Of a stretch of DNA of 64,000 nucleotides, positions 1 to 64,000 are shown in pieces. The notes beneath the pieces are model-generated. The model made no database searches. It saw only the letters and a program-made list of their open reading frames with translations, and had not been told where the DNA came from. Every line of letters begins with the position of its first letter. The stretch's first letter is position 1. The translations under genes were made by a program, and so were the position numbers. Origin of the DNA: Tessaracoccus rhinocerotis (GTDB lineage Bacteria; Actinomycetota; Actinomycetes; Propionibacteriales; Propionibacteriaceae); the NCBI RefSeq assembly GCF_007197885.1, contig NZ_VKKG01000005.1, forward strand, positions 186,001 through 250,000. The letters run 5' to 3'.

Positions 1-212
1 ACGGTGTTGGCGGTGACCTGCATCGGGGCCTGGAAGTCGGTGCCACCGACGAACTCGATCCCGAGGACGAGCCCGCGGATCAGCAGCGCCAGCAGCGCGA
101 TCCCGAGCAGGACGCCCGAGAAGATGTACCAGATGCGCTGGTTCTTGATGAACTGGATGGATGTCTGACCGGTGTAGAGCCGGTGGGCGAGGCCCATCTT
201 GGTGGCTGACAT
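1..212 (-). CDS. secF: SecF, protein translocase subunit (N-terminal part only)
   Basis: SecF is the partner of SecD in the membrane complex that uses the proton gradient to help complete Sec-dependent export. Only about 70 codons are present; the gene runs off the left edge. The visible N terminus has a basic cytoplasmic start, a membrane segment at about residues 25-46 and the family's first conserved motif, GIEFVGGTDF, just after it. The start ATG shares one base with the secD stop (TGATG), so the two are translationally coupled in the usual yajC-secD-secF order. Confidence 0.93.
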   Translation of the reverse strand, partial: MSATKMGLAHRLYTGQTSIQFIKNQRIWYIFSGVLLGIALLALLIRGLVLGIEFVGGTDFQAPMQVTANT

Positions 213-1771
213 CACGCCTCCTTGAGTCGGGTGGTGCGGCGGATGCGACGGCCCAGCAGCGAGTCCCGCGAGACGCCCATGTGGGCGGCGTCGAGCCCGG
301 AGAGCTTGTGTCCCTCACCGAAGAACTTCGTGCGCCCCAGCAGCGTGACCATCGGCTTGGTGAAGAAGAAGCACACCGCGAGGTCGATGAGCGTGGTCAG
401 GCCCAGCGCGAAGGCGAAGCCCTGGACGCCACCGACGGCGAGCAGGAACAGCACCGTGGCGGACAGGAGCTGCACCAGGTCGGAGATGATGATCGTGGAG
501 CGGGCCTTCACCCAACCGGTCTGGATGGCCGAGCGCAGGCTGCGGCCCTCGCGGATCTCGTCACGGATGCGCTCGAAGTAGATGACGAACGAGTCCGCCG
601 TCACGCCGATCGCCACGATCGCGCCGGCGATGGCCGGCAGGCTGAGCGTGAAGCCCACGGCCTGCCCGAGCAACACCATCGACGCGTACGTCGCCAGTGC
701 CGCCACTGCCAGCGAGCCGAGCACGACGATGCCGAGGCCGCGATAGTAGACGAAGCAGTACAGCAGGACGATGATCAGCCCCACCAGGCCGGCGAGGAGA
801 CCGACCTGCAGTTGCTCGCCACCCAGGGTCGGTGAGACGTTCTCCACCTGCGACGGTTCGAACGACAGCGGGAGGGACCCGAACTTCAGGACGTTCGCCA
901 GCGCCGCGGCGGACTCGGCGGTGAAGTTGCCGCTGATCATCGCCTCGCCGTTGGTGATGTGGGCGTTCGTGGTGGCCGCGGACTCGACGACACCGTCGAG
1001 CACGATCGCGAACATGTTCAGCGGCTCGGTCTTCGGCAGCAGGGTCTGCGTGAGCTGCGACATCTGCTGCGCGCCCGCGTCGTCGAAGTCGAGGGTGACG
1101 ACGTACTGCACCTGCTGCGCCGGGATCCCGGAGGACGCGTCGGTGACCTGCTCACCGGCGATCGCCACGGGGCCGAGCAGGTACTTCTGCGAACCGATGG
1201 AGTCACAGGCGAACAGCGGCTGGTCAAGCCTGTCAGGGGTCTCCGACCCGCAGACGTACTCGTTGAACGCGGCGGTGTCCTCGGCCGAGGGGGTGTAGGC
1301 AAGTACCTCGGACATCGGGAGCCGTTCGCCGTCGCCCTCCTCGGGCGGGGCGGTGGGCAGGCCGGGGCCCTCGTCCTCGGGCTCGGGGACTATCCCGGTG
1401 CCGGTGGCCACGGCCAGGACCGGCCGGAACGCCAGCTGGGCGGTGGCGCCCACGAGGTCGACCAGGTCGTCGCGCTGCACGTTGGGTGCGGACACGATGA
1501 TGTTGCGGTCACCGGACGTGGACACCGACGCCTCACCGACGCCGAGGCCGTCGACGCGCTGCTGCATGATGTTCTTGGCGGTCTCCAGCGACTCCGCCGG
1601 GACCTCGCGGTTTGTGGCCGTCAGGGTGATCGTCATGCCGCCCTGCAGGTCCAGACCCAGCTTGGGGGTCCAGGTGCTGGTCACGGCCATGAGTGTGTAC
1701 ATCAGGCCGACGACGACCAGGAAGGCCGTCAGCGTCAGACCCGGGCGGGGCTTGCGGGAACTTGTTGCCAC
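212..1771 (-). CDS. secD: SecD, protein translocase subunit
   Basis: SecD, an RND-superfamily membrane protein, pulls exported proteins out of the SecYEG channel with SecF. The 519-residue product has an N-terminal membrane helix (about residues 14-32), the diagnostic LGLDLQGGM motif right after it, a large extracytoplasmic domain (to about 315), and five further helices in the C-terminal third with the family's GVTADSFVIYFERIRDE region. A Pro/Glu-rich insert at about 125-150 is typical of actinobacterial SecD. The start codon is GTG. It lies 45 bases downstream of yajC and overlaps secF by one base. Confidence 0.96.
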   Translation of the reverse strand: MATSSRKPRPGLTLTAFLVVVGLMYTLMAVTSTWTPKLGLDLQGGMTITLTATNREVPAESLETAKNIMQQRVDGLGVGEASVSTSGDRNIIVSAPNVQRDDLVDLVGATAQLAFRPVLAVATGTGIVPEPEDEGPGLPTAPPEEGDGERLPMSEVLAYTPSAEDTAAFNEYVCGSETPDRLDQPLFACDSIGSQKYLLGPVAIAGEQVTDASSGIPAQQVQYVVTLDFDDAGAQQMSQLTQTLLPKTEPLNMFAIVLDGVVESAATTNAHITNGEAMISGNFTAESAAALANVLKFGSLPLSFEPSQVENVSPTLGGEQLQVGLLAGLVGLIIVLLYCFVYYRGLGIVVLGSLAVAALATYASMVLLGQAVGFTLSLPAIAGAIVAIGVTADSFVIYFERIRDEIREGRSLRSAIQTGWVKARSTIIISDLVQLLSATVLFLLAVGGVQGFAFALGLTTLIDLAVCFFFTKPMVTLLGRTKFFGEGHKLSGLDAAHMGVSRDSLLGRRIRRTTRLKEA

Positions 1772-1816
1772 AGTTTTGAGTCGTTTTCGTCGGGGCGTCG
1801 CTGCCGGCGCCGTGGA

Positions 1817-2257
1817 TCAGTTGTCGTTCTTGCGATTCTCGTCGTCCTCGGAGGGACGCGGGTCGAACTCGGCCGCGCCGGAGCCCTCGGTGAAGTGGTG
1901 CGGCTCGAGGTCGTCGGCGCTGAACTCCTCCGCGCCCTCGACGCCCTCGACATCGACGTCATCGGCCTCGATGACGGCATCGTCGCTGAACTCGAACTCT
2001 TCCTCGTCCTCGGTGACGACCCGGGCGACGTTGCCCTTCAGCAGGGTGATCTCCACGCCCGGTGCGAGCTCCACGATCATCTGCTTCTCACCGACGTGGC
2101 GCAGGGTTGCGAACATGCCGGAGGTCAGCAGCACCCGGGAACCGGGCTGGAGGGAGGCGATGAGTTCCTGGTGCTGCTTCATCCGCTTCTGCTGCGGACG
2201 AATCATCAGGAAGTACATGATCGCGCCGAAGGCGACGACCATAAGAATGAGATCCAT
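1817..2257 (-). CDS. yajC: YajC, preprotein translocase accessory subunit
   Basis: YajC is a small single-span membrane protein associated with SecDF. The 146-residue product begins with a hydrophobic segment (about 3-19), followed at once by the conserved MIRPQQKRMKQHQ stretch and the SRVLLTSGMFATL core of the cytoplasmic domain. The C-terminal 50 residues are an acidic tail that carries no conserved motif and is longer than in proteobacteria. A clear ribosome site (AAGGAAA) precedes the ATG. A TAAAGT box about 40 bases upstream of the start is a plausible -10. It heads the secDF operon. Confidence 0.95.
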   Translation of the reverse strand: MDLILMVVAFGAIMYFLMIRPQQKRMKQHQELIASLQPGSRVLLTSGMFATLRHVGEKQMIVELAPGVEITLLKGNVARVVTEDEEEFEFSDDAVIEADDVDVEGVEGAEEFSADDLEPHHFTEGSGAAEFDPRPSEDDENRKNDN

Positions 2258-2334
2258 TGTTTTCCTTCATTGGGACAAGCAGGTTTGCCGTCGATCACTT
2301 TAGCTCACCGGTCACGAAACCCCCACCCGGGTGT

Positions 2335-3378
2335 TCAGGCGTCCTCGTCGAACAGCGACGGCGTGGAACCCGCTGGTGGCTCCATCCCGAGGTGACGCCA
2401 TCCGGCGGGTGTGGCGACGCGGCCACGGGCGGTGCGCATCATCAGGCCCTCGCGGATCAGGAAGGGCTCGGCCACCTCGGAGATGGTCTCCACCTCCTCG
2501 CCGACGCTGAGCGCCAGGGTGGACAGGCCCACCGGTCCCCCGGCGAAGAGCTTGCACAGCGCCGTGAGCACGGACCTGTCCAGCCGGTCGAGCCCCAGCT
2601 CGTCCACCTCGTAGAGCTCGAGGGCCTGGCGCGCCTCGGCGACGGCGACGACGGGGTGACCACCCACCTGCGCGTAGTCGCGGACGCGTCGCAGCAGTCG
2701 GTTGGCGATCCGCGGCGTGCCACGGGAACGCCCCGCGATCTCGTCCGCGGCGTCCGAGCGGATGTCCACTCCCAGCTTCCGGGCGGAGGTGCGCACGATC
2801 CCGCCCAGGTCCGCGGCGGCGTAGAAGTCCAACTGCGCCGTGAACCCGAACCTGTCGCGCAGCGGTCCTGGCAGCAGCCCCGCGCGGGTGGTGGCGCCCA
2901 CCAGGGTGAACGGCGGCAGCTCGATCGGGATCGCCGTGGCCCCGGGTCCCTTGCCCACGACGACGTCCACGCGGAAGTCCTCCATCGCGAGGTAGAGCAG
3001 CTCCTCCGCGGGCCGGGCCAGCCTGTGGATCTCGTCCAGGAACAGCACGTCCCCCGCGTCCAGCCCCGTCAGGATGGCGGCCAGGTCGCCCGCATGGGTG
3101 ATTGCGGGTCCCGAGGAGATCCTGAGGTTGGAGTCGAGCTCGACCGCCATGATCATGGCGAGAGTGGTCTTGCCGAGCCCGGGTGGCCCGGACAGCAGCA
3201 CGTGGTCCGGGCTGGTGCCGCGGAAGCGGGCGGCCTCGAGGACGAGACCGAGCTGGTCGCGGACCCTGGGCTGGCCGTGGAAGTCGTCCAGGCGCTTGGG
3301 GCGCAGCGCCGACTCGAACTCGCTGTCCTCGGGGTGCGCCAACGCGTCCACCTCGGAGTGCTCCATGGGGCGGCTCAC
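2335..3378 (-). CDS. ruvB: RuvB, Holliday junction branch-migration ATPase
   Basis: RuvB is the AAA+ motor that, loaded by RuvA, drives branch migration of Holliday junctions. The 347-residue protein matches the family length. Walker A is GPPGLGKT (64-71), Walker B is LFLDEIH (112-118), sensor 1 lies in LVGATTRAG and the arginine finger region in PLRDRFG. The C-terminal winged helix ends in the typical [13 protein letters not shown]. Start is GTG, overlapping the ruvA stop (GTGA). It is the last gene of the ruvCAB operon, under the SOS box at 4522-4537. Confidence 0.98.
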
Positions 3379-3992
3379 TTGCGGGCCAGTGAGTTGAGCG
3401 CGGCACGCATCAGGGTGCCGATGGCGATGCCCGGGTCCTCGTCGACGAGGTGCGCGACGTTGTCACAGGCGGCGGCGGCGTCCCGCGCCGACCAGCCCAG
3501 CCCCTGCAGCCCGTCCCCGACCTGCTCGCGCCACGCTTCGCCGCGGGTCGACGACTGCGGGGCGGCAGCGGCCCCCGACTCGTCGTCGGGGAGCAGGAGG
3601 ACCTTGTCCTTGAGTTCGATCACGAGCTTCTGGGCACCCTTGCGGCCGATCCCGGGCACGCTGCAGAGCCGGTTGAGGTCCTCGCTGTTGACGGCGCGAC
3701 GGATCTCGGCGGGGCTCAGGACGGAGACGATGGCGGCGGCCAGGCGGGGGCCGACGCCGGAGGCGGTCTGGACCAGCTCGAACGCCTCCCGCTCCCCCGG
3801 GAACTGGAACCCGTACAGGGTCAGGGAGTCCTCGCGGACCACCATGGAGGTGTGGATGGTCGAGGTCTCCCCGGGACGGACCGCAGCCGCGGTGGCAGGG
3901 GTGGTGTGGACGAGGTAGCCGACGCCGCCCACCTCCAGCACGAACTGCGTGGCCCCGGCCTGCAGGACCGTCCCCGTCAACTGCGCGATCAT
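3375..3992 (-). CDS. ruvA: RuvA, Holliday junction DNA-binding subunit
   Basis: RuvA tetramers bind the four-way junction and load RuvB. The 205-residue product has the N-terminal OB fold ([10 protein letters not shown] start), two helix-hairpin-helix motifs in the middle ([14 protein letters not shown] and [16 protein letters not shown]), an Ala/Ser-rich flexible linker and the C-terminal domain III that contacts RuvB. It overlaps ruvC by ATGA and ruvB by GTGA, so all three genes are coupled. Confidence 0.98.
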
Positions 3993-4510
3993 GCGATTCC
4001 CTTCGCTCTCGCCACCGCGGCGGCGTACCTGTTGCTGCTCCCGCCGCGCCAGAGGTGGCAGATGGCCAGCGCCAGGGCGTCGGCCGCGTCGGCCGGCCTG
4101 GGGGCCGAGGCAAGCTTGAGGATGCGGACCACCATGGCGCCCACCTGTGCCTTGTCCGCCCGGCCGGAGCCGGTGACGGCCGCCTTGACCTCGCTGGGCG
4201 TGTGGAAGGCCACGGGCAGTCCCCGCCGTGCCCCGACCAGGGCTGCGACGCCGGAGGCCTGGGCCGTTCCGATCACCGTGTTGAGGTTCTGCTGCGCGAA
4301 CACGCGTTCGACGGCGACGACGTCGGGTCGGTACTCGTCGAACCAGGACTCGAGCCCTGCCTCCACCTCAGCGAGCCGGTTGGCGACGTCCAGGGCGGCG
4401 TCCGTGCGGACCACGCCGACGCCGACCAGCCTGACCTGACGCCCGATGTCGCCCTCGACCACACCGACACCGCACCGCGTCAGGCCGGGGTCGATCCCCA
4501 GAACTCGCAT
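3989..4510 (-). CDS. ruvC: RuvC, Holliday junction resolvase
   Basis: RuvC is the endonuclease that nicks Holliday junctions symmetrically after RuvAB migration. The 173-residue product carries the catalytic acids of the RNase H-like fold: D7 in [12 protein letters not shown]68 in VAVERVF and the C-terminal pair in [14 protein letters not shown]. It is the first gene of the operon. The 27-base leader contains GAGGG before the ATG, and a LexA-type box plus a TAGGAT -10 lie immediately upstream. Confidence 0.98.
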
Positions 4511-4521
4511 GTCACACCCTC

Positions 4522-4543
4522 TCGAACATCTGTTCGGATCCTA
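4522..4543 (-). promoter_or_regulatory. SOS (LexA) box and -10 element of ruvCAB
   Basis: Bases 4522-4537 read TCGAACATCTGTTCGG, matching the actinobacterial and Gram-positive LexA consensus TCGAAC-N4-GTTCGA at 11 of 12 fixed positions. On the minus strand a TAGGAT -10 hexamer (4538-4543) directly abuts it, so LexA bound here would cover the transcription start of ruvC. No convincing -35 is visible. DNA-damage induction of ruvCAB is known in many bacteria; its use here is inferred from the site. Confidence 0.85.
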
Positions 4544-4582
4544 GCGGGCGCGACCCCGGACCGCGGCCCGACACGCAGGCCC

Positions 4583-5356
4583 TCAGTCCTCGGCGGCCAG
4601 TTGCGCCTGCACCTCGGGGCTGAGTTCGACGTTGTCGTAGACGTTCTGCACGTCGTCGGAGTCCTCCAGGGCATCGACGATTCGCATCACCTTGCCGGCC
4701 ACGTCGGCCGAGTCCACCAGCTGGCCGAAGGACGGGACGAACTGGACCTCGGAGGAGTCGTAGTCGAGACCTGCGGCCTCGATCGCCTTGCGCACCTCCA
4801 CGACGTCGTTGGGGTCCGAGATCGCCTCCCAGCTCTCCCCCGCGTCGTTGGTCTCCTCCAGCCCTGCCTCGAGCGCCGCCTCGAGGACGGCGTCCTCGGT
4901 GACCTCCCCGGAGGCCTGGTGCTTGGGGACCACCACGACGCCCTTGCGGGCGAACAGGCGCAGCACGGATCCCACGTCGGCCATGGTGCCGCCGTTGCGG
5001 GTGACCGCGACGCGGACGTCGGAGGCCGAACGGTTGCGGTTGTCGGTCAAGCACTCGATCAGCATTGCCACGCCGGAGGGGCCGTAGGCCTCGTACATGA
5101 TGGTCTCGTAGTCAGAGCCACCCGACTCGGCACCGGAGCCGCGCTTCACCGCGCGGTCGATGTTGTCGTTGGGTACCGAGGACTTCTTGGCCTTCTGGAT
5201 GGCGTCGTAGAGGGTCGGGTTGCCGGAGGGATCCCCGCCGCCCAGGCGTGCGGCCACCTCGACGTTCTTCACGAGCTTGGCGAACAGTTTGCCGCGCTTG
5301 GCGTCGATGACGGCCTTCTTGTGCTTGGTGGTGGCCCATTTGGAGTGTCCGCTCAT
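4583..5356 (-). CDS. yebC: YebC/PmpR-family protein
   Basis: This is a conserved cytoplasmic protein family reported both as DNA-binding regulators and, for some members, as ribosome-associated factors easing translation of difficult sequences. The exact role here is not determined. The 257-residue product has the family's N-terminal signature [14 protein letters not shown], then [20 protein letters not shown], and the central [13 protein letters not shown] strand. Length is normal. It lies upstream of ruvC with a 72-base gap that contains the ruvC promoter, the usual actinobacterial neighbourhood. A TAGGGT -10-like box lies about 40 bases upstream of its ATG. Confidence 0.95.
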
Positions 5357-5409
5357 GCGACCTGCCTTGTGTTGTGGGTGGACGGATTTCGCCCTCCACC
5401 CTATCGAAC

Positions 5410-6378
5410 TCAGGGATGCTCGGCGGGCACGACCTTGCTCATCAGGACGAGGCCGTCACGCGGCTCGTAGCCGAGGTTGCGCTTCAGCAACCCGGGCGAC
5501 GCCGGGTCGGTCGTGTCGACCCCGATCCCGGCTCCGTCGCAGCCGTCCTCGGCCATCGCCACGAGGGTTCGTTGCAGCAGCGCGATCGCGATTCCGCGGC
5601 CACGGAAATCGGGGTGGACGCCCACCCGGTCGGTCCAGCCGAACGTGGCACCCTCGAGCGCCAACTCCTCGTCGAGACCCGACAGGGCGTAACCGACGGG
5701 TGCGTCGTCGACCAGGGCCACCCACGACCACGCGGGACGGAAGCTGTCGCGGGTCAGCGACTCCTGCCAGACGCTGTTGCCCACCCTGCGCGTGCCCAAG
5801 GTGTCGCGGAAGCAGATGTTGTGCAGCTTGAGGAGGTCCGTCGCGTGGCGCTGGTCGAAGCGCTCGATGCGGACGCCGTCCACGTCGAGCAGCGGAGGCA
5901 GGTCGTCGAGCGGTCGGTGCATGTCGTAGAAGTAACGCTCCTGCTCGAAGCCGAGCTTCTCCAGGAGCTTGCCGAGGCCGGCCTGGGCGTGGTCGACATA
6001 GCAACCGAGCCAGACGGGCTCACCCGGGCGGTGCTCGTCGCGCCACTCGATCGCCCGCCGCTGCTGCCACTCGAGCACCGAGCGCCCGATCCCGAGGTAG
6101 CGGTGGGTCGGGTGCACACCACCCAGCAGGTAGACCTTCGCGATCCCGTCCTCGTCGACGATGTTCCAGCCGTAGGCCAGCAGGTTGCCGAAGTCGTCCC
6201 AGCCCCCGACGCTGTTGTCGGAAAGGTCCGTGACGTCGTCCATGCCGACGAGTCGCTCCAGGGAGGAGACCACCGGATCGTCGAGCAGCTCGATCTGGCC
6301 ACGCAGGGAGTCGAGGTCAACGAGGTCGTCATCGGTCAGCGCTCGCCAGTTCAGGTGCCTGCCGACGTACGGGTCCAT
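5410..6378 (-). CDS. Tandem GNAT-domain acetyltransferase
   Basis: The 322-residue protein contains two GNAT folds. The N-terminal copy has an acetyl-CoA loop at [15 protein letters not shown] (about 125-140). The C-terminal copy has [16 protein letters not shown] (about 255-270), followed by the [18 protein letters not shown] region that caps such domains. Tandem GNATs in actinobacteria include mycothiol synthase MshD, but the sequence between the domains does not look like MshD to me, so the substrate is left open. The start ATG at 6378 follows a purine-rich stretch. An upstream TAGACT box (about 25 bases) could be the -10. Confidence 0.8.
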
Positions 6379-6409
6379 GCCACCCCCAGGTGCTTCGTTG
6401 GCACCGAGT

Positions 6410-7225
6410 CTATCCGCGGCGGGTCGAGGGCCGACGCCAAATCCGCCTTCGCGTCCTGGCGACGCGCGGCGTGGTCTGCTGCCACAGCCTGCGCCACCTG
6501 GGCATCGCCTCCGCGGCGGGCTGGTCGTCTGCGCGTCGGTGCTGCACCGTCCACCAGGAGAGGTCCCCCGTGTGGAACAGCTGCCCCACGGCAGACTGCA
6601 GTTCACCGGTGGCCTCGGCCAGCGAGCGTCCGCGCACGTAGATCGGCGAGCCGAAGCGGACCGACACGTGCGGCTTGTTCTGCAGTGCCAGACCCAGCAC
6701 CTCATTGAGCTTGAACGTGCCCACCAGCGCGACCGGGACGATCGGGACGTTGTACTGGCTCGCCAGCTGGGCCGCCAGCGGGGTGAACTCCCCCACCTCC
6801 CCGTCCACGACGGGATCCTCGGTGAACAACACGACGCTGTTGCCGCGGGCAAGGGAACGGCTCGGCGTCCGGATGGTCGCACGCAGCCCGCTGGGCAGGA
6901 CGGCGCGCAGCACCTGCCAGTCCAGGACACCGGCCTCGTTCACCGCGAAGATGACCGGCGGTTGCAGGCCGGAGAGCGCGTCGAGACCAGCCACCTGGTA
7001 GTCCAGGCGCCACGTCAGCAGCTGTAGCAGGTTCGGCGTCTTCTGCAGGTCCGTCAGGCCCAGGCGCAGCCGCTGGGTGGGAGCCTTCGGGGGTGCGCCC
7101 TGTGGGCGCCGGTGGCACAACCCGAACAGGCTGCCCGCGAACCCGAACACGTCGGAGAACCAGGTCACCCTCACCCTGGGCCGCTCGCGCCGCTCCTGGG
7201 CCCAGGACTCGAGCTGCCTGCTCAC
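6410..7225 (-). CDS. PlsC-like acyltransferase with altered active site
   Basis: The 271-residue protein aligns with the lysophospholipid acyltransferase (PlsC) superfamily: a substrate strand ending in FAVNEAGVLDW (about 95-105), a second block at VVLFTEDPVVDG and a third at VPIVPVALVG. Family members use an NHxxxxD motif for catalysis. Here the histidine position holds Glu (NEAGVLD), and the FPEGTR block is FTEDPV, so ordinary acyl transfer is doubtful. The C terminus is Arg-rich. It overlaps the LarA-like gene by four bases (ATGA) and is the last gene of a three-gene cassette with the SDR-HAD fusion. Confidence 0.7.
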   Translation of the reverse strand: MSRQLESWAQERRERPRVRVTWFSDVFGFAGSLFGLCHRRPQGAPPKAPTQRLRLGLTDLQKTPNLLQLLTWRLDYQVAGLDALSGLQPPVIFAVNEAGVLDWQVLRAVLPSGLRATIRTPSRSLARGNSVVLFTEDPVVDGEVGEFTPLAAQLASQYNVPIVPVALVGTFKLNEVLGLALQNKPHVSVRFGSPIYVRGRSLAEATGELQSAVGQLFHTGDLSWWTVQHRRADDQPAAEAMPRWRRLWQQTTPRVARTRRRIWRRPSTRRG

Positions 7226-8742
7226 CGCACGACCCCGAGCAGTTGGCCGGGCCCGTGCAGGTGCGTGATGTCCGGGTGGGAGCCGACTGTGTTGGAGGCG
7301 ATCTCGAGCGCATCGGCGAAGGTTGTGGCTGCCCGGTGCCCGAGGACGGCGGCGCTGCGCCGGTCCCCGCCCACCCAGATCACGTCGCCGAGCCTGTTGG
7401 TGGCCTCCCTGATCCGGTACCAGGTGTGGAAGACCTTGAGCGGGTGGTTGGCGTAGTGCTCGCGGTACAGCGCCAGGTACCAGGGGTCCAGCGAGGCGGC
7501 GCCCTCGAACCGCTCGCGGATGACCTCCGGGTCGAGCGTCTCGGGCAACACCTTGGCGAACAGGTCGGCCGCGGCCGACTGGGTGCGGTTGGAGAAGTTT
7601 CGCGACAGCGGGTGGCGCGCGATGAGGACGCCGCCCTCTCGCACGAGCGGGGTCCCAGCATGGCTACCGGCCTGCTCCACCAGTGCATCGTGGGCCGCGT
7701 TGATGGGCGAGCCGACCGGGTTGCCGTTGTCGAACGAGGAGCCCCATACCGAGACGGCCAGGACGTCGGCGGATCCGGGCAACTCGACGGAGTTGGCGGC
7801 CATCCACGCCTCGCGTGCCTGCTGGCGCACGAGCGCGGCGTCCCCGCCGATCATGTCGGAGATCGCGTAGTCGGCGAGGGGATTTCCGAACAGCTTCTGC
7901 GAGCCGCGCTTGGTCAGGGCGGAGACCAGTTGGCGGGCCGTCGCGAACGCGAACTGGTCCGGCAGGCGCCACTCCCACTCGCGCTTGTTCAGGAAGGACA
8001 GGGACGTCCCCAGCAGCGGTTGCCCGAGCACGGCGGTGACGGCGAACGTCGGCACGGCGTCGTACACGATGCGAGTGATCCGGTCGGTGGTGGCCCGGTC
8101 GGCGTACAGGCCCTCCAGGCGGTTGATGGTCTCGGTGTCGGTGAGCCCGAGCGCGAGGCCACAGCCCGAGGTGTGATCGCTGGCCACTCCGATGCTGACC
8201 ACGAGGTCGGACTCGGCGACGCGCTTGTTGAGCCTGACGGGGACGCCGTCGACGTCGCCGATGGTGACCAGGTCCTCGGCGGTCACGTCGTGGCTGCTGA
8301 TGAGGCCGTCCGGGATGAAGGAGGTGGCGACGCGGTCACCCAGGATCTTGCTGATCTCGGGTCGGCTCCAGCGGCGGTTGAGACCGGTGGCGATCACGAT
8401 CTGGACGTCGTCCACCCCGGCCCGGGCCGCATGCTCGAGCACTCGCTCGAGGATGCTGCGGCGCACGTCGAAGCGCATCCGCGGCTCCGGCTGCTTGTCG
8501 TCCCGGACCACGATGGTCAGCTTCGTGGAGCGGTCGAGGGTGCTGGGGAGCGGCTCGGCCCCGACGGGGCTCTCGAGCGCGGCGTCGATCAGGCCCACCG
8601 GGTCCTCGGAGGCCACCGAGTCTGCCGGGTACGCGACCCGGGTTCCGACGCCGAAGCGCTCCAGCCGCAGGTCGGCACCGGACAGCGTGAGCAGCGGCGG
8701 GGTCTTCTCGTCGACCTCAAGGACAAAACCGGGACGGGACAT
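7222..8742 (-). CDS. LarA-like (DUF2088/lactate racemase-fold) protein
   Basis: The 506-residue protein resembles the LarA/DUF2088 superfamily. A block at about 85-135 (VRDDKQPEP followed by VIATGLNRRWS) corresponds to the family's D-x-TRP and ATGxHRP motifs. The region about 180-205 (VSIGVASDHTSGCGLALGL) corresponds to the second half of the active site. In nickel-pincer LarA the ATGxHRP histidine is catalytic; here it is Asn, and no LarB/C/E cofactor genes are nearby. Lactate racemisation is therefore not supported, and the reaction is unknown. Its ATG abuts the stop of the SDR-HAD gene with no gap. Confidence 0.68.
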   Translation of the reverse strand: MSRPGFVLEVDEKTPPLLTLSGADLRLERFGVGTRVAYPADSVASEDPVGLIDAALESPVGAEPLPSTLDRSTKLTIVVRDDKQPEPRMRFDVRRSILERVLEHAARAGVDDVQIVIATGLNRRWSRPEISKILGDRVATSFIPDGLISSHDVTAEDLVTIGDVDGVPVRLNKRVAESDLVVSIGVASDHTSGCGLALGLTDTETINRLEGLYADRATTDRITRIVYDAVPTFAVTAVLGQPLLGTSLSFLNKREWEWRLPDQFAFATARQLVSALTKRGSQKLFGNPLADYAISDMIGGDAALVRQQAREAWMAANSVELPGSADVLAVSVWGSSFDNGNPVGSPINAAHDALVEQAGSHAGTPLVREGGVLIARHPLSRNFSNRTQSAAADLFAKVLPETLDPEVIRERFEGAASLDPWYLALYREHYANHPLKVFHTWYRIREATNRLGDVIWVGGDRRSAAVLGHRAATTFADALEIASNTVGSHPDITHLHGPGQLLGVVR

Positions 8743-11109
8743 CTACCGTTCCTCTCTCACGTGGGGAAGCTTCCAGCGGGGCTGTGGGGAGTCCGACGGC
8801 CACTCGATCACTGACCAGCTGCTGGAGCGGGCCGCCCGCATCAGGCCGACGTCGGGGTTGACGGCGACGGGGTTGCCGACGGCGCGCAGCATCGGCAGGT
8901 CGACGTGGCTGTCCGCGTAGGCGAACGACTTGGAAAGGTCGAACTTGTGCAGGTTCGCGTAGTGGCGCAGCCATGCGGAACGCGACTCCCCCACCATCGG
9001 TGGCCCGGACAGGAAGCCGGTGCACACACCGGTGGCGTCGGTGGCCAGGTCCGCCGCGACGATGTGGTCGAAGAGGCCCTCGAAGGGCCGCGTCAGGGGG
9101 CGGATGACACCGGTCATCAGGACCGTGGTGTGGCCCGCCTCCCGGTGCTCGCGGATCCGGCGGATGGCCTCGGGCGAGGTGCGGTCGAGGATGAAGGCCG
9201 ACAGGTGCTCCTCCACGAAGTTCTCGAGCTCGGCCAGGTCGGCACCCGCGTAGCGCCGGTAGATCTGGCGCAGGAAGATGCCGCGGTCCTTGCGCTCGGC
9301 ACCGATGTAGTTCGGCAGCTGCCAGATCACCTTCGCCACCTCGGCGGCGCGTTCCGCGATGGACAGCTCGGGCAGCTTCAGCCAGAGGTAGGTCTCGACG
9401 ACGTTGGTGGCCATGACGGTGCCGTCGAGGTCGAAGGCCGCCAGCACAGTGCCGGGCTCCGACGGCTTGAGCGCCTTGTACGTGGCGGAGCGCTGGCTGC
9501 GCCGCTTGCGCGCGGCCTCCAGACGCCGCACCGGGTCGGTGATCGCGGGGACGTGCACTTCCTCCAGGTAGTGGGTCCAGTCCACGTCGCCGGAGTCGAA
9601 CCCGAAGGCCTCCCGGTCCTCGGGGTGCAGAGAGTGGTGCAGCGCGAGGGTGCAGTCGTCCACGAAGTGCACCTCGGACTGCAGGTACTCGCCGTAGAGC
9701 GACAGGTACTTGTTCAGGAAGTCGAGTTGCTTGGCGGTCTTGTCCAGGGACATCGCCGCCGCCCGGACCTGCTTTCCCCTCGGCGCGAAGCTGAGCAGCT
9801 TGTTGCCCACCTTGATGCCCTTGTCCGCGAACCAGAGCAACCGCTCCACGGGCTCGGCGCCAGGGAAGTTCCACACTGCCAGCGGGACGGAGCCCTGCCC
9901 CTCGGTGTAGGGATGCTGCGAGAAGTAGGAGCGGATGTGCTCGTAGATCCCCCGGAACGTGAGCGGGTTCCTCGCTCCGGAGCTGCAGTGGTAGAACTCA
10001 GGCTGGCCGATCTCCGGCTGCGTGGCGCAGACCGCAACGATCGCGTTGACGACGTAGTCGCAGGGGATGATGTCGATCACGGCATCGGGCGAGGCCGGGA
10101 ACTCCGGAAGCTGCCCCCGGCCGTAGGCCAGGATCAGCGGGTCAGCCATCTTGAACCCCTCGATCCAACCCGGGTAGGGGTCGCGCAGCGAGGACTCCAC
10201 GATGGCCGGACGCACGATCGAGACCTGCATGTCCCCACCCAGGTCCGTCACGACGCGCTCGCCCATCGCCTTGGCGAAGGTGTACACGTCGGTCCAGCCC
10301 AGCGAGCGGGCCCGCTCTGTGCCGGCGGCCACCAGTTCGCGGTCGACCCAGTCCTGGCGGCGGCGCTCGGTGTCCTCCGACGTCGTGAGGTAACCGGCGC
10401 GACGGTGCAGCCTCTCCGCTTGCTTGCGGAGTTCGGTGAGCTGCTCCGAGCTTCGCGAGAGCGTCTCGACGTGTTCCTTCATCGCCATGGCGGCACGCGT
10501 CTCGGCCTCGTAGTCGACGTCGTGGGCGTGCGCCGCCTCGGGGATGGCGCCGCGGCGACGTCCGGCCGTGTAGGCGGTGGAGATGTGGACGTAGTGCGGG
10601 ATGCGCTCGAGGTTGCCGGCGGCGTCGCTGCAGGACTCTCGGAACTTGGTGAGCAGCGCCTTCGTGCCGATCACGTTGGTCATGAAGGCCTGGTCGATCG
10701 GCGGGTCGAAGGACACGTCGCCGGCGCAGTGGACGAGGACGTCGATGTCGCGTGGCAGGTCCGGCACGTTCGGCAGGTCACCCTCGATGACGTCGACCCG
10801 CGCCGCCATCAGGGCCTCGACGGATCCGGCAGTCTCGACCAGCGGCTTGAAGATCTTCTTCTTCAGCAGGCTCGCCACGCGCTCTGCGGCCGTCACAGAG
10901 CCCTTGCGGCGCACCAGCACTCCGGTGCGCACCTCCGGGCACTCGGTGAGGAACTTCCACAGCATCTGTTCGCCGATGAAGCCGGTGACACCGGTCATCA
11001 CCACCTTCTTGCCCGCCAGCAGGTCCCGGATCCTCCCGTCCAGCAGGGGCGGGGTGTGGACGGAGGCGGTCTCCGGGACGCCGAAGCTGCTCCTCGGCGC
11101 GCTGGCCAT
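8743..11109 (-). CDS. Fusion of acyl-CoA-reductase-like SDR and HAD-IB phosphatase domains
   Basis: The 788-residue product has two enzymatic halves. Residues about 30-420 form an extended SDR of the NAD_binding_4 (fatty acyl-CoA reductase / male sterility) type, with VVMTGVTGFIGEQ as the nucleotide loop, VHCAGDVSFD, the HISTAYTAG strand and the catalytic YTFAK motif. Residues about 565-760 form a HAD-IB hydrolase with FDLDGT, the TG of motif II, a motif III Lys (LSK) and YADSHVDLPML. Such a protein could reduce an acyl thioester and dephosphorylate a lipid intermediate, but no substrate can be read from sequence. It starts one base after priA ends, so it is transcribed with the his operon. 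Confidence 0.82.
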   Translation of the reverse strand: MASAPRSSFGVPETASVHTPPLLDGRIRDLLAGKKVVMTGVTGFIGEQMLWKFLTECPEVRTGVLVRRKGSVTAAERVASLLKKKIFKPLVETAGSVEALMAARVDVIEGDLPNVPDLPRDIDVLVHCAGDVSFDPPIDQAFMTNVIGTKALLTKFRESCSDAAGNLERIPHYVHISTAYTAGRRRGAIPEAAHAHDVDYEAETRAAMAMKEHVETLSRSSEQLTELRKQAERLHRRAGYLTTSEDTERRRQDWVDRELVAAGTERARSLGWTDVYTFAKAMGERVVTDLGGDMQVSIVRPAIVESSLRDPYPGWIEGFKMADPLILAYGRGQLPEFPASPDAVIDIIPCDYVVNAIVAVCATQPEIGQPEFYHCSSGARNPLTFRGIYEHIRSYFSQHPYTEGQGSVPLAVWNFPGAEPVERLLWFADKGIKVGNKLLSFAPRGKQVRAAAMSLDKTAKQLDFLNKYLSLYGEYLQSEVHFVDDCTLALHHSLHPEDREAFGFDSGDVDWTHYLEEVHVPAITDPVRRLEAARKRRSQRSATYKALKPSEPGTVLAAFDLDGTVMATNVVETYLWLKLPELSIAERAAEVAKVIWQLPNYIGAERKDRGIFLRQIYRRYAGADLAELENFVEEHLSAFILDRTSPEAIRRIREHREAGHTTVLMTGVIRPLTRPFEGLFDHIVAADLATDATGVCTGFLSGPPMVGESRSAWLRHYANLHKFDLSKSFAYADSHVDLPMLRAVGNPVAVNPDVGLMRAARSSSWSVIEWPSDSPQPRWKLPHVREER

Positions 11110-11110
11110 G

Positions 11111-11839
11111 TCAGGGCCTCCCGGCCACGTCGAGCGCTTCCGGGAGTGTGAAGTTGCCCATGTACAACGCGGTGCCGATGATGGCGCCCTCTACACCGGC
11201 GCCCACCAGCTCCCGCAGGCGGCGGAGGTCGTCCAGGGATGAGATGCCACCGGAGGCGATGACGGCGGCGTCGGTGCGCTCGCACACGGCGCGCAGCAGG
11301 TCGAAGTTGGGGCCGGTCAGCATGCCGTCGGAGTTGACGTCGGTGACAACGAAACGCACACAGCCAGCGGCCGACAGCCTGTCGAGGGTCTCCTGCCACG
11401 GGCCGCCCTCACGGGTCCAGCCCCGGGCGGCGAGGTTCTCGCCGCGGACGTCCAGTCCGATGGCGATCCGGTCGCCGTGCTCGGCGATGATCCGCTCGCA
11501 CCATTCGGGCTGTTCGAGCGCCGCGGTTCCGATGTTGACCCTGCGGCAACCGGTGGAGAGTGCACGCTTGAGCGAGGCGTCGTCGCGGATGCCACCGGAG
11601 AGCTCCACCTGCACGTCGAGCTGCTCGATGATGCCGCGCAGGAGCTCGGCGTTGGACCCACGACCGAAGGCTGCGTCCAGGTCCACGAGATGGATCCACT
11701 CGGCCCCGTCGTCCTGCCAGCGCATGGCGGCGGCCAACGGGTCGCCGAACTCCTTCTGGGTTCCGGCCACCCCCTGGACGAGTTGGACGGCTTGGCCGTT
11801 CTGGACGTCGACTGCGGGCAACAACTGCAAGGCTTCCAC
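11111..11839 (-). CDS. priA: PriA, bifunctional HisA/TrpF isomerase
   Basis: PriA is the actinobacterial (beta-alpha)8 isomerase that serves both histidine (HisA) and tryptophan (TrpF) synthesis. The 242-residue protein shows [35 protein letters not shown] with the catalytic Asp, [22 protein letters not shown] with the second catalytic Asp, and [11 protein letters not shown]. These match PriA closely. No trpF occurs in the trp operon here, consistent with dual function. I chose the GTG at 11839; a TTG at 11848 is in frame but lies inside the TAGGGT box. The upstream gene's TAG stop forms the start of that box. Confidence 0.93.
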
Positions 11840-11847
11840 GACGGTCA

Positions 11848-11853
11848 ACCCTA
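11848..11853 (-). promoter_or_regulatory. Candidate leaderless -10 box for priA
   Basis: On the minus strand TAGGGT ends 8 bases before the priA GTG. Its TAG is the stop codon of the upstream membrane gene. It fits the actinobacterial TAnnnT -10 pattern seen before several other starts in this window; AGGG could alternatively serve as a weak ribosome site. Confidence 0.35.
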
Positions 11854-12747
11854 TCCGACTCGGCGCCCACGGTGGACCAGCATCCCGAGCCCGGCCACCA
11901 CCACGCACACCACCAACGGGGGCAGCGCGACGGCGGGGGTGGTTGCCGCTGCGGCGAGGACACGGAGGAAGTAGTCGAGGAGGCCGGGGAGGTCCCGCAG
12001 CAGCGCCCTCGATCCGAGGGAGGCCTGGATGGCCGTCGTCAGCGCCGGCACGACCCACACCAGCAGCAGCCCGACGAGAGCCGCCAGCACCCGGCCGAGG
12101 CTCCGGAGCCCGGCCCACGCGATGGCGGCGCCGACCAGCATGGGCGGCAGCCAGCGGGCAACAGCGAGCAGCACGCCTCCGGCGCCGGGGATGAGCTCGC
12201 CCCCGCCGATCCACGGCCCGGTCATCCACGGCCCCAACGCGAGGGCACCCACTGCCAGCCCCACCACCGCCCCCGCCCTGGGCGCGAGTGACACCAGGAG
12301 CATTGCAACCAGACCCACCACCACGGCCAGCGCGGTAACCCCCACGAGGGTCGCCAGGTAGATCGCCGAGGCCGTTCCGGCCTGCAGCCCGGCGTTGATC
12401 TCGAGCGTCGTCTGGCCGAGGGCCACCAACTGCACGAGCAGCGCCGCGCCGACGAGCGCGATCATCCCTGCCCTGGAGAGTCGGCCGCGCAGGATCCGAC
12501 CGATGAGCCCAGCGGCCGCGGAGCCGACGACGACGAGGCCGATGATGTCGGTCACGTGGTACTGGCTGAACGGCAGCAGGACGAAGGGCATGCCGTCGGG
12601 CGGCGTAGCCGTCGCCCACAGGTTCTGGAGCGGAGCGGTGCCTCCGGTCGTCAGCCAGGGCAGAAGCCCGACCAAGCCAGCCACTGCACCCAGCAGGGCC
12701 CCCAGGCCCACGCGGGCGCCCCTGTCACGGGGGGACTGCTGAACCAT
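11851..12747 (-). CDS. Multi-pass membrane protein inside the his operon
   Basis: The 298-residue protein is almost entirely hydrophobic, with about seven to eight predicted membrane segments (near 16-32, 65-85, 93-112, 128-155, 165-182, 190-205, 213-240 and 270-290) separated by short Arg- or Gly-rich loops. I recognise no catalytic motif or family. It lies between hisH (29-base gap) and priA, oriented with them, so it is probably co-transcribed. A histidine-related transport role cannot be inferred from this position alone. Confidence 0.78.
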
Positions 12748-12776
12748 GGCTGCTCCCTTCGACGTGGCGGTATCGC

Positions 12777-13391
12777 TCAGGAGGCGAGCCAGTTGCGCAG
12801 CAGGCGTGCGCCGGCCGCACCGGACTTCTCCGGGTGGAACTGGGTGCTGGCGACGTTGTCCCGCTCGAGCGCGGCGACGAACTCCTGGTCCTCGTGCCGG
12901 GCGGTGGTCGCCAAAGCGTCGGGCGGGGCGGCGAGCGCCGCGTAGGAGTGCACGAAGTAGAACCGTTCCCCCGCCAGCCCGTCGAAGAGCCGGGAATCGG
13001 GGGGCACCTCGACGGTGTTCCAGCCCATGTGTGGCAGCCTTCGCACGGGCAACTGTTCCACCGTGCCGGGGTACAGGCCGAGGCCGGCTGTGTCCACGCC
13101 GTGTTCGGTGCCACGTTCGAAGAACACCTGGTGACCGACGCAGATGCCCAGCAGGGGCCTCCCGGAGGACACCCAGTCGGCCACGAGTTCACGGCCGCCG
13201 ACGGCCTCGAGGCCGGTAATGCAGGCCGCGAACGCTCCGACGCCGGGGACCACGAGGGCGTCCTGACGCAGGAGCACGTCGTGTTCGGAGGTGACGACCA
13301 CAGCAGCGCCGGCGGCACGCAGCGCCTGGGCCGCGGAGTGCAGGTTGCCAGAGCCGTAGTCGAGGAGGCCGACCCGCCTCGGCCCGTTCAG
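12777..13391 (-). CDS. hisH: HisH, glutaminase subunit of imidazole glycerol phosphate synthase
   Basis: HisH is a class I amidotransferase that supplies ammonia to HisF. The 204-residue protein has [12 protein letters not shown] at the N terminus, [11 protein letters not shown] (oxyanion region), the nucleophile Cys in [22 protein letters not shown], and the catalytic His/Glu in FHPEKSG. The reading frame contains no ATG, GTG or TTG near the conserved start. The best start is CTG at 13391, which overlaps the hisB stop as CTGA and is preceded by GAAGGG six bases upstream. hisF is not in this window. Confidence 0.93.
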
Positions 13392-13999
13392 AGTGCGCCC
13401 TTCGTGCTCGGGATCGCGCCCTGCTGGCGGGCGTCTGGCTCGACTGCAGTGCGCAGCGCACGGGCAAGGGCCTTGAACTGGGCCTCGACAATGTGGTGCG
13501 GGTCTCGCCCTGAGATGAGCTTGAGGTGGACGCAGAGCCCGGCGTTGAGGGCGAGGCTCTCGACGACGTGGTAGGTCATCGATCCGGCATAGGGCACGCC
13601 GGAGCCACCGATCAGCGCGTAGACCTGGCCGTCGGGCTCGCCGTCGCACACGACGTAGGGACGGCCCGCGACGTCGACGACGCACTGCGCCAGCGCCTCG
13701 TCGAGCGGGACGAGGGCGTCGCCGTAGCGTCGGATGCCGGACTTGTCGCCGAGGGCCTCGCGCAGGGCCTGGCCGAGCACGATGGCGGTGTCCTCGACGA
13801 CGTGGTGTCCGTCGATGTGCACGTCGCCGCTGGCCTGGATGTCAATGTCGATCAGCGAGTGCTTGCTCAGGGCGGTGAGCATGTGGTCGTAGAAGCCGAC
13901 GCCGGTGGAGATGTTGGACCGGCCCGTGCCGTCGAGGTCGATGGAGACCTTGATGGTGGACTCGCTCGTGGAGCGTTCCTTGGTTGCGGTGCGGTTCAT
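13388..13999 (-). CDS. hisB: HisB, imidazoleglycerol-phosphate dehydratase
   Basis: This enzyme removes water from imidazole glycerol phosphate in histidine synthesis, using two manganese ions. The 203-residue protein is of the monofunctional actinobacterial length and shows the metal-binding motifs [25 protein letters not shown] and [20 protein letters not shown], plus [10 protein letters not shown]. It overlaps hisC (ATGA) and hisH (CTGA). Confidence 0.97.
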
Positions 14000-15096
14000 G
14001 GCTTGGTTCCTTCCAGCGTCGGCGCGATGTCGGTCAGGGCGTCCCTGAGGGCCGCCATCTCGTCCGGGGTGCCCGCCGATGCGCGGAGGTACCCCTCGGG
14101 TCCAGTCTCCCTGATCAGGACGCCGCGATCCAGCAGCTGCTGCCAGACGCGGTGCCTGTCAGGGAACCTCCCGAACAGTACGAAGTTCGCGTCGGAGGGC
14201 ACGACGTCGTAGCCGCGCTCCCGCAGCCACTGCTGCAGGCCGCGGGCCTCGGCCGCCAGCTCGTCCACGCGCGCGAGCAGTTCGTCACCGTGGCGCAGCG
14301 CCACCCTGGCCACGGCCTGGGTCTGGGCGCTGAGGTGGTAGGGCAGCCGCACGATCCGGCAGGCGTCCACGACGGCGGGGTGCGCGGCCAGGTAGCCGAC
14401 GCGGCCACCGGCCAGTGCGAACGCCTTGCTCATGGTCCGCGAGACCACCAGACGCGGGAACCGTGGCAGCAGCTCCAACGCCGAGGGGCCCTGCGAGAAC
14501 TCCTGGTAGGCCTCGTCCACGACGATGACCGCGTCGGTGTTCGCGGCGACCTCCTCGATCACGTCGAGACCGGTGGAGGTGCCCGTGGGGTTGTTCGGGG
14601 TGGTGACCAGGACGACGGTCGGGTCGTGCTCGGCGATGGCGTCAAGCACCAGACGCGCGTCCAGCGTGTGATCGGGCCTGCGCGGAACGGTCACGTAGCT
14701 GGTGCAGGTGTTGCGCGCGTACTCCGGGTACATGGAGTAGGTGGGCGTGAATGCCAGCACCTTGCGGCCCGGGCCGCCGAAGGCGGTCAGCAGCTGCGAC
14801 ATGATCTCGTTGGACCCGTTGGCCGCCCAGATGTTCTCCGGCCTCAGGCCGTGGCCCAGGTAGGCGGCCAGGTCCTTGCGCAGCGCGAGGGCCTCGCGCT
14901 CAGGGTAGCGGTTGAGGGACCCAGCGGTGGCAACCACCGCTTCGGCCATCTCCCGGCGCACGGCCTCCGACGGCGGGTACGGGTTCTCGTTGACGTTCAG
15001 CACCACCGGGACGACGAGCTGGGGCGCGCCGTAGGGCTCGGCGCCCACCAGGTCGGCCCGCAGGGGCAGGTCCGCGAGCGTGAAGTCGCCCGTCAC
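13996..15096 (-). CDS. hisC: HisC, histidinol-phosphate aminotransferase
   Basis: This is a class I/II PLP-dependent transaminase acting on imidazole-acetol phosphate. In the 366-residue product the family marks are [30 protein letters not shown] (about 165-172), the PLP-ring Asp in VVDEAYQEF and the Schiff-base Lys224 in [17 protein letters not shown]. Start is GTG overlapping the hisD stop (GTGA); its own stop overlaps hisB (ATGA). Confidence 0.97.
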
Positions 15097-16394
15097 CTGG
15101 GCCTCCGCACAGTGATGGCGGCGGCGTGTCCGGGCAGGTCCTCGGCGTTGGCGAATCGCTCCACGCCGTCGGCGAGCGCCATCAGGCCCTGCTCGTCGTA
15201 ATTGATGACGTGCACGGTGCGCATGAAGCTGCGCACGGTGAGCCCGGAGCTGTGGCAGGCGCAGCCGGCTGTCGGCAGCACGTGCGTGGACCCGGCGGAG
15301 TAGTCCCCCAGGCTGACCGGCGAGTAGTCACCCACGAAGATGGCGCCGGCATTGCGGATTCGACGCGCCACCGCCTCCGCGTTCGCGGTCTGGATCTCCA
15401 GGTGCTCCGCGCCGTAGGCGTCGGCGACGCGGATGGCCTGGGCCTCGTCCCTGACCAGCACGATCGCGCTCTGCCTGCCGCCGAGCGATGTGCGGATCCG
15501 CTCCGCGTGCTTTGTGACCGACACCTGTGCCTGGAGCTCGACCTGGACCTGCTCGGCCAGTTCCGCCGATTCGGTGATGAGGACCGAGGCGGCCATCGGG
15601 TCGTGTTCGGCCTGGGAGATCAGGTCTGCGGCGACGAATTCGGGGCGTGCCGTGGCGTCGGCGATGATGGCGATCTCGGTGGGCCCGGCCTCGGAGTCGA
15701 TGCCGACGACGCCACGCAAGAGCCGCTTGGCCGCGACCACGTAGATGTTGCCCGGGCCCGTCACCAGCGAAACGGGTTCACAGACCCCGGGGACGCCGTG
15801 GGCGAACATGGCGATCGCCTGCGCACCACCGACGGCATAGACCTCGCTCACACCGAGCATGTGGCAAAGCGCGAGGATGTTGGGGTGCGGCCAGCCGCCG
15901 AACTCCTTCTGCGGCGGGGACGCGACGGCGATGCTGCTGACGCCTGCCACCTGGGCGGGCACGACGTTCATGATGACGCTGGAGGCCAGCGGCGCCAGAC
16001 CCCCCGGCACGTAGAGGCCCACCCGCTCGACGGGAATGTTGCGCAGCCCCACGGTCGCGCCCTCCGCGAGGAACGCGGGCGACGGGTTGGGGTCCTTCTC
16101 GAGTTCCTCGGCCACCTGGCGGCGACGGCGCACGGCCTCGGCGAAGGCGGCGGCGAGGTCGGGATCCAGTTCCTCGGCGCACTTCTCCAGAACGGCCGCA
16201 GGGACCCGCAGGCTGTCGGGGACGACGCCGTCGAACTTCGCCGAGTACTCCTCCAGCGCGGTCTCGCCACGGGCATGGACGTCCTCGCAGATGGGGCGCA
16301 CGACCTCCACTGCGGCATCGACGTTGAAGTCGGCGCGCGGGAGGTGGGCCCGGAAGTCGACGTCCACTCCGGTCAGGTCAACAGTTCTCAGCAC
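15093..16394 (-). CDS. hisD: HisD, histidinol dehydrogenase
   Basis: HisD is the zinc enzyme for the last two steps of histidine synthesis. The 433-residue protein shows [53 protein letters not shown] with zinc ligands, [15 protein letters not shown] and the C-terminal [11 protein letters not shown]. It is the first gene of hisD-C-B-H. The GTG at 16394 matches the family's N terminus; there is no ribosome site, but TAGACT lies 8 bases upstream, suggesting a leaderless message. Confidence 0.96.
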
Positions 16395-16402
16395 GAGAAC
16401 AG

Positions 16403-16408
16403 AGTCTA
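16403..16408 (-). promoter_or_regulatory. Candidate leaderless -10 box for hisD
   Basis: TAGACT on the minus strand, 8 bases before the hisD GTG. Its TAG is also the stop codon of the upstream membrane gene. There is no Shine-Dalgarno sequence in between, which favours the promoter reading. Confidence 0.45.
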
Positions 16409-16990
16409 GTCGGCCGCCACGCCCTCGGTCGCCACGATGTCCGTGGGTGGGGCGCCCTCCTCCGGCCAGAACGCGGAGAACAGCATCACCGGGGTGATCG
16501 CCAGGAACGGCGCCACCAGGATCGCCGCGTAGGCCTGCAACGCAAGGTCCACCGGGACCACGTCCCCGGGCCCCGCTCCGGCCAGGCGCTCGGAGAAGCC
16601 GCTGCCGCCAAGCACCAGCCCGAACTGCCACACGACAACGGCGCCGATGGTCGAGCCCAGCACGGCGAGCAGACACACCCACCAGCCGGTGTTGCGGAAC
16701 AGCAGCCAACTGACGATCCCGGCCGCCAGCCCCAGGATCCCAACCAGCAGCGTGAAGAAGGCATCGGCCGCGAACAGGCTGGCGAGCCCGCGTTCGTCCA
16801 TGGTGGCGCCGAGGTCCTCCAGGACCGTGTAGCCGGGGCGGTGGGCACCCAGGAACCAGATTGCACCCATCACCAGACCTGCGAGGGCGCACCCGACCAG
16901 GAAGGCCGGAATGGACCACCGCGCGTCGGCCAGGGTCCGACGCCAGCGCACGAACCAGCGCGGCTCGGCGGCGAAGGGGATCTCACTCAT
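16406..16990 (-). CDS. Four-helix membrane protein of unknown function
   Basis: The 194-residue protein has a soluble N terminus (about 25 residues) and membrane segments near 28-50, 75-97, 103-125 and 150-172, separated by polar loops. I do not recognise a family. The ATG at 16990 overlaps the dnaE stop by eight bases; an in-frame TTG nine bases further upstream is also possible. It sits between dnaE and hisD on the same strand. Confidence 0.72.
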   Translation of the reverse strand: MSEIPFAAEPRWFVRWRRTLADARWSIPAFLVGCALAGLVMGAIWFLGAHRPGYTVLEDLGATMDERGLASLFAADAFFTLLVGILGLAAGIVSWLLFRNTGWWVCLLAVLGSTIGAVVVWQFGLVLGGSGFSERLAGAGPGDVVPVDLALQAYAAILVAPFLAITPVMLFSAFWPEEGAPPTDIVATEGVAAD

Positions 16991-19900
16991 TTGGTGCAAC
17001 TCTAGCCACGCCCACCGCGCTCGGGCCGAGGATGGCCTTCAGGTCGGCGAACAGCGGCGAGCCGGGCGCGACCCGGTAGCCGTCGCCCAGCTTGAACGTG
17101 GTGATCTTCTGTTCGCTGCGCAGTTGCAGGTGGACCTCCGCGGATCCGGGGTACTCGGAGAGCACCTTCTTGAGGCGGTCGACGATCGTCGGGGTGCAGC
17201 GCACGGCGGGCAGCGTCAGCATCACGGGCCCGGAGCCGCCGTCGGGGTTGACCTGCGGCGCCACGAGGTCCTGGGCGCGCATGCGCACCCGGTCCTCCTC
17301 GGAGTCGACCACCCCGCGCACGGAGACGATGGTGTCCGGGGCCAGGTGCATGGCCACCTGGTCGTAGACGCGCGGGAACACCATCACCTCGAGGGACGAT
17401 GTGAGGTCCTCGACCGTGATCGTCGCCCAGAACGCGCCCTTCTTGTTGACGCGTCGGTTGACGGCGGTGATCAGCCCACAGACGGTGGTCTCACCGCGGT
17501 ACCCCTCCGGGGACGTCACGGACGTGATGGAGTGCTGGCCGTTGGCCTCCAGGACGTGCTCGAGCCCGTTGAGCGGGTGGTCCGAGACGTACAGGCCCAG
17601 CATCTCGCGCTCGAAGGCGAGCTTGGTGCGGCGGTCCCACTCGTCCAGGTCCGGGATGGGCGCGTGCTCGTAGGCATCGTCCCCGCCCTCGTCGCCGAAC
17701 GCGCCGAACAGGTCGTCCTGGCCGTTCTCCGCGTTCTTCTTGACGTCGATGATCCCGTCGACCGCGTTCTCGTAGACACTCATCAGGCTGCGCCGGGTGT
17801 GGCCGAGCTCGTCGAAGGCACCGGCCTTGATGAGGGACTCGATGACGCGCTTGTTGCAGATCAGCAGCGGCGCCTTGTCCAGGAAGTCGTTGAAGTCCTT
17901 GGCGGGACCCTTCTCGGCGCGTTCGGCCGTCCACGCCACCACGACCTTGTCGCCGACGTTGCGGATGGCTCCCAGCCCGTAGCGGATGTCCTTGCCGACC
18001 GGGGTGAACTGCGTCTCGGAGGAGTTCACGTCGGGCGGCAACACCCGGATCCCCATGTGCCGGCACTCGGCGAGGTACCCGGCGGACTTGTCCTTGTCGT
18101 CGCGCACAGACTGCAGCAGGGCCGCCATGTACTCGGTCGGGTAGTTGGCCTTCAGGTAGGCCGTCCAGTAGGAGATGACGCCGTAGGCCGCGGAGTGGGC
18201 CTTGTTGAAGGCGTAGTCGGAGAACGGCAGGAGCACGTCCCAGAGGGCCTTGATGGCCTCCTTGGAGTAGCCGCGCTCGAGCATGCCGCCGGAGAAGATC
18301 TCGTACTGGGCGTCCAGCTCGGACTTCTTCTTCTTGCCCATCGCCCGGCGCAGCATGTCCGCGCCACCGAGGGTGTACCCGGCCAGTTGCTGGGCGATGG
18401 CCATCACCTGCTCCTGGTACACGATCAGGCCGTAGGTCTCGCCCAGGATCGGTTCCAGCGCCTCGGCCAGTTCCGGGTGGAGGGGCTCCACCTGCTCGCG
18501 GCCGGTCTTGCGGCGCGCGTACTTGTTGTGGGAGTCCGCACCCATCGGGCCGGGACGGTACAGGGCACCCACTGCGGAGATGTCCTCGAACGTGTCGGGG
18601 CGCATGGAGCGCAGGAGGGCGCGCATGGGGCCACCGTCGAGCTGGAACACGCCGAGCGTGTCGCCCGCGGCCAGCAGGTCGAACGTGGCCTGGTCGTCGA
18701 GCGGGAGGTCCTCGAGCACCAGGTCGACGTCCTGGTTGATCTTGATGTTGCGGACCGCGTCGTCAATCACGGTCAGGTTGCGCAGCCCGAGGAAGTCCAT
18801 CTTGATCAGGCCGAGGGACTCGCAGCCGGGGTAGTCGAACTGCGTGATGATGGCGCCGTCGGCCTCCCGCTTCATCACCGGGATGACGTCCTGCAGCGGC
18901 GTGTTGGACATGATGACGCCCGCCGCGTGCACGCCCCACTGGCGCTTGAGGTCCTCGATGCCCTTGGCGGTGTCCACAACTGTGCGCACGTCCGGGTCGC
19001 TGTTGTACAGGTCGCGGAACTCGTTGCCCTCGTTGTAGCGCTTGTGGTTGGTGTCGAACAGGCCGGTCAGCGGCACGCCCTTGCCCATGACGTCGGGCGG
19101 CATGGCCTTGGTGATGCGCTCACCCACCGCGAAGGGCATGTCCAGGACTCGGGAGGCGTCCTTCACGGCTGCCTTGGCCTTGATGGAGCCGTAGGTGACG
19201 ATCTGGGCGACCTTGTCGGAGCCGTACTTGCGGGTGACGTACTGGATCACCTCGCCGCGGCGACGATCGTCGAAGTCGATGTCGAAGTCCGGCATGGAGA
19301 CGCGTTCGGGGTTCAGGAACCGCTCGAACAGCAGGCCGTGCTGGATCGGGTCCAGGTCCGTGATCCGCAGGGCGTAGGCGCAGATCGAACCCGCGCCCGA
19401 GCCACGGCCGGGCCCCACCCGGATGCCGTTGTTCTTGGCCCAGTTGATGAAGTCGGCGACGACGAGGAAGTAGCCGGTGAAGCCCATCGAGGAGATGATC
19501 TGCGTCTCGAAGGCGGCTCGGTCCCGCACCTCCTGCGAGATGCCGTTCGGGTAGCGCGCGCGCAGCCCTCGCTCCATCTCCTTGGCGAACCAGGTGTCCT
19601 CGGTCTCGCCCTCGGGGACGTCGAACCTGGGCATGTAGGTGCCCATGCCCTCGTCGAACTCCGTCTCGATCTGCTCGGCGATGGCGAGGGTGTTGTCGCA
19701 GGCCTCGGGCAGCTCGGCGAACAGGGCGCGCATCTCCGCCGCGGACTTGAGGTAGTAGCCGGAGCCGTCGAACTTGAACCGGTCCGTGGCCGCCTTCCGG
19801 GAGCCGGCCGACACGCACAGGAGCGTGTCGTGGGCGTCGGCGTCGTCGGCGTGCACGTAGTGGAGGTCGTTGGTGGCCACCAACGGGAGTTGTAGGTCCT

Positions 19901-20522
19901 TCGCCAGCCGCAGGAGGTCCTTGCGAACCCGGTTCTCGATGGCGAGGCCGTGGTCCATGAGCTCGACGTAGAAGTTGCCGGCGCCGAAGATGTCGCGGAA
20001 CTCGGCCGCCGCGCTGCGGGCGTTCTCGTACTGGCCCAGCCGCAGGAACGTCTGCACCTCGCCCGAGGGGCAACCAGTGGTGGCGATGAGCCCCTTGCCG
20101 TACTCGTTCAACAGTTCCCGGTCCGCGCGCGGCTTGTAGAAGAAGCCCTCCAGCGAACTGCGCGAGCTGAGGCGGAAGAGGTTGTGCATGCCACTCTTGT
20201 TGGCCGCCCACATGGTCATGTGGGTGTAGGCCCCCTTGGAGGCGACGTCGTCCCCGGTGCCGTCGCCGAACTGGACGCGCTTGCGCTCGGAGCGGTGCGT
20301 GCGCGGCGTCAGGTACGCCTCGAGTCCGATGATCGGCTTGACGTCGTAGCTCTTCGAGGCCTTGTAGAACTCGTACGCGCCGAAGAGGTTGCCGTGGTCG
20401 GACATCGCCAGGGCCGGCATGCCCATCCGTTCCGCACCCTTGAACAGGTCATGGATCCGTGCTGCACCATCCAGCATCGAGAACTCCGTGTGCACGTGCA
20501 GGTGGACGAACTGGTCCGACAC
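16983..20522 (-). CDS. dnaE: DNA polymerase III alpha subunit DnaE
   Basis: This is the replicative polymerase catalytic subunit. The 1179-residue protein has an N-terminal PHP domain (FVHLHVHTEFSMLDGAA, then MSDHGNLFGAYEFY), the palm-domain catalytic acids in PDFDIDFDDRRR, GPGRGSGAGS, the finger helix FNKAHSAAYG, helix-hairpin-helix elements and a C-terminal OB fold (about 1000-1080). The length matches actinobacterial DnaE1. Start is GTG at 20522, five bases after AGGAG. Confidence 0.97.
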   Translation of the reverse strand: MSDQFVHLHVHTEFSMLDGAARIHDLFKGAERMGMPALAMSDHGNLFGAYEFYKASKSYDVKPIIGLEAYLTPRTHRSERKRVQFGDGTGDDVASKGAYTHMTMWAANKSGMHNLFRLSSRSSLEGFFYKPRADRELLNEYGKGLIATTGCPSGEVQTFLRLGQYENARSAAAEFRDIFGAGNFYVELMDHGLAIENRVRKDLLRLAKDLQLPLVATNDLHYVHADDADAHDTLLCVSAGSRKAATDRFKFDGSGYYLKSAAEMRALFAELPEACDNTLAIAEQIETEFDEGMGTYMPRFDVPEGETEDTWFAKEMERGLRARYPNGISQEVRDRAAFETQIISSMGFTGYFLVVADFINWAKNNGIRVGPGRGSGAGSICAYALRITDLDPIQHGLLFERFLNPERVSMPDFDIDFDDRRRGEVIQYVTRKYGSDKVAQIVTYGSIKAKAAVKDASRVLDMPFAVGERITKAMPPDVMGKGVPLTGLFDTNHKRYNEGNEFRDLYNSDPDVRTVVDTAKGIEDLKRQWGVHAAGVIMSNTPLQDVIPVMKREADGAIITQFDYPGCESLGLIKMDFLGLRNLTVIDDAVRNIKINQDVDLVLEDLPLDDQATFDLLAAGDTLGVFQLDGGPMRALLRSMRPDTFEDISAVGALYRPGPMGADSHNKYARRKTGREQVEPLHPELAEALEPILGETYGLIVYQEQVMAIAQQLAGYTLGGADMLRRAMGKKKKSELDAQYEIFSGGMLERGYSKEAIKALWDVLLPFSDYAFNKAHSAAYGVISYWTAYLKANYPTEYMAALLQSVRDDKDKSAGYLAECRHMGIRVLPPDVNSSETQFTPVGKDIRYGLGAIRNVGDKVVVAWTAERAEKGPAKDFNDFLDKAPLLICNKRVIESLIKAGAFDELGHTRRSLMSVYENAVDGIIDVKKNAENGQDDLFGAFGDEGGDDAYEHAPIPDLDEWDRRTKLAFEREMLGLYVSDHPLNGLEHVLEANGQHSITSVTSPEGYRGETTVCGLITAVNRRVNKKGAFWATITVEDLTSSLEVMVFPRVYDQVAMHLAPDTIVSVRGVVDSEEDRVRMRAQDLVAPQVNPDGGSGPVMLTLPAVRCTPTIVDRLKKVLSEYPGSAEVHLQLRSEQKITTFKLGDGYRVAPGSPLFADLKAILGPSAVGVARVAPNE

Positions 20523-20645
20523 CCGATCTCCTCTTGTTCCGCAGCCTTGGTCAACGACCCCCCACCCTACCCCCGGAGCCCGACAGTTCCGGCCCGCGAC
20601 CCGGCCCACTCGCCTACTCTCGGAGCAACGGCGAGGAGGCCCGGC

Positions 20646-21629
20646 ATGAGCAACACCGACACCCATCCGGACTTGGTGGACTGCGTGGTGAACGGGGAGC
20701 ACCACCCCGACCACGTGCAGGTCATCCAGCCCAAGGAGGTGTCCCTGGGCGGTGCGGACGCGATGCAGGTGCGACGGACGCTGCCGTCGATGACCCGCTC
20801 ATTCGTGGGGGCGTGGTGCTTCGCGGACCACTACGGGCCCGAGGAGGGCATCTGCATGGACGTGCCCCCGCACCCGCACACGAGCCTGCAGACCGTCAGC
20901 TGGTTGTTCTCGGGCGAGATCGAGCACCGGGACTCCGCCGGGGTGCACGAGATGGTCCGCCCCGGAGAGGTCAACCTGATGACCTCGGGCCATGGCATCT
21001 CCCACTCCGAGGTTTCCACGCCGAGGCGGGAACTGCTCCACGGCGTGCAACTGTGGGTGGTGCTGCCGGAGGAGGACAAGGACCTGGTCCGTGACTTCCA
21101 GCACCACGTCCCGGACCTCCACGAGGACGCGGGGGTCCGGGCGAAGGTGCTGGTCGGCTCCCTCGACGACGCGTCCTCGCCCGTGCGTTCCGAGACCCCA
21201 CTGCTGGGCGCCGAAGTGGTCCTCGACCCGGGCGTCACCTGGGAGTTCGCCGTCGATCCCGGGTTCGAGCACGGCGTGCTGGTGGACACCGGACACGTGG
21301 ACTTCGACGGCGTCCGACTCGACCGCAGCACGATGGGTGTGCGCGACGCGGGCCTGGACCACGTGCGGCTCACGAACCCCACCGACTCCTCCGCCAGGAT
21401 GATGCTGCTGGGCGGCGAACCCTTCGACGAGGGCATCGTGATGTGGTGGAACTTCATCGGGCGCAGCCACGAGGACATCGTGAGGTTGCGCAAGGAGTGG
21501 AACGAAGCCCCTGACGACCGGTTCGGTCGCGTCCGCGGCTACCGCGGGCAGACCGACCGGCTGCCCGCCCCGGAGCTCCCGCCCAGCCTGCGCCTCAAGC
21601 GCCGCTTCCGGCGTGGCCGGGAGCGCTGA
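20646..21629 (+). CDS. Pirin family protein
   Basis: This is a 327-residue bicupin of the pirin family. The metal-binding cupin shows VPPHPHTSLQTVSWLFSGE, then SGHGISHSE, giving the three His and one Glu expected for the iron or metal site in the N-terminal half. The C-terminal cupin (about 190-300) lacks such ligands, as usual. Some pirins act as quercetinases or transcription cofactors; the role here is unknown. A strong GAGGAGG ribosome site precedes the ATG, and a TACTCT -10-like box lies about 26 bases upstream. It is divergent from dnaE and convergent with the DUF2249 gene (8-base gap). Confidence 0.9.
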   Translation: MSNTDTHPDLVDCVVNGEHHPDHVQVIQPKEVSLGGADAMQVRRTLPSMTRSFVGAWCFADHYGPEEGICMDVPPHPHTSLQTVSWLFSGEIEHRDSAGVHEMVRPGEVNLMTSGHGISHSEVSTPRRELLHGVQLWVVLPEEDKDLVRDFQHHVPDLHEDAGVRAKVLVGSLDDASSPVRSETPLLGAEVVLDPGVTWEFAVDPGFEHGVLVDTGHVDFDGVRLDRSTMGVRDAGLDHVRLTNPTDSSARMMLLGGEPFDEGIVMWWNFIGRSHEDIVRLRKEWNEAPDDRFGRVRGYRGQTDRLPAPELPPSLRLKRRFRRGRER

Positions 21630-21637
21630 GGCGCGAC

Positions 21638-21874
21638 CTAGCTGGCGGTCCTGCCGATCCTGACCCGCCAGACCTCGGGACCGTTCTCCTCGTAGTCCCA
21701 GGTGAACTGGCCTTCGTGCTCGGCCGCGAACTGGTAGTAGAGCGGCTTCGGGTCGTGGTCGTTGACCAGCACGAACGCCTCCCCCTGCCCGAGTGCGGTC
21801 CAGGTGTTGAAGATGGTGCTGTGGCGCTGCGCCGGGGCGAGTTCTCGGACGTCGAGGTCAAGTGCTTCAGTCAT
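21638..21874 (-). CDS. DUF2249 small protein
   Basis: The 78-residue soluble protein is a single DUF2249 domain, marked by LDVRELAPAQRHSTIFNTW, the GEAFVLVNDHDPKPLYYQF core and a C-terminal WRVRIGR. In other bacteria DUF2249 proteins occur with hemerythrins and nitric-oxide or oxygen stress genes. No partner is adjacent here. The 11-base leader and the palindrome immediately upstream suggest a short, regulated transcript. Confidence 0.85.
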   Translation of the reverse strand: MTEALDLDVRELAPAQRHSTIFNTWTALGQGEAFVLVNDHDPKPLYYQFAAEHEGQFTWDYEENGPEVWRVRIGRTAS

Positions 21875-21884
21875 GCCGGAGACA

Positions 21885-21907
21885 TTAGTACAACTCGTTT
21901 GTACAAA
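21885..21907. promoter_or_regulatory. Palindromic operator upstream of the DUF2249 gene
   Basis: A 9-5-9 inverted repeat, left arm TTAGTACAA and right arm TTGTACAAA, matches at 8 of 9 pairs. It sits 10 bases before the DUF2249 ATG and overlaps the sequence TACTAAT, which could be the -10. Size and symmetry suit a dimeric repressor (Rrf2/NsrR or TetR class is a guess). The left arm also includes the stop codon of the upstream kinase gene. Confidence 0.55.
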
Positions 21908-22970
21908 ATCCGCCCTGTCGCCCGCTTACGCGGTGGCGCAGCACCTTCTGCAGGTGCTGCGCCGTGCGGGCGTGCCCGGGGCGGAACGCGTACACACAGC
22001 TGATCCTGGCGAGGGTGGCCCGTTCGAACACGGCCACCTCGTCCGGGGGAACACCGACGGAGTCGGCGACGCGATCCACCATGTCAGCAACGACGGCCGC
22101 CCGGTCCCGGCTCCACAGTCCCTGCAGCACCCGCCACCGGGCGTGTGCCCGAAGATTGCCCAGGTCCAGGGCAGGGTGTGAGAGGCAGGCCGTGTCGACG
22201 TCGAGCATCCCCGGCCCCAGCTCGGGGTCCCACATCAGTTGCTTGTCGTGCAGGTCCCGATGGGTCGGCACCCAGCCGTGGCGGCCCAGGCGGCGCAGGT
22301 CCGCCACCGCTCCGAGCACGAGCAGCCGCAGCGCGCCAGGATCGGCCACCCAGGGGGCTGCGCGCTCGTACCAATCCTCGAGGACGCGGACCTCGTCGCC
22401 GATCTCGTGGTGCCGCAGCGCCTTCCCGACGAGGGTCGACGTGGCGCCGTGGCTGCGGACCAGGCCGCTTCCGACCTGTTCCCATGCGCGGTGCCACTCA
22501 CCGTCGGTGAACGCCGTCGCCTCGTGGAGGCTGCGGCCTGCCAGGGCGCTGAACCGGACGGTGGCCGCTGTGGATCCGAGGACCTCGGGGGTGCGGAACC
22601 CGGCCTCGAAGGGGCGGGCCTGCTCGATCCCGGCGAGGATGCCGTCCGCCCGGCCGGCGCGGACCACCTTCACGAACTCGCTGCCGTCCGTCAGCCGCAC
22701 CACAGCGCGCTTGCGGAGGCGGTGGGACACGACCGTCCCGGCCGACGCCAGTTCGCGGAGCTCGCTGAGTTTCGGGTCCTCCCCCACCCCGAGCAACTCG
22801 AGCCCGCCGTCGCGCCACAGTGCGGCCCGCACGGAGTCCCGCCCCGAGTTCGCCTCCACCGCCAGTCCTGCCGCCGGGTCGGCACCCAACGGCCAGGCCC
22901 GGGAGATCCGCCACACGGCGTCCCCCAGCACGACCTCCGACGGCGGGGCGCCGGCTGTGGCGCGGGTCAC
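21885..22970 (-). CDS. Aminoglycoside-phosphotransferase-fold kinase (distal)
   Basis: The 361-residue protein resembles APH/choline-kinase-fold phosphotransferases. The catalytic loop is HRDLHDKQLMW (about 263-273) and the metal-binding segment is MLDVDTACL (about 281-289). The N-terminal lobe is divergent (FVKVVRAGR could hold the ATP Lys). The usual Asn of HxDxxxxN is Gln. It is the last gene of the glycosyltransferase-exporter operon and overlaps the preceding kinase by GTGA. The substrate may be a sugar or an exported small molecule; this is inferred only from context. Confidence 0.72.
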   Translation of the reverse strand: MTRATAGAPPSEVVLGDAVWRISRAWPLGADPAAGLAVEANSGRDSVRAALWRDGGLELLGVGEDPKLSELRELASAGTVVSHRLRKRAVVRLTDGSEFVKVVRAGRADGILAGIEQARPFEAGFRTPEVLGSTAATVRFSALAGRSLHEATAFTDGEWHRAWEQVGSGLVRSHGATSTLVGKALRHHEIGDEVRVLEDWYERAAPWVADPGALRLLVLGAVADLRRLGRHGWVPTHRDLHDKQLMWDPELGPGMLDVDTACLSHPALDLGNLRAHARWRVLQGLWSRDRAAVVADMVDRVADSVGVPPDEVAVFERATLARISCVYAFRPGHARTAQHLQKVLRHRVSGRQGGFCTNELY

Positions 22971-24133
22971 GAGATCCGCCCGAGTGCCTGCTCGGCGAGC
23001 TCGATGCGCCGAGTGATGGCCTGCGGCCAGTCGCGCCGAAGCTTGCGGAAGGGGTCGACTGCAGCCCTGAACTGGGCGAGGGCCTCGGAGATGGCGAGGG
23101 ACCGGTCGTCGACCCCCGTCGACTCCGTGTAGCCCGTCAGGAACCGTTCGGAGAGCTGCGGCAGCCCCATCGAGGCACACGCTGCGAGCCAGCTGCCCAC
23201 GTCCAGGGCGGCCGGGCCGGAGCCCGCGCGGTCGAGGTCGATGACCCGGATGTCGCCCCTGCCGTCATGGAGCACCTGGTCGGGAGACAGGTCGCCGTGC
23301 ACCCAGGCGGGTTCGGTCTCGGTGAGCTCACCCAGCCGAGCTTCGAGCTGGTGGGCGATCGCGATGACCCGACCCCGCAGCCAGGGGGCGACCTCGAGCA
23401 GGCCGGCGGCCGTGACCGCCGGCGTGGCCTCGCGCCGCACCTGGCCAGGCCACACCCGTCCCCGGCTGCCGTGGTGCAGGGCGCCGACCAGCCGGCCGGC
23501 CTCGAGCGCGGCCGCCGTCCGAGGTGCGCGGTGGAGGTCCGAGCTCCCCCACCACGGGGTGAGCACGGCGGAGCCCCGGCCCCCGACGGGGGTCGGGACG
23601 AGCGTGGGAACCCCGGCCTCGGCCCAGCGCCTCGACGCCTCCAAGAACGAAGCGGTGCCGCGGCTGACCCGCAGCACCACCGGGCCGGTCCCGTCGTCGA
23701 GCCTCGCCACGACACGCTTGCCCGGGTTGTACCGCAGCACTTCCCAAGGCAGGTCCTCGCCCAGCACCACACGCGCCCCGCGCAGTTCCTTGGCGAGGCC
23801 ACGGTCACCGTGCAGCCCTCCCCACAGGAGCGCGGCACCGTCTCCACGGCGCAGTTCCACCGTCTCCCCCGCCGCCTCGGCGCGCAGCACGGCCTTGTCG
23901 GCCTTGTCGGGGTCCGCGGTCACCTCCGCCCATCCCCAGCGAGCGGGCGAGTCGTCCACCGTGCGCCACGCCACGTGGACGCTGCGCCCGGGCTTGAGGC
24001 GCAGGTGCTGGACGCTGACCGGATGCCCGACCAGTCCCGACAGTGCCGAGTTTTCCAACAGCTGTTCGGCTCCGTCGACCCCGGCGACGGCGGCTACGTG
24101 GGCGGTGGCGTCGCGCAGGCTGGGGGTGGTCAT
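22967..24133 (-). CDS. Phosphotransferase family kinase (proximal)
   Basis: The 388-residue protein is also of the APH-like kinase family, with catalytic loop VHGDLSPDQVLHD (about 285-297) and metal-binding VIDLDRAGSG (about 302-311). The N-terminal half (RLKPGRSVHVAW and RYNPGKRVVARL blocks) looks like a duplicated or extended lobe. The ATG at 24133 overlaps the ABC exporter stop. Together with the following paralogue it gives the operon two phosphotransferases, unusual for a simple glycan cluster. Confidence 0.74.
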   Translation of the reverse strand: MTTPSLRDATAHVAAVAGVDGAEQLLENSALSGLVGHPVSVQHLRLKPGRSVHVAWRTVDDSPARWGWAEVTADPDKADKAVLRAEAAGETVELRRGDGAALLWGGLHGDRGLAKELRGARVVLGEDLPWEVLRYNPGKRVVARLDDGTGPVVLRVSRGTASFLEASRRWAEAGVPTLVPTPVGGRGSAVLTPWWGSSDLHRAPRTAAALEAGRLVGALHHGSRGRVWPGQVRREATPAVTAAGLLEVAPWLRGRVIAIAHQLEARLGELTETEPAWVHGDLSPDQVLHDGRGDIRVIDLDRAGSGPAALDVGSWLAACASMGLPQLSERFLTGYTESTGVDDRSLAISEALAQFRAAVDPFRKLRRDWPQAITRRIELAEQALGRIS

Positions 24134-25983
24134 GCGTCGACCTCCACCGGGGTCCGCGGCGAGGCCGCGAGGACCTCGGCCTCCGGGTTGTGGTCCGCGG
24201 CCCACCTTGCCAGACGACTGTCGGCGTCGGCCAGGAGGCTGCGGGGGTGGCCGTCCTCAAGGACACGCCCGTCCTCGAGCCAGAGCACGCGGTCCATGTC
24301 GCGGAGCATGATCAGGTCGTGCGTGATGGCCAGTGTCGTGCGGTTGCGGGTGAGTTCGCGCAGCCCCTCCTGCACGTGTTGGCGGGACGCCGGGTCCAGC
24401 CCGGTGGTGGGCTCGTCGAGGATCACGATCGGCGCGTCGCGCACCATGGCACGGGCCAGCGAGATGCGCTGGCGCTGGCCGCCGGAGAGCGTGTCGCCGC
24501 GCTGGCCGAGCATGGTGTCGTAGCCGTCGGGCAGGGACATGATGAACTCATGCGCACCTGCCCGCCTCGCTGCCTGTTCGACCTGGGAGTCGGTGGCGTC
24601 GAGGCGCCCGTAGCGGATGTTCTCGCGCACGGTGGTGGCGAACAGCACGGCCTCCTGCAGGAGGATGGCCATGGTGTGGCGCAGGTCCTCCTTGCTGACC
24701 AGCCGGGTGTCGAAGCCGTCGATGAGGACGGCCCCCGTGTCGGTGTCGGCGAGTCGGAGCAGGTAGCTCACGAGCGTCGACTTGCCGGACCCTGAGGGAC
24801 CGACGATGCCCACGCGCTGCCCGGCCGGGATGTGGAGGTCGAGGCCGGCGAACAGCTGGCGCCCCCTGCCGTCCCGGGCGCTGATCCGGTCGAAGGCGAT
24901 GTCGCCGCGGACGCGGCGCATGGGCACGGCACGGTCGGGGTCGGCGATCTCCACCTCCTCGTCGAGCAGGTCCGCGATCCGCTCGCCCGAGGCGGTCGCG
25001 CGGGAGATGCGGCCGGTGTACTTGGCCATGTCGCGCAGCGGCTTCATGGCCACCTTGAGGTACATCAGGAACAACACCATGTCACCGGGCGTCATGATCC
25101 CCTGCAGCACCTGCCAGCCCCCGAAGCCGAGCACGACGGCCGTCGACAGGCCGACGAGCACGTCGGTGGAGCGCTCGAGCCGGGCGGACAGGCGTCGGGC
25201 CCGGATGTTCGCCTTGAGCGCGGAGGCGTTGCCCGAGGCGAAGCCCTTGGCGACGGTGGCCTCCAGCCCGTAGGCCTGCACCACGCGGATGGCGGCGAGG
25301 GCCTCGGCGGCATCCCCGACGAGCTTGCCCTCCCCCTTGCGGGTGGCGCGGGAGGCGGAGGTGATCTTCGGCGCGGAGACCCGCGACAGCAGGAAGTACA
25401 GGGCCGCGGTGGCGACCACCACCACGGACAGCACCGGGTTGAGCACCAGCACGACAACCAGGAGGACCAGGAGGGTCATCAGGTTGCCCACCAGCGGCAG
25501 GCCGGCCGAGACCGCCACCTCCTGCAGCCGGCCCATGTCCCCGACGAGGCGCTGCGACGTGTCGCCGATGGACGCGTTCGAGTGGTAGCGCATGGACAGG
25601 GACTGGATGTGATTGAACACCCGGGTGCGGAGTCGGGTGACGACCTTCACGCCGGTCTTGGCGAAGGAGATGGTCGAGACGTAGTTGCACGCCGCCCGGC
25701 CGGCCACCAGCGCGGCCAGGACGAGCGCCCAGGTCACGAGGGTGCGCGAGACGTCGGGGTCCATGCCCGCGGCCCCTGCAAGGTCGGCGCCGAGCGCGCT
25801 GGTGACGGCGTCGATCGCGTACTTGACCGGCCACGGCTCGAGGATCCGGAACACGACGTCCCCGGCCAGCGCCAGCAGGCCGACGGCGATCAGGAGTCTG
25901 TGCTCCTTGAGGTAGGGCACGAGCAGCCGGAGAGTGCGGCGCAGGCCGTCCTTGTGGCGGCCGCGTTCGTTGCGGGCACTCAT
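24130..25983 (-). CDS. ABC exporter, fused permease-ATPase half-transporter
   Basis: The 617-residue protein has a six-helix exporter membrane domain (about 30-335) and an ATPase domain: Walker A GPSGSGKST (about 395-403), Q-loop LLQEAVLF, signature LSGGQRQR (about 498-505), Walker B VILDEPTTGLD and H-loop ITHD. The architecture is that of MsbA/LmrA-type exporters, probably working as a homodimer. Coupled by ATGA overlaps to a glycosyltransferase before it and a kinase after it, it probably exports the operon's product or a precursor. The substrate is unknown. Confidence 0.9.
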   Translation of the reverse strand: MSARNERGRHKDGLRRTLRLLVPYLKEHRLLIAVGLLALAGDVVFRILEPWPVKYAIDAVTSALGADLAGAAGMDPDVSRTLVTWALVLAALVAGRAACNYVSTISFAKTGVKVVTRLRTRVFNHIQSLSMRYHSNASIGDTSQRLVGDMGRLQEVAVSAGLPLVGNLMTLLVLLVVVLVLNPVLSVVVVATAALYFLLSRVSAPKITSASRATRKGEGKLVGDAAEALAAIRVVQAYGLEATVAKGFASGNASALKANIRARRLSARLERSTDVLVGLSTAVVLGFGGWQVLQGIMTPGDMVLFLMYLKVAMKPLRDMAKYTGRISRATASGERIADLLDEEVEIADPDRAVPMRRVRGDIAFDRISARDGRGRQLFAGLDLHIPAGQRVGIVGPSGSGKSTLVSYLLRLADTDTGAVLIDGFDTRLVSKEDLRHTMAILLQEAVLFATTVRENIRYGRLDATDSQVEQAARRAGAHEFIMSLPDGYDTMLGQRGDTLSGGQRQRISLARAMVRDAPIVILDEPTTGLDPASRQHVQEGLRELTRNRTTLAITHDLIMLRDMDRVLWLEDGRVLEDGHPRSLLADADSRLARWAADHNPEAEVLAASPRTPVEVDA

Positions 25984-27188
25984 GCTGCGAGCTCCTCCCC
26001 GTCGGTTCCCCCGTCGAGGTGGCCGAGGAGTTCGAGGACGCGCTGCTGCCAGCCGTGCGTCGCCACCGCGGCATCCCGCCCGGAGCGCCCGAGGCGGTTC
26101 CGCAGCTCCGGATCGTCGGCCAGCAGCGTGAGGGCCTCGGCGAGTGCGGGGACCCGGCCCGGCGGGACCGTCACGCCGTTGCCGCCTTCCAGGAGCTCGG
26201 GCAGTTCACCGATCGCGGAGGCCACGACCGCCACGCCGGCGGCCATGTACTCGTAGACCTTGAGCGGTGAGAAGTAGTGGCCGTCCTCGTCCGCAGGCGC
26301 CGGGTAGGGGGCGACGGCGACGTCGAGGCCGCCCAGCAGGGCTGGGACCTTGGCGGGGGCCACCGCCCCGTGGAAGTGCGTCCGTGCCGCGATCCCCAGG
26401 TTGGTGGCGAGTGTCTCCAGACGGGAACGCTCGGGTCCGTCGCCGCAGATCTCGAGCCGCCAGTCGACGCGGCCGGTCGCCGCGAAGGCCTCCAGCAGCA
26501 GCTCGGTGCCGTGCCAGGGCTTGAGGGTGCCCACGAATCCGACGGTGAACGGCCGCTCGGCGCTGCGCGGGATGGGGCGGATGCGTTCGGTGTTGACCCC
26601 GTTCGGGATGACGTGCACCCGTTGCGCGGAACCAGGGAGGCGTCCCCGGACCCAGTCGGCCACCGGGGCAGAGACGCAACTCACCACGTCGGCGGCGGCC
26701 AGCACTGCCCGCGTGAGGTCCTCGGCGAGTTCCTCGTGGGCCAGGTGGCGATGCCTGCGCTGCTCGTCGAGCAGCGGCGCGTTCACCTCCAGCACCAGCC
26801 GGGTCTCGTGGCCCCGGGCGCGGAGCAGGGCGCGCAGTTGGGCGCCGGCGGCGGAGACCAGTGAGTAGCGCTCGTAGACCAGGTCGAGACCGTCGTCCCC
26901 GGCATCTGCGGCGGCCTGCATGGCCATGCGCGTGGCGGCGCCGGCAACCTCCAGTTCTCGACTCGCGGCGTCCCGGTTCCGGGGCATCGCGACGACGCGC
27001 ACGTCCAGGTCCGCGAGGTCGTCGGGGACCAGTTCGTCGCCGTTCTTGAGGCCGCGCAGGAGGGTGTAGACCGTGACGTCGTGCCCCTGGGTGCGCAGGG
27101 CGCGAACGACCTCCTGGACGTGCACGGAGGCTCCCTTGGTGCCGAAGACCCCGATGCCGGGGTCGGCGAGCAGGTATGCGATCCTCAT
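25980..27188 (-). CDS. GT4-family glycosyltransferase
   Basis: The 402-residue protein has the GT-B fold of family 4: N-terminal MRIAYLLADPGIGVFGTKGASVHV with the acceptor-site glycine loop, a central hinge at VHVIPNGVNTERI (about 205-217), VGFVGTLKPWHG, and the donor-binding SPLKVYEYMAAGVAVVAS with the catalytic glutamate region (about 310-325). It is cytosolic, with no membrane segment. It overlaps the exporter and the next upstream glycosyltransferase by four bases each. Donor and acceptor sugars cannot be told. Confidence 0.87.
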   Translation of the reverse strand: MRIAYLLADPGIGVFGTKGASVHVQEVVRALRTQGHDVTVYTLLRGLKNGDELVPDDLADLDVRVVAMPRNRDAASRELEVAGAATRMAMQAAADAGDDGLDLVYERYSLVSAAGAQLRALLRARGHETRLVLEVNAPLLDEQRRHRHLAHEELAEDLTRAVLAAADVVSCVSAPVADWVRGRLPGSAQRVHVIPNGVNTERIRPIPRSAERPFTVGFVGTLKPWHGTELLLEAFAATGRVDWRLEICGDGPERSRLETLATNLGIAARTHFHGAVAPAKVPALLGGLDVAVAPYPAPADEDGHYFSPLKVYEYMAAGVAVVASAIGELPELLEGGNGVTVPPGRVPALAEALTLLADDPELRNRLGRSGRDAAVATHGWQQRVLELLGHLDGGTDGEELAA

Positions 27189-28405
27189 CGGTCTCCTCTT
27201 TCCGTGGTGACGAGTTTCCGCAGTCGGGCGGCCTGGCGACGCGAGTCGAAGGTCTCCTCGACCAGCCGACGGGCGCGGCGGATCATTTCGGTGTGGTCGG
27301 TCCCGGGCGCGACGGCCTCGGCGATGGCGTCGACCAGTGCTCCGAGGTCGCCCGTGGGCACGAGCCAGCCGGTCTCACCGTCGATGACCACCTCCCCCAC
27401 TGCGGTCACCTCCGCCGCCACGCAGGGGATGCCACGGGCCATCGCCTCCAGCAGCACGGTGGGTAGGCCGTCGGCGTTGCCGTCAGCTCCGACAACGAAC
27501 GGGGCCACGAAGGCGTCGTGGCTGCCGAGCAGGTGCCCCACCTGCGCCTGTGTGACGGGACCGAGGAGGCGCACGCGGTCCTGCAGCCCGAGCGCAGTGA
27601 CCTGTCGGGCGAGCTCGTCGGCCAGCGGGCCGTCGCCGGCGATGTCGCAGTCCACGTCGATCCCGCGGCTCCGCAGCGCGGCGACGGCGTCGACGAGGAG
27701 GCTGAACCCCTTCTTCTCGACAAGGCGTCCGACGGACAACAGCCGGGGGCGGTCGCCGTCGGCTCGGGCCCCGGCGGTGCGCAGGGGGAATCGTTCCAGC
27801 TCCAGCCCGTTGTGCACCAGCCGGAGGTTGAGGCTCTGCTGCGGGAAGCGGCGCCGCAGGTCGGTCTCGTTGTAGCCGCTGATCGTGATGGCGTGGTGGG
27901 CCTCCCCCAGCTTGCGACCGAGTTCGTCCTCGACGACGTCCTCGTGGAAGATGTCCTTCGCGTGGGCGGTGAACGAGTAGGGCAGCCCCGCGATCCGGCC
28001 GGCCAGCCGCGCCACCGTGGTGGCAATGGACGCGAAGTGCGCGTGCAGGTGGGTGACGCCGTGGGCCCTGGCCTGCCGGGCGACCTCCACGGCCTGTGCG
28101 GCCTCGTCGGCGGGATGGTCCAACAGCTCGGGCAGCTCGCGGGCGACGTCGTCGACGAGCCCTTCCCCGACAGCGCGGAGTTGCTCCCACAACCGGTTCA
28201 CCGAGGTGGGCCGGCCGATATGGATGACGGGTGCCTGGACCCGGGCCAGCTCCGGGTGAAACTTCGGGTCGGTGGTGGGACGCAGGGAGAAGATCACGAT
28301 CCGCTCGCCCTGTGCCTCGCGGGCGAGGATCTCGGAGACCACGAAGGTCTCGGAGAAGCGCGGGTACATCTTCAGCACGTAGCCGATGACTGGTTCAGGC
28401 TGCAT
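27185..28405 (-). CDS. GT4-family glycosyltransferase
   Basis: This 406-residue GT-B enzyme starts with VLKMYPRFSETFVVSEI, a start typical of exopolysaccharide and colanic-acid type transferases. It has LHAHFASIATTVA, VHNGLELERFP at the hinge, LLSVGRLVEKKGFSLL, and the nucleotide-sugar site DGLPTVLLEAMARGIPCVA (about 315-335). Its ATG lies inside the end of the preceding gene (11-base overlap), so it is translationally coupled within the operon. Confidence 0.88.
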   Translation of the reverse strand: MQPEPVIGYVLKMYPRFSETFVVSEILAREAQGERIVIFSLRPTTDPKFHPELARVQAPVIHIGRPTSVNRLWEQLRAVGEGLVDDVARELPELLDHPADEAAQAVEVARQARAHGVTHLHAHFASIATTVARLAGRIAGLPYSFTAHAKDIFHEDVVEDELGRKLGEAHHAITISGYNETDLRRRFPQQSLNLRLVHNGLELERFPLRTAGARADGDRPRLLSVGRLVEKKGFSLLVDAVAALRSRGIDVDCDIAGDGPLADELARQVTALGLQDRVRLLGPVTQAQVGHLLGSHDAFVAPFVVGADGNADGLPTVLLEAMARGIPCVAAEVTAVGEVVIDGETGWLVPTGDLGALVDAIAEAVAPGTDHTEMIRRARRLVEETFDSRRQAARLRKLVTTERGDR

Positions 28406-29585
28406 GGTCGGGGACCTTCACGTCGGAGTGGCGGGAGTTGATCAGTTCGGCGGCCAGCCGTCCGACCTCCGCGAGCCCGTCGAGGCGGATGCCCTCGCGG
28501 GTGGTGCGGCGGTGGACGGCCCCCGCGAACCATTCGCCGAGGGCGGTCGGCGACAGCCGCTCGGCGGGCAGGACGTCGACGGCGCCGAGGGCCGCGAGGT
28601 CGCTGGCGCGCATCGGCTGCTCGGCACGACGCGTGTTGCGGGGGACGACGAGGGCGGGGGTGGAGGTTGCCATGACCTCGGCCAGCGAGTTGTAGCCGGC
28701 CATGGAGACCACGGCTGCGGCCTCGCGGATGAGCGCCGGCACGTTGCTGGCGGAGTGCAGCACCTTGATGCGGCCAGCGTCGAGGTTGGCGGCGGCCAGG
28801 GAGCGGGCCGCCCGGACGTCGTCGGAGGGCATCTGGGGGCCGGTCACGATGAGGTGGCGGTGCCCTGGCGGCACTCGCGCGGCTGCTGCGGCGCGGGTGA
28901 TGTGGCCGCCGTCGGATCCACCGCCGACGATGGTCAGCACGTAGGGCACCTCGGCGTCCTCACCGACGTCGGCGGGGCGGCCCTTGGAGAGGTAGCCGGT
29001 GAAGTACGCCCGGTCGGTGAACAGCGCCGGCAGCTCGCCGGTGGCCAGGGGGTTGTGGACGGCCTCGTCGCCGTAGATCCAGACCGCGTCGTACATGGCG
29101 GCAGCTGCCTCCGCCCCGCCGATGTCCTCCCACTCCTGCTGGACCACCGAGGGAGTGTCCAGCACCTCACGCATGCCGAGGATGGTGGTGGTCTGGTGCC
29201 TGGCCCTCAGCATCTCCAGGGCGGGGCGGAGCTCGTCGCCGACGCCGAAGGGGTGGCGGTCGGCGATGAACAGGTCCGGACCGACGGCCTCCAGCGCCGC
29301 CCTGACGGCGGCGGCGCGCAGGTCGACCAACTCCTCGACGGCGAACCCGAGGCTGCGGGCGGCGTAGCCCTCCGCGACGCGGGCGTAGCCGGGCAGCACG
29401 AGCCAGTCCCAGCCCGCGGGCAGGGAGTCCTGGGTGGCGTCCGGGTGACCCGCGATCAGGAAGCCCGAGACCTCCTGTCCGGTGAGCGCCGGCAGGTACT
29501 CCGCGAGCGCGTGGGCGATCGCCCGGTTGCGTCGGGCGTGGCCCAGACCCACGGAGTCGTGGGAGTACATCGCTACCTTCAACAA
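28395..29585 (-). CDS. MurG/COG4671-like glycosyltransferase
   Basis: The 396-residue protein begins with VAMYSHDSVGLGHARRN, the hallmark of a family of predicted GT-B glycosyltransferases distantly like MurG, and later has VLTIVGGGSDGG and the donor loop SMAGYNSLAEVMATSTPALVVPR (about 305-327). It is the first gene of the operon. The assigned start is TTG at 29585, with AAGGA seven bases before it; an in-frame ATG at residue 6 with AAGG upstream is an alternative, but it would clip the first strand. Confidence 0.83.
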   Translation of the reverse strand: MLKVAMYSHDSVGLGHARRNRAIAHALAEYLPALTGQEVSGFLIAGHPDATQDSLPAGWDWLVLPGYARVAEGYAARSLGFAVEELVDLRAAAVRAALEAVGPDLFIADRHPFGVGDELRPALEMLRARHQTTTILGMREVLDTPSVVQQEWEDIGGAEAAAAMYDAVWIYGDEAVHNPLATGELPALFTDRAYFTGYLSKGRPADVGEDAEVPYVLTIVGGGSDGGHITRAAAAARVPPGHRHLIVTGPQMPSDDVRAARSLAAANLDAGRIKVLHSASNVPALIREAAAVVSMAGYNSLAEVMATSTPALVVPRNTRRAEQPMRASDLAALGAVDVLPAERLSPTALGEWFAGAVHRRTTREGIRLDGLAEVGRLAAELINSRHSDVKVPDHAA

Positions 29586-29779
29586 GATCTCATCCTTCGC
29601 TCTCGGCCGGCTCCCGACTGATGCAACGAGTCAACCAACCGTTGATGAGTCGCGGATGAGCCGGGCGTGAGTGATTTCTGAGCTGGAGATGAGAGTTCGA
29701 TGAGAGACCGCCAGCCCCGCGCTGGGCCGGAGCCGGCACTCATGTTCGACGGAGTGCAAGTGGGAGCTGGAACGCTGAG

Positions 29780-30314
29780 CCAGCCGCATGTCGGGTGGAT
29801 ACGCACGATTGAGAACTCCTCGTCGCGCACGTAGCGGATGTCGTCCAAGAGGGCGCCGATGACGTTGAACCGATCCGTTACGGCGGTTGCGTGCTCGCGG
29901 AAGAACGCACTGGTGGCACGGACTGGTCTCGACGATCTCCAACACTCGGCCACGAGGGGCCGCAGAACGCCTCCCAGGATGTGCGCCAGTGGATCGCTAC
30001 GCCCCGGCCCATCGCTGGGGGTAAACCAAAGCAGATGTCACCTCGCGGTGCAGCAGACCCAGGTGATCGATCCTGCCTCGCGCTCCGCTAGTACTTCGTG
30101 CAGGGGCTCGAAGAGTTCGTGGAGGATGTCGCGTCGCGCCTGGTATGACCCCGTCGCCCCCTCCCTTTTCCGGTGCCGGTAGAAGGAGTCGAAGTCTCGG
30201 AAGGGAAGGGGGAAGTTAGTGATTCCCAGCCTTCGGAGGACCGTGGAGCTTGTCCACGTCCGTCAGCTCGTGCGTGGCGGCACTGACCCGGAGATAGGCT
30301 CTTCGACCCGCCTC
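29780..30314 (-). pseudogene. Broken gene remnant of unknown family
   Basis: Read on the minus strand, two frames carry protein-like sequence with normal codon use. From 30314 one frame gives a stretch ending ATHELTDVDKLHG. The next frame continues with VLRRLGITNFPLPFRDFDSF and runs to a TGA at 30038-30040, then continues in the same frame through ILGGVLRPLVAECW to DDIRYVRDEEFSIVRIHP near 29780. The join at about 30242 is explained by one extra G. The TGA could be a CGA-to-TGA change. No start codon is evident. I cannot name the family. Confidence 0.5.
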
Positions 30315-30534
30315 TCAGCAGCGTAGCACGCTGAGCCCCGGAGAAGTCCGGACAGTTCTCCTGCCTCTCGGCAGCGAGACCAGCGCATGGTTTGTGGAAG
30401 GGGTCTGCTCCACCGATGGGCGATAAGTTCCTACCTGCACGGCCAGATCGGCAGCTGCTGCCGAAGTGCGTTCGATCCGAGGCGTGACCCGGCAGGTGAG
30501 ATGTCACGCATGCTGCTCTATACCCACGGGTGCG

Positions 30535-30954
30535 TCACGGGGAACACTCACTGAGCTGATCATCAAACCGCCCGGCGTTCGCGCGTTCCCTAATCTGCTC
30601 AGTGACCTCTGTTGTCGGAATGACTGCCAATGGAACGACCTCTTGAGCAGAATCGGTCATCCCCCCACACGCGCTGATGACCGTGAATGCGCCCCCCCGT
30701 AGGTTCGTGAATGTGGGATCAAGTCCCAGAACCGGCGTCGACACGTCATAGATGACCAAGGTGGCGTCAGGCAGAGTTGCTTCTACCTGAAGAACGGTCA
30801 TGCCGACCAGTGGTTCCGCAGGTGGTGGACTCCCACAGCCAGCGAGGACGAACGCCGCGGCCAGACCCACGCCTATAGCTGCCTGGAACAGCTTCCCCTT
30901 GCGGGTGGGGTGCCTCGACTCACGATCGACGACGATCGCCCTCGCTGTAACCAT
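30535..30954 (-). CDS. Small lipoprotein, PASTA-like C-terminal domain
   Basis: The 139-residue product has a charged N terminus, a hydrophobic segment and a lipobox ending LAGC with the lipid-anchored Cys at about residue 40. The mature part starts SPPPAEPLVGMTVLQVEATL, which resembles the opening of a PASTA repeat (xLVGMxxxxAxxxL), followed by one short alpha/beta domain with a Cys pair. I chose ATG at 30954. It follows the next gene upstream by 10 bases. The function is unknown; binding to cell-wall material is a guess from the PASTA resemblance. Confidence 0.62.
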   Translation of the reverse strand: MVTARAIVVDRESRHPTRKGKLFQAAIGVGLAAAFVLAGCGSPPPAEPLVGMTVLQVEATLPDATLVIYDVSTPVLGLDPTFTNLRGGAFTVISACGGMTDSAQEVVPLAVIPTTEVTEQIRERANAGRFDDQLSECSP

Positions 30955-30964
30955 GCGACTCCTA

Positions 30965-31417
30965 CTAGAAACCGCAGGCGAACCCATTGACGGTGGGATT
31001 GAAGGCATACAACCACCCTGTCTTCTCGATCCCAAGCAGGCTCTCCCTCTGGACCTTGTACCGGTGGCGTTCACCCATCGGGAAGGCCTTGAACACCTGC
31101 CCACTGTACATCGTAGGTGATGTGCAGGTGACATTCACCGAGACGGTTGCAGCACTGCTGATTCCAAGGCTACCGGTGATTTCCGCTCGCTTCATAGTCA
31201 TCCCCAGCTGAACGGTTCGGGTACTCGAGGCCCCCTTGGAGATCGAGCAGGTGACTCCGGTGTTGAGGGCCTTGCAACTGGCGAGGACTTGGCCGCGGTT
31301 GACGTAGTTCAGAGTCTTTGACTTGTCCACAACCTTGTAGAAAGCGAAGGGTGAGTTGGGGTTGCTGCACGAACGGGTGACATCAGCGTTGCGTGGAGTC
31401 ACTCCTCTGTCGCTCAA
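30965..31417 (-). CDS. Small Cys-containing protein, secreted-type but lacking a signal peptide
   Basis: The 150-residue product is rich in Ser/Thr and beta-prone sequence, with four or more Cys (SCSNPNSPF, VLASCKAL, VTCSISKG, VTCTSPTM and a terminal ACGF). It ends in GWLYAFNPTVNGFACGF, which looks like an extracytoplasmic beta-domain. No signal peptide precedes it; the only nearby starts are TTG at 31417 (GAGGG upstream) and a GTG five codons later. Its 5' end may have been lost. It is paired with the lipoprotein gene 10 bases downstream. Confidence 0.5.
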   Translation of the reverse strand: MSDRGVTPRNADVTRSCSNPNSPFAFYKVVDKSKTLNYVNRGQVLASCKALNTGVTCSISKGASSTRTVQLGMTMKRAEITGSLGISSAATVSVNVTCTSPTMYSGQVFKAFPMGERHRYKVQRESLLGIEKTGWLYAFNPTVNGFACGF

Positions 31418-31434
31418 TCGCAGCCCTCGGGCAT

Positions 31435-31460
31435 GGGCATAGGTTTGCCGTGCAGGCGGG
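31435..31460. repeat. Imperfect direct repeat, copy 1
   Basis: A 26-base sequence beginning GGGCATAGGTTTGCC recurs 640 bases away at 32075-32100 with 23 of 26 positions identical. The two copies bracket the 31508-31858 gene. Confidence 0.6.
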
Positions 31461-31507
31461 GACTTGAAGGCTTAGCAGCCGGAGAGCTTCTCCGTCATTC
31501 TCGCGCG

Positions 31508-31858
31508 TCAATCGCGACAATAGAGGGCCGTCGTGCTCGGATGCCAGGCAAGCCGGAAGGCTACCGTCGCACACCACGGCATGTCAGGATTTGGAGCCCG
31601 GTCCTCTACGCGAGGTTCAGGGGTCTCGCCGTTGGCGACCTCGTCGATCCAGTCGTTCGCCTCGTCCGACAGGTATAGCCCGGCTGGACCGCCTTGGCCG
31701 ACCCACCATGCACCTGCGCTGATGATTCCGCCTGCCCCAGTGATTTCTTCAACGAGGTGGACCGGGACCTCATCACCGTTGTTCTCCATCAGATAGTCAC
31801 GGGACTGCTGCCTCAGCTTCGGCCACCACGCTTCGATGCACATGCCGACATCATCCAT
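31508..31858 (-). CDS. Hypothetical acidic protein
   Basis: The 116-residue acidic protein is soluble, with an N-terminal segment MDDVGMCIEAWWPKLRQQSR and a central Gly-rich hydrophobic stretch (AGGIISAGAWWVGQGG, about 42-58) that is too short and polar for a clear membrane helix. I recognise no family. I chose the ATG at 31858; the frame is open further upstream. It lies between two direct repeat copies in a region of lower coding density, which suggests acquisition by transfer. Confidence 0.45.
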   Translation of the reverse strand: MDDVGMCIEAWWPKLRQQSRDYLMENNGDEVPVHLVEEITGAGGIISAGAWWVGQGGPAGLYLSDEANDWIDEVANGETPEPRVEDRAPNPDMPWCATVAFRLAWHPSTTALYCRD

Positions 31859-31909
31859 CACTGCGATGCGAGGCGCCAGATGTGGCAGATCTGTGCGTGG
31901 AGCGTTTGA

Positions 31910-31986
31910 CACCGGAGACGGAGCCAACGTGGCACCTCACCCAACTGGCCCACCTGGGTGGAGCGCACGGCACCGGAGACGGAGCC
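31910..31986. repeat. Pair of 16-base direct repeats
   Basis: CACCGGAGACGGAGCC occurs exactly at 31910-31925 and again at 31971-31986. It lies in the 277-base gene-free stretch between the hypothetical gene and gltD. I see no ORF or RNA gene in that stretch. Confidence 0.7.
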
Positions 31987-32074
31987 GTGCGCACCAGTCA
32001 GCCCAAGGGGCGCGGCCACTCATCGGCATAAGCGCGACGCGGGACTGGACGCGCGGAGTCATCCGCACGACCGT

Positions 32075-32100
32075 GGGCATAGGTTCGCCCTGCAAGCGGG
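32075..32100. repeat. Imperfect direct repeat, copy 2
   Basis: Second copy of the 26-base repeat at 31435-31460, in the same orientation, ending 35 bases before the gltD stop codon. Confidence 0.6.
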
Positions 32101-32135
32101 TGCACGAACGCTTGGCCGTCGCCCCGACAGCCGAC

Positions 32136-33599
32136 TCAGGCCAGCAGCTGGCGCACCTCCGGACCGATGGGGCGCGGCAGCTTGGAGCTGCCGGAGAGGA
32201 ACTCGTCGACGCCCTTGGCGCAGGAGCGGCCCTCAGCGATGGCCCACACGATCAACGACTGTCCGCGGCCGGCGTCGCCGCACACGAACACGCCGGGCAC
32301 TGATGTGGCGTAGTCGTCGTCGCGGGTGATGTTCCCGCGGGCGTCGAACTCGAGCCCGAGCTGCTCGCCGATCGTCTTCTCGGGACCGACGAAGCCCATC
32401 GCGAGCAGCACCAGCTGGGCGGGGATGTGGCGCTCGGTGCCCGGCACCGGGACGAACCTGCCGCCCTCGAACCGGACCTCGGTGAGGTCGAGCCCGGAGA
32501 CGTTGCCGGATCCGTCGTCGGTGAATCGGGTGGTGGAGACCGCGTAGACCCGGTCACCGTTCTCCTCGTGGGCGGACGAGACGCGGAACGTCATCGGGTA
32601 CGTCGGCCAGGGCTGGTTCTCGGGCCTGGTCTCCGGTGGCTGGGGCATGATCTCCAGCTGCGTGATGGAGCGTGCTCCCTGGCGGGTGGAGGTGCCGAGG
32701 CAGTCGGCGCCGGTGTCGCCGCCGCCGATGATCACGACGTCCTTGCCCTGAGCGGTGATCTGGTCGGGGACCACCTGGCCCACCGCAGCGCGGTTGGCCT
32801 GCGGCAGGAACTCCATCGCCTGGTGGATGCCGCCGAGCTCGCGGCCGGGCACCGGGAGGTCACGCGCCACCGTGGACCCGATGGCCAGGACGACGGCCTC
32901 GTAGCGTTCGAGCAGCTCCGGGCCGGTGATGTCCTCGCCGATCGTGACGCCTGTCTTGAACTGCGTACCCTCCAACACCATCTGCTTGAGCCGCCGGTCC
33001 ACGACGGACTTCTCCATCTTGAACTCGGGGATGCCGTAGCGCAGCAGGCCGCCCACGGCGTCGGCCCGTTCGTGGACGACGACCGTGTGGCCTGCACGCG
33101 TCAGCTGCTGGGCGACGGCGAGGCCCGCGGGGCCGGAACCGACGACGGCGACCGTCTTGTTGGTGTGCCAGGCGGGCTGCTGCGGCACGACGCGGGAGTC
33201 GTCCCACGCCTTGTCGATGATTGCCACCTCGACGTTCTTGATGGTGACCGCCTCGCGGTTGATGGCCACCACGCAGGCGGTCTCGCACGGTGCGGGGCAG
33301 AGCCGTCCCGTGAACTCGGGGAAGTTGTTCGTGGCGTGCAGGCGCTCGAGGGCGGGCTGCCAGTCCTCGCGCCAGACCAGGTCGTTCCACTCGGGGATCA
33401 GGTTGCCCAGCGGGCAGCCGTTGTGGCAGAACGGGATGCCGCAGTCCATGCAGCGCCCGGCCTGCTGGGAGATGATCGGCAGGAGGGCTCGGCCGGGGGT
33501 CCCCGGGTAGACCTCCTTCCAGTCCTTCACCCGCTCCGCAACCGGGCGGCGCTCGGCCACCTCACGGGGCGTGGTCATGAAACCCTTCGGATCAGCCAT
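32136..33599 (-). CDS. gltD: Glutamate synthase small subunit GltD
   Basis: GltD is the NAD(P)H-dependent FAD/iron-sulfur subunit that feeds electrons to GltB. The 487-residue protein has an N-terminal cysteine cluster for 4Fe-4S centres ([24 protein letters not shown], about residues 50-75, and [10 protein letters not shown] near 98-107), a first Rossmann motif [14 protein letters not shown] and a second at [15 protein letters not shown], and ends with the FAD-binding [18 protein letters not shown]. Its ATG overlaps the gltB stop by eight bases. Confidence 0.97.
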
Positions 33600-36500
33600 G
33601 AGCGGCCTCCATCATCATTCGCGTGGTCACTTCGTCGTCGAGGCCGTCGGAGGCGGCGCGGTCGCGCACCTCCATGATCCTCGCGTAGTCGCGCGGCTGG
33701 ATCTTGGTGAACCGGGCCGCGAGCTGGGCATCGTTGAGCGTGATCAGCTCCCCCGCCACCGTCGAGCCGGTCTCGTCACGGTGCTCCAGGAGCAGTTCGC
33801 GCACCCGTGCGATGTCGCCCGGGTTGAGCTCGACGGGATCGACGAACTCGGTGTTGAGACGGATCAGGTCCAGGTCGAGCACCCAGGCGGTGCCGCCGGA
33901 CATGCCCGCGGCGAAGTTGCGCCCGGTGGGTCCCAGTACCAGGACCTCACCGCCGGTCATGTATTCGCAGCCGTGGTCCCCCACGCCCTCGACGACGGCG
34001 GATGCTCCCGAGTTGCGGACGCAGAACCGCTCGCCCACCAGCCCGCGCAGGAACAGCTGGCCCGACGTCGCGCCGTAGGCGATGACGTTGCCGGCCACGA
34101 TCTGCTCGCGCGGCTCGAACCCGGCGTCGGCGGGCGGCGCCACGACGACGCGGCCGCCGGAGAGTCCCTTGGCGACGTAGTCGTTGGCGTCGCCCACCAG
34201 GCGCAGCGTCACTCCGCGGGGCAGGAACGCCCCGAAGCTCTGGCCGCCCGTGCCGTGCATCGTGAACTGGATCGTCCCGGGTTCCATCCCCTGTCCCTGC
34301 GTGGCCATCGTCACGTGGTGGCCGAGCACTGTTCCGACCGTGCGGTCCACGTTGCGCACGGTGAGGGTGTGCGACACCGGCTCCCCCCGCTTCAGGGCGG
34401 GCTCGGCCAGTTCGATGAGGCGCATGTCGAGCTTGTGCTCCAGGCCGTGGTCCTGGGTGACGGTGTTGTGCAGCGCCGCACCCTCGGGTGCGACGGTGGC
34501 CAGGATCGGTGACAGGTCCAGCCCGGCGGTCTTCCAGTGGCCGACGGCGCGGCCCACGTCGAGCGCGTCGACCCGCCCCACGGCCTCCTCGATGCTGCGG
34601 AAGCCGAGGGTGGCGAGGATCTCGCGCACCTCCTGCGCCATGAACTCGAAGAAGTTGATGACGTGCTGCGGGTCGCCGGTGTACTTGGCGCGCAGCTCCG
34701 GGTTCTGGGTGGCGATGCCGACGGGGCAGGTGTCCTTGTGGCAAACGCGCATCATGATGCAGCCGGTGACCACCAGCGGGGCGGTGGCGAAGCCGAACTC
34801 CTCCGCTCCGAGCAGGGCCGCGATCACGACGTCGCGGCCGGTCTTGAGCTGGCCGTCGCACTGCACGACGATGCGGTCGCGCAGCCCGTTGACCAGCAGC
34901 GTCTGCTGCGTCTCCGCCAGTCCGAGCTCCCAGGGTCCCCCGGCGTGCTTCAGCGAGGTCAGCGGGGCCGCTCCGGTGCCGCCGTCGTGCCCGGAGATGA
35001 GGACGACGTCGGCCTTGGCCTTGCTGACGCCGGCCGCCACCGTGCCGACCCCCACCTCACTGACGAGCTTCACGTGGACCCGCGCCGACGGGTTCGCGCA
35101 CTTGAGGTCGTGGATGAGCTGCTTGAGGTCCTCGATCGAGTAGATGTCGTGGTGCGGCGGCGGCGAGATCAGGCCGACGCCGGGCGTCGAGTGCCGGGTC
35201 CTGGCCACCCACGGGTAGACCTTCGGGCCGGGCAGCTGGCCGCCCTCACCCGGCTTGGCGCCCTGGGCCATCTTGATCTGGATGTCGTCGGCGTAGGAGA
35301 GGTACTCGGAGGTGACCCCGAAGCGTCCCGAGGCCACCTGCTTGATGGCGGAGCGGCGCAGCGGGTCGTGCAGGCGGTCCGGGTCCTCGCCGCCCTCGCC
35401 GGTGTTGGACTTGCCGCCCAACTGGTTCATGGCGATGGCGAGGCTCTGGTGGGCCTCGAGCGAGATCGAGCCGTAGCTCATGGCTCCGGTGGAGAACCGC
35501 TTGACGATCTCACTCACCGGCTCCACCTCCTCCACGGGGATCGGCTGGCGCTCGCGGAACTCCAGCATGGAGCGCAGCGTCATGAGCCGCTCGGAGTTGT
35601 CGTTGACCAGCGAGGTGTAGCGCTGGAACACGTCGTAGCGCCCGGTCCGGGTGGCGTGCTGGAGGCGGAACACCGTCTCGGGGTCGAACAGGTGCGGCTC
35701 CCCCTCGCGGCGCCACTGGTACTCACCCCCCACCTGCAGGTCGCGGTGGGCCAGCGGGATGCCGTCGGAGGGGTAGGCCTGCAGGTGCCGCAGACGCACC
35801 TCCTCGGCGATCTCGTCGAGCCCGAGCCCTCCGATGCGGGTGGTGGTGCCCGTGAAGTACTTGTCCACCAGTTCCTGGGACAGCCCGACGCACTCGAAGA
35901 TCTGCGCGCCGGTGTAGGAGGCGACGGTGGAGACCCCCATCTTGCTCATCACCTTCAGCACACCCTTACTGAAGGCCTTGGTGAGGTTCTTGATGGCCTC
36001 CTCCGGGAGCACCTTCACGAAGGTCTCGCGTCGTGCGAGGTCCTCGGCGCTCTCGAACGCCAGGTACGGGTTCACTGCGGCGGCACCGTAACCGAGCAGC
36101 AGCGCGACGTGGTGCACCTCGCGGACGTCGCCGGCCTCGACCACGAGCCCCACCTGGGTGCGCGTCTTCTCCCGCACCAGGTGGTGGTGGACCGCGGCGC
36201 ACAGCAGCAGCGACGGGATCGGCGCCAGCGCCGGTGTGGAGTGGCGGTCGGACAGGACGATGGCGCGGGCTCCCCCGCGCACGGCGGCCGAGACCTCCTC
36301 GCACAGCTCGTCGATCCGCGCCCCCAGCGCACGGCCGCCGCCGGCGACCTTGTACAGGCCACGCACCACGTGGGTGGCGTAGCCGGGGACCTCGCCCAGG
36401 CGCACGATCTTCGCGAGCTGCTCCGAATCCAGGATGGGGCGGTCCATCGTGATCTGGCGCGCGGAGGCGGCGGTGGGCTCGAGCAGGTTGCGCTCGGGGC

Positions 36501-38109
36501 CGATCTTCGTGGTGAGGGAGGTCACCAGCTCCTCGCGGATGGCGTCCAGCGGCGGGTTGGTGACCTGCGCGAACAGCTGGGTGAAGTAGTCGAACACCAG
36601 CCGTGGCCGCTCGGAGAGGACGGGCAGCGGGGTGTCGGTGCCCATCGACCCGATCGGCTCCGCTCCGGTGTTGGCCATCGGGGTGATGATCTGGCGCAGC
36701 TCCTCCGAGCTGTACCCGAAGACCTGCTGGCGGCGCGTGACCGAGGAGTGGCTGTGGACGATGTGCGCGCGTCCGGGGAGGTGGTCGAGCTTCATGGTGT
36801 TTGCGGCGACCCACTCGGCGTAGGGCTTCTCTGCGGCCAGTTCGCCCTTGACCTCGTCGTCGGAGAGGATCTGGTGGCGCTCGAGGTCCAGCAGGAGCAT
36901 CCTGCCCGGCTGGAGGCGCCCCTTGCGGACCACCGACGCGGGGTCGATCGGGAGGACGCCGGCCTCGGAGGCGAACACCACCAGGCCGTCGGAGGTCTCC
37001 CAGAAGCGTCCGGGGCGCAACCCGTTGCGGTCGAGGCACGCACCGATGATGGAGCCGTCGGTGAAGGTCATGCAGGCGGGGCCGTCCCAGGGCTCCATGA
37101 TGGCGGCGTGGTACTCGTAGAACGCGCGCCGCTCCGGCGACATCTCGTCGTGGCCCTCCCACGCCTCCGGGATCATCATCAGCACGGCGTGCGGCAGTGA
37201 CCGGCCACCCAGGTGCAGCAGTTCGAGCACCTCGTCGAAGGAGGCGGAGTCCGAGCCGTCGGGCGTGCAGATGGGGAAGAGTCGCTCGAGGGAACCGGGG
37301 ATCGCGTCACTGACGAGCAGCGCCTCGCGGGCGCGCATCCAGTTCCGGTTGCCGCGCACGGTGTTGATCTCGCCGTTGTGGGCGATCATCCGGTACGGGT
37401 GCGCCAGCTCCCAGGCCGGGAACGTGTTGGTGGAGAAGCGCGAGTGCACCAGGGCGAGCGCGGAAGCCAGCCGTTCGTCGTGCAGTTCCGGGAAGACCTC
37501 CTCGAGCTGCGAGGTGGTCAGCATCCCCTTGTAAACGATCGTCCGGGCGGACAGCGAGGCGAAATAGACCCCGACCTCGTGCTGGACGCGACGGCGCAGC
37601 ACGAAGGCCAGCCGGTCCAGGTCGATCCCGAGCTGTCCGGCGCGGCCGGCCACGACGAGGTGCTCGAAGTGCGGCATGGCGTCCAGGGAGATCGACGACA
37701 GCGTGGCGGTCTCTACCGGCACCTCCCGCCAGGCCAGGACGTCGAGGTCCTCCTCCTCGGCGATGCGTTCGATCGCGGCCCGGGCCTCGGCGCGAGCGTC
37801 GGCCTCGCGCGGCAGGAAGGCCATGCCGACGGCATAGCCGCCCTGCTCGGGGAGCTTGACATCGAGGACGGAGCGCAGGAACGCGTCGGGGACTTGGATC
37901 AGGATTCCGGCGCCGTCACCGGCGGCCTCGTCGGCGCCGGTGGCGCCGCGGTGGTCGAGGTTGCGCAGGGCCTCGAGGCCCTGTTCGACGATCTCGTGGC
38001 GGGCCACACCGTCCAGTCGGGCGACGAAGGCCACCCCGCATGCGTCGTGCTCGTACAGCGGGTCGTAGAGTCCGACCTTCTCATGACGAGGGAAAATCTG
38101 ACGGGTCAT
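33592..38109 (-). CDS. gltB: Glutamate synthase large subunit GltB
   Basis: GltB makes glutamate from glutamine and 2-oxoglutarate. The 1505-residue protein contains the class II amidotransferase domain whose nucleophile Cys lies in [10 protein letters not shown] (about residue 24, after removal of a short propeptide). The central and FMN domains carry [25 protein letters not shown] and the 3Fe-4S cysteines in [19 protein letters not shown], and the C-terminal beta-helix (GGXXXG) domain is present. The ATG follows GGAGG at a good spacing, but that site lies in a hairpin. Confidence 0.97.
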
Positions 38110-38116
38110 GCGGCAC

Positions 38117-38141
38117 CTCCAAGTTCGTTGCAGGCTTGGAG
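38117..38141 (-). promoter_or_regulatory. Hairpin that covers the gltB ribosome-binding site
   Basis: On the gltB transcript CTCCAAG (from 38141-38135) pairs perfectly with CTTGGAG (from 38123-38117) across an 11-base loop. The 3' arm contains most of the GGAGG Shine-Dalgarno. Folding would hide the ribosome site, so it could limit translation initiation. Confidence 0.5.
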
Positions 38142-38193
38142 AATATGCACGCGAAGAGGGGCGATTTGACCGGATTCAGGCCTGTTGCACGAT

Positions 38194-38243
38194 TGTAACT
38201 TCCGCGTCGCAGAACTGTTGCGACGCAGGAAACCAGCTGTAAC
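38194..38243. promoter_or_regulatory. Inverted repeat flanked by two TGTAAC boxes in the trpA-gltB gap
   Basis: GCGTCGCA (38204-38211) and TGCGACGC (38219-38226) form a perfect 8-base inverted repeat. TGTAAC occurs on either side (38194-38199 and 38238-38243). There is no T-run, so an intrinsic terminator is not indicated on either strand. The GTAAC/GAAAC elements recall GlnR half-sites, but the spacing does not match the consensus. Confidence 0.4.
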
Positions 38244-38260
38244 GCGGCCGGGGCCGGGCC

Positions 38261-39096
38261 TCAGCCGCGGCCCCTGCGCACCCCTTCGGCGAGCTTGTCG
38301 ACGAGCCCGCGGAGACGGTCCAAGTCACCCGGCATGTCGGCGCCGTCGGAGGCCAGGCACTTGAGCAGCGCAGAGCCGACGATCACCGCGTCCGCGTAGG
38401 CGGCGACCTCTGCCGCCTGGTCGGCGTTGGAGACTCCCAGGCCCACGCCCACGGGCAGGCTGGGGTCCGCACGCCTGGCGCGGTCGACGATCACGGGGGC
38501 CGCGTCGGAGGTCTGGGTGCGGGTTCCGGTGACCCCCATCACGCTGGTGGCGTACACCCAGCCACGACAGGCTCGCATGGTCATCGCCAGCCGCTCCTCG
38601 CTCGAGGAGGGGGCCACCAGGAAGATCCTGTCCAGGCCGTGGGCGTCGCTCGCGGCGATCCACTCGTCGGCCTGGTCCGGTGTCAGGTCAGGGGTGACCA
38701 CCCCTGCGCCGCCCGCGGCCGCCAGGTCCCGGGCGAACCGGTCGGCGCCGTACTGCTCCACCAGGTTCCAGTAGGTCATCACCACCGGCGTCCGGCCACC
38801 GGAGGCCACGGCCTCGGCGGCCAGGAACGCGTCGCGGACGCGCACGCCGCGGCGCAGCGCCTTGGTGGTGGCGTGCTGGATCACCTCGCCGTCGAGGACC
38901 GGGTCCGAGTACGGGACGCCGATCTCGACCACGTCGGCGCCCACGCCGTCGGTGAGGGCCCGGAACGCCGCCACCGAGTCGTCGACGCTGGGATAGCCGA
39001 GCGGCAGGTAGGCGACGAGCGCGGCCCGCCCCTCGTCGACCGCGGCTGCCAGGACCTTGCCCGAGATGCCCAACCTGTCGACGTCTGCGAACCTGC

Positions 39097-39100
<4 letters not shown>
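38261..39100 (-). CDS. trpA: TrpA, tryptophan synthase alpha subunit
   Basis: TrpA cleaves indole-3-glycerol phosphate and passes indole to TrpB. The 279-residue (beta-alpha)8 protein shows [29 protein letters not shown] with the catalytic Asp region, [25 protein letters not shown] and [21 protein letters not shown] replaces the more common GPVIQ. Start is GTG overlapping the trpB stop (GTGA). It is the last gene of the trp operon. Confidence 0.97.
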
Positions 39101-40335
<1,235 letters not shown>

Positions 40336-40341
40336 GCCCCC

Positions 40342-40347
40342 AGCCTA
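40342..40347 (-). promoter_or_regulatory. Candidate leaderless -10 box for trpB
   Basis: TAGGCT on the minus strand, 6 bases before the trpB ATG. Its TAG is the stop codon of the DUF808 gene. The gap holds only G and C bases and no true Shine-Dalgarno apart from a GGGGG run. Confidence 0.45.
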
Positions 40348-41379
40348 GTGCGAGTCCGGGCTCCCGGATCGCGGCGCCCGTTCCACGACCTTCGCCGCGA
40401 TGTCCCCGGCCTCTGTCTTCTCCGCACCCACCACGACGACGTCGTCGTCATGGCTCTTGCCGAACGGGAGGAAGTGGAGGACGGCGACGACGACGCCGCC
40501 CCAGACGATCCCGAGGACCATCGAGCACAGGGTGTTGACGAGCCAGGCCAGGAACCCGCCGACGACGGGGACCCCGGCGACGAGGCCCTCGAGGTGGTGC
40601 ACGAACTCGTAGGGCGCGTGCCACCCTAGGGTGTCCAGGCCGGCGAGGATGATGTGCCCGCCAACCCAGATCATGGCGAAGATCCCGACGAAGGAGATGA
40701 CCTTGAGCACCACGGGCATCGCGGCGACGAGGCCGCGTCCCAGGGCCTGCGAGCGCTCCGAGTCCCGCTTGGTCAGTGCCAGGCCGATGTCGTCCATCTT
40801 CACGATCAGCGCGACGGCGCCGTAGACGAGTGCCGTGATGGCAAGGGCGACCACGACGAGGATCACCGACCGTGACAACAGCGGCTCGGTGGCCACCTCG
40901 TTGAGGGAGATCACCATGATCTCCGCGCTCAGGATGAAGTCCGTGGTGATGGCGCCGGAGATCACCTTCTTCTCGGCGTCCTCTCCCTTGACCAGGGCCG
41001 GTGCCTTGTCCTCGCCCTTGTGCCCCGAGAGCAGTTCCCAGACCTTCTCCGCCCCCTCGTAGCAGAGGTAGGTGCCGCCCAGCATCAGAAGCGGTGTGAG
41101 CAGCCAGGGCAGGAACGCGCTCATCAGGAGGATGGCGGGCAGGATGAAGATGAGCTTGTTGCGCAGGGACCCGACGGCGATCTTGCGGATGATCGGCAGT
41201 TCCCGCTTGGGGCTGACGCCCGCGACGAAGCGGGGGGTGACAGCAGCATCGTCCACAACCACGCCGGCGGCCTTGGCGCTGGCCTTCATGGCACCGGCGG
41301 CCACGTCGTCGACGCTGGCTGCGGCCAGTCTGGCCAGAGCGGCGATGTCGTCCAGCAGTGCAGCGAGTCCACCGGCCAT
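40345..41379 (-). CDS. DUF808 (YedI-like) inner-membrane protein
   Basis: The 344-residue DUF808 protein begins with the family signature GGLAALLDDIAALARLAAAS VDDVA-type N terminus and has membrane segments near 75-110, 165-190, 195-215, 235-260 and 285-315. A conserved TTDFILSAEIMVISL block (about 145-160) lies between them. YedI-family function is not established. Its place between trpC and trpB is unusual. It ends in the TAG that forms part of the putative trpB -10. Confidence 0.88.
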   Translation of the reverse strand: MAGGLAALLDDIAALARLAAASVDDVAAGAMKASAKAAGVVVDDAAVTPRFVAGVSPKRELPIIRKIAVGSLRNKLIFILPAILLMSAFLPWLLTPLLMLGGTYLCYEGAEKVWELLSGHKGEDKAPALVKGEDAEKKVISGAITTDFILSAEIMVISLNEVATEPLLSRSVILVVVALAITALVYGAVALIVKMDDIGLALTKRDSERSQALGRGLVAAMPVVLKVISFVGIFAMIWVGGHIILAGLDTLGWHAPYEFVHHLEGLVAGVPVVGGFLAWLVNTLCSMVLGIVWGGVVVAVLHFLPFGKSHDDDVVVVGAEKTEAGDIAAKVVERAPRSGSPDSH

Positions 41380-41386
41380 GCGCGTG

Positions 41387-42166
41387 TTACCCCTTGATCA
41401 TCTCCGCGACCGCCTCGGTGGGCGACCCGTGCTTCACGAGTGCCTCACCCACCAACACGACGTCTGCCCCCTCGGAGGCGACGCGCGCGGCGTCCGCAGG
41501 AGAAAGAATGCCAGACTCGGCGACCTTCACCGCGTCCTCGCCGATGCGGTCGGCCAGCAGGCCGAAGGTCGCGAGGTCGACGTCGAGCGTCTTGAGGTTG
41601 CGGTTGTTGACTCCGATGAGCTCCGCCCCGACCGCGAGCGCCCGGTCCACCTCCTCGGCTGTGTGGGTCTCCACGAGAGCGGTCATGCCCAACTCCTTCG
41701 AGAGGTGGAGGAACCGTCCGAGCTCGCTGTCGTCGAGGGCCGCCACGATCAGCAGGACGATGTCGGCCCCGTGCGCGCGGGCCTCGAAGAACTGGTACTC
41801 GTCCACCATGAAGTCCTTGCGAAGGACGGGGACGTCGACGCGGGCGCGCACTGCGTCGAGGTCGGCGAGGGTGCCGTTGAAGCGGTGCCGCTCGGTGAGC
41901 ACGGAGATGGCGGCGGCGCCGCCCTCCGCATAGGCGCCGGCCAGCGCTGCCGGGTCGACGATGTCGGCCAGGTCACCCTTGGACGGCGAGCGGCGCTTGA
42001 CCTCGGCGATCACGGCCAGACCGGGGGCGCGGAACCGTTCCATGGGCGAGATCGCGGCGGCGGCCTCGACTGCCTCGCGCTCCACGAAGAACATGGGCTT
42101 GGCGGCCTTGCGCTCGGCCAGGTCCGCGCGGACGCCCGCGATGATGGAGTCGAGGACGGTGCTCAT
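41387..42166 (-). CDS. trpC: TrpC, indole-3-glycerol phosphate synthase
   Basis: TrpC closes the ring of CdRP to indole-3-glycerol phosphate. The 259-residue (beta-alpha)8 protein has [13 protein letters not shown] with the substrate Lys, [24 protein letters not shown] with the catalytic Lys, [20 protein letters not shown] and VAESGIL. The ATG shares one base with the stop of the preceding small gene (TGATG). Confidence 0.97.
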
Positions 42167-42372
42167 CAGGGCTGGCCGAGACCCGCGGCCTTCATCACCA
42201 TCGTGGTGAGGCAGGCGACCAGGACGATGGCGGCGCCGATGCCGGTGACCACCCAGTTGGGGCCGAGGACGGACCCGATGGCGGCGACGATGAATCCGAC
42301 GGCACCGATGACGGAGCCGGTCCAAGCAGCGGGGCTGCGTCCGTGGTGGTAGTACTTCGGGGTCCGTGCCAT
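42166..42372 (-). CDS. HGxxPAAW-motif small membrane protein
   Basis: The 68-residue protein has the motif [14 protein letters not shown] near its N terminus, followed by two membrane helices (about 20-38 and 42-62). This small HGxxPAAW family is found in actinobacterial trp operons directly upstream of trpC, as here. A role is not known. It is coupled to trpC by a one-base overlap. Confidence 0.88.
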
Positions 42373-42411
42373 GGCTGGGCCTTCCTGTCCTTCGGGGTCC
42401 TCCGGGTGAGA

Positions 42412-42831
42412 TTATCGTGGATCGTCGTCCGGGACCACGTCCGTGTCACCGGAGGTGGGATCCTCGCCCGCGTCGAACTGCTTCCACTGGTCGCGCGGGG
42501 CGTCCCGGGGCCCGCTGCCGGTGCGCGTCGGCCAGCCGGGACCCCAGCGGGCAGCGGCTCCACCGCCCAGCACCAGCAGGGCCGCCGGGGCCAGCAGGAA
42601 CCATCCGGTGCCGCCGGTGAGCACCGCCAACACCCCCGCTCCGAGGCCGAGCAGCACGAGCAGAATGCCCATCGCCCGCAGGCCCGGGCCACGGAGCATG
42701 AGCATCAGGAAGGCACCGGCCGCGGCGGCCCAGCCGAGTGCCACTCCCCCGCCGGCTCCCAGGAGGTTGGCGCCGATCACCAGCCCAAGGGCACCGGTGG
42801 CCAGGATCGCCAGCACGATGGGACGCCTCAC
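42412..42831 (-). CDS. Trp-operon-associated membrane protein
   Basis: The 139-residue protein has four closely spaced hydrophobic segments (about 5-22, 28-46, 51-72 and 76-92) and then an acidic soluble tail. Its position directly after trpE (GTGA overlap) and its topology match the actinobacterial Trp biosynthesis-associated membrane protein family (TIGR02234). Start is GTG at 42831. The biochemical role is unknown. Confidence 0.8.
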
Positions 42832-44318
42832 TGGGCCGCTCCTGTGGCGGCGGCGCGCCCCAGGGCGGCGATCACGGCCGCCGCCTTGTGGCTGCACTCG
42901 GCGTCCTCGGTCTCCGGCACGGAGTCCGCCACGATCCCGGCGCCCGCCTGCACGTGCGCGGTGCCGTGCTTCAGCAGCGCAGTCCGGATCGCGATCGCGA
43001 CGTCAGAGTTCCCGGCGAAGTCGAAGTACCCGACCACGCCGCCGTAGAGGCCGCGCCTCGACACCTCGAGGCGGTCGATGATCTCCATCGCTCGCACCTT
43101 GGGCGCCCCCGACAGGGTGCCCGCCGGGAAGCAGGCGAGCGTGGCCTCGAGGGCGGTCCTCTCCTCCGCCAGTTCACCGCTGACCGCCGCCTCCAGGTGC
43201 ATGATGTGGCTGTAGCGGTGGATGTTCATGAACTCGTGCACGGTTACCGAGCCCGGCTTGCTGATGCGGCCCAGGTCGTTGCGGCCGAGGTCGACCAGCA
43301 TCAGGTGCTCGGCCTTCTCCTTCGGGTCGGCCAGCAACTCTGCTGCGAGTGCCTGGTCCTCGGCGTCGGTGCGGCCGCGGGGCCGTGAGCCGGCGATGGG
43401 TCGGGTCGTGGCGACGCCGTCGGTGACCGTCACCAACGCCTCGGGGCTGGAGCCGACGATGTCGAAACCGTCCAGCCGCAGCAGGTACAGGTAGGGGCTG
43501 GGATTGGTCAGGCGAAGGCTCCGGTAGACGTCGAGCGCATCGGCCGAGGAGGGGACGTCGAAGCGCTGGGAGACCACCACCTGGAAGGCCTCACCGGCCT
43601 TGATCTCCTCGATCGCGTCCACGACGGCGCCCCGGAACTCCTCGCTGCTGCGCTGGCGACGCACCTCGAGTTCGACCGGTTCGGACGCGATGGGGTGCAG
43701 CGCCTCCCGGGGCCGGCGCAGCGTTTCGGCCATCGCCTCGACGGCCGCGACGGCATCGGCGTGGGCACGGTCGATACCGTCCGGCCCCCCGTCGAAGTTG
43801 ATGGCGTTCGCGATCAGCCACACCTCGGAGGTGTGGTGGTCGAAGACGGCCAGCTCCGAGGTGAGCATCATCACCAGCTCGGGCACGTCCAGGTCATCGG
43901 GGTTGGTGTCCGGCAGCTTCTCGAGGCGGCGCACGACGTCGTAGCCGAGGTAGCCGACCATGCCTGCGTGGAACGGCGGCAGCCCCGGGGTGGCGGGCGT
44001 GGCGAGTTCGCGGAGCGTCTCGGCGAGCACGGCGAGGGGGTCCCCGTCACCGACGCCGACCAGCTCCCGGCCGACCCACCTGGCCCGCCCGTCGGTCTCG
44101 GTCAGGGTGGCGGCGGTCCGGACCCCGATGAACGAGTAGCGCGACCAGACGCCGGCCTCCGCGGACTCGAACAGGAAGGTGTTGGTGCGCTCACCGCACA
44201 GTGCACGGTAGAGCGCGATCGGGGTGACGTCGTCGGCGACGATCCGAGCGTGCACCGAGATGACCCGGCGGCCGTCGGCGAGCGCGCGGAACTGCTCCAG
44301 GTCCGGGCTGATGTTCAT
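42828..44318 (-). CDS. trpE: TrpE, anthranilate synthase component I
   Basis: TrpE converts chorismate to anthranilate with ammonia from TrpG. The 496-residue protein shows [15 protein letters not shown] (the N-terminal feedback region, typical S-x-Y/F element), [11 protein letters not shown]-type block at [69 protein letters not shown] and [19 protein letters not shown]. No trpG or trpD is adjacent. It overlaps hisI by four bases. Confidence 0.97.
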
Positions 44319-44674
44319 GCCTGCTCACCGGCCGCTCCGGTCAGCTCGGTGAAGAAGCAGGTCCGGTTGCCCGTGTGGCACGCGGCGCCGGTCTGGTTCA
44401 CCTTCAGCAGGATGGTGTCGTTGTCGCAGTCGATCGCCACCGAGACCACCTCCTGGGTGTGTCCGGAGGTCTCCCCCTTGACCCAGTACTCGCCGCGGCT
44501 GCGCGACCAGTAGGTGGCTCGTCGCGTGGTGAGGGTGCGCTCGAGTGCCTCGGCGTCCATCCAGGCGAGCATGAGCACCTCGCCGGAGGTGGCGTCCTGC
44601 GCGACGGCGGGTACGAGCCCGTCGCGGCCGAGCTTGAGTTCGACGTCGAAGGTGGATTCCATGTCTGCAATCAT
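44315..44674 (-). CDS. hisI: HisI, phosphoribosyl-AMP cyclohydrolase
   Basis: HisI opens the adenine ring of PR-AMP in histidine synthesis. The 119-residue monofunctional protein has [43 protein letters not shown], and the zinc-binding cysteines in [28 protein letters not shown]. Two ATGs are possible (44674 or 44662); family N termini allow either. It heads a mixed hisI-trpE operon and is divergent from the next gene, only 20 bases away. Confidence 0.95.
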
Positions 44675-44681
44675 GCCCGAA

Positions 44682-44687
44682 TAGGCT
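44682..44687 (+). promoter_or_regulatory. Candidate leaderless -10 box for the TIGR03085-like gene
   Basis: TAGGCT on the plus strand, 7 bases before the ATG at 44695. The same hexamer and spacing precede trpB and glgE. Confidence 0.45.
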
Positions 44688-44694
44688 GGGGACC

Positions 44695-45306
44695 ATGAGT
44701 CTCGCCCACCGCATGCGCCAAGCCATCTGTGACACCTTCGAGCAGGTGGGTGCCCTCGCACCCACCAACTGCGAGGGCTGGCAGGCCCAGGACCTCGCCG
44801 CCCACCTGTGGATCCGCGACCGCCGGGTCGACGCGCTGCCGGGCATCGCGCTGCAGCGGTTCGCGGGCCACACCGAGCGACTGCAGCGGGAGACCATGCA
44901 TGCCATGGGATTCGACGCGCTGGTGGCCGGGCTGCGCCGGCCGCCGCTGCCTGTCAGGCTGCTGATGTCCTACCCGAACGCGTCGGAGTACACCATCCAC
45001 CACCTCGACGTCGCCCGCCCCAATGGGTTGGAGGTCGAGTTGAGCGAGGCCGACGAGCGCACGCTGCTGCCGACGACGCGGATGTTCGCCAAGAACGTGG
45101 CCAAGGGCTTCGGCGGCCGGCTCGTGGTCACGCCGAGCATCGGCGGCAGCTTTGCCCACGGAACCGGCGACCGGCCCGTCCACCTGACCGGCACGCCGTC
45201 GGAGATCCTCTACTTCTGCGCCGGGCGAGTGGAGCACGCCGACGTCGAGTTCACCGGCGAGGCGGAGACCATCGAGGCGCTCAAGGCGTCGGTCAAGGGA
45301 CTCTGA
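44695..45306 (+). CDS. DinB/maleylpyruvate-isomerase-like protein (TIGR03085 type)
   Basis: The 203-residue protein has an N-terminal DinB-like four-helix bundle of the mycothiol-dependent enzyme superfamily. The start [41 protein letters not shown] carries the conserved W..DLAAH His, a second His lies in IHHLDVARP (about 99-107), and a small alpha/beta C-terminal domain follows. It fits TIGR03085, an actinobacterial family with a metal site and unknown reaction. It lies alone on the plus strand between hisI and gatB. Confidence 0.82.
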
Positions 45307-45309
45307 GCC

Positions 45310-46800
45310 CTAGGCCAGCCTCTCCATGATCAGTTCGCGGACCCGGGCGGCGTCCGCGGAGCCCCGCATGGCCTTCATGACCTGGCCGATGAGTGCGCCG
45401 GCGGCCTGGTGCTTGCCGTCGCGGATCTTGTCGGCCACGTCGGGGTTCGCGGCGATCACGTCGTCGACCGCAGCGGCCAGCGCACCGTCGTCGGAGACCA
45501 CCTCGAGCCCACGGGAGGCCACCACCTCCGCAGGGTCGCCCTCGCCCGCGAGCACGCCGTCGAAGACCTGACGGGCGAGCTTGTCGGTCAGCTTGCCCTC
45601 GTCGACCATGCGTTGCACCTCGGCCACCTGGGCCGGGGTGATGGTGAGCTCGTCGACGCCGATGCCCGCCTCGTTGGACCGACGGGCGAGTTCGGTGCCC
45701 CACCACTTGCGAGCGGCCTGCGGCGAGGCGCCCGCCGCGACGGTGTCTTCCACCAGGCCCAGCGCCCCGAGGTTGACCAGCGTCGTCATGGCGATCTCGT
45801 CGAAGCCCCACTCGCTGGCCAGGCGCCTGCGGCGCTCCGCCGGCGGCTCGGGCAGGGTGGCGCGCAGCTCCTCGACCCACTGCGCCGAGGGCGCCACGGG
45901 CACGAGGTCCGGCTCCGCGAAGTAGCGGTAGTCGTCGGCGTCGGACTTGGGTCGGCCGGAGCGGGTGGTGCCGGTCGCCTCGTCGAAGTGACGGGTCTCC
46001 TGCACGACGCTGCCCCCACCAGCGAGGACGGCGGCCTGCCGCCGCATCTCGAAAGTGACGGCACGCTCGACGGAGCGCAGGGAGTTCACGTTCTTGGTCT
46101 CGGTACGGGTGCCGAGCGTCGTCGAGCCGATGGGTGCCAGGGAGAGGTTCGCGTCACAGCGCAGTGATCCCTGCTCCATCCGGACGTCCGAGACGTCGAG
46201 GGCGCGCATCATCTCGCGCAGGTGGGCGACGTAGGCGCGGGCCACGGCGGGTGCCTTGGCGCCGGCGCCGAGCACCGGGCGGCTGACGATCTCGATGAGC
46301 GGCGTGCCGGCGCGGTTGTAGTCGATCAGGGAGTACTCGGCTCCGTGGATGCGGCCGCTGCTGCCGGCGTGGGTGAGCTTGCCGGCGTCCTCCTCCATGT
46401 GCGCGCGCTCGATCTCGACGCGGAACGTCTCCCCCTCGACGTCGATCTCCACCCAGCCGTCGTGCGCGATCGGCTCGTCGTACTGGGACGTCTGGAAGTT
46501 CTTCGTCATGTCCGGGTAGAAGTAGTTCTTCCGGGCGAACCGGCCCCAGGGCGCGATCTGGCAGTTGAGGGCCAGACCGATCCGGATGGCGCTCTCGACC
46601 GCCTTGCGGTTCACGACGGGCAGCGCCCCCGGCAGCCCGAGGCAGACCGGGCAGGTGTTGGAGTTCGGCTCGTCGCCGAATGCCGTGGAACAGCCGCAGA
46701 ACATCTTTGACGCCGTGTTGAGCTCGACGTGGACCTCCAGTCCCAGCGCCGGCTCGTAGCTCTCGAGCACCTCGTCGAAGTCCAGGATCTCGTCGTTCAT
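45310..46800 (-). CDS. gatB: GatB, Asp-tRNA(Asn)/Glu-tRNA(Gln) amidotransferase subunit B
   Basis: GatB binds the mischarged tRNA and activates it with ATP. The 496-residue protein has the opening [23 protein letters not shown], the zinc cysteines (CGCSTAF and [12 protein letters not shown]), [40 protein letters not shown] and the C-terminal YqeY-like tail. Its ATG overlaps the gatA stop by four bases. It converges on the gene before it with three bases between stops. Confidence 0.97.
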
Positions 46801-48317
46801 CGGGCCACCACCTTCGTTCCGGCCAGTGGGACCATCCGGTCCAGGATTGGGCCGTCCCACTGCTTTTCGAGCGTCGCCTCGAGGAAACCGCCCACCCGGT
46901 ACAGACGGTCGTCTGCCATCGGGGGCGCGATCACCTGGATGCCCACCGGCAGGCCGTCGGAGGACAGCCCCACGGGGAACGACGCGGAGGCGTTGCCCGC
47001 GAGGTTGGACGGGATCGTGCACAGGTCCGCCTTGTACATCGACATCGGGTCGCTCATGCGCTCGCCGATGCGGAACGCGACGGTGGGCGTGGTGGGCGAG
47101 ACCAGCACGTCGCACTGCGCGAACGCGGCCTCGAAGTCCCGTGCCACGAGCGTGCGCACCTTCTGGGCGGACCCGTAGTACTGGTCCTGGTAGCCGCTGG
47201 AGAGCGCGTAGGTCCCGATGATGAGTCGACGCTTCGCCTCGCGTCCGAACCCCTCGCCGCGGGTCATCGACATGACCTCCTCGACGCCGCGGGTGCCGTC
47301 GTCGCCGACCCGCAGTCCGTAGCGCATGGCATCGAAGCGGGCGAGGTTGCTGGACAGCTCAGAGGGCATGATCAGGTAGTAGGCACTCAGCGCGTACAGG
47401 AAGTTCGGGCAGGAGACCTCGACGACCTCCGCACCGGCTCCGCGCAGCAACTCGACTGCCTCGTGGAACCGGGCCTCGACGTCGGCCTCGAAGCCCTCGC
47501 CGCCGAACTCCTTCACGACGCCGACGCGCATGCCGGCCACGTCACCGCGGCGTGCGGCCTCGGACAGGGCGGGCAGCGGCTGGGCGATCGAGGTGGAGTC
47601 GTGCGGGTCGTGGCCGCCCATCACCTCGTGCAGCAGGGCCGCGTCGAGGGTGGTGCGGGTCACCGGGCCGGGCTGGTCCAGGCTGGAGGCCATGGCGACC
47701 ACTCCGTACCGCGAGACCCCGCCGTAGGTGGGCTTGACGCCGACGGTGCCGGTCACCGAGCCGGGCTGGCGGATGGAGCCACCGGTGTCGGAGCCCACGG
47801 CCAGCGGGGCCATGAAGGCGGCCACCGCTGCGGAGGAACCGCCGCCGGATCCGCCCGGGATCCGGTCGGTGTCCCAGGGGTTGCGCGTGGGCCCGAAGGC
47901 GGAGGTCTCGGTGGACGAGCCCATCGCGAACTCGTCCATGTTGGTCTTGCCGAGGATCACCAGACCCGCGGCCCGCAGCCGAGTCACCACGGTGGCGTCG
48001 TAGGGCGGCACCCAGTCCTCGAGCATCCGGGAGCCGCAGGTCGTGGGCTGGCCCAGGGTGCAGAAGTTGTCCTTGACGGCGATCGGGACCCCGGCCAGCG
48101 GCCCGAGTTCGGCTCCGGAGGCGCGTGCGGCGTCGATGGAGCGCGCGGTCTCCATCGCACCGTCGGCGTCGACGTGCAGGAACGCGTTGAGGGTGGGGTT
48201 GAGCGCCTCGATCTGGTCCAGGTGAAGTTGGGTCAGTTCAGCGGCGCCGACCTCGCCGGAGGTCAGCAGGGCGCCCAGTTCGTGGGCGGGGCGGGTCAAC
48301 AGGTGTGCGTCGCTCAT
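46797..48317 (-). CDS. gatA: GatA, amidotransferase subunit A (glutaminase)
   Basis: GatA releases ammonia from glutamine for the transamidation. The 506-residue amidase-signature protein has the Ser-cisSer-Lys catalytic set: Lys in [10 protein letters not shown], and the two serines in [32 protein letters not shown] (glycine-serine signature). [19 protein letters not shown] follows. The ATG shares one base with the gatC stop. Confidence 0.97.
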
Positions 48318-48610
48318 CAGTCCTCGCTCAGGATCTGGGGGACACGGAAGCGTCCCTCCTCGACTGCAGGCGCCCCGGAGAGCGCCTCGGCCGGCGTGAG
48401 GGACCGTCGCACGACGTCCTCCCGGGTGACGTTGACCAGTGGCATGGCGTGCGTCATCAGCGGCACGTCCGGGCCTGCCACTTCGGCCACCTGGTGGACT
48501 GAGGTCAGGATCACGTCCAGCTCGGGGGCAAGCTCCGCGCACTCCTGCTCCGTGAGCTGGATGCGCGCGAGACCTGCGAGCCGGGCGACCTCCTCTGGGG
48601 TCAACGCCAC
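48317..48610 (-). CDS. gatC: GatC, amidotransferase subunit C
   Basis: GatC is the small structural subunit that wraps GatA and GatB. From the GTG at 48610 it has 97 residues, the normal length: [22 protein letters not shown] at the N terminus and the C-terminal [11 protein letters not shown] motif. AAGGAG lies seven bases before the GTG; an upstream in-frame start would add six residues and lose this site. Confidence 0.95.
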
Positions 48611-48642
48611 GGTCGATCTCCTTAGCAAGGTTGGGTCCGCCC

Positions 48643-48648
48643 ATCCTA
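48643..48648 (-). promoter_or_regulatory. Candidate -10 box of gatCAB
   Basis: TAGGAT on the minus strand, 32 bases before the gatC GTG, the same hexamer as at ruvC. The ribosome site follows at 48615-48620. No clear -35 is visible. Confidence 0.4.
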
Positions 48649-48678
48649 GGGCTCCCGGGCATCCTCAGGGAAAGCGGC

Positions 48679-49404
48679 TCAGCGTGCGGCCTTGCTGAGC
48701 CCGCGCAGGATCGGCTCGTAGTGCTTGGTCACGGCGGCCCGGTAGGCCTCCGCGTCGCCCGCCTCCGCCGCTCGCAGGATGTCCCCGTGCGCCTCGGCCG
48801 TGACATTGATGTCTTCGGGCGTCGGGATCTCGAGCTGGGGCTTCACCGCTGTGTGCACGTCCCAGAAGGCCGCCACCAGTTGCGCCGCCATCTCCAGGCC
48901 GGTCTCGCGCAGCAGGCGGGTGTGGAACTCCCTGTCCGCGGCCTCGAAGTCCTCCTCGACCGCGGCGCGGCGGGCCATCTCGTCCACGAGTTCGTGGAGC
49001 CGGTCGTCGCGCCTGCCTGCGAAGTGGGCCACGACGCGGTTCGCGAACGCTTGGTCCATACCCACCCGCACGTCCACCACCTCGCGCAGTGCCCGGAAGT
49101 CGTCGCCGGGGCTGATGACGGACCGAAATGCGAGCGTCTCGACGAGGGGCTGCAGGGTCATGGCGCCCACGAAGGTGCCCCGGCCGTGCTGCACGTCGAC
49201 GATCTCGAGCGTGGTGAGCGTCCTGATGGCCTCGCGCACGGACGAGCGCGAGACGTTCAACCGCTCGCACAGTTCCGACTCGCTCGGCAGGGCGTCGCCC
49301 GGGTGGAGCCCGTTGGACAGTATGAGCGCCTTGATCTGCTTGGCGGCGGTACTTGCCAGGGAACTACCATTCCTGACGACCGCACGCTGGCCATTTGCGG
49401 CCAT
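48679..49404 (-). CDS. GntR-family regulator, FadR/FCD subfamily
   Basis: The 241-residue protein has an N-terminal winged helix ([36 protein letters not shown], about 22-60) and an all-helical FCD effector domain (about 90-235) with the usual metal-site residues ([23 protein letters not shown]). GGAGG precedes the ATG at 49404. It is divergent from a truncated binding-protein gene, and nanA/nanE-like genes lie beyond the inserted DNA, so a sialic-acid-type (NanR-like) regulator is a reasonable inference. Confidence 0.88.
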
Positions 49405-49494
49405 CACACCTCCATGTGTATCGATTGGGTCACGTTCACGCAGGATAGGACGTCCATCCCTTGCACAGTTACTCAACCCTAGTGCATACCTGAC

Positions 49495-49521
49495 ATCAGT
49501 CATCAGACATCTGATCATCAG
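49495..49521. promoter_or_regulatory. Cluster of ATCAG half-sites, probable GntR operator
   Basis: Four ATCAG/CTGAT half-sites lie at 49495-49499, 49502-49506, 49511-49515 and 49517-49521. The middle pair forms the perfect palindrome ATCAGACATCTGAT (49502-49515). They lie between the divergent GntR gene and the start of the binding-protein gene, just before its ribosome site. Binding by the adjacent regulator is inferred. Confidence 0.5.
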
Positions 49522-49534
49522 GGGAGATCCAAGG

Positions 49535-49680
49535 ATGAACCTCCCGACCGAAGCCAGCGCACTTTCGCGTCGCTCTTTCGTCAAGCTGCTCGGTGCCACA
49601 ACGTCCGCCGCCGGCCTCACGGCAACCCTGGCCGCGTGCGGCACCCCTGAGCAGGACCCGACCGCGGGCGCCACCCGTTA
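49535..49680 (+). pseudogene. Truncated ABC substrate-binding lipoprotein (signal peptide only)
   Basis: The ATG at 49535 (AAGG directly before it, AGGGGAGA further upstream) opens with a twin-arginine motif SRRSFVKLLG, a hydrophobic segment and a lipobox ending LAAC, then CGTPEQDPTAGAT. This is the start of an extracellular solute-binding lipoprotein. About 15 residues after the Cys the sequence leaves this family and runs into the IS110 left end, where the frame stops at 49748-49750. About 450 or more residues of the protein are missing. Confidence 0.8.
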
Positions 49681-49707
49681 CCTTCTAGGTAGCCCCGATG
49701 GTCGGGG

Positions 49708-49885
49708 TTCTGGTCACCAGGCCCGGCATGACTTACTGCCCCTGTCATAGATGATCCGGGGGGTGTTGTCACCGGGTTCTGGTGGCGTGGGTTGATCGCT
49801 GATAGGGACACGGCCCGCTGCATCGACAGCGTGGTCTCTTCGTAACGTGGGTGCCGACGATCTTCGCCCGACTTGGTGACCAGAA
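49708..49885 (+). ncRNA. Candidate IS110 bridge RNA (seekRNA) region
   Basis: IS110-subgroup elements encode, in the non-coding end before the recombinase, a structured RNA that pairs with target and donor DNA. Here TTCTGGTCACC (49708-49718) and GGTGACCAGAA (49875-49885) are perfect 11-base complements bounding 178 bases. Inside or next to it are hairpins such as CGCTG-CATCGA-CAGCG (about 49827-49842) and CACC-GGGTTCT-GGTG. The RNA's true ends and loops are not established from sequence alone. Confidence 0.55.
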
Positions 49886-49907
49886 TTAGGTCCTAAGGAG
49901 GACTGTC

Positions 49908-51104
49908 ATGGACCAAGACCGGTTCGACGTATTCGTCGGCCTCGATGTAGGCAAGGAACACCACCATGCCACCGCGCTCAACAGCGCCGGGAGACGTCTG
50001 CATGACAAGGCCCTGCCCCAAGACGAGGCTGCCCTGCGCGAGGTGTTCGACAAGCTCACCGTCCATGGGTCGGTGTTGGTGATCGTGGACCAGCCCGCCA
50101 CGATCGGGGCACTGCCTGTGACCGTCGCTCGAGCGATGGGTATCGAGGTCGCCTATCTGCCCGGGCTGGCGATGCGCCGCATCGCTGATCTCCACCCGGG
50201 CAACGCGAAAACCGACGCCCGTGAGGCGTTCATCATCGCTGAGGCCGGCCGCACCATGCCCCACGCGCTGCGACGCGTCGGCGGCGGCGATGACCTCATC
50301 GCCGACTTGGCTGTGATCGTTGGGTTCGACGACGAGCTGGCCAGCGAAGTCAACCGCGTCTCGAACCGGATCCGCGGCATGCTCACCCAGATCCATCCCG
50401 CCCTCGAACGCGCCATCGGCGCCAACATCGGCCACCCCGCGGTCCTCGCCCTGTTGGCAAAGTTCGCCGGCCCGACAGGCCTCGCTGCCGCGGGCAGGCG
50501 ACGCCTGACCACCACGACGAAACCGTTGGCGCCCCGAATGCACACCCGGCTCGTCGACGCGATCATCAAAGCCCTGACCGAGCAGACCGTAGTTGTTCCT
50601 GGCACCCGCGCCGCCGAGCTGGTGTTGCCCCAACTGGCTGCCCAACTCCAAGGACTCCTGGCCCAACGCGCTGCAGCCGCGAAACAGGTTGAGGAGGCCC
50701 TCGATGCCCACCCTCTTTCCCAGCTCCTGATGTCAATGCCCGGAGTCGGCATCAGGACCGCAGCCAGACTCCTCCTCGACGTCGGTGACGCCACAGCATT
50801 CCCCACCGCAGGACACCTGGCCGCCTACGCCGGCCTGGCCCCTGTCACCCGCAGATCTGGCAGCAGCATCCGAGGCGAACACCCCTCACGAGCAGGGAAC
50901 AAACACCTCAAACGGGCCCTATTCCTCTCCGCTTTCGCAGCCCTCCACGACCCCGACTCCCGCGCCTACTACGACCGGAAACGCGCCGCTGGGAAGAAAC
51001 ACAACGCCGCGATCATCTGCCTAGCCCGACGACGCGTCGATGTCCTCCACGCCATGCTCCGCAACGGGACCTACTACCAACCAAGACCTGCCGTCGCGGC
51101 TTGA
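49908..51104 (+). CDS. IS110-family transposase (DEDD recombinase)
   Basis: The 398-residue protein has the RuvC-like DEDD domain at the N terminus (FVGLDVGKEHH with Asp13, VLVIVDQP, and LHPGNAKTDAREAFIIAE) and the C-terminal transposase_20 domain (LLMSMPGVGIRTAARLLLDVGD, then AAYAGLAPVTRRSGSSIRGE with the catalytic Ser region and GNKHLKRALFLSAFAAL). The frame is intact, with AAGGAGG six bases before the ATG, so the element may be active. Confidence 0.96.
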   Translation: MDQDRFDVFVGLDVGKEHHHATALNSAGRRLHDKALPQDEAALREVFDKLTVHGSVLVIVDQPATIGALPVTVARAMGIEVAYLPGLAMRRIADLHPGNAKTDAREAFIIAEAGRTMPHALRRVGGGDDLIADLAVIVGFDDELASEVNRVSNRIRGMLTQIHPALERAIGANIGHPAVLALLAKFAGPTGLAAAGRRRLTTTTKPLAPRMHTRLVDAIIKALTEQTVVVPGTRAAELVLPQLAAQLQGLLAQRAAAAKQVEEALDAHPLSQLLMSMPGVGIRTAARLLLDVGDATAFPTAGHLAAYAGLAPVTRRSGSSIRGEHPSRAGNKHLKRALFLSAFAALHDPDSRAYYDRKRAAGKKHNAAIICLARRRVDVLHAMLRNGTYYQPRPAVAA

Positions 51105-51131
51105 CAGACACCATAGGGACACCCCCCCTTT

Positions 51132-51207
51132 GCCGGGGAAGAACCTTCGGAGGTTCACCCGTTTCGTACGCGGGAGGGAGACGGTTCGAATCCGGTCCCC
51201 GGCTCCA
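51132..51207 (+). tRNA. tRNA-Thr (anticodon CGT), phage-type
   Basis: The cloverleaf can be drawn by eye: acceptor GCCGGGG/CCCCGGC (51132-51138 with 51197-51203), D arm GAAC/GTTC, anticodon stem CCCGT/GCGGG with loop TTCGTAC (anticodon CGT at 51165-51167, T33 and A37 in place), a 5-base variable loop, T loop TTCGAAT, discriminator T and an encoded CCA. One mismatch occurs in the T stem. It starts right after the IS110 end. Confidence 0.85.
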
Positions 51208-51241
51208 ACACCACACCCACACACATGAAAGGAGGCCTTTG

Positions 51242-51328
51242 ATGGCTGACACGAGACAACCAGAGACGCTGTGCCTGGGATGCTTCACGCTGCGCGCCAA
51301 CTCCGGCGACTGCGCCTGCATCGGATAA
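51242..51328 (+). CDS. 28-residue Cys-rich microprotein
   Basis: The small ORF lies between two tRNA genes. AAAGGAGG six bases before the ATG is among the strongest ribosome sites in the window. The product has two cysteine pairs, CLGC (about 12-15) and CAC (about 24-26), like a minimal zinc ribbon. Small phage proteins of this type are common; the function is unknown. Confidence 0.6.
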   Translation: MADTRQPETLCLGCFTLRANSGDCACIG

Positions 51329-51335
51329 CAGCCGA

Positions 51336-51409
51336 CGGGATGTAGCTCAACCAGGTCAGAGCAGCTGCCTGATACGCAGCAGATTCCGGTTCAAATCCGG
51401 CCATCCCGA
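51336..51409 (+). tRNA. tRNA-Ile (anticodon GAT), phage-type
   Basis: Acceptor CGGGATG/CATCCCG (51336-51342 with 51402-51408), D arm GCTC/GAGC, anticodon stem GCTGC/GCAGC with loop CTGATAC (anticodon GAT at 51371-51373), T loop TTCAAAT with one terminal mismatch in the T stem, discriminator A. No CCA is encoded. The C1-G72 pair and the CTC-containing D arm differ from typical chromosomal tRNA-Ile, supporting a phage origin. Confidence 0.82.
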
Positions 51410-51421
51410 CGCAGCCGAGCA

Positions 51422-51467
51422 GGGAAGTAGTGACCCGGACGGGTCGTTCTCGGAGAGGTAGCTTCCC
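51422..51467 (+). other. Structured sequence after the tRNA-Ile
   Basis: GGGAAG (51422-51427) pairs with CTTCCC (51462-51467), enclosing the hairpin GACCC-GGAC-GGGTC (51432-51445) and a short TCT/AGA stem, a possible three-way junction. It does not fold as a tRNA. The 353-base stretch 51410-51762 otherwise holds no gene I can support; an open frame there continues into the HNH gene but lacks a ribosome site. Confidence 0.3.
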
Positions 51468-51762
51468 GCCCGTGCAGGACCATCCCGGGGTTAGCGTCCC
51501 AGGAAGGACGGGACCAGTCGGCGACGGCTGGAAGCGGCACAGCCGGCACGTGCCCCGGCGACGGACACAACACCAACACGACGCATTCACTGCAGCGGCT
51601 GCGGGCACGCTACCCCCGGCGCTGCTGTGCGATGCGTCACGGTGCCCCTTGTGTGGTCCCGGCGTCCCGGATGTGCCGCATCCTGCAACACCCAGCCTGA
51701 GTCCGTGGCCTCGAGTGCCGAACACCCACACGTCGAACCCAGAATGGAGGGGTGGAACGGAC

Positions 51763-52326
51763 ATGTCCACGAACCGCACGAAGCAGCGCCCGCACCGGCA
51801 CATCGCCGCAGAGCAGGTAGCCGACCACACCCGGACCACGTTCGTCATCGGCCTCGACTACGACGTGAAGCATGAGATCGGGTGGCAGGACGCCACGATC
51901 GGTCTCCTCGACGGCACGTACACCGAGTTCAAGGTCCACCCCACCAAACGGATCCGTTCCGCTGGCGGGATCGACATCGCCTGGCCGGTCATCGTCCGCC
52001 TGAACTACTGGGTCGACATCCCGTTCAGGCGCGCCCCCGACCTTGCAACGAAGGTGGCACGGTTGGACGTTCTCCGCCGTGACGGCTGGACTTGCTGCTT
52101 CTGCGGCGGGTTCGGAAACACCGTCGACCACCTCCTGCCCGCATCCCGCGGAGGCGGATGGACGTGGGGGAACCTGGTTGCCGCGTGCAGCAGCTGCAAC
52201 GGGACGAAGGCTGACCGGACCCCCCCCCCCGAGGCGGGCATGAAGCTGCTGTGGGACCCCAGGGTGTCCACCAGCGAGTACGCCGGCGTCCAGGCCGAAG
52301 TGTGGCGGATCCTGCAAGACGGGTGA
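51763..52326 (+). CDS. HNH endonuclease, phage-type
   Basis: The 187-residue protein carries a zinc-type HNH domain at about 104-160: DGWTCCFCG (C111 and C114), VDHLLPASRGG (D122, H123), GNLVAACSSCNGTK (N137, C142 and C145). The N-terminal 100 residues are unrelated to known domains I recognise. The ATG at 51763 follows GGAGGGG. Such genes lie near packaging genes of actinophages or act as free-standing nucleases. An 11-base C run (52220-52230) lies inside the gene without breaking the frame. Confidence 0.85.
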   Translation: MSTNRTKQRPHRHIAAEQVADHTRTTFVIGLDYDVKHEIGWQDATIGLLDGTYTEFKVHPTKRIRSAGGIDIAWPVIVRLNYWVDIPFRRAPDLATKVARLDVLRRDGWTCCFCGGFGNTVDHLLPASRGGGWTWGNLVAACSSCNGTKADRTPPPEAGMKLLWDPRVSTSEYAGVQAEVWRILQDG

Positions 52327-52493
52327 TTGAAGGGGCGCGCCTCGGCGCCGAGCAGACGTGCACGGTTCGACGCCGAGGTGGCGGCGTAGATCGACAAGGG
52401 GCGGTTTGTTGGTATCCCCACGCAACCCCCATCCGAAGGTGCACACTGCGTCTAGTCGGGCTGGTCACAATGACACCGACGGAGAGAGGGTCA

Positions 52494-53491
52494 ATGATGA
52501 TCTCGAGACGGCAGCTCTTGGTTGCTGCAGGCTTGGCTGGTGCAGGAACGATGCTAGGCGGCCACAACGCGCCGGCTCGCCCTTCACTGTGAGGGAACTG
52601 ATCTCTGGGCCAAAGTCGCAGCTGGAGCTATGGGAGCTGTCCCGCTCAGGCTACGTGCTGGTCGACGCGGCGTCCCAAGCCATGATCGAGTACTCCGACG
52701 ATGCAACGAGCCCGCTCCGAGGGTTTGAAGGGCAGGACGCGACATACCTCGGCCCAGGCGAGTACGTCGTTGCTATGCCCAACGGACAGGCAATGAATGC
52801 GCTCAACGGCGCACCCCGCGAGGAACTGAGTGTGAATCGAATCGGTGAGGTCACCGACCAGATTGGCGCACTGGCAGCCACCGCGGACGTCTACTCGCTA
52901 CAAAATCGTTCGCGTGTGGGCATCACCGCTGTGCCGCCCCCGGTCGGAACGAACGTCCAGTTCCGGATCCCCTCCTACGGCTACATCACCGGCTGCACAG
53001 TCCTCCACAACACTGCCGCCGAGGGACGCTGCGGATGGGTGGCAGCGACGATTGTCATGCGTTACTGGCACGCCCGTTCCGGCAAGGTCTTGATCCCGGC
53101 AGCGCACCGTACGGGTACGAACATCAAGGCTGTCTCCGGGGCCGACTTCGCTGACCTGATCCGGAACGGGCGCTCAATGGCGTCCTGGGGGCTGCCGGTC
53201 GCAGATGGCATCGGCTACCACGCGTTGACACGTCAGAAGGTTGCTTCGCAGGCTTGGTACAACTGGGCGAGCACGAATGTGAACTCAGCACTGAACGCAG
53301 GACGTCCAGTCATCCTCTTCGGGAGCCTGCCGGACGCCTACGTCAACGGTAAGTCCATCCCCCACGCCGTCGTCGCCTACGGCAAATCGAAGGATGGGCA
53401 CAACATCGTTCACTACACCTACGCGGGTAAGCAGGCCGTCGTCCTGAACTCGGGGGTCGTCGCCAGCAATACCCATTTCATGCTGAGGTGA
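52494..53491 (+). pseudogene. Secreted C39/papain-like cysteine peptidase with a frameshift after the signal peptide
   Basis: The ATG at 52494 (AGAGAGGG upstream) encodes a Tat-type signal, ISRRQLLVAAGLAGAGTMLG, that stops at 52592. The adjoining frame begins at about 52575 with FTVRELISGPKSQ and runs to 53491. This second part is a peptidase-C39-like domain: catalytic Cys in EGRCGWVAATIVM, His in KSIPHAVVAYG and a following HYTYAG. One C lost from a short C run near 52580 would explain the break (restored reading APARPFTVREL). It may be a true mutation or a base-calling error. Confidence 0.65.
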
Positions 53492-53907
53492 TGGCTGTGA
53501 AGAAACTGCTCGCAGTCGCCGGTCTCGTTGTCACTGCTGCCGCTGTCGTGATCATGTTCCTGCCCACGTATGCGACGACGTGGAGCGTTGAGGGCGGCAA
53601 CAAGATCACGAACGGTCCCTGGTACGACTTCCTGCTCATCGCCTACTTCAACGTCGTGCCGATCATCTGCATGGCTGGCGGGTTTGTCATGGCTGCAGGG
53701 CTGGTGGTGGGGCTCGTCCGTGGACGCGTCCGGGGCTGGGTGGCGGTGCCCGGGGTCGTTGCGGCCACGCTGCTCGCGTTGTTCGGCTACGACTCGAACA
53801 GCGCCTGGTTCGTCACCGAGGCGGGTGTGTGGGTCGCTCCGCTACTGGCTGTGGCCGCGTTGGCGGCGACGGCATCGTGGTGGGTCGGCAAACGGGCGAC
53901 CGTGTGA
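53491..53907 (+). CDS. Small membrane protein after the peptidase gene
   Basis: The 138-residue protein has four hydrophobic segments (about 5-24, 47-72, 80-98 and 108-128). Its ATG shares one base with the peptidase stop (TGATG), so the two form one unit. I recognise no family. Pairing of a secreted peptidase with a membrane protein could mean export, anchoring or self-protection; nothing in the sequence decides. Confidence 0.6.
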   Translation: MAVKKLLAVAGLVVTAAAVVIMFLPTYATTWSVEGGNKITNGPWYDFLLIAYFNVVPIICMAGGFVMAAGLVVGLVRGRVRGWVAVPGVVAATLLALFGYDSNSAWFVTEAGVWVAPLLAVAALAATASWWVGKRATV

Positions 53908-53988
53908 ACTTCGCCCCGCGGCTTTGTCGTCTGTGCCGCACACGTCACCTCCGAACGAGTCGTCGACGCGAAGGTGGAGGGGCAGCAG

Positions 53989-54621
53989 ATGCAGTACGAG
54001 GACGCGCTGCGGGTGTGGGGTGCTGGCCGGTTGACGGCCGCGCGGCTCGAGCGGGACACCTACATCAACGACTTGACGCGCCGCTACGGCGGCTACGGGC
54101 CTGCGAAGGAGACGGTCTCGCCGGTTCAGTTCGACCCGGCTACCGTCGAGGTGAAGTTCATCTACGACGAGGGGATTCGGTGCTGCACCACCCCCGACCC
54201 GCTGTGCTACTGCTCGCAGGCGACAGAACCGGTCGCTGAGGTGTCCATCAGCGGCGTCAGCAAGAACGGTGACCGGTCGTACGCGACGATCCAGGCCCGC
54301 GAGTTCGACTTCGCCCGTGCCCTGACGCTCGAGCCGGACGTGATCATCGCCGACGAACCCACGTCCGCTCTGGACGTGTCCGTCCGCGCCCAGGTGCTGA
54401 ACCTCCTGATGGACCTCAAGGAGCGCCTGGGCCTCGGCCTGGTTTTCATCTCCCACGACATCAACACGGTCCGCTTCATCTCGGACCGGATCGCCGTCAT
54501 GTACTTCGGCAAGGTCGTCGAACTCGCCCCGACGGACGAGATCTTCAACTCCCCCAAGGATCCCTACACCAAGAAACTGCTGTCCGCAGTTCCGTCGCTA
54601 CTCCAGGAGCAGAACGCATGA
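53989..54621 (+). CDS. Chimeric ORF: phage-type protein fused to the C-terminal end of an oligopeptide ABC ATPase
   Basis: The 210-residue frame starts at ATG 53989 (GGAGGGG upstream). Residues 1 to about 108 resemble actinophage proteins ([15 protein letters not shown] start, then [20 protein letters not shown]). From about 109 it is the end of a DppF/OppF-type ATPase: [21 protein letters not shown] with Walker B, the H-loop [14 protein letters not shown] and the oligopeptide-type tail [12 protein letters not shown]. Walker A and the LSGGQ signature are gone, so it cannot work as an ATPase. The junction is near 54312. Confidence 0.75.
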
Positions 54622-55543
54622 ACGCCCCACCTTCCAGGGCATCTACCCGCCCGTCGTGACCCCCCTCCACGAGGACGGGAGCATCGACTTCGACTCACTG
54701 GGCAACGTCGTGGACCACCTCATCGACGGTGGGATGCACGGGTTGTTCGTCCTCGGCTCCACTGGCGAGGTGGCATACCTCACCGACGAGCAGCGGGTGC
54801 AGGTGATCACCCGGATCGCCGAGCGCGCCGCCGGCCGCGTGCCGCTCCTGGTCGGCTGCATGGACATGACGGCGGCCCGCGTGGTCGAGCAGGGCCGACG
54901 CGCCGTCGCCGCCGGTGCCGACGGCATCGTCGTGACCGCCCCGTTCTACGCGCTCAACAACGGCCCGGAGATCGCCGACCACTTCCGCCTCGTCGCTGCG
55001 GGTGTCGACGTCCCGGTGTTCGCCTACGACGTCCCGGTCCGACTGGGCGGCGTGAAACTCGCACCGGAGATGCTCGTGCAGCTGGGCACCGAGGGCGTCA
55101 TCGCTGGAGTGAAGGACTCCTCCGGCGACGACGTCGGCTACCGCCGTCTGGTGGCCCAGAACAAGGCCGCAGGATCACCGCTGAAGCTGTTCACCGGCCA
55201 CGAGATGGTCAACGACGCCGTCGTGCTGATGGGATGTGACGGCATGGTCCCCGGCTTCGCGAACGTGGACCCGGTCTCGTACCGACGCCTCTGGGACGCC
55301 GCGACGAGCGGGGACTGGGCCACCGCGGTCTCGCTCCAGGAGCAGATCAACTCCGAGTTCGAGATCGTCTTCAAGCCCCGCGGCCGCGGCGGCGACGCCA
55401 CCGGTCTCGGTGCTTTCAAGACCGCCATGCACCTGCTCGGCCTCATCAGCTCACCCCGACAGCCGCAGCCGCTCCCGGCCATGCCCGCCGAGGACGTCGC
55501 TGCCGTGCGCGAGGTGCTGGTCGGGACGGGGCTGCTGAAGTGA
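54618..55543 (+). pseudogene. N-acetylneuraminate lyase / DapA-family aldolase, start frameshifted
   Basis: Most of the gene reads as a DapA-superfamily aldolase: PPVVTPLHEDGSIDFDSL, GSTGEVAYLTDEQR, the catalytic Tyr in FAYDVPVR and the Schiff-base Lys in GVKDSSGDD. The expected start ATG (54618, overlapping the ATPase stop as ATGA) is out of frame: one C is missing from the CCCC run at 54625-54628. The next in-frame GTG (54656) would drop the first beta strand and has no ribosome site. Its neighbour nanE suggests sialic-acid cleavage as the original role. Confidence 0.7.
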
Positions 55544-56229
55544 GCGTCGACCTCGCCTCCCTCAAGGGACGTCTCGTGGTCTCCTGCCAGGCCTATCCCG
55601 GCGAGGCGATGCGGGACCCGCGCACCATGGCACAGGTGGCGCAGGCCGCCGTGGTCGGCGGTGCGGCCGCCATCCGGGTGCAGGGCATCGACGACATCCG
55701 CGAGACCGCCAAGGTGCTCGACGTTCCCTTGATCGGCCTCTGGAAGGACGGCACGACCGGCGTCTACATCACGCCCACGCTGCGGCATGCACTGGCGTGC
55801 GCAGAGGCAGGGGCCGACATCGTCGCGATCGACGCCACCAGCCGCCCCCGGCCCGACGGCTCCACCTTCGCCCAGATCGTCGCCGGCCTGAAGGCCGAGT
55901 ACCCGGACGTGCTCGTGATGGCCGACTGCGGCTCCCTCGAGGACTGTGTGCGGGCCGAGGCCGAGGGTGCGGACATCATCGGCACGACCCTGGCCGGCTA
56001 CTCGGGTGACCGGGAGAAGACCGTGGGTCCGGACCTGGAGCTGGCCCGAGAGGTGATCGCTGCCTGCAGCCGACCCGTCGTGGTCGAGGGACGCGTCCAC
56101 ACCGTCGAACAGGCTGCCGCCGTGATGGCGCTGGGAGCCCACTCGGTGTGCGTCGGCACCGCGATCACGCACCCGTCAACCATCACGGGCTGGTTCGCCG
56201 CTGCGGTCGAGGGCAGCGCGCTCCGCTGA
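55540..56229 (+). CDS. nanE: NanE, N-acetylmannosamine-6-phosphate 2-epimerase
   Basis: NanE converts ManNAc-6-phosphate to GlcNAc-6-phosphate in sialic-acid use. The 229-residue (beta-alpha)8 protein shows LVVSCQAYPGEAM, AIRVQGIDDIRE, PLIGLWKDG, IVAIDATSRPRPDG, VMADCGSLEDC, GTTLAGYS and VVVEGRVHT. The GTG start overlaps the upstream aldolase stop (GTGA). The 3' end overlaps the convergent membrane gene by 54 bases. Confidence 0.93.
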   Translation: MSVDLASLKGRLVVSCQAYPGEAMRDPRTMAQVAQAAVVGGAAAIRVQGIDDIRETAKVLDVPLIGLWKDGTTGVYITPTLRHALACAEAGADIVAIDATSRPRPDGSTFAQIVAGLKAEYPDVLVMADCGSLEDCVRAEAEGADIIGTTLAGYSGDREKTVGPDLELAREVIAACSRPVVVEGRVHTVEQAAAVMALGAHSVCVGTAITHPSTITGWFAAAVEGSALR

Positions 56230-57300
56230 GGAGACCGACTCGCGCACCGCCGCCGGCCGCGGCCGCGGCTGGTCCACCAGCGCGGCGGAGACCGTCCGTA
56301 CGAACAGCAGCAGCCACACGAACACGAGTGCGACGGCGACGATCTCGAATGCCGTGACGTTGAGGTAGTCGATGCCGTTGCGCAGGTAGACGAACGTCAC
56401 GGTCAGGACAATGGTCACGACGGTGACGCCGATGAAACCACCCGGCAAGCGTCGGAACAGGATCGGCACCGCCACCAGGGTCGCGGCGAAGACGTACATC
56501 AGGGAATAGGTGAAGAAGTTGTGGCCGAAGCGGGAGAAGGTCACCGGAAAGCTCCCGATCCCCGCGAGGCACAGCCCCATCGCGATCAGCGACAACCGGA
56601 TGGCCCCGACCTTCCAGCGACGCTCCCCCACCCGCTCCGCCCAGGTCCTCAGGTCATGCGTGAGGAAGTCTGCCAGCGTGATCAGGACGACGCCCGTGAG
56701 GATGAGGGTGAAGTTGAACACGATCCCGGATGCGTCGAGGGTGGCCCCGAGCGCGGAGAAGTGAACCTGCCACCACAACTCGTTCGACGCGTTGAGCGCG
56801 CTCGCGAGCGCACCCACGACGAGGAACACAGCGACCAGCTGCGAGAGCGACTCGGTGGTGAGGGCCGTGGCGCTGGCCGCCGTGGCGTAGGCGGAGATGC
56901 CGCAGACCACTCCCACCATGAACGCACCCACCCAGTTGTCGAGCAGGACCCCGCGGAAGGCCTCGTTGAACACGGAGAACAGCCCGACGGTGACCAGGGT
57001 GGCGAGCGCGCCGTGCACCAGCGCGAGACCCAGGATGCTGTACACCTGTCGGAACTTGGGCAACTGGCGCAGCCAGGGACGCACCCTTGCCATGACGAAG
57101 TTCATGGCGAATCCGAAGGCGAGGGCGGACACGGGCAGCGCCGTCGCGGCGGCCACCTCGCCGACGGAACCGCGGCCGAACAGTCGGGACTCGGGGCCCA
57201 GCACGAAGATGCCGACGAGGCCTCCGATGAGCATGCCGATCCCACCCAGGAGGAGGCTGAGGTTCTCGCGCCTCGAGTCACGCGCGACGGGCAGGGTCAT
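56176..57300 (-). CDS. Multi-pass membrane protein of unknown function
   Basis: The 374-residue protein has about nine to ten hydrophobic segments (near 15-35, 48-70, 85-105, 120-145, 150-170, 190-215, 230-250, 262-282, 290-310 and 318-340) and an Arg/Pro-rich cytoplasmic tail. I cannot place it in a transporter family; the overall look is that of DUF998-like conserved membrane proteins. It is convergent with nanE, sharing 54 bases at the 3' ends. Confidence 0.75.
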   Translation of the reverse strand: MTLPVARDSRRENLSLLLGGIGMLIGGLVGIFVLGPESRLFGRGSVGEVAAATALPVSALAFGFAMNFVMARVRPWLRQLPKFRQVYSILGLALVHGALATLVTVGLFSVFNEAFRGVLLDNWVGAFMVGVVCGISAYATAASATALTTESLSQLVAVFLVVGALASALNASNELWWQVHFSALGATLDASGIVFNFTLILTGVVLITLADFLTHDLRTWAERVGERRWKVGAIRLSLIAMGLCLAGIGSFPVTFSRFGHNFFTYSLMYVFAATLVAVPILFRRLPGGFIGVTVVTIVLTVTFVYLRNGIDYLNVTAFEIVAVALVFVWLLLFVRTVSAALVDQPRPRPAAVRESVSSAERAALDRSGEPARDG

Positions 57301-57357
57301 GGGCCCATTCTTTCAACGTCGCGGCGGGACGCAAGCCGGGGCCCGGTGCAGCGGGGC

Positions 57358-57585
57358 TCACCCGAGCGCGGCCGCCATGGCCTGCGGCTGGGTGAGCATC
57401 AGGTAGAACATGCGCGCCAGGAAGAACACACCGACGGCGAGTGCGACCGCGATGACGGGCACGAGGACGCGCTGCCATTTCTTCCAGCGCGTGCCGGGCA
57501 CCTGTTCGGGGCCCCACTCACCCACCTTCGGCTGGGCCCGCATGGGGCTGGAGCCGTTCAGGTTCAGGTCGGAGAAGACGCGCAC
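57358..57585 (-). CDS. Small single-span membrane protein
   Basis: The 75-residue protein has a polar N terminus and one membrane helix (about 39-62). The start chosen is GTG at 57585, which lies six bases after a TAGGAT box and so looks leaderless; an ATG 14 codons in is an alternative. No family was recognised. Confidence 0.58.
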   Translation of the reverse strand: MRVFSDLNLNGSSPMRAQPKVGEWGPEQVPGTRWKKWQRVLVPVIAVALAVGVFFLARMFYLMLTQPQAMAAALG

Positions 57586-57591
57586 GCGTCC

Positions 57592-57597
57592 ATCCTA
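57592..57597 (-). promoter_or_regulatory. Candidate leaderless -10 box for the 57585 gene
   Basis: TAGGAT on the minus strand, 6 bases before the GTG at 57585. The same hexamer precedes ruvC and gatC. Confidence 0.35.
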
Positions 57598-57624
57598 GCG
57601 AGCCACGGACCGGAGTCCTTCGAC

Positions 57625-57840
57625 TCAGATTCCCCGTTCGGCCCACACCAGGCCGTCGAGGCGACGCAGTGCACGCAACTCGGTGGCACTACGAACCTGT
57701 CGTGTCTGGCGCAGCTGCGCCTCGGTTGTTCCCAGTTCCGCGAGGATCGCCTCGCGGGCGGCGTCGACGTCGTCGAGCGTCGTGATCGTCAGTTGCGCGG
57801 GGCGGGCCTTCGCGCGGGTACGGGTGGTGATGTTGAGCAT
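57625..57840 (-). CDS. Small hypothetical protein
   Basis: The 71-residue soluble, basic protein is helical in its second half (DDVDAAREAILAELG followed by LRALRRLDGL). GGAGGG lies five bases before the ATG at 57840, a strong ribosome site that supports translation. No family was recognised. Confidence 0.58.
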   Translation of the reverse strand: MLNITTRTRAKARPAQLTITTLDDVDAAREAILAELGTTEAQLRQTRQVRSATELRALRRLDGLVWAERGI

Positions 57841-57911
57841 TTCGTCCCTCCGATCATCTCGATGTACCCAGCGTCTCACCCGCCTCCCGGGCCCCTGCAG
57901 GCACCCCCCTG

Positions 57912-58883
57912 TTAACGGGCGAGCTGCTCCTCGAGGAGGGGTGCCGCGGCGCGCAGGGCCTCCAGTTGGGGCACCACGTCGCGCAGTTGGAGGCCAGCCA
58001 GACCGCAGCCGGTGCCGAGCACGAGGCGGTGCGTCAGTGACTCGGGATCGAGTTCGAGGGGTCGCAGGATCCGCAGCGCCTCGGTGACCAGGGCGTCCGC
58101 GCCCTGCACCTCGGACCTGGTCGTGTCCACCACTCCTGCCACCAGTTGGTGGCCGGCCTCCAGCCACTCTCCCAGCCGGTCCAGCGCTGCGGTGGAGGTG
58201 AACAGGCGGGTGTCGATGGCGGCGCCGGCGAATCCGGCGGCCCCGGCCGTCGGCAGCCAGTCACCGGGAGCGCAGCAGTGCAGGAGGGCGCCGTCGGCAA
58301 GGGGCCGCAGCGCGGCTGCCAGTTCGGGCCCGTCGACGGCGCGGTGCCGGGAGAACCCGCTGGCGGTGGGCAGGGAACCGTCTGCCACGGCGACGAGCAA
58401 CGGCTCGTCCAGCTGCAGCAGGACGGTGGCGGCCGGGACACGGCGGCGCAGTTCCGCCAAGAGGTCACCGGTCCCCTCAGCTAGGGCCTCGGCCAGTTCC
58501 CGCCGGGCGCCGTGGTCGGCCAGCAGCCGGTCGCCGCGGGGCCGCTCCACGCTGCCCGCGAGGGTCCACGGGCCGGCCACCCCCACCTTGAGGACCCCGT
58601 CAAAGCCCTGGAGGAGTTCCTCCGTATCGTCGAGGTCGTTGCGCCACTGCGCGGCGGCGCGGCGGTGTTCGGGGCTGGAACCGGGAACCAGTCGCCAACC
58701 GGCAGGCTGGAGGTCGAAGCCGAGCCCGTCCACCAGTCCCAGTGCGCGGCCCACCATGCCCGAGGAGGATCCGCGAGCGGGTAGCTCGGGCAGGGGCAGG
58801 ATCTCGGGCAGCACCTCGGCAATCGCAGAGAGAGCGCCGCGGAAGTCGTCACCCGGCAGGGACCCGGCCGCGGTGACCCGCAT
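57912..58883 (-). CDS. MetE-like (cobalamin-independent methionine synthase, C-terminal) protein
   Basis: The 323-residue protein corresponds to the C-terminal catalytic barrel of MetE only. It has an N-terminal SLPGDDFRGAL, substrate-region VLLQLDEPLLVAVADG, and the zinc-site residues in ALLHCCAPGDWLP and LGTGCGLAG. Short MetE-like proteins beside mnmA occur in many actinobacteria; whether they make methionine is not known. The ATG shares one base with the mnmA stop. Confidence 0.78.
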   Translation of the reverse strand: MRVTAAGSLPGDDFRGALSAIAEVLPEILPLPELPARGSSSGMVGRALGLVDGLGFDLQPAGWRLVPGSSPEHRRAAAQWRNDLDDTEELLQGFDGVLKVGVAGPWTLAGSVERPRGDRLLADHGARRELAEALAEGTGDLLAELRRRVPAATVLLQLDEPLLVAVADGSLPTASGFSRHRAVDGPELAAALRPLADGALLHCCAPGDWLPTAGAAGFAGAAIDTRLFTSTAALDRLGEWLEAGHQLVAGVVDTTRSEVQGADALVTEALRILRPLELDPESLTHRLVLGTGCGLAGLQLRDVVPQLEALRAAAPLLEEQLAR

Positions 58884-59953
58884 CAGTGCGATTCCGCAAG
58901 CGTCGCCGAACCGACGACGCGGTCGCCGTCGAAGACGACCACGCTCTGGCCGGGCGCGATTCCAGTGGCGGGCTCGTCGAGTTCCACGACGAGTTCCCCG
59001 GCCTGCAATGAGATGGTGGCATCCACCGGGGTGCCGTGGGCGCGGTACTGGGCCTGGCCGCGCCAGGGTCCCTCGACGGGGTGCTGGGTCCAGGTGGGGC
59101 GGATGCCGCGCAGGATGGACACTGCGAGTTGTTCGCGGGAGCCGACGACGACGGTGTTGTTCACCGGTTCGATCTTGAGCACGTAGCGGGGGTTGCCGTC
59201 GGGTGCGGGGATCTTGAGGTCCAGACCCTTGCGCTGCCCGACGGTGAAGTTGTGGCTGCCGTGGTGGATGCCGAGCTTCACGCCGTCGGCGTCGACGATG
59301 TCGCCCTCGTCGGTGCCGAGGTAGCGCGACAGGAAGCCCTGTGTGTCGCCGTCGGGGATGAAACAGATGTCGTGGGAGTCGGGCTTCTTCGCCACCGAGA
59401 GCCCGAGCCTGGCCGCCTCCTCGCGGACCTGCGTCTTGGGCGTGTCGGCGAGCGGGAACAGCGAGTGGCGCAGCTGGGTCTGGTTCAGCACGCCGAGCAC
59501 GTAGGACTGGTCCTTGTCCGGGTCGACGGCCCGGTGGAGTTCCACCTCGGAACCGTTGTCCACCACGCGGGCGTAGTGACCGGTGGCGACGGCGTCGAAG
59601 CCGAGGGCGATGCCGCGGTCCAGGACGGCGGCGAACTTGATCTTCTCGTTGCAGCGCAGGCAGGGATTGGGGGTGCGGCCGGCCCGGTACTCGGCGACGA
59701 AGTCGTCCACCACCTGCTCCTGGAACTCCTCGGCGAAGTCCCACACGTAGAACGGGATGTCTAGCACGTCGGCGGCGCGGCGGGCGTCGTGGGAGTCCTC
59801 GATGGAGCAGCAGCCGCGGGCGCCGGTGCGGTAGCTCTGCGGGTTCTTCGACAGGGCCAGGTGCACACCGGTCACCTCGTGGCCCTGGGCCACCATCCGG
59901 GCGGCGGCGACGGCGGAGTCGACTCCCCCGGACATTGCAGCAAGAACACGCAT
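58883..59953 (-). CDS. mnmA: MnmA, tRNA-uridine 2-sulfurtransferase
   Basis: MnmA thiolates the wobble uridine of Lys, Glu and Gln tRNAs. The 356-residue protein has the PP-loop SGGVDS (8-13), the first catalytic Cys98 in [16 protein letters not shown], the second Cys in [19 protein letters not shown], and the C-terminal beta-barrel ([16 protein letters not shown]). It lies 10 bases after the cysteine desulfurase that probably supplies its sulfur. TAGACT stands seven bases before its ATG. Confidence 0.97.
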
Positions 59954-59960
59954 GGGCGCC

Positions 59961-59966
59961 AGTCTA
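59961..59966 (-). promoter_or_regulatory. Candidate leaderless -10 box for mnmA
   Basis: TAGACT on the minus strand, 7 bases before the mnmA ATG. Its TAG is the stop codon of the cysteine desulfurase gene. The intervening GGCGCCC has no ribosome site. Confidence 0.45.
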
Positions 59967-61100
59967 CGCGGACGGGTTCGCGGCCCTCGCACGTGCGACG
60001 GAGCCGGGCAGCACCTCGGCCAGGCGGTCGACGTCGGCCCCCGTGCTGGTGTGGCCCAGGGAGAATCGCAGGGTGGCGGCGGCCTCGTCGGCACTGCGGC
60101 CCATGGCGAGCAGCACCTCGCTGGGCTGGTGCACGCCGGCACGGCAGGCGGAGCCCACGGAGGCGTAGACGCCGCGCTGGTCCAGCAGGAACAGCAGGTC
60201 GTCGGCCCGCAGCCCGGGGAAGGTGACGTTCACGATGTGGGGTGCGTGCTCCGCGCGGATGGTGTTGACCGCTCCCCCACAGCCGGAGACCAGGTCCACC
60301 ACGCGCTGCTGCAGGCCGCGCAGCCGGAGCGTCTCGGCCTCCAACTCGGCCACGGCCTGCTCGGCGGCGGCCGCGAAAGAGGCGGCCAGTGCCACCATCC
60401 CGGTGCCCGAGCGGACCTCGCGCTCCTGCCCGCCACCGAGCCCGATGGCGCCGGGCCTGACCGAACGCCGCACGGCCAGGGCGCCGACGCCGACGGGGCC
60501 GCCCACCTTGTGGGCCGAGACCGACATCAGGTCGAAGCCGCCGTCGCGGAAGCTGAGGGGCACGTGCCCCAGTGCCTGGACCGCGTCGGTGTGGAACCAG
60601 GCACCGACGGCCCGCGCCGCGCGTCGGATGGGCTCCAGCGGCTGGACGATGCCGGTCTCGTTGTTGACTGCCATCACGGAGACCACTCCGACGTCACCGT
60701 CGACGAGGGCCACGGCGCGCTCGACGTCGACCGCACCGTCGTGTGTGACGGGCAGGGTCTCGGCGCCCCGCTCGGTCATCCCGAGCACGGCGGGGTGCTC
60801 GATCGCGGACACCAGACAGCGGCTCCTCCCAGCGGCCTCCTGGGCGCGCATGCCGCCCACGACGGCGATGCTGTCGGCCTCGGAGCCGCCGGAGGTGAAG
60901 ACCACCTCTGTGGGGTGCGCCCCGACGGCGGCGGCCAACTGCTCCCGGGCCTCCTCCAGGGCGCGCCGGGCGCGTTGCCCCGCGACGTGGAGCGCCGATG
61001 GGTTGCCGACGATGGAAAGGTGCCGGTTGAGCGCCTCGATCGCCACCTGCCGCATCGGCGAGGTGGCGGCGTGGTCGAGGTAGGTGTTCGCTGCGCTCAC
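59964..61100 (-). CDS. Cysteine desulfurase (NifS/IscS family)
   Basis: This PLP enzyme takes sulfur from cysteine as an enzyme-bound persulfide. In the 378-residue protein, [36 protein letters not shown], the PLP Lys in [16 protein letters not shown] and the active Cys in [16 protein letters not shown] are all present. The loop type and the position before mnmA suggest sulfur donation to tRNA thiolation. Start is GTG at 61100 with TACGTT seven bases before it and no ribosome site. Confidence 0.95.
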
Positions 61101-61107
61101 GACGGCA

Positions 61108-61113
61108 AACGTA
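61108..61113 (-). promoter_or_regulatory. Candidate leaderless -10 box for the cysteine desulfurase
   Basis: TACGTT on the minus strand, 7 bases before the GTG at 61100; no Shine-Dalgarno is present. Confidence 0.35.
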
Positions 61114-61164
61114 GCGCGCCGCGCGGTAACACGACAGGATCGGCGATGTCCGGCACAATGGACT

Positions 61165-61183
61165 GGCCCATGACTCGTGGGCC
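61165..61183. promoter_or_regulatory. Inverted repeat upstream of glgX
   Basis: GGCCCA (61165-61170) and TGGGCC (61178-61183) form a perfect 6-7-6 inverted repeat in the 111-base gap between the divergent cysteine desulfurase and glgX genes. CACAAT at 61154-61159 could be a -10 for glgX. An operator role is only a possibility. Confidence 0.3.
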
Positions 61184-61211
61184 GACCACGATGGATACAG
61201 GACTGTACTGA

Positions 61212-63368
61212 ATGACTGATGGGGTTCCGGACACCGGCCGGCTGGGCGCGCGCGTCACCGGCGGGGGCGTGCGTTTCGGGTTGTGGGCGCCGCGTGCCGA
61301 ACGCGTCGAGCTGGTGCTCGTGTCCGCGTCGTGGGAACAGTCGAACGTGGAGATGTCGTCAAGTCCCGACGGGATCTGGGAGGTGTTCGTGCCGGGCGTC
61401 GGGGACCAGCAGCTGTACGGCTACCGCGTCCACGGACCCTGGGATCCCGGCGCGGGCAGCCGGTTCAACCCCGCCCGCCTGCTCGTGGACCCCTATGCCC
61501 GTGCCATCACCGGGGGCATCGACGACTCGGGGCCGATCCACGACCACGTCTCCGGCGACCACTTCGAACTGGACCCCACCGACTCGTTCGGCTCGGTCCC
61601 GCTGTCAGTGGTGGTGGCCGACACCCCGCCGCCATCGCCCCTGCGCACCCGGCGCAGCCTCGCGGAGTCCGTCATCTACGAGATGCACCTGCGCGGCTTC
61701 ACCAAGACCCACCCCTCCGTCCCGGAGCACCTGCGCGGCAACTACGCCGGGCTCGCGTACCCGAGCGTGGTGTCCTACCTGAAGGACCTCGGGGTGACAG
61801 CAGTCCAACTGCTGCCGGTGCACCACTTCGTCTCGGAGCCGTTCGTCGCCCAGCGCGGCCTGCGCAACTACTGGGGCTACAACACCCTCGGTTTCTTCGC
61901 CCCGCACGCGTTCTACGCGACGCTCGGCACCACGGGCCACCAGGTGCACGAGTTCAAGGCCATGGTCAGCGCGCTGCACGAGGCCGACATCGAGGTCATC
62001 CTCGACGTCGTCTACAACCACACCGCGGAGGGCGGGCACGAGGGCCCGACGGTCTCCATGCGCGGCATCGACCACCACCAGTACTACCGCCTCACCAACG
62101 ACCGCCGCGACGACTACGACGTCACCGGCTGCGGCAACTCGGTCAACACGGCCAACCCGATGGTCGCGCAGCTGGTGCTGGACTCGCTGCGGTACTGGGT
62201 GCAGGAGATGGGCGTCGACGGGTTCCGCTTCGACCTCGCCACCACCCTGTTCCGCGACGGCAACCACCACGTGGACCAGAACCATCCCCTGAAGCGGGCG
62301 ATCAACTCCGACCCGGCGTTCGAGGGCATCAAGATGATCGCCGAGCCGTGGGACGTCGGACCCTACGGCTACCAGGTGGGCAAGTTCGGACCGGGCTGGT
62401 CCGAGTGGAACGACCGCTTCCGTGACCACGCGCGGGACTTCTGGCGCGGCGCGGCACCCGGGGTGCAGGAGCTGGCCACGCGGCTGTCCGGCTCGCCGGA
62501 CCTGTACGACCGACCGGGCCAGCGCCCGCAGTCGAGCATCAACTTCATCACCGCCCACGACGGCTTCACGATGCGCGACCTCGTCAGCTACGACGTCAAG
62601 CACAACCTGTACAACGGCGAGGCCAACCGCGACGGCACGGACAACAACCGCTCATGGAACCACGGCTGGGAGGGCGAGACCGATGACGAGGCCATCAACG
62701 CCCTGCGGCGCCGGCAGGTCCTGAACCTGCAGGCCACCCAGATCCTGGCCGCCGGCACGCCCATGCTGATGGCGGGCGACGAGTTCGGCCGCACCCAGCG
62801 CGGCAACAACAACGCCTACTGCCATGACAACCCGCTCACCTGGGTGAACTGGAACGTCGACGACGAGTGGGAGCGCGTCCGGGAGCGCACGGCCGCGCTG
62901 CTGGCGCTGCGCGAGGCGCATCCGCTGCTGCGCAGCGACGAGTACCTCTACCACCAGGAGGTCATCAACGCCCACGGCGAGAACCTGCAGCGCGTGGACC
63001 TGACGTGGATGGACGGCGAGCACGGCCAGATGGGCGAGGACGACTGGCACGACGGCAGCCGACGCCTGCTGGGGATGTACGCGTCCAACTCCTCCGAGGC
63101 CTTCCTCACCTGGTTCCACTCGGGCGCCGACCCGGTAGAGATCAACCTGCCCAGCCTGCCCTGGGCCGGTGGCTACTCCATCGCCTGGCACTCGGTGCTC
63201 GACGCCGAGCTCTCCGAAGGGCCACTGGGCTCCGGTGACACCTTCACTCTGCCGGGGCGCTGCGTGGTGGTGATGCGTGCCGACGTGCCCGCCACCAGCG
63301 CGGACCTGCTGGAGTTGCGGGAGCTCGAGCCGCTCGACACCGAGCACACCGCCCAGATCTTCGAGTGA
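61212..63368 (+). CDS. glgX: GlgX, glycogen debranching enzyme
   Basis: GlgX removes alpha-1,6 branches from glycogen trimmed by phosphorylase. The 718-residue protein has an N-terminal CBM48 (GVRFGLWAPRAERVELVLV), the GH13 barrel with DVVYNHTAEGG, the nucleophile Asp in GVDGFRFDLATTL, the acid Glu in KMIAEPWDVGPYGYQVG, and the transition-state Asp in FITAHDGFTMRDL. NRDGTDNNRSWNHGWEGETDD is the GlgX-type insert. It lies 35 bases upstream of glgE, so the two form a glucan module. Confidence 0.96.
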   Translation: MTDGVPDTGRLGARVTGGGVRFGLWAPRAERVELVLVSASWEQSNVEMSSSPDGIWEVFVPGVGDQQLYGYRVHGPWDPGAGSRFNPARLLVDPYARAITGGIDDSGPIHDHVSGDHFELDPTDSFGSVPLSVVVADTPPPSPLRTRRSLAESVIYEMHLRGFTKTHPSVPEHLRGNYAGLAYPSVVSYLKDLGVTAVQLLPVHHFVSEPFVAQRGLRNYWGYNTLGFFAPHAFYATLGTTGHQVHEFKAMVSALHEADIEVILDVVYNHTAEGGHEGPTVSMRGIDHHQYYRLTNDRRDDYDVTGCGNSVNTANPMVAQLVLDSLRYWVQEMGVDGFRFDLATTLFRDGNHHVDQNHPLKRAINSDPAFEGIKMIAEPWDVGPYGYQVGKFGPGWSEWNDRFRDHARDFWRGAAPGVQELATRLSGSPDLYDRPGQRPQSSINFITAHDGFTMRDLVSYDVKHNLYNGEANRDGTDNNRSWNHGWEGETDDEAINALRRRQVLNLQATQILAAGTPMLMAGDEFGRTQRGNNNAYCHDNPLTWVNWNVDDEWERVRERTAALLALREAHPLLRSDEYLYHQEVINAHGENLQRVDLTWMDGEHGQMGEDDWHDGSRRLLGMYASNSSEAFLTWFHSGADPVEINLPSLPWAGGYSIAWHSVLDAELSEGPLGSGDTFTLPGRCVVVMRADVPATSADLLELRELEPLDTEHTAQIFE

Positions 63369-63373
63369 GCACG

Positions 63374-63389
63374 GGCGGTCGGCACCGCC
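63374..63389 (+). other. Hairpin between glgX and glgE
   Basis: GGCGGT (63374-63379) pairs with ACCGCC (63384-63389) over a four-base loop. No T-run follows, so it is not a canonical terminator; it may stabilise or separate the glgX message from the glgE start. Confidence 0.35.
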
Positions 63390-63391
63390 GC

Positions 63392-63397
63392 TAGGCT
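63392..63397 (+). promoter_or_regulatory. Candidate leaderless -10 box for glgE
   Basis: TAGGCT, 6 bases before the glgE GTG; identical to the boxes before trpB and the 44695 gene. Confidence 0.45.
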
Positions 63398-63403
63398 GGC
63401 ACC

Positions 63404-64000
63404 GTGAGCGAAACAGCCCCAGCACGTGCCCACCTGACCCGTACCGAGGGCGGCTTCGGCCGTATCCCGGTCACCGGGGTGCAGCCGGTCATCGCCGACG
63501 GCGCCTACCCAGCCAAGGCGGTGGTGCACGAACGCATCCTGATCCGGGCCAACGTGTTCAGGGAGGGCCACGACGCCGTGAACGCGTCGGCCATCCTCAC
63601 CGCACCGCACGGTTCGCAGCGCCGCGTTGACCTCAAACAGGTCGAGCCGATGGGCCTCGACATCTGGCAGGCACACGTCCGGATGGCCTCCGAGGGAGAC
63701 TGGACGTTCCGCGTGGAGGGCTGGTCCGACCCGTGGGGCACCTGGCTGCACAACGCCGAGGCGAAACTGCCGCTGGGGATGGACCTCGAACTGGTCTGCA
63801 TGGAGGGCCGGGAGGTGGTCGGTCGCGCCATCGACAACGCCCACAAGCTCGGCGTGCACAGCGCCGCGGCAATCCTGGAGGCGCTGGTGGAGGTGCTGCA
63901 CCCGGAGACCCCGGCCGAGGAACTGGTGGAACTCATCGAGTCCCGGCCGGTTGCCCGTGCGATGGCCCGCTTCGGCCCCAGGGACCTCGTGAGCGCCACC
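63404..64000 (+). CDS. glgE: GlgE, maltose-1-phosphate maltosyltransferase (N-terminal part)
   Basis: GlgE extends alpha-1,4-glucans from maltose-1-phosphate. The first 199 codons are in the window and the frame is open at the right edge. The N-terminal domain matches GlgE: RIPVTGVQPVIADGAYPAKAV, the beta-domain WTFRVEGWSDPWGTWLHNAEAKL, and the helical insert that follows (about 145-190). The catalytic GH13 domain lies beyond the edge. Start is GTG at 63404 with no ribosome site. Confidence 0.93.
   Translation, partial: MSETAPARAHLTRTEGGFGRIPVTGVQPVIADGAYPAKAVVHERILIRANVFREGHDAVNASAILTAPHGSQRRVDLKQVEPMGLDIWQAHVRMASEGDWTFRVEGWSDPWGTWLHNAEAKLPLGMDLELVCMEGREVVGRAIDNAHKLGVHSAAAILEALVEVLHPETPAEELVELIESRPVARAMARFGPRDLVSAT

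What the first reader, a model, noticed from the sequence alone, without database searches (positions are those of the whole stretch)
49535..56229. A sialic-acid-type uptake operon gutted by IS110 and phage DNA
Seen: a GntR gene and operator face a binding-lipoprotein gene cut off about 15 residues after its lipobox. 4.6 kb later the C-terminal third of a Dpp/Opp-type ATPase appears, followed by an aldolase and nanE in coupled order. Known: GntR, binding protein, two permeases, two ATPases, nanA and nanE form a common actinobacterial transport and catabolic order. Inference: mobile DNA replaced roughly the binding-protein body, both permeases and most of the ATPases.
Basis: partly seen in the sequence, partly recalled or inferred. 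Interest (0 to 1): 0.8.

Follow-up and report, generated by a model that had tools for sequence, protein, structure and literature searches.

The report
Sialic-acid uptake operon lost to mobile DNA
An actinobacterium has lost most of an operon for importing sialic acid because a jumping gene and a scrap of foreign, partly phage-like DNA now sit where its relatives keep the transport genes; it is a clear but ordinary case of gene decay.

Summary
The finding holds. Six same-genus relatives keep one intact operon in the same setting: satA (binding protein), satB (permease), satC (permease-ATPase fusion), satD (ATPase), nanA, nanE. The window keeps only the outer parts: the satA start (cut at 49673), the last third of satD (from about 54309), nanA and nanE. 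In between, about 5.2 kb is replaced by 4.64 kb: a complete IS110-family element (49674-51127/8), then 3.2 kb with two tRNA genes not matched elsewhere in the genome, an HNH gene, a broken gene with its membrane partner, and an actinophage-like gene cut at its 3' end and joined in frame to satD. Sialic acid as substrate is supported by homology to SatA. No other satA was found in the genome. The event looks recent. Loss of transporter and nanA is already described in another actinobacterium (PMC8754123), so novelty is low. The order of events is unresolved.

The parts
48679..49404 (-). GntR/FCD regulator of the operon, intact; best NCBIfam subfamily NanR but far under its cut-off (86.9 against 260 bits)
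49490..49519 (.). operator-like stretch upstream of satA, largely conserved in six relatives
49535..49673 (+). satA remnant: signal peptide, lipobox and 11 further residues; the open frame runs on into the IS to 49750 (71 aa)
49674..51127 (+). complete IS110-family element (right end 51127 or 51128)
   Evidence: ends fixed by copies in other genomes of the genus
49674..49907 (+). IS110 leader region, where a bridge RNA is expected; folds better than shuffles (z -2.64; 2 of 200 shuffles fold as well)
   Evidence: bridge RNA itself not shown
49908..51104 (+). IS110 transposase, 398 aa
   Evidence: PF01548, PF02371; NF033542 218.1 bits over cut-off 140
51132..51207 (+). tRNA-Thr (cgt); no second match in the own genome
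51336..51410 (+). tRNA-Ile (gat); no second match in the own genome; 77% to tRNA-Ile of Streptomyces phage Manuel
51763..52326 (+). HNH endonuclease-like gene
52494..53491 (+). broken gene: signal-peptide-like frame (52494-52592) and, in another frame, a body to 53491 that looks like a C39-type cysteine peptidase (label by eye)
   Evidence: NF045837 putative cysteine peptidase 32.4 bits, under its cut-off of 45; no Pfam match
53491..53907 (+). small membrane protein (label by eye), next to the C39-like gene in four relatives too
53974..54309 (+). actinophage-like gene lacking its 3' end, fused in frame to satD
54309..54621 (+). satD remnant, 102 residues of the C-terminus; Walker A and signature motif (recalled motifs, located in L033) absent
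54618..55543 (+). nanA (DHDPS-family aldolase); the usual start at 54618 is out of frame with the body; longest open frame with a common start begins at GTG 54656
55540..56229 (+). nanE, intact
   Evidence: PF04131 178.6 bits; NF002231 269 bits over cut-off 189

Best explanation
This is the remains of a GntR-controlled SatABCD-type sialic-acid ABC importer operon with nanA and nanE. Shown: an internal stretch that spans about 5.2 kb in relatives (satA body, satB, satC, front of satD) is missing, and 4.64 kb of IS110 plus foreign accessory and phage-like DNA stands there. Inferred: foreign DNA entered the operon, an illegitimate deletion joined a cut phage-like gene to satD, and IS110 sits at the satA side. 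Uptake through this importer must be lost. The nanA start has since been damaged, or that damage is a sequencing error; nanE and the regulator persist because little time has passed.
For: Synteny and outer homology in six relatives. IS110 ends fixed by copies of 99% and 98% identity in two other genomes. No satA orthologue elsewhere in the genome, best other hit 25% identity; best full-domain satC hits are general ABC ATPases at 46-48%. The satD remnant stays at 86-90% amino-acid identity with pN/pS 0.16-0.22 against 0.18 between the two groups of relatives, so no relaxation shows yet. The phage-like gene aligns to residue 81 of 94 of Beuffert gp164 up to the join, so it is cut there. The nanA start is in frame in 6 of 6 relatives and out of frame here.
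Against: No function was tested. nanA scores far below the curated nanA cut-off (102.8 against 382 bits) and nearer to dapA (141.7, also under its cut-off). The assembly has 49 contigs and reads were not seen, so the nanA frameshift could be an error. No strain of the same species without the insert was available. G+C of the insert (62-69%) overlaps that of its flanks (65-72%), so composition does not mark it as foreign.
Confidence: 0.92

Rival explanations
1. IS110 did the rearranging: its RNA-guided recombinase joined satA to foreign DNA, as a donor on a phage or plasmid, or by excision between sites on one molecule.
For: IS110 lies exactly at the satA side with both ends complete. [quoted passage not shown]
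Against: The right-hand join, phage-like gene to satD, has no IS end. Matching the flanks of ten copies to their leader regions gave no consistent guide signal; near-identical leaders have unlike flanks.
Confidence: 0.2
2. Assembly artefact: the foreign piece was joined into the contig wrongly.
For: Draft of 49 contigs; IS elements often break assemblies (general knowledge).
Against: The only other own-genome matches to this IS110 are partial, about 600 bases at 68% and 91 bases at 80% (in which 7 of 139 first-look candidates were scored). Both outer halves belong to the same operon in order and orientation.
Confidence: 0.05
3. The satD remnant fused to the phage-like gene is a new working protein.
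For: Open in-frame ORF of 215 aa; remnant still conserved.
Against: It lacks the ATP-binding front of SatD; the phage-like part was found in none of 390 other genomes sampled from the order; conservation is explained by recency.
Confidence: 0.03

Closest known systems
SatABCD sialic-acid ABC transporter (Haemophilus ducreyi)
   Same: The binding protein of relative L033 matches PDB 5za4, 5z99 and 5yyb at E 6e-135 to 1.8e-134; 5z99 is SatA with Neu5Ac (PMC11364026, passages only).
   Different: Here only the two outer ends of the operon remain.
nan cluster loss in Alloscardovia omnicolens (PMC8754123)
   Same: Loss of transporter and nanA genes, with further decay of what remains (passages only).
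   Different: The passages I saw describe no replacement by IS110 and phage-like DNA.
IS110-family insertion sequences
   Same: Transposase domains, conserved ends, structured leader.
   Different: Nothing unusual seen in the element itself.
Hypothetical gene 164 of Streptomyces phage Beuffert and kin
   Same: 37% identity over the phage-like gene, in a phage region with tRNA genes.
   Different: Here cut at its 3' end and fused to satD.

Membership tests
SatABCD-nan operon (as remnant) | satA, satB, satC, satD and nanA together in relatives | tested here: met
   10 of 10 relatives fetched hold near-full-length matches to all five; nanE directly follows nanA in 6 and lies apart in 4
SatABCD-nan operon (as remnant) | binding protein of the sialic-acid type | tested here: met
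   by sequence only, on relative L033; binding not testable here
SatABCD-nan operon (as remnant) | working importer in this genome | tested here: not met
   satA body, satB, satC and satD front absent from the locus; satA and satC not found elsewhere; satB and satD were not searched genome-wide
N-acetylneuraminate lyase | score over curated nanA cut-off | tested here: not met
   TIGR00683 102.8 against 382 bits; DHDPS family only; gene context supports the role
NanE | score over curated cut-off | tested here: met
   NF002231 269 against 189 bits
IS110 | DEDD and Transposase_20 domains | tested here: met
IS110 | element ends shared by copies elsewhere | tested here: met
   one copy, L057, differs over its first 11 bases
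IS110 | bridge RNA with loops that match target and donor | tested here: inconclusive
   fold z -2.64; guide match inconsistent
Prophage | structural, packaging or phage integrase genes | tested here: not met
   five proteins of the insert scanned: transposase families for IS110, HNH families, and one weak terminase-small-subunit family (5.6e-6) that matches only the HNH part; three proteins had no match

The most novel reading that the evidence does not exclude
The IS110 recombinase, guided by its RNA, itself joined incoming phage DNA to satA, so that this locus is a natural trace of bridge-RNA recombination between a phage and a chromosome.
Probability: 0.12. Interest if true: 0.45.

Novelty: new member of a known kind. 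Interest (0 to 1): 0.22.

Why it matters
It is a clean snapshot of how a nutrient operon dies, with the importer gone while its regulator and last enzyme gene still look sound. It also warns that nanA and nanE alone do not show that an actinobacterium takes up sialic acid.

Tried and rejected
Guide matching between IS110 leader and flanks: no consistent signal among ten copies, the window's included, two of them without a right flank. Viral contig scans with the phage-like gene and the C39-like gene found no relatives; with the HNH gene, 3 distant loci. A phage DNA search with 51100-54310 matched only the tRNA-Ile, in 3 records; the C39-like body had no phage match and no significant solved relative. 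PADLOC gave only weak HNH-domain matches, such as PtuB 30.4 bits; I do not call it a defence gene. A common source for the insert was not found: of 391 genomes sampled from the order, 100 (own included) gave some match, mostly short, and of the matches listed only the own one covered the whole stretch; only two first-look candidates per genome were scored. An Rfam match to SCARNA23 is under its gathering score and was set aside. Lineage test for gntR: the script picked a wrong frame and those numbers are not used. One frame printed for the nanA start began a base late; one search gives the right one. Structure prediction was not run because no open question depended on it.

Full report
Place. 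The window is part of a 356-kb contig in a 3.55-Mb genome of 49 contigs.

Intact state. I fetched wider regions for 10 of those 20. Six share the window's arrangement: DNA homology runs from 46.0 kb, through genes that I name gatB, gatA and gatC by eye, and gntR, to about 49645, and resumes at 54295-54313 through satD, nanA and nanE. In these six the gap between the two points holds the rest of satA, then satB, satC and the front of satD; it spans about 5.2 kb, against about 4.67 kb here, of which 4.64 kb is foreign. The other four have the same sat genes and nanA, with nanE placed apart. satC is one continuous match of about 690 aa in all ten; in L033 it carries both permease and ATPase domains.

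Substrate. The L033 binding protein matches three solved structures at E 6e-135 to 1.8e-134. One of them, 5z99, is SatA of H. ducreyi with bound Neu5Ac (PMC11364026, passages only). nanE passes its curated cut-off; the aldolase can only be placed in the DHDPS family. So sialic acid is likely but rests on homology and gene order.

Left side. The satA start, with its lipobox, is followed by the IS110 left end at 49674. Most copies in other genomes start at this same base (L057 aligns from 12 bases in), and full copies end at 51127 or 51128. In the own genome the only other matches are partial: about 600 bases at 68% and 91 bases at 80%.

Right side. From about 51128 to 54309 there are two tRNA genes, neither matched elsewhere in the own genome; an HNH gene with relatives of 65-72% amino-acid identity in four other genomes of the genus; a gene pair, C39-like and membrane, with relatives side by side in four further genomes, two of them matching only part of the C39-like body; and a gene 37% identical to actinophage genes, found in none of 390 other genomes sampled from the order. 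The C39-like gene has its signal-peptide-like start in another frame than its body. The phage-like gene aligns to residue 81 of 94 of its phage relative and then passes in frame into satD. By eye, up to five bases at the join fit both sides, which suits an illegitimate join, but the ancestral sequences are not known. No phage structural, packaging or integrase gene was recognised. The G+C of the insert overlaps that of its flanks.

What is left. GntR, the operator-like stretch and nanE look sound. nanA does not: in 6 of 6 relatives the start codon that overlaps the satD stop is in frame with the body, and here it is not. The open frame from the internal GTG lacks the first residues, which in this fold should include the first strand of the barrel (general knowledge of the DHDPS family). 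This could be decay or a sequencing error. The satD remnant, which cannot work as an ATPase, shows no more amino-acid change than intact copies do, so the loss seems recent. nanA shows pN/pS 0.35-0.45 against 0.35 between the two groups of relatives, a slight rise at most.

Rest of the pathway. No second satA was found; a second NanE-family match is weak (24.8 bits, 28.5 with neighbours, cut-off 27). Eight ROK-family matches, two of them in one reading frame, and one BNR_2 sialidase-like gene exist. The latter lies beside genes that look by eye like a tripartite tricarboxylate importer and a DHDPS-family enzyme. Another route of uptake is therefore not excluded, and other classes of sialic-acid transporter were not searched for.

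Known background. One survey reports putative sialic-acid catabolism in 66.67% of Tessaracoccus species examined, insertion sequences around nan in 243 of 255 nan-positive actinobacterial species, and stepwise loss in Alloscardovia omnicolens (PMC8754123, passages only). I ran five paper searches; I saw nothing on this locus in their listings, which is weak evidence since only part of the literature is held. The case is a good new example of a known process.

Noticed in passing
window 56176-57300: A DUF998-like membrane gene (26.3 bits, under the cut-off of 30) overlaps the nanE 3' end head to head; L033 and L034 show no matching DNA between nanE and 57380.
   Followed up: partly
L160 about 3970-9520 (G000:C23): Genes that look by eye like a GntR regulator, a DHDPS-family enzyme and a tripartite importer lie next to the BNR_2 sialidase-like gene; possibly a second sialic-acid or sugar-acid route.
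   Followed up: partly
L073, L074, L077, L081: The HNH gene of the insert has relatives of 65-72% identity in four other genomes of the genus, without the other insert genes within 13 kb; in L073 a transposase-like gene (by eye) is near.
   Followed up: partly
L080 (G007:C1:1622510-1631442): Two IS110 copies 99% identical to the window's, one of them partial, lie about 6.5 kb apart.
   Followed up: no
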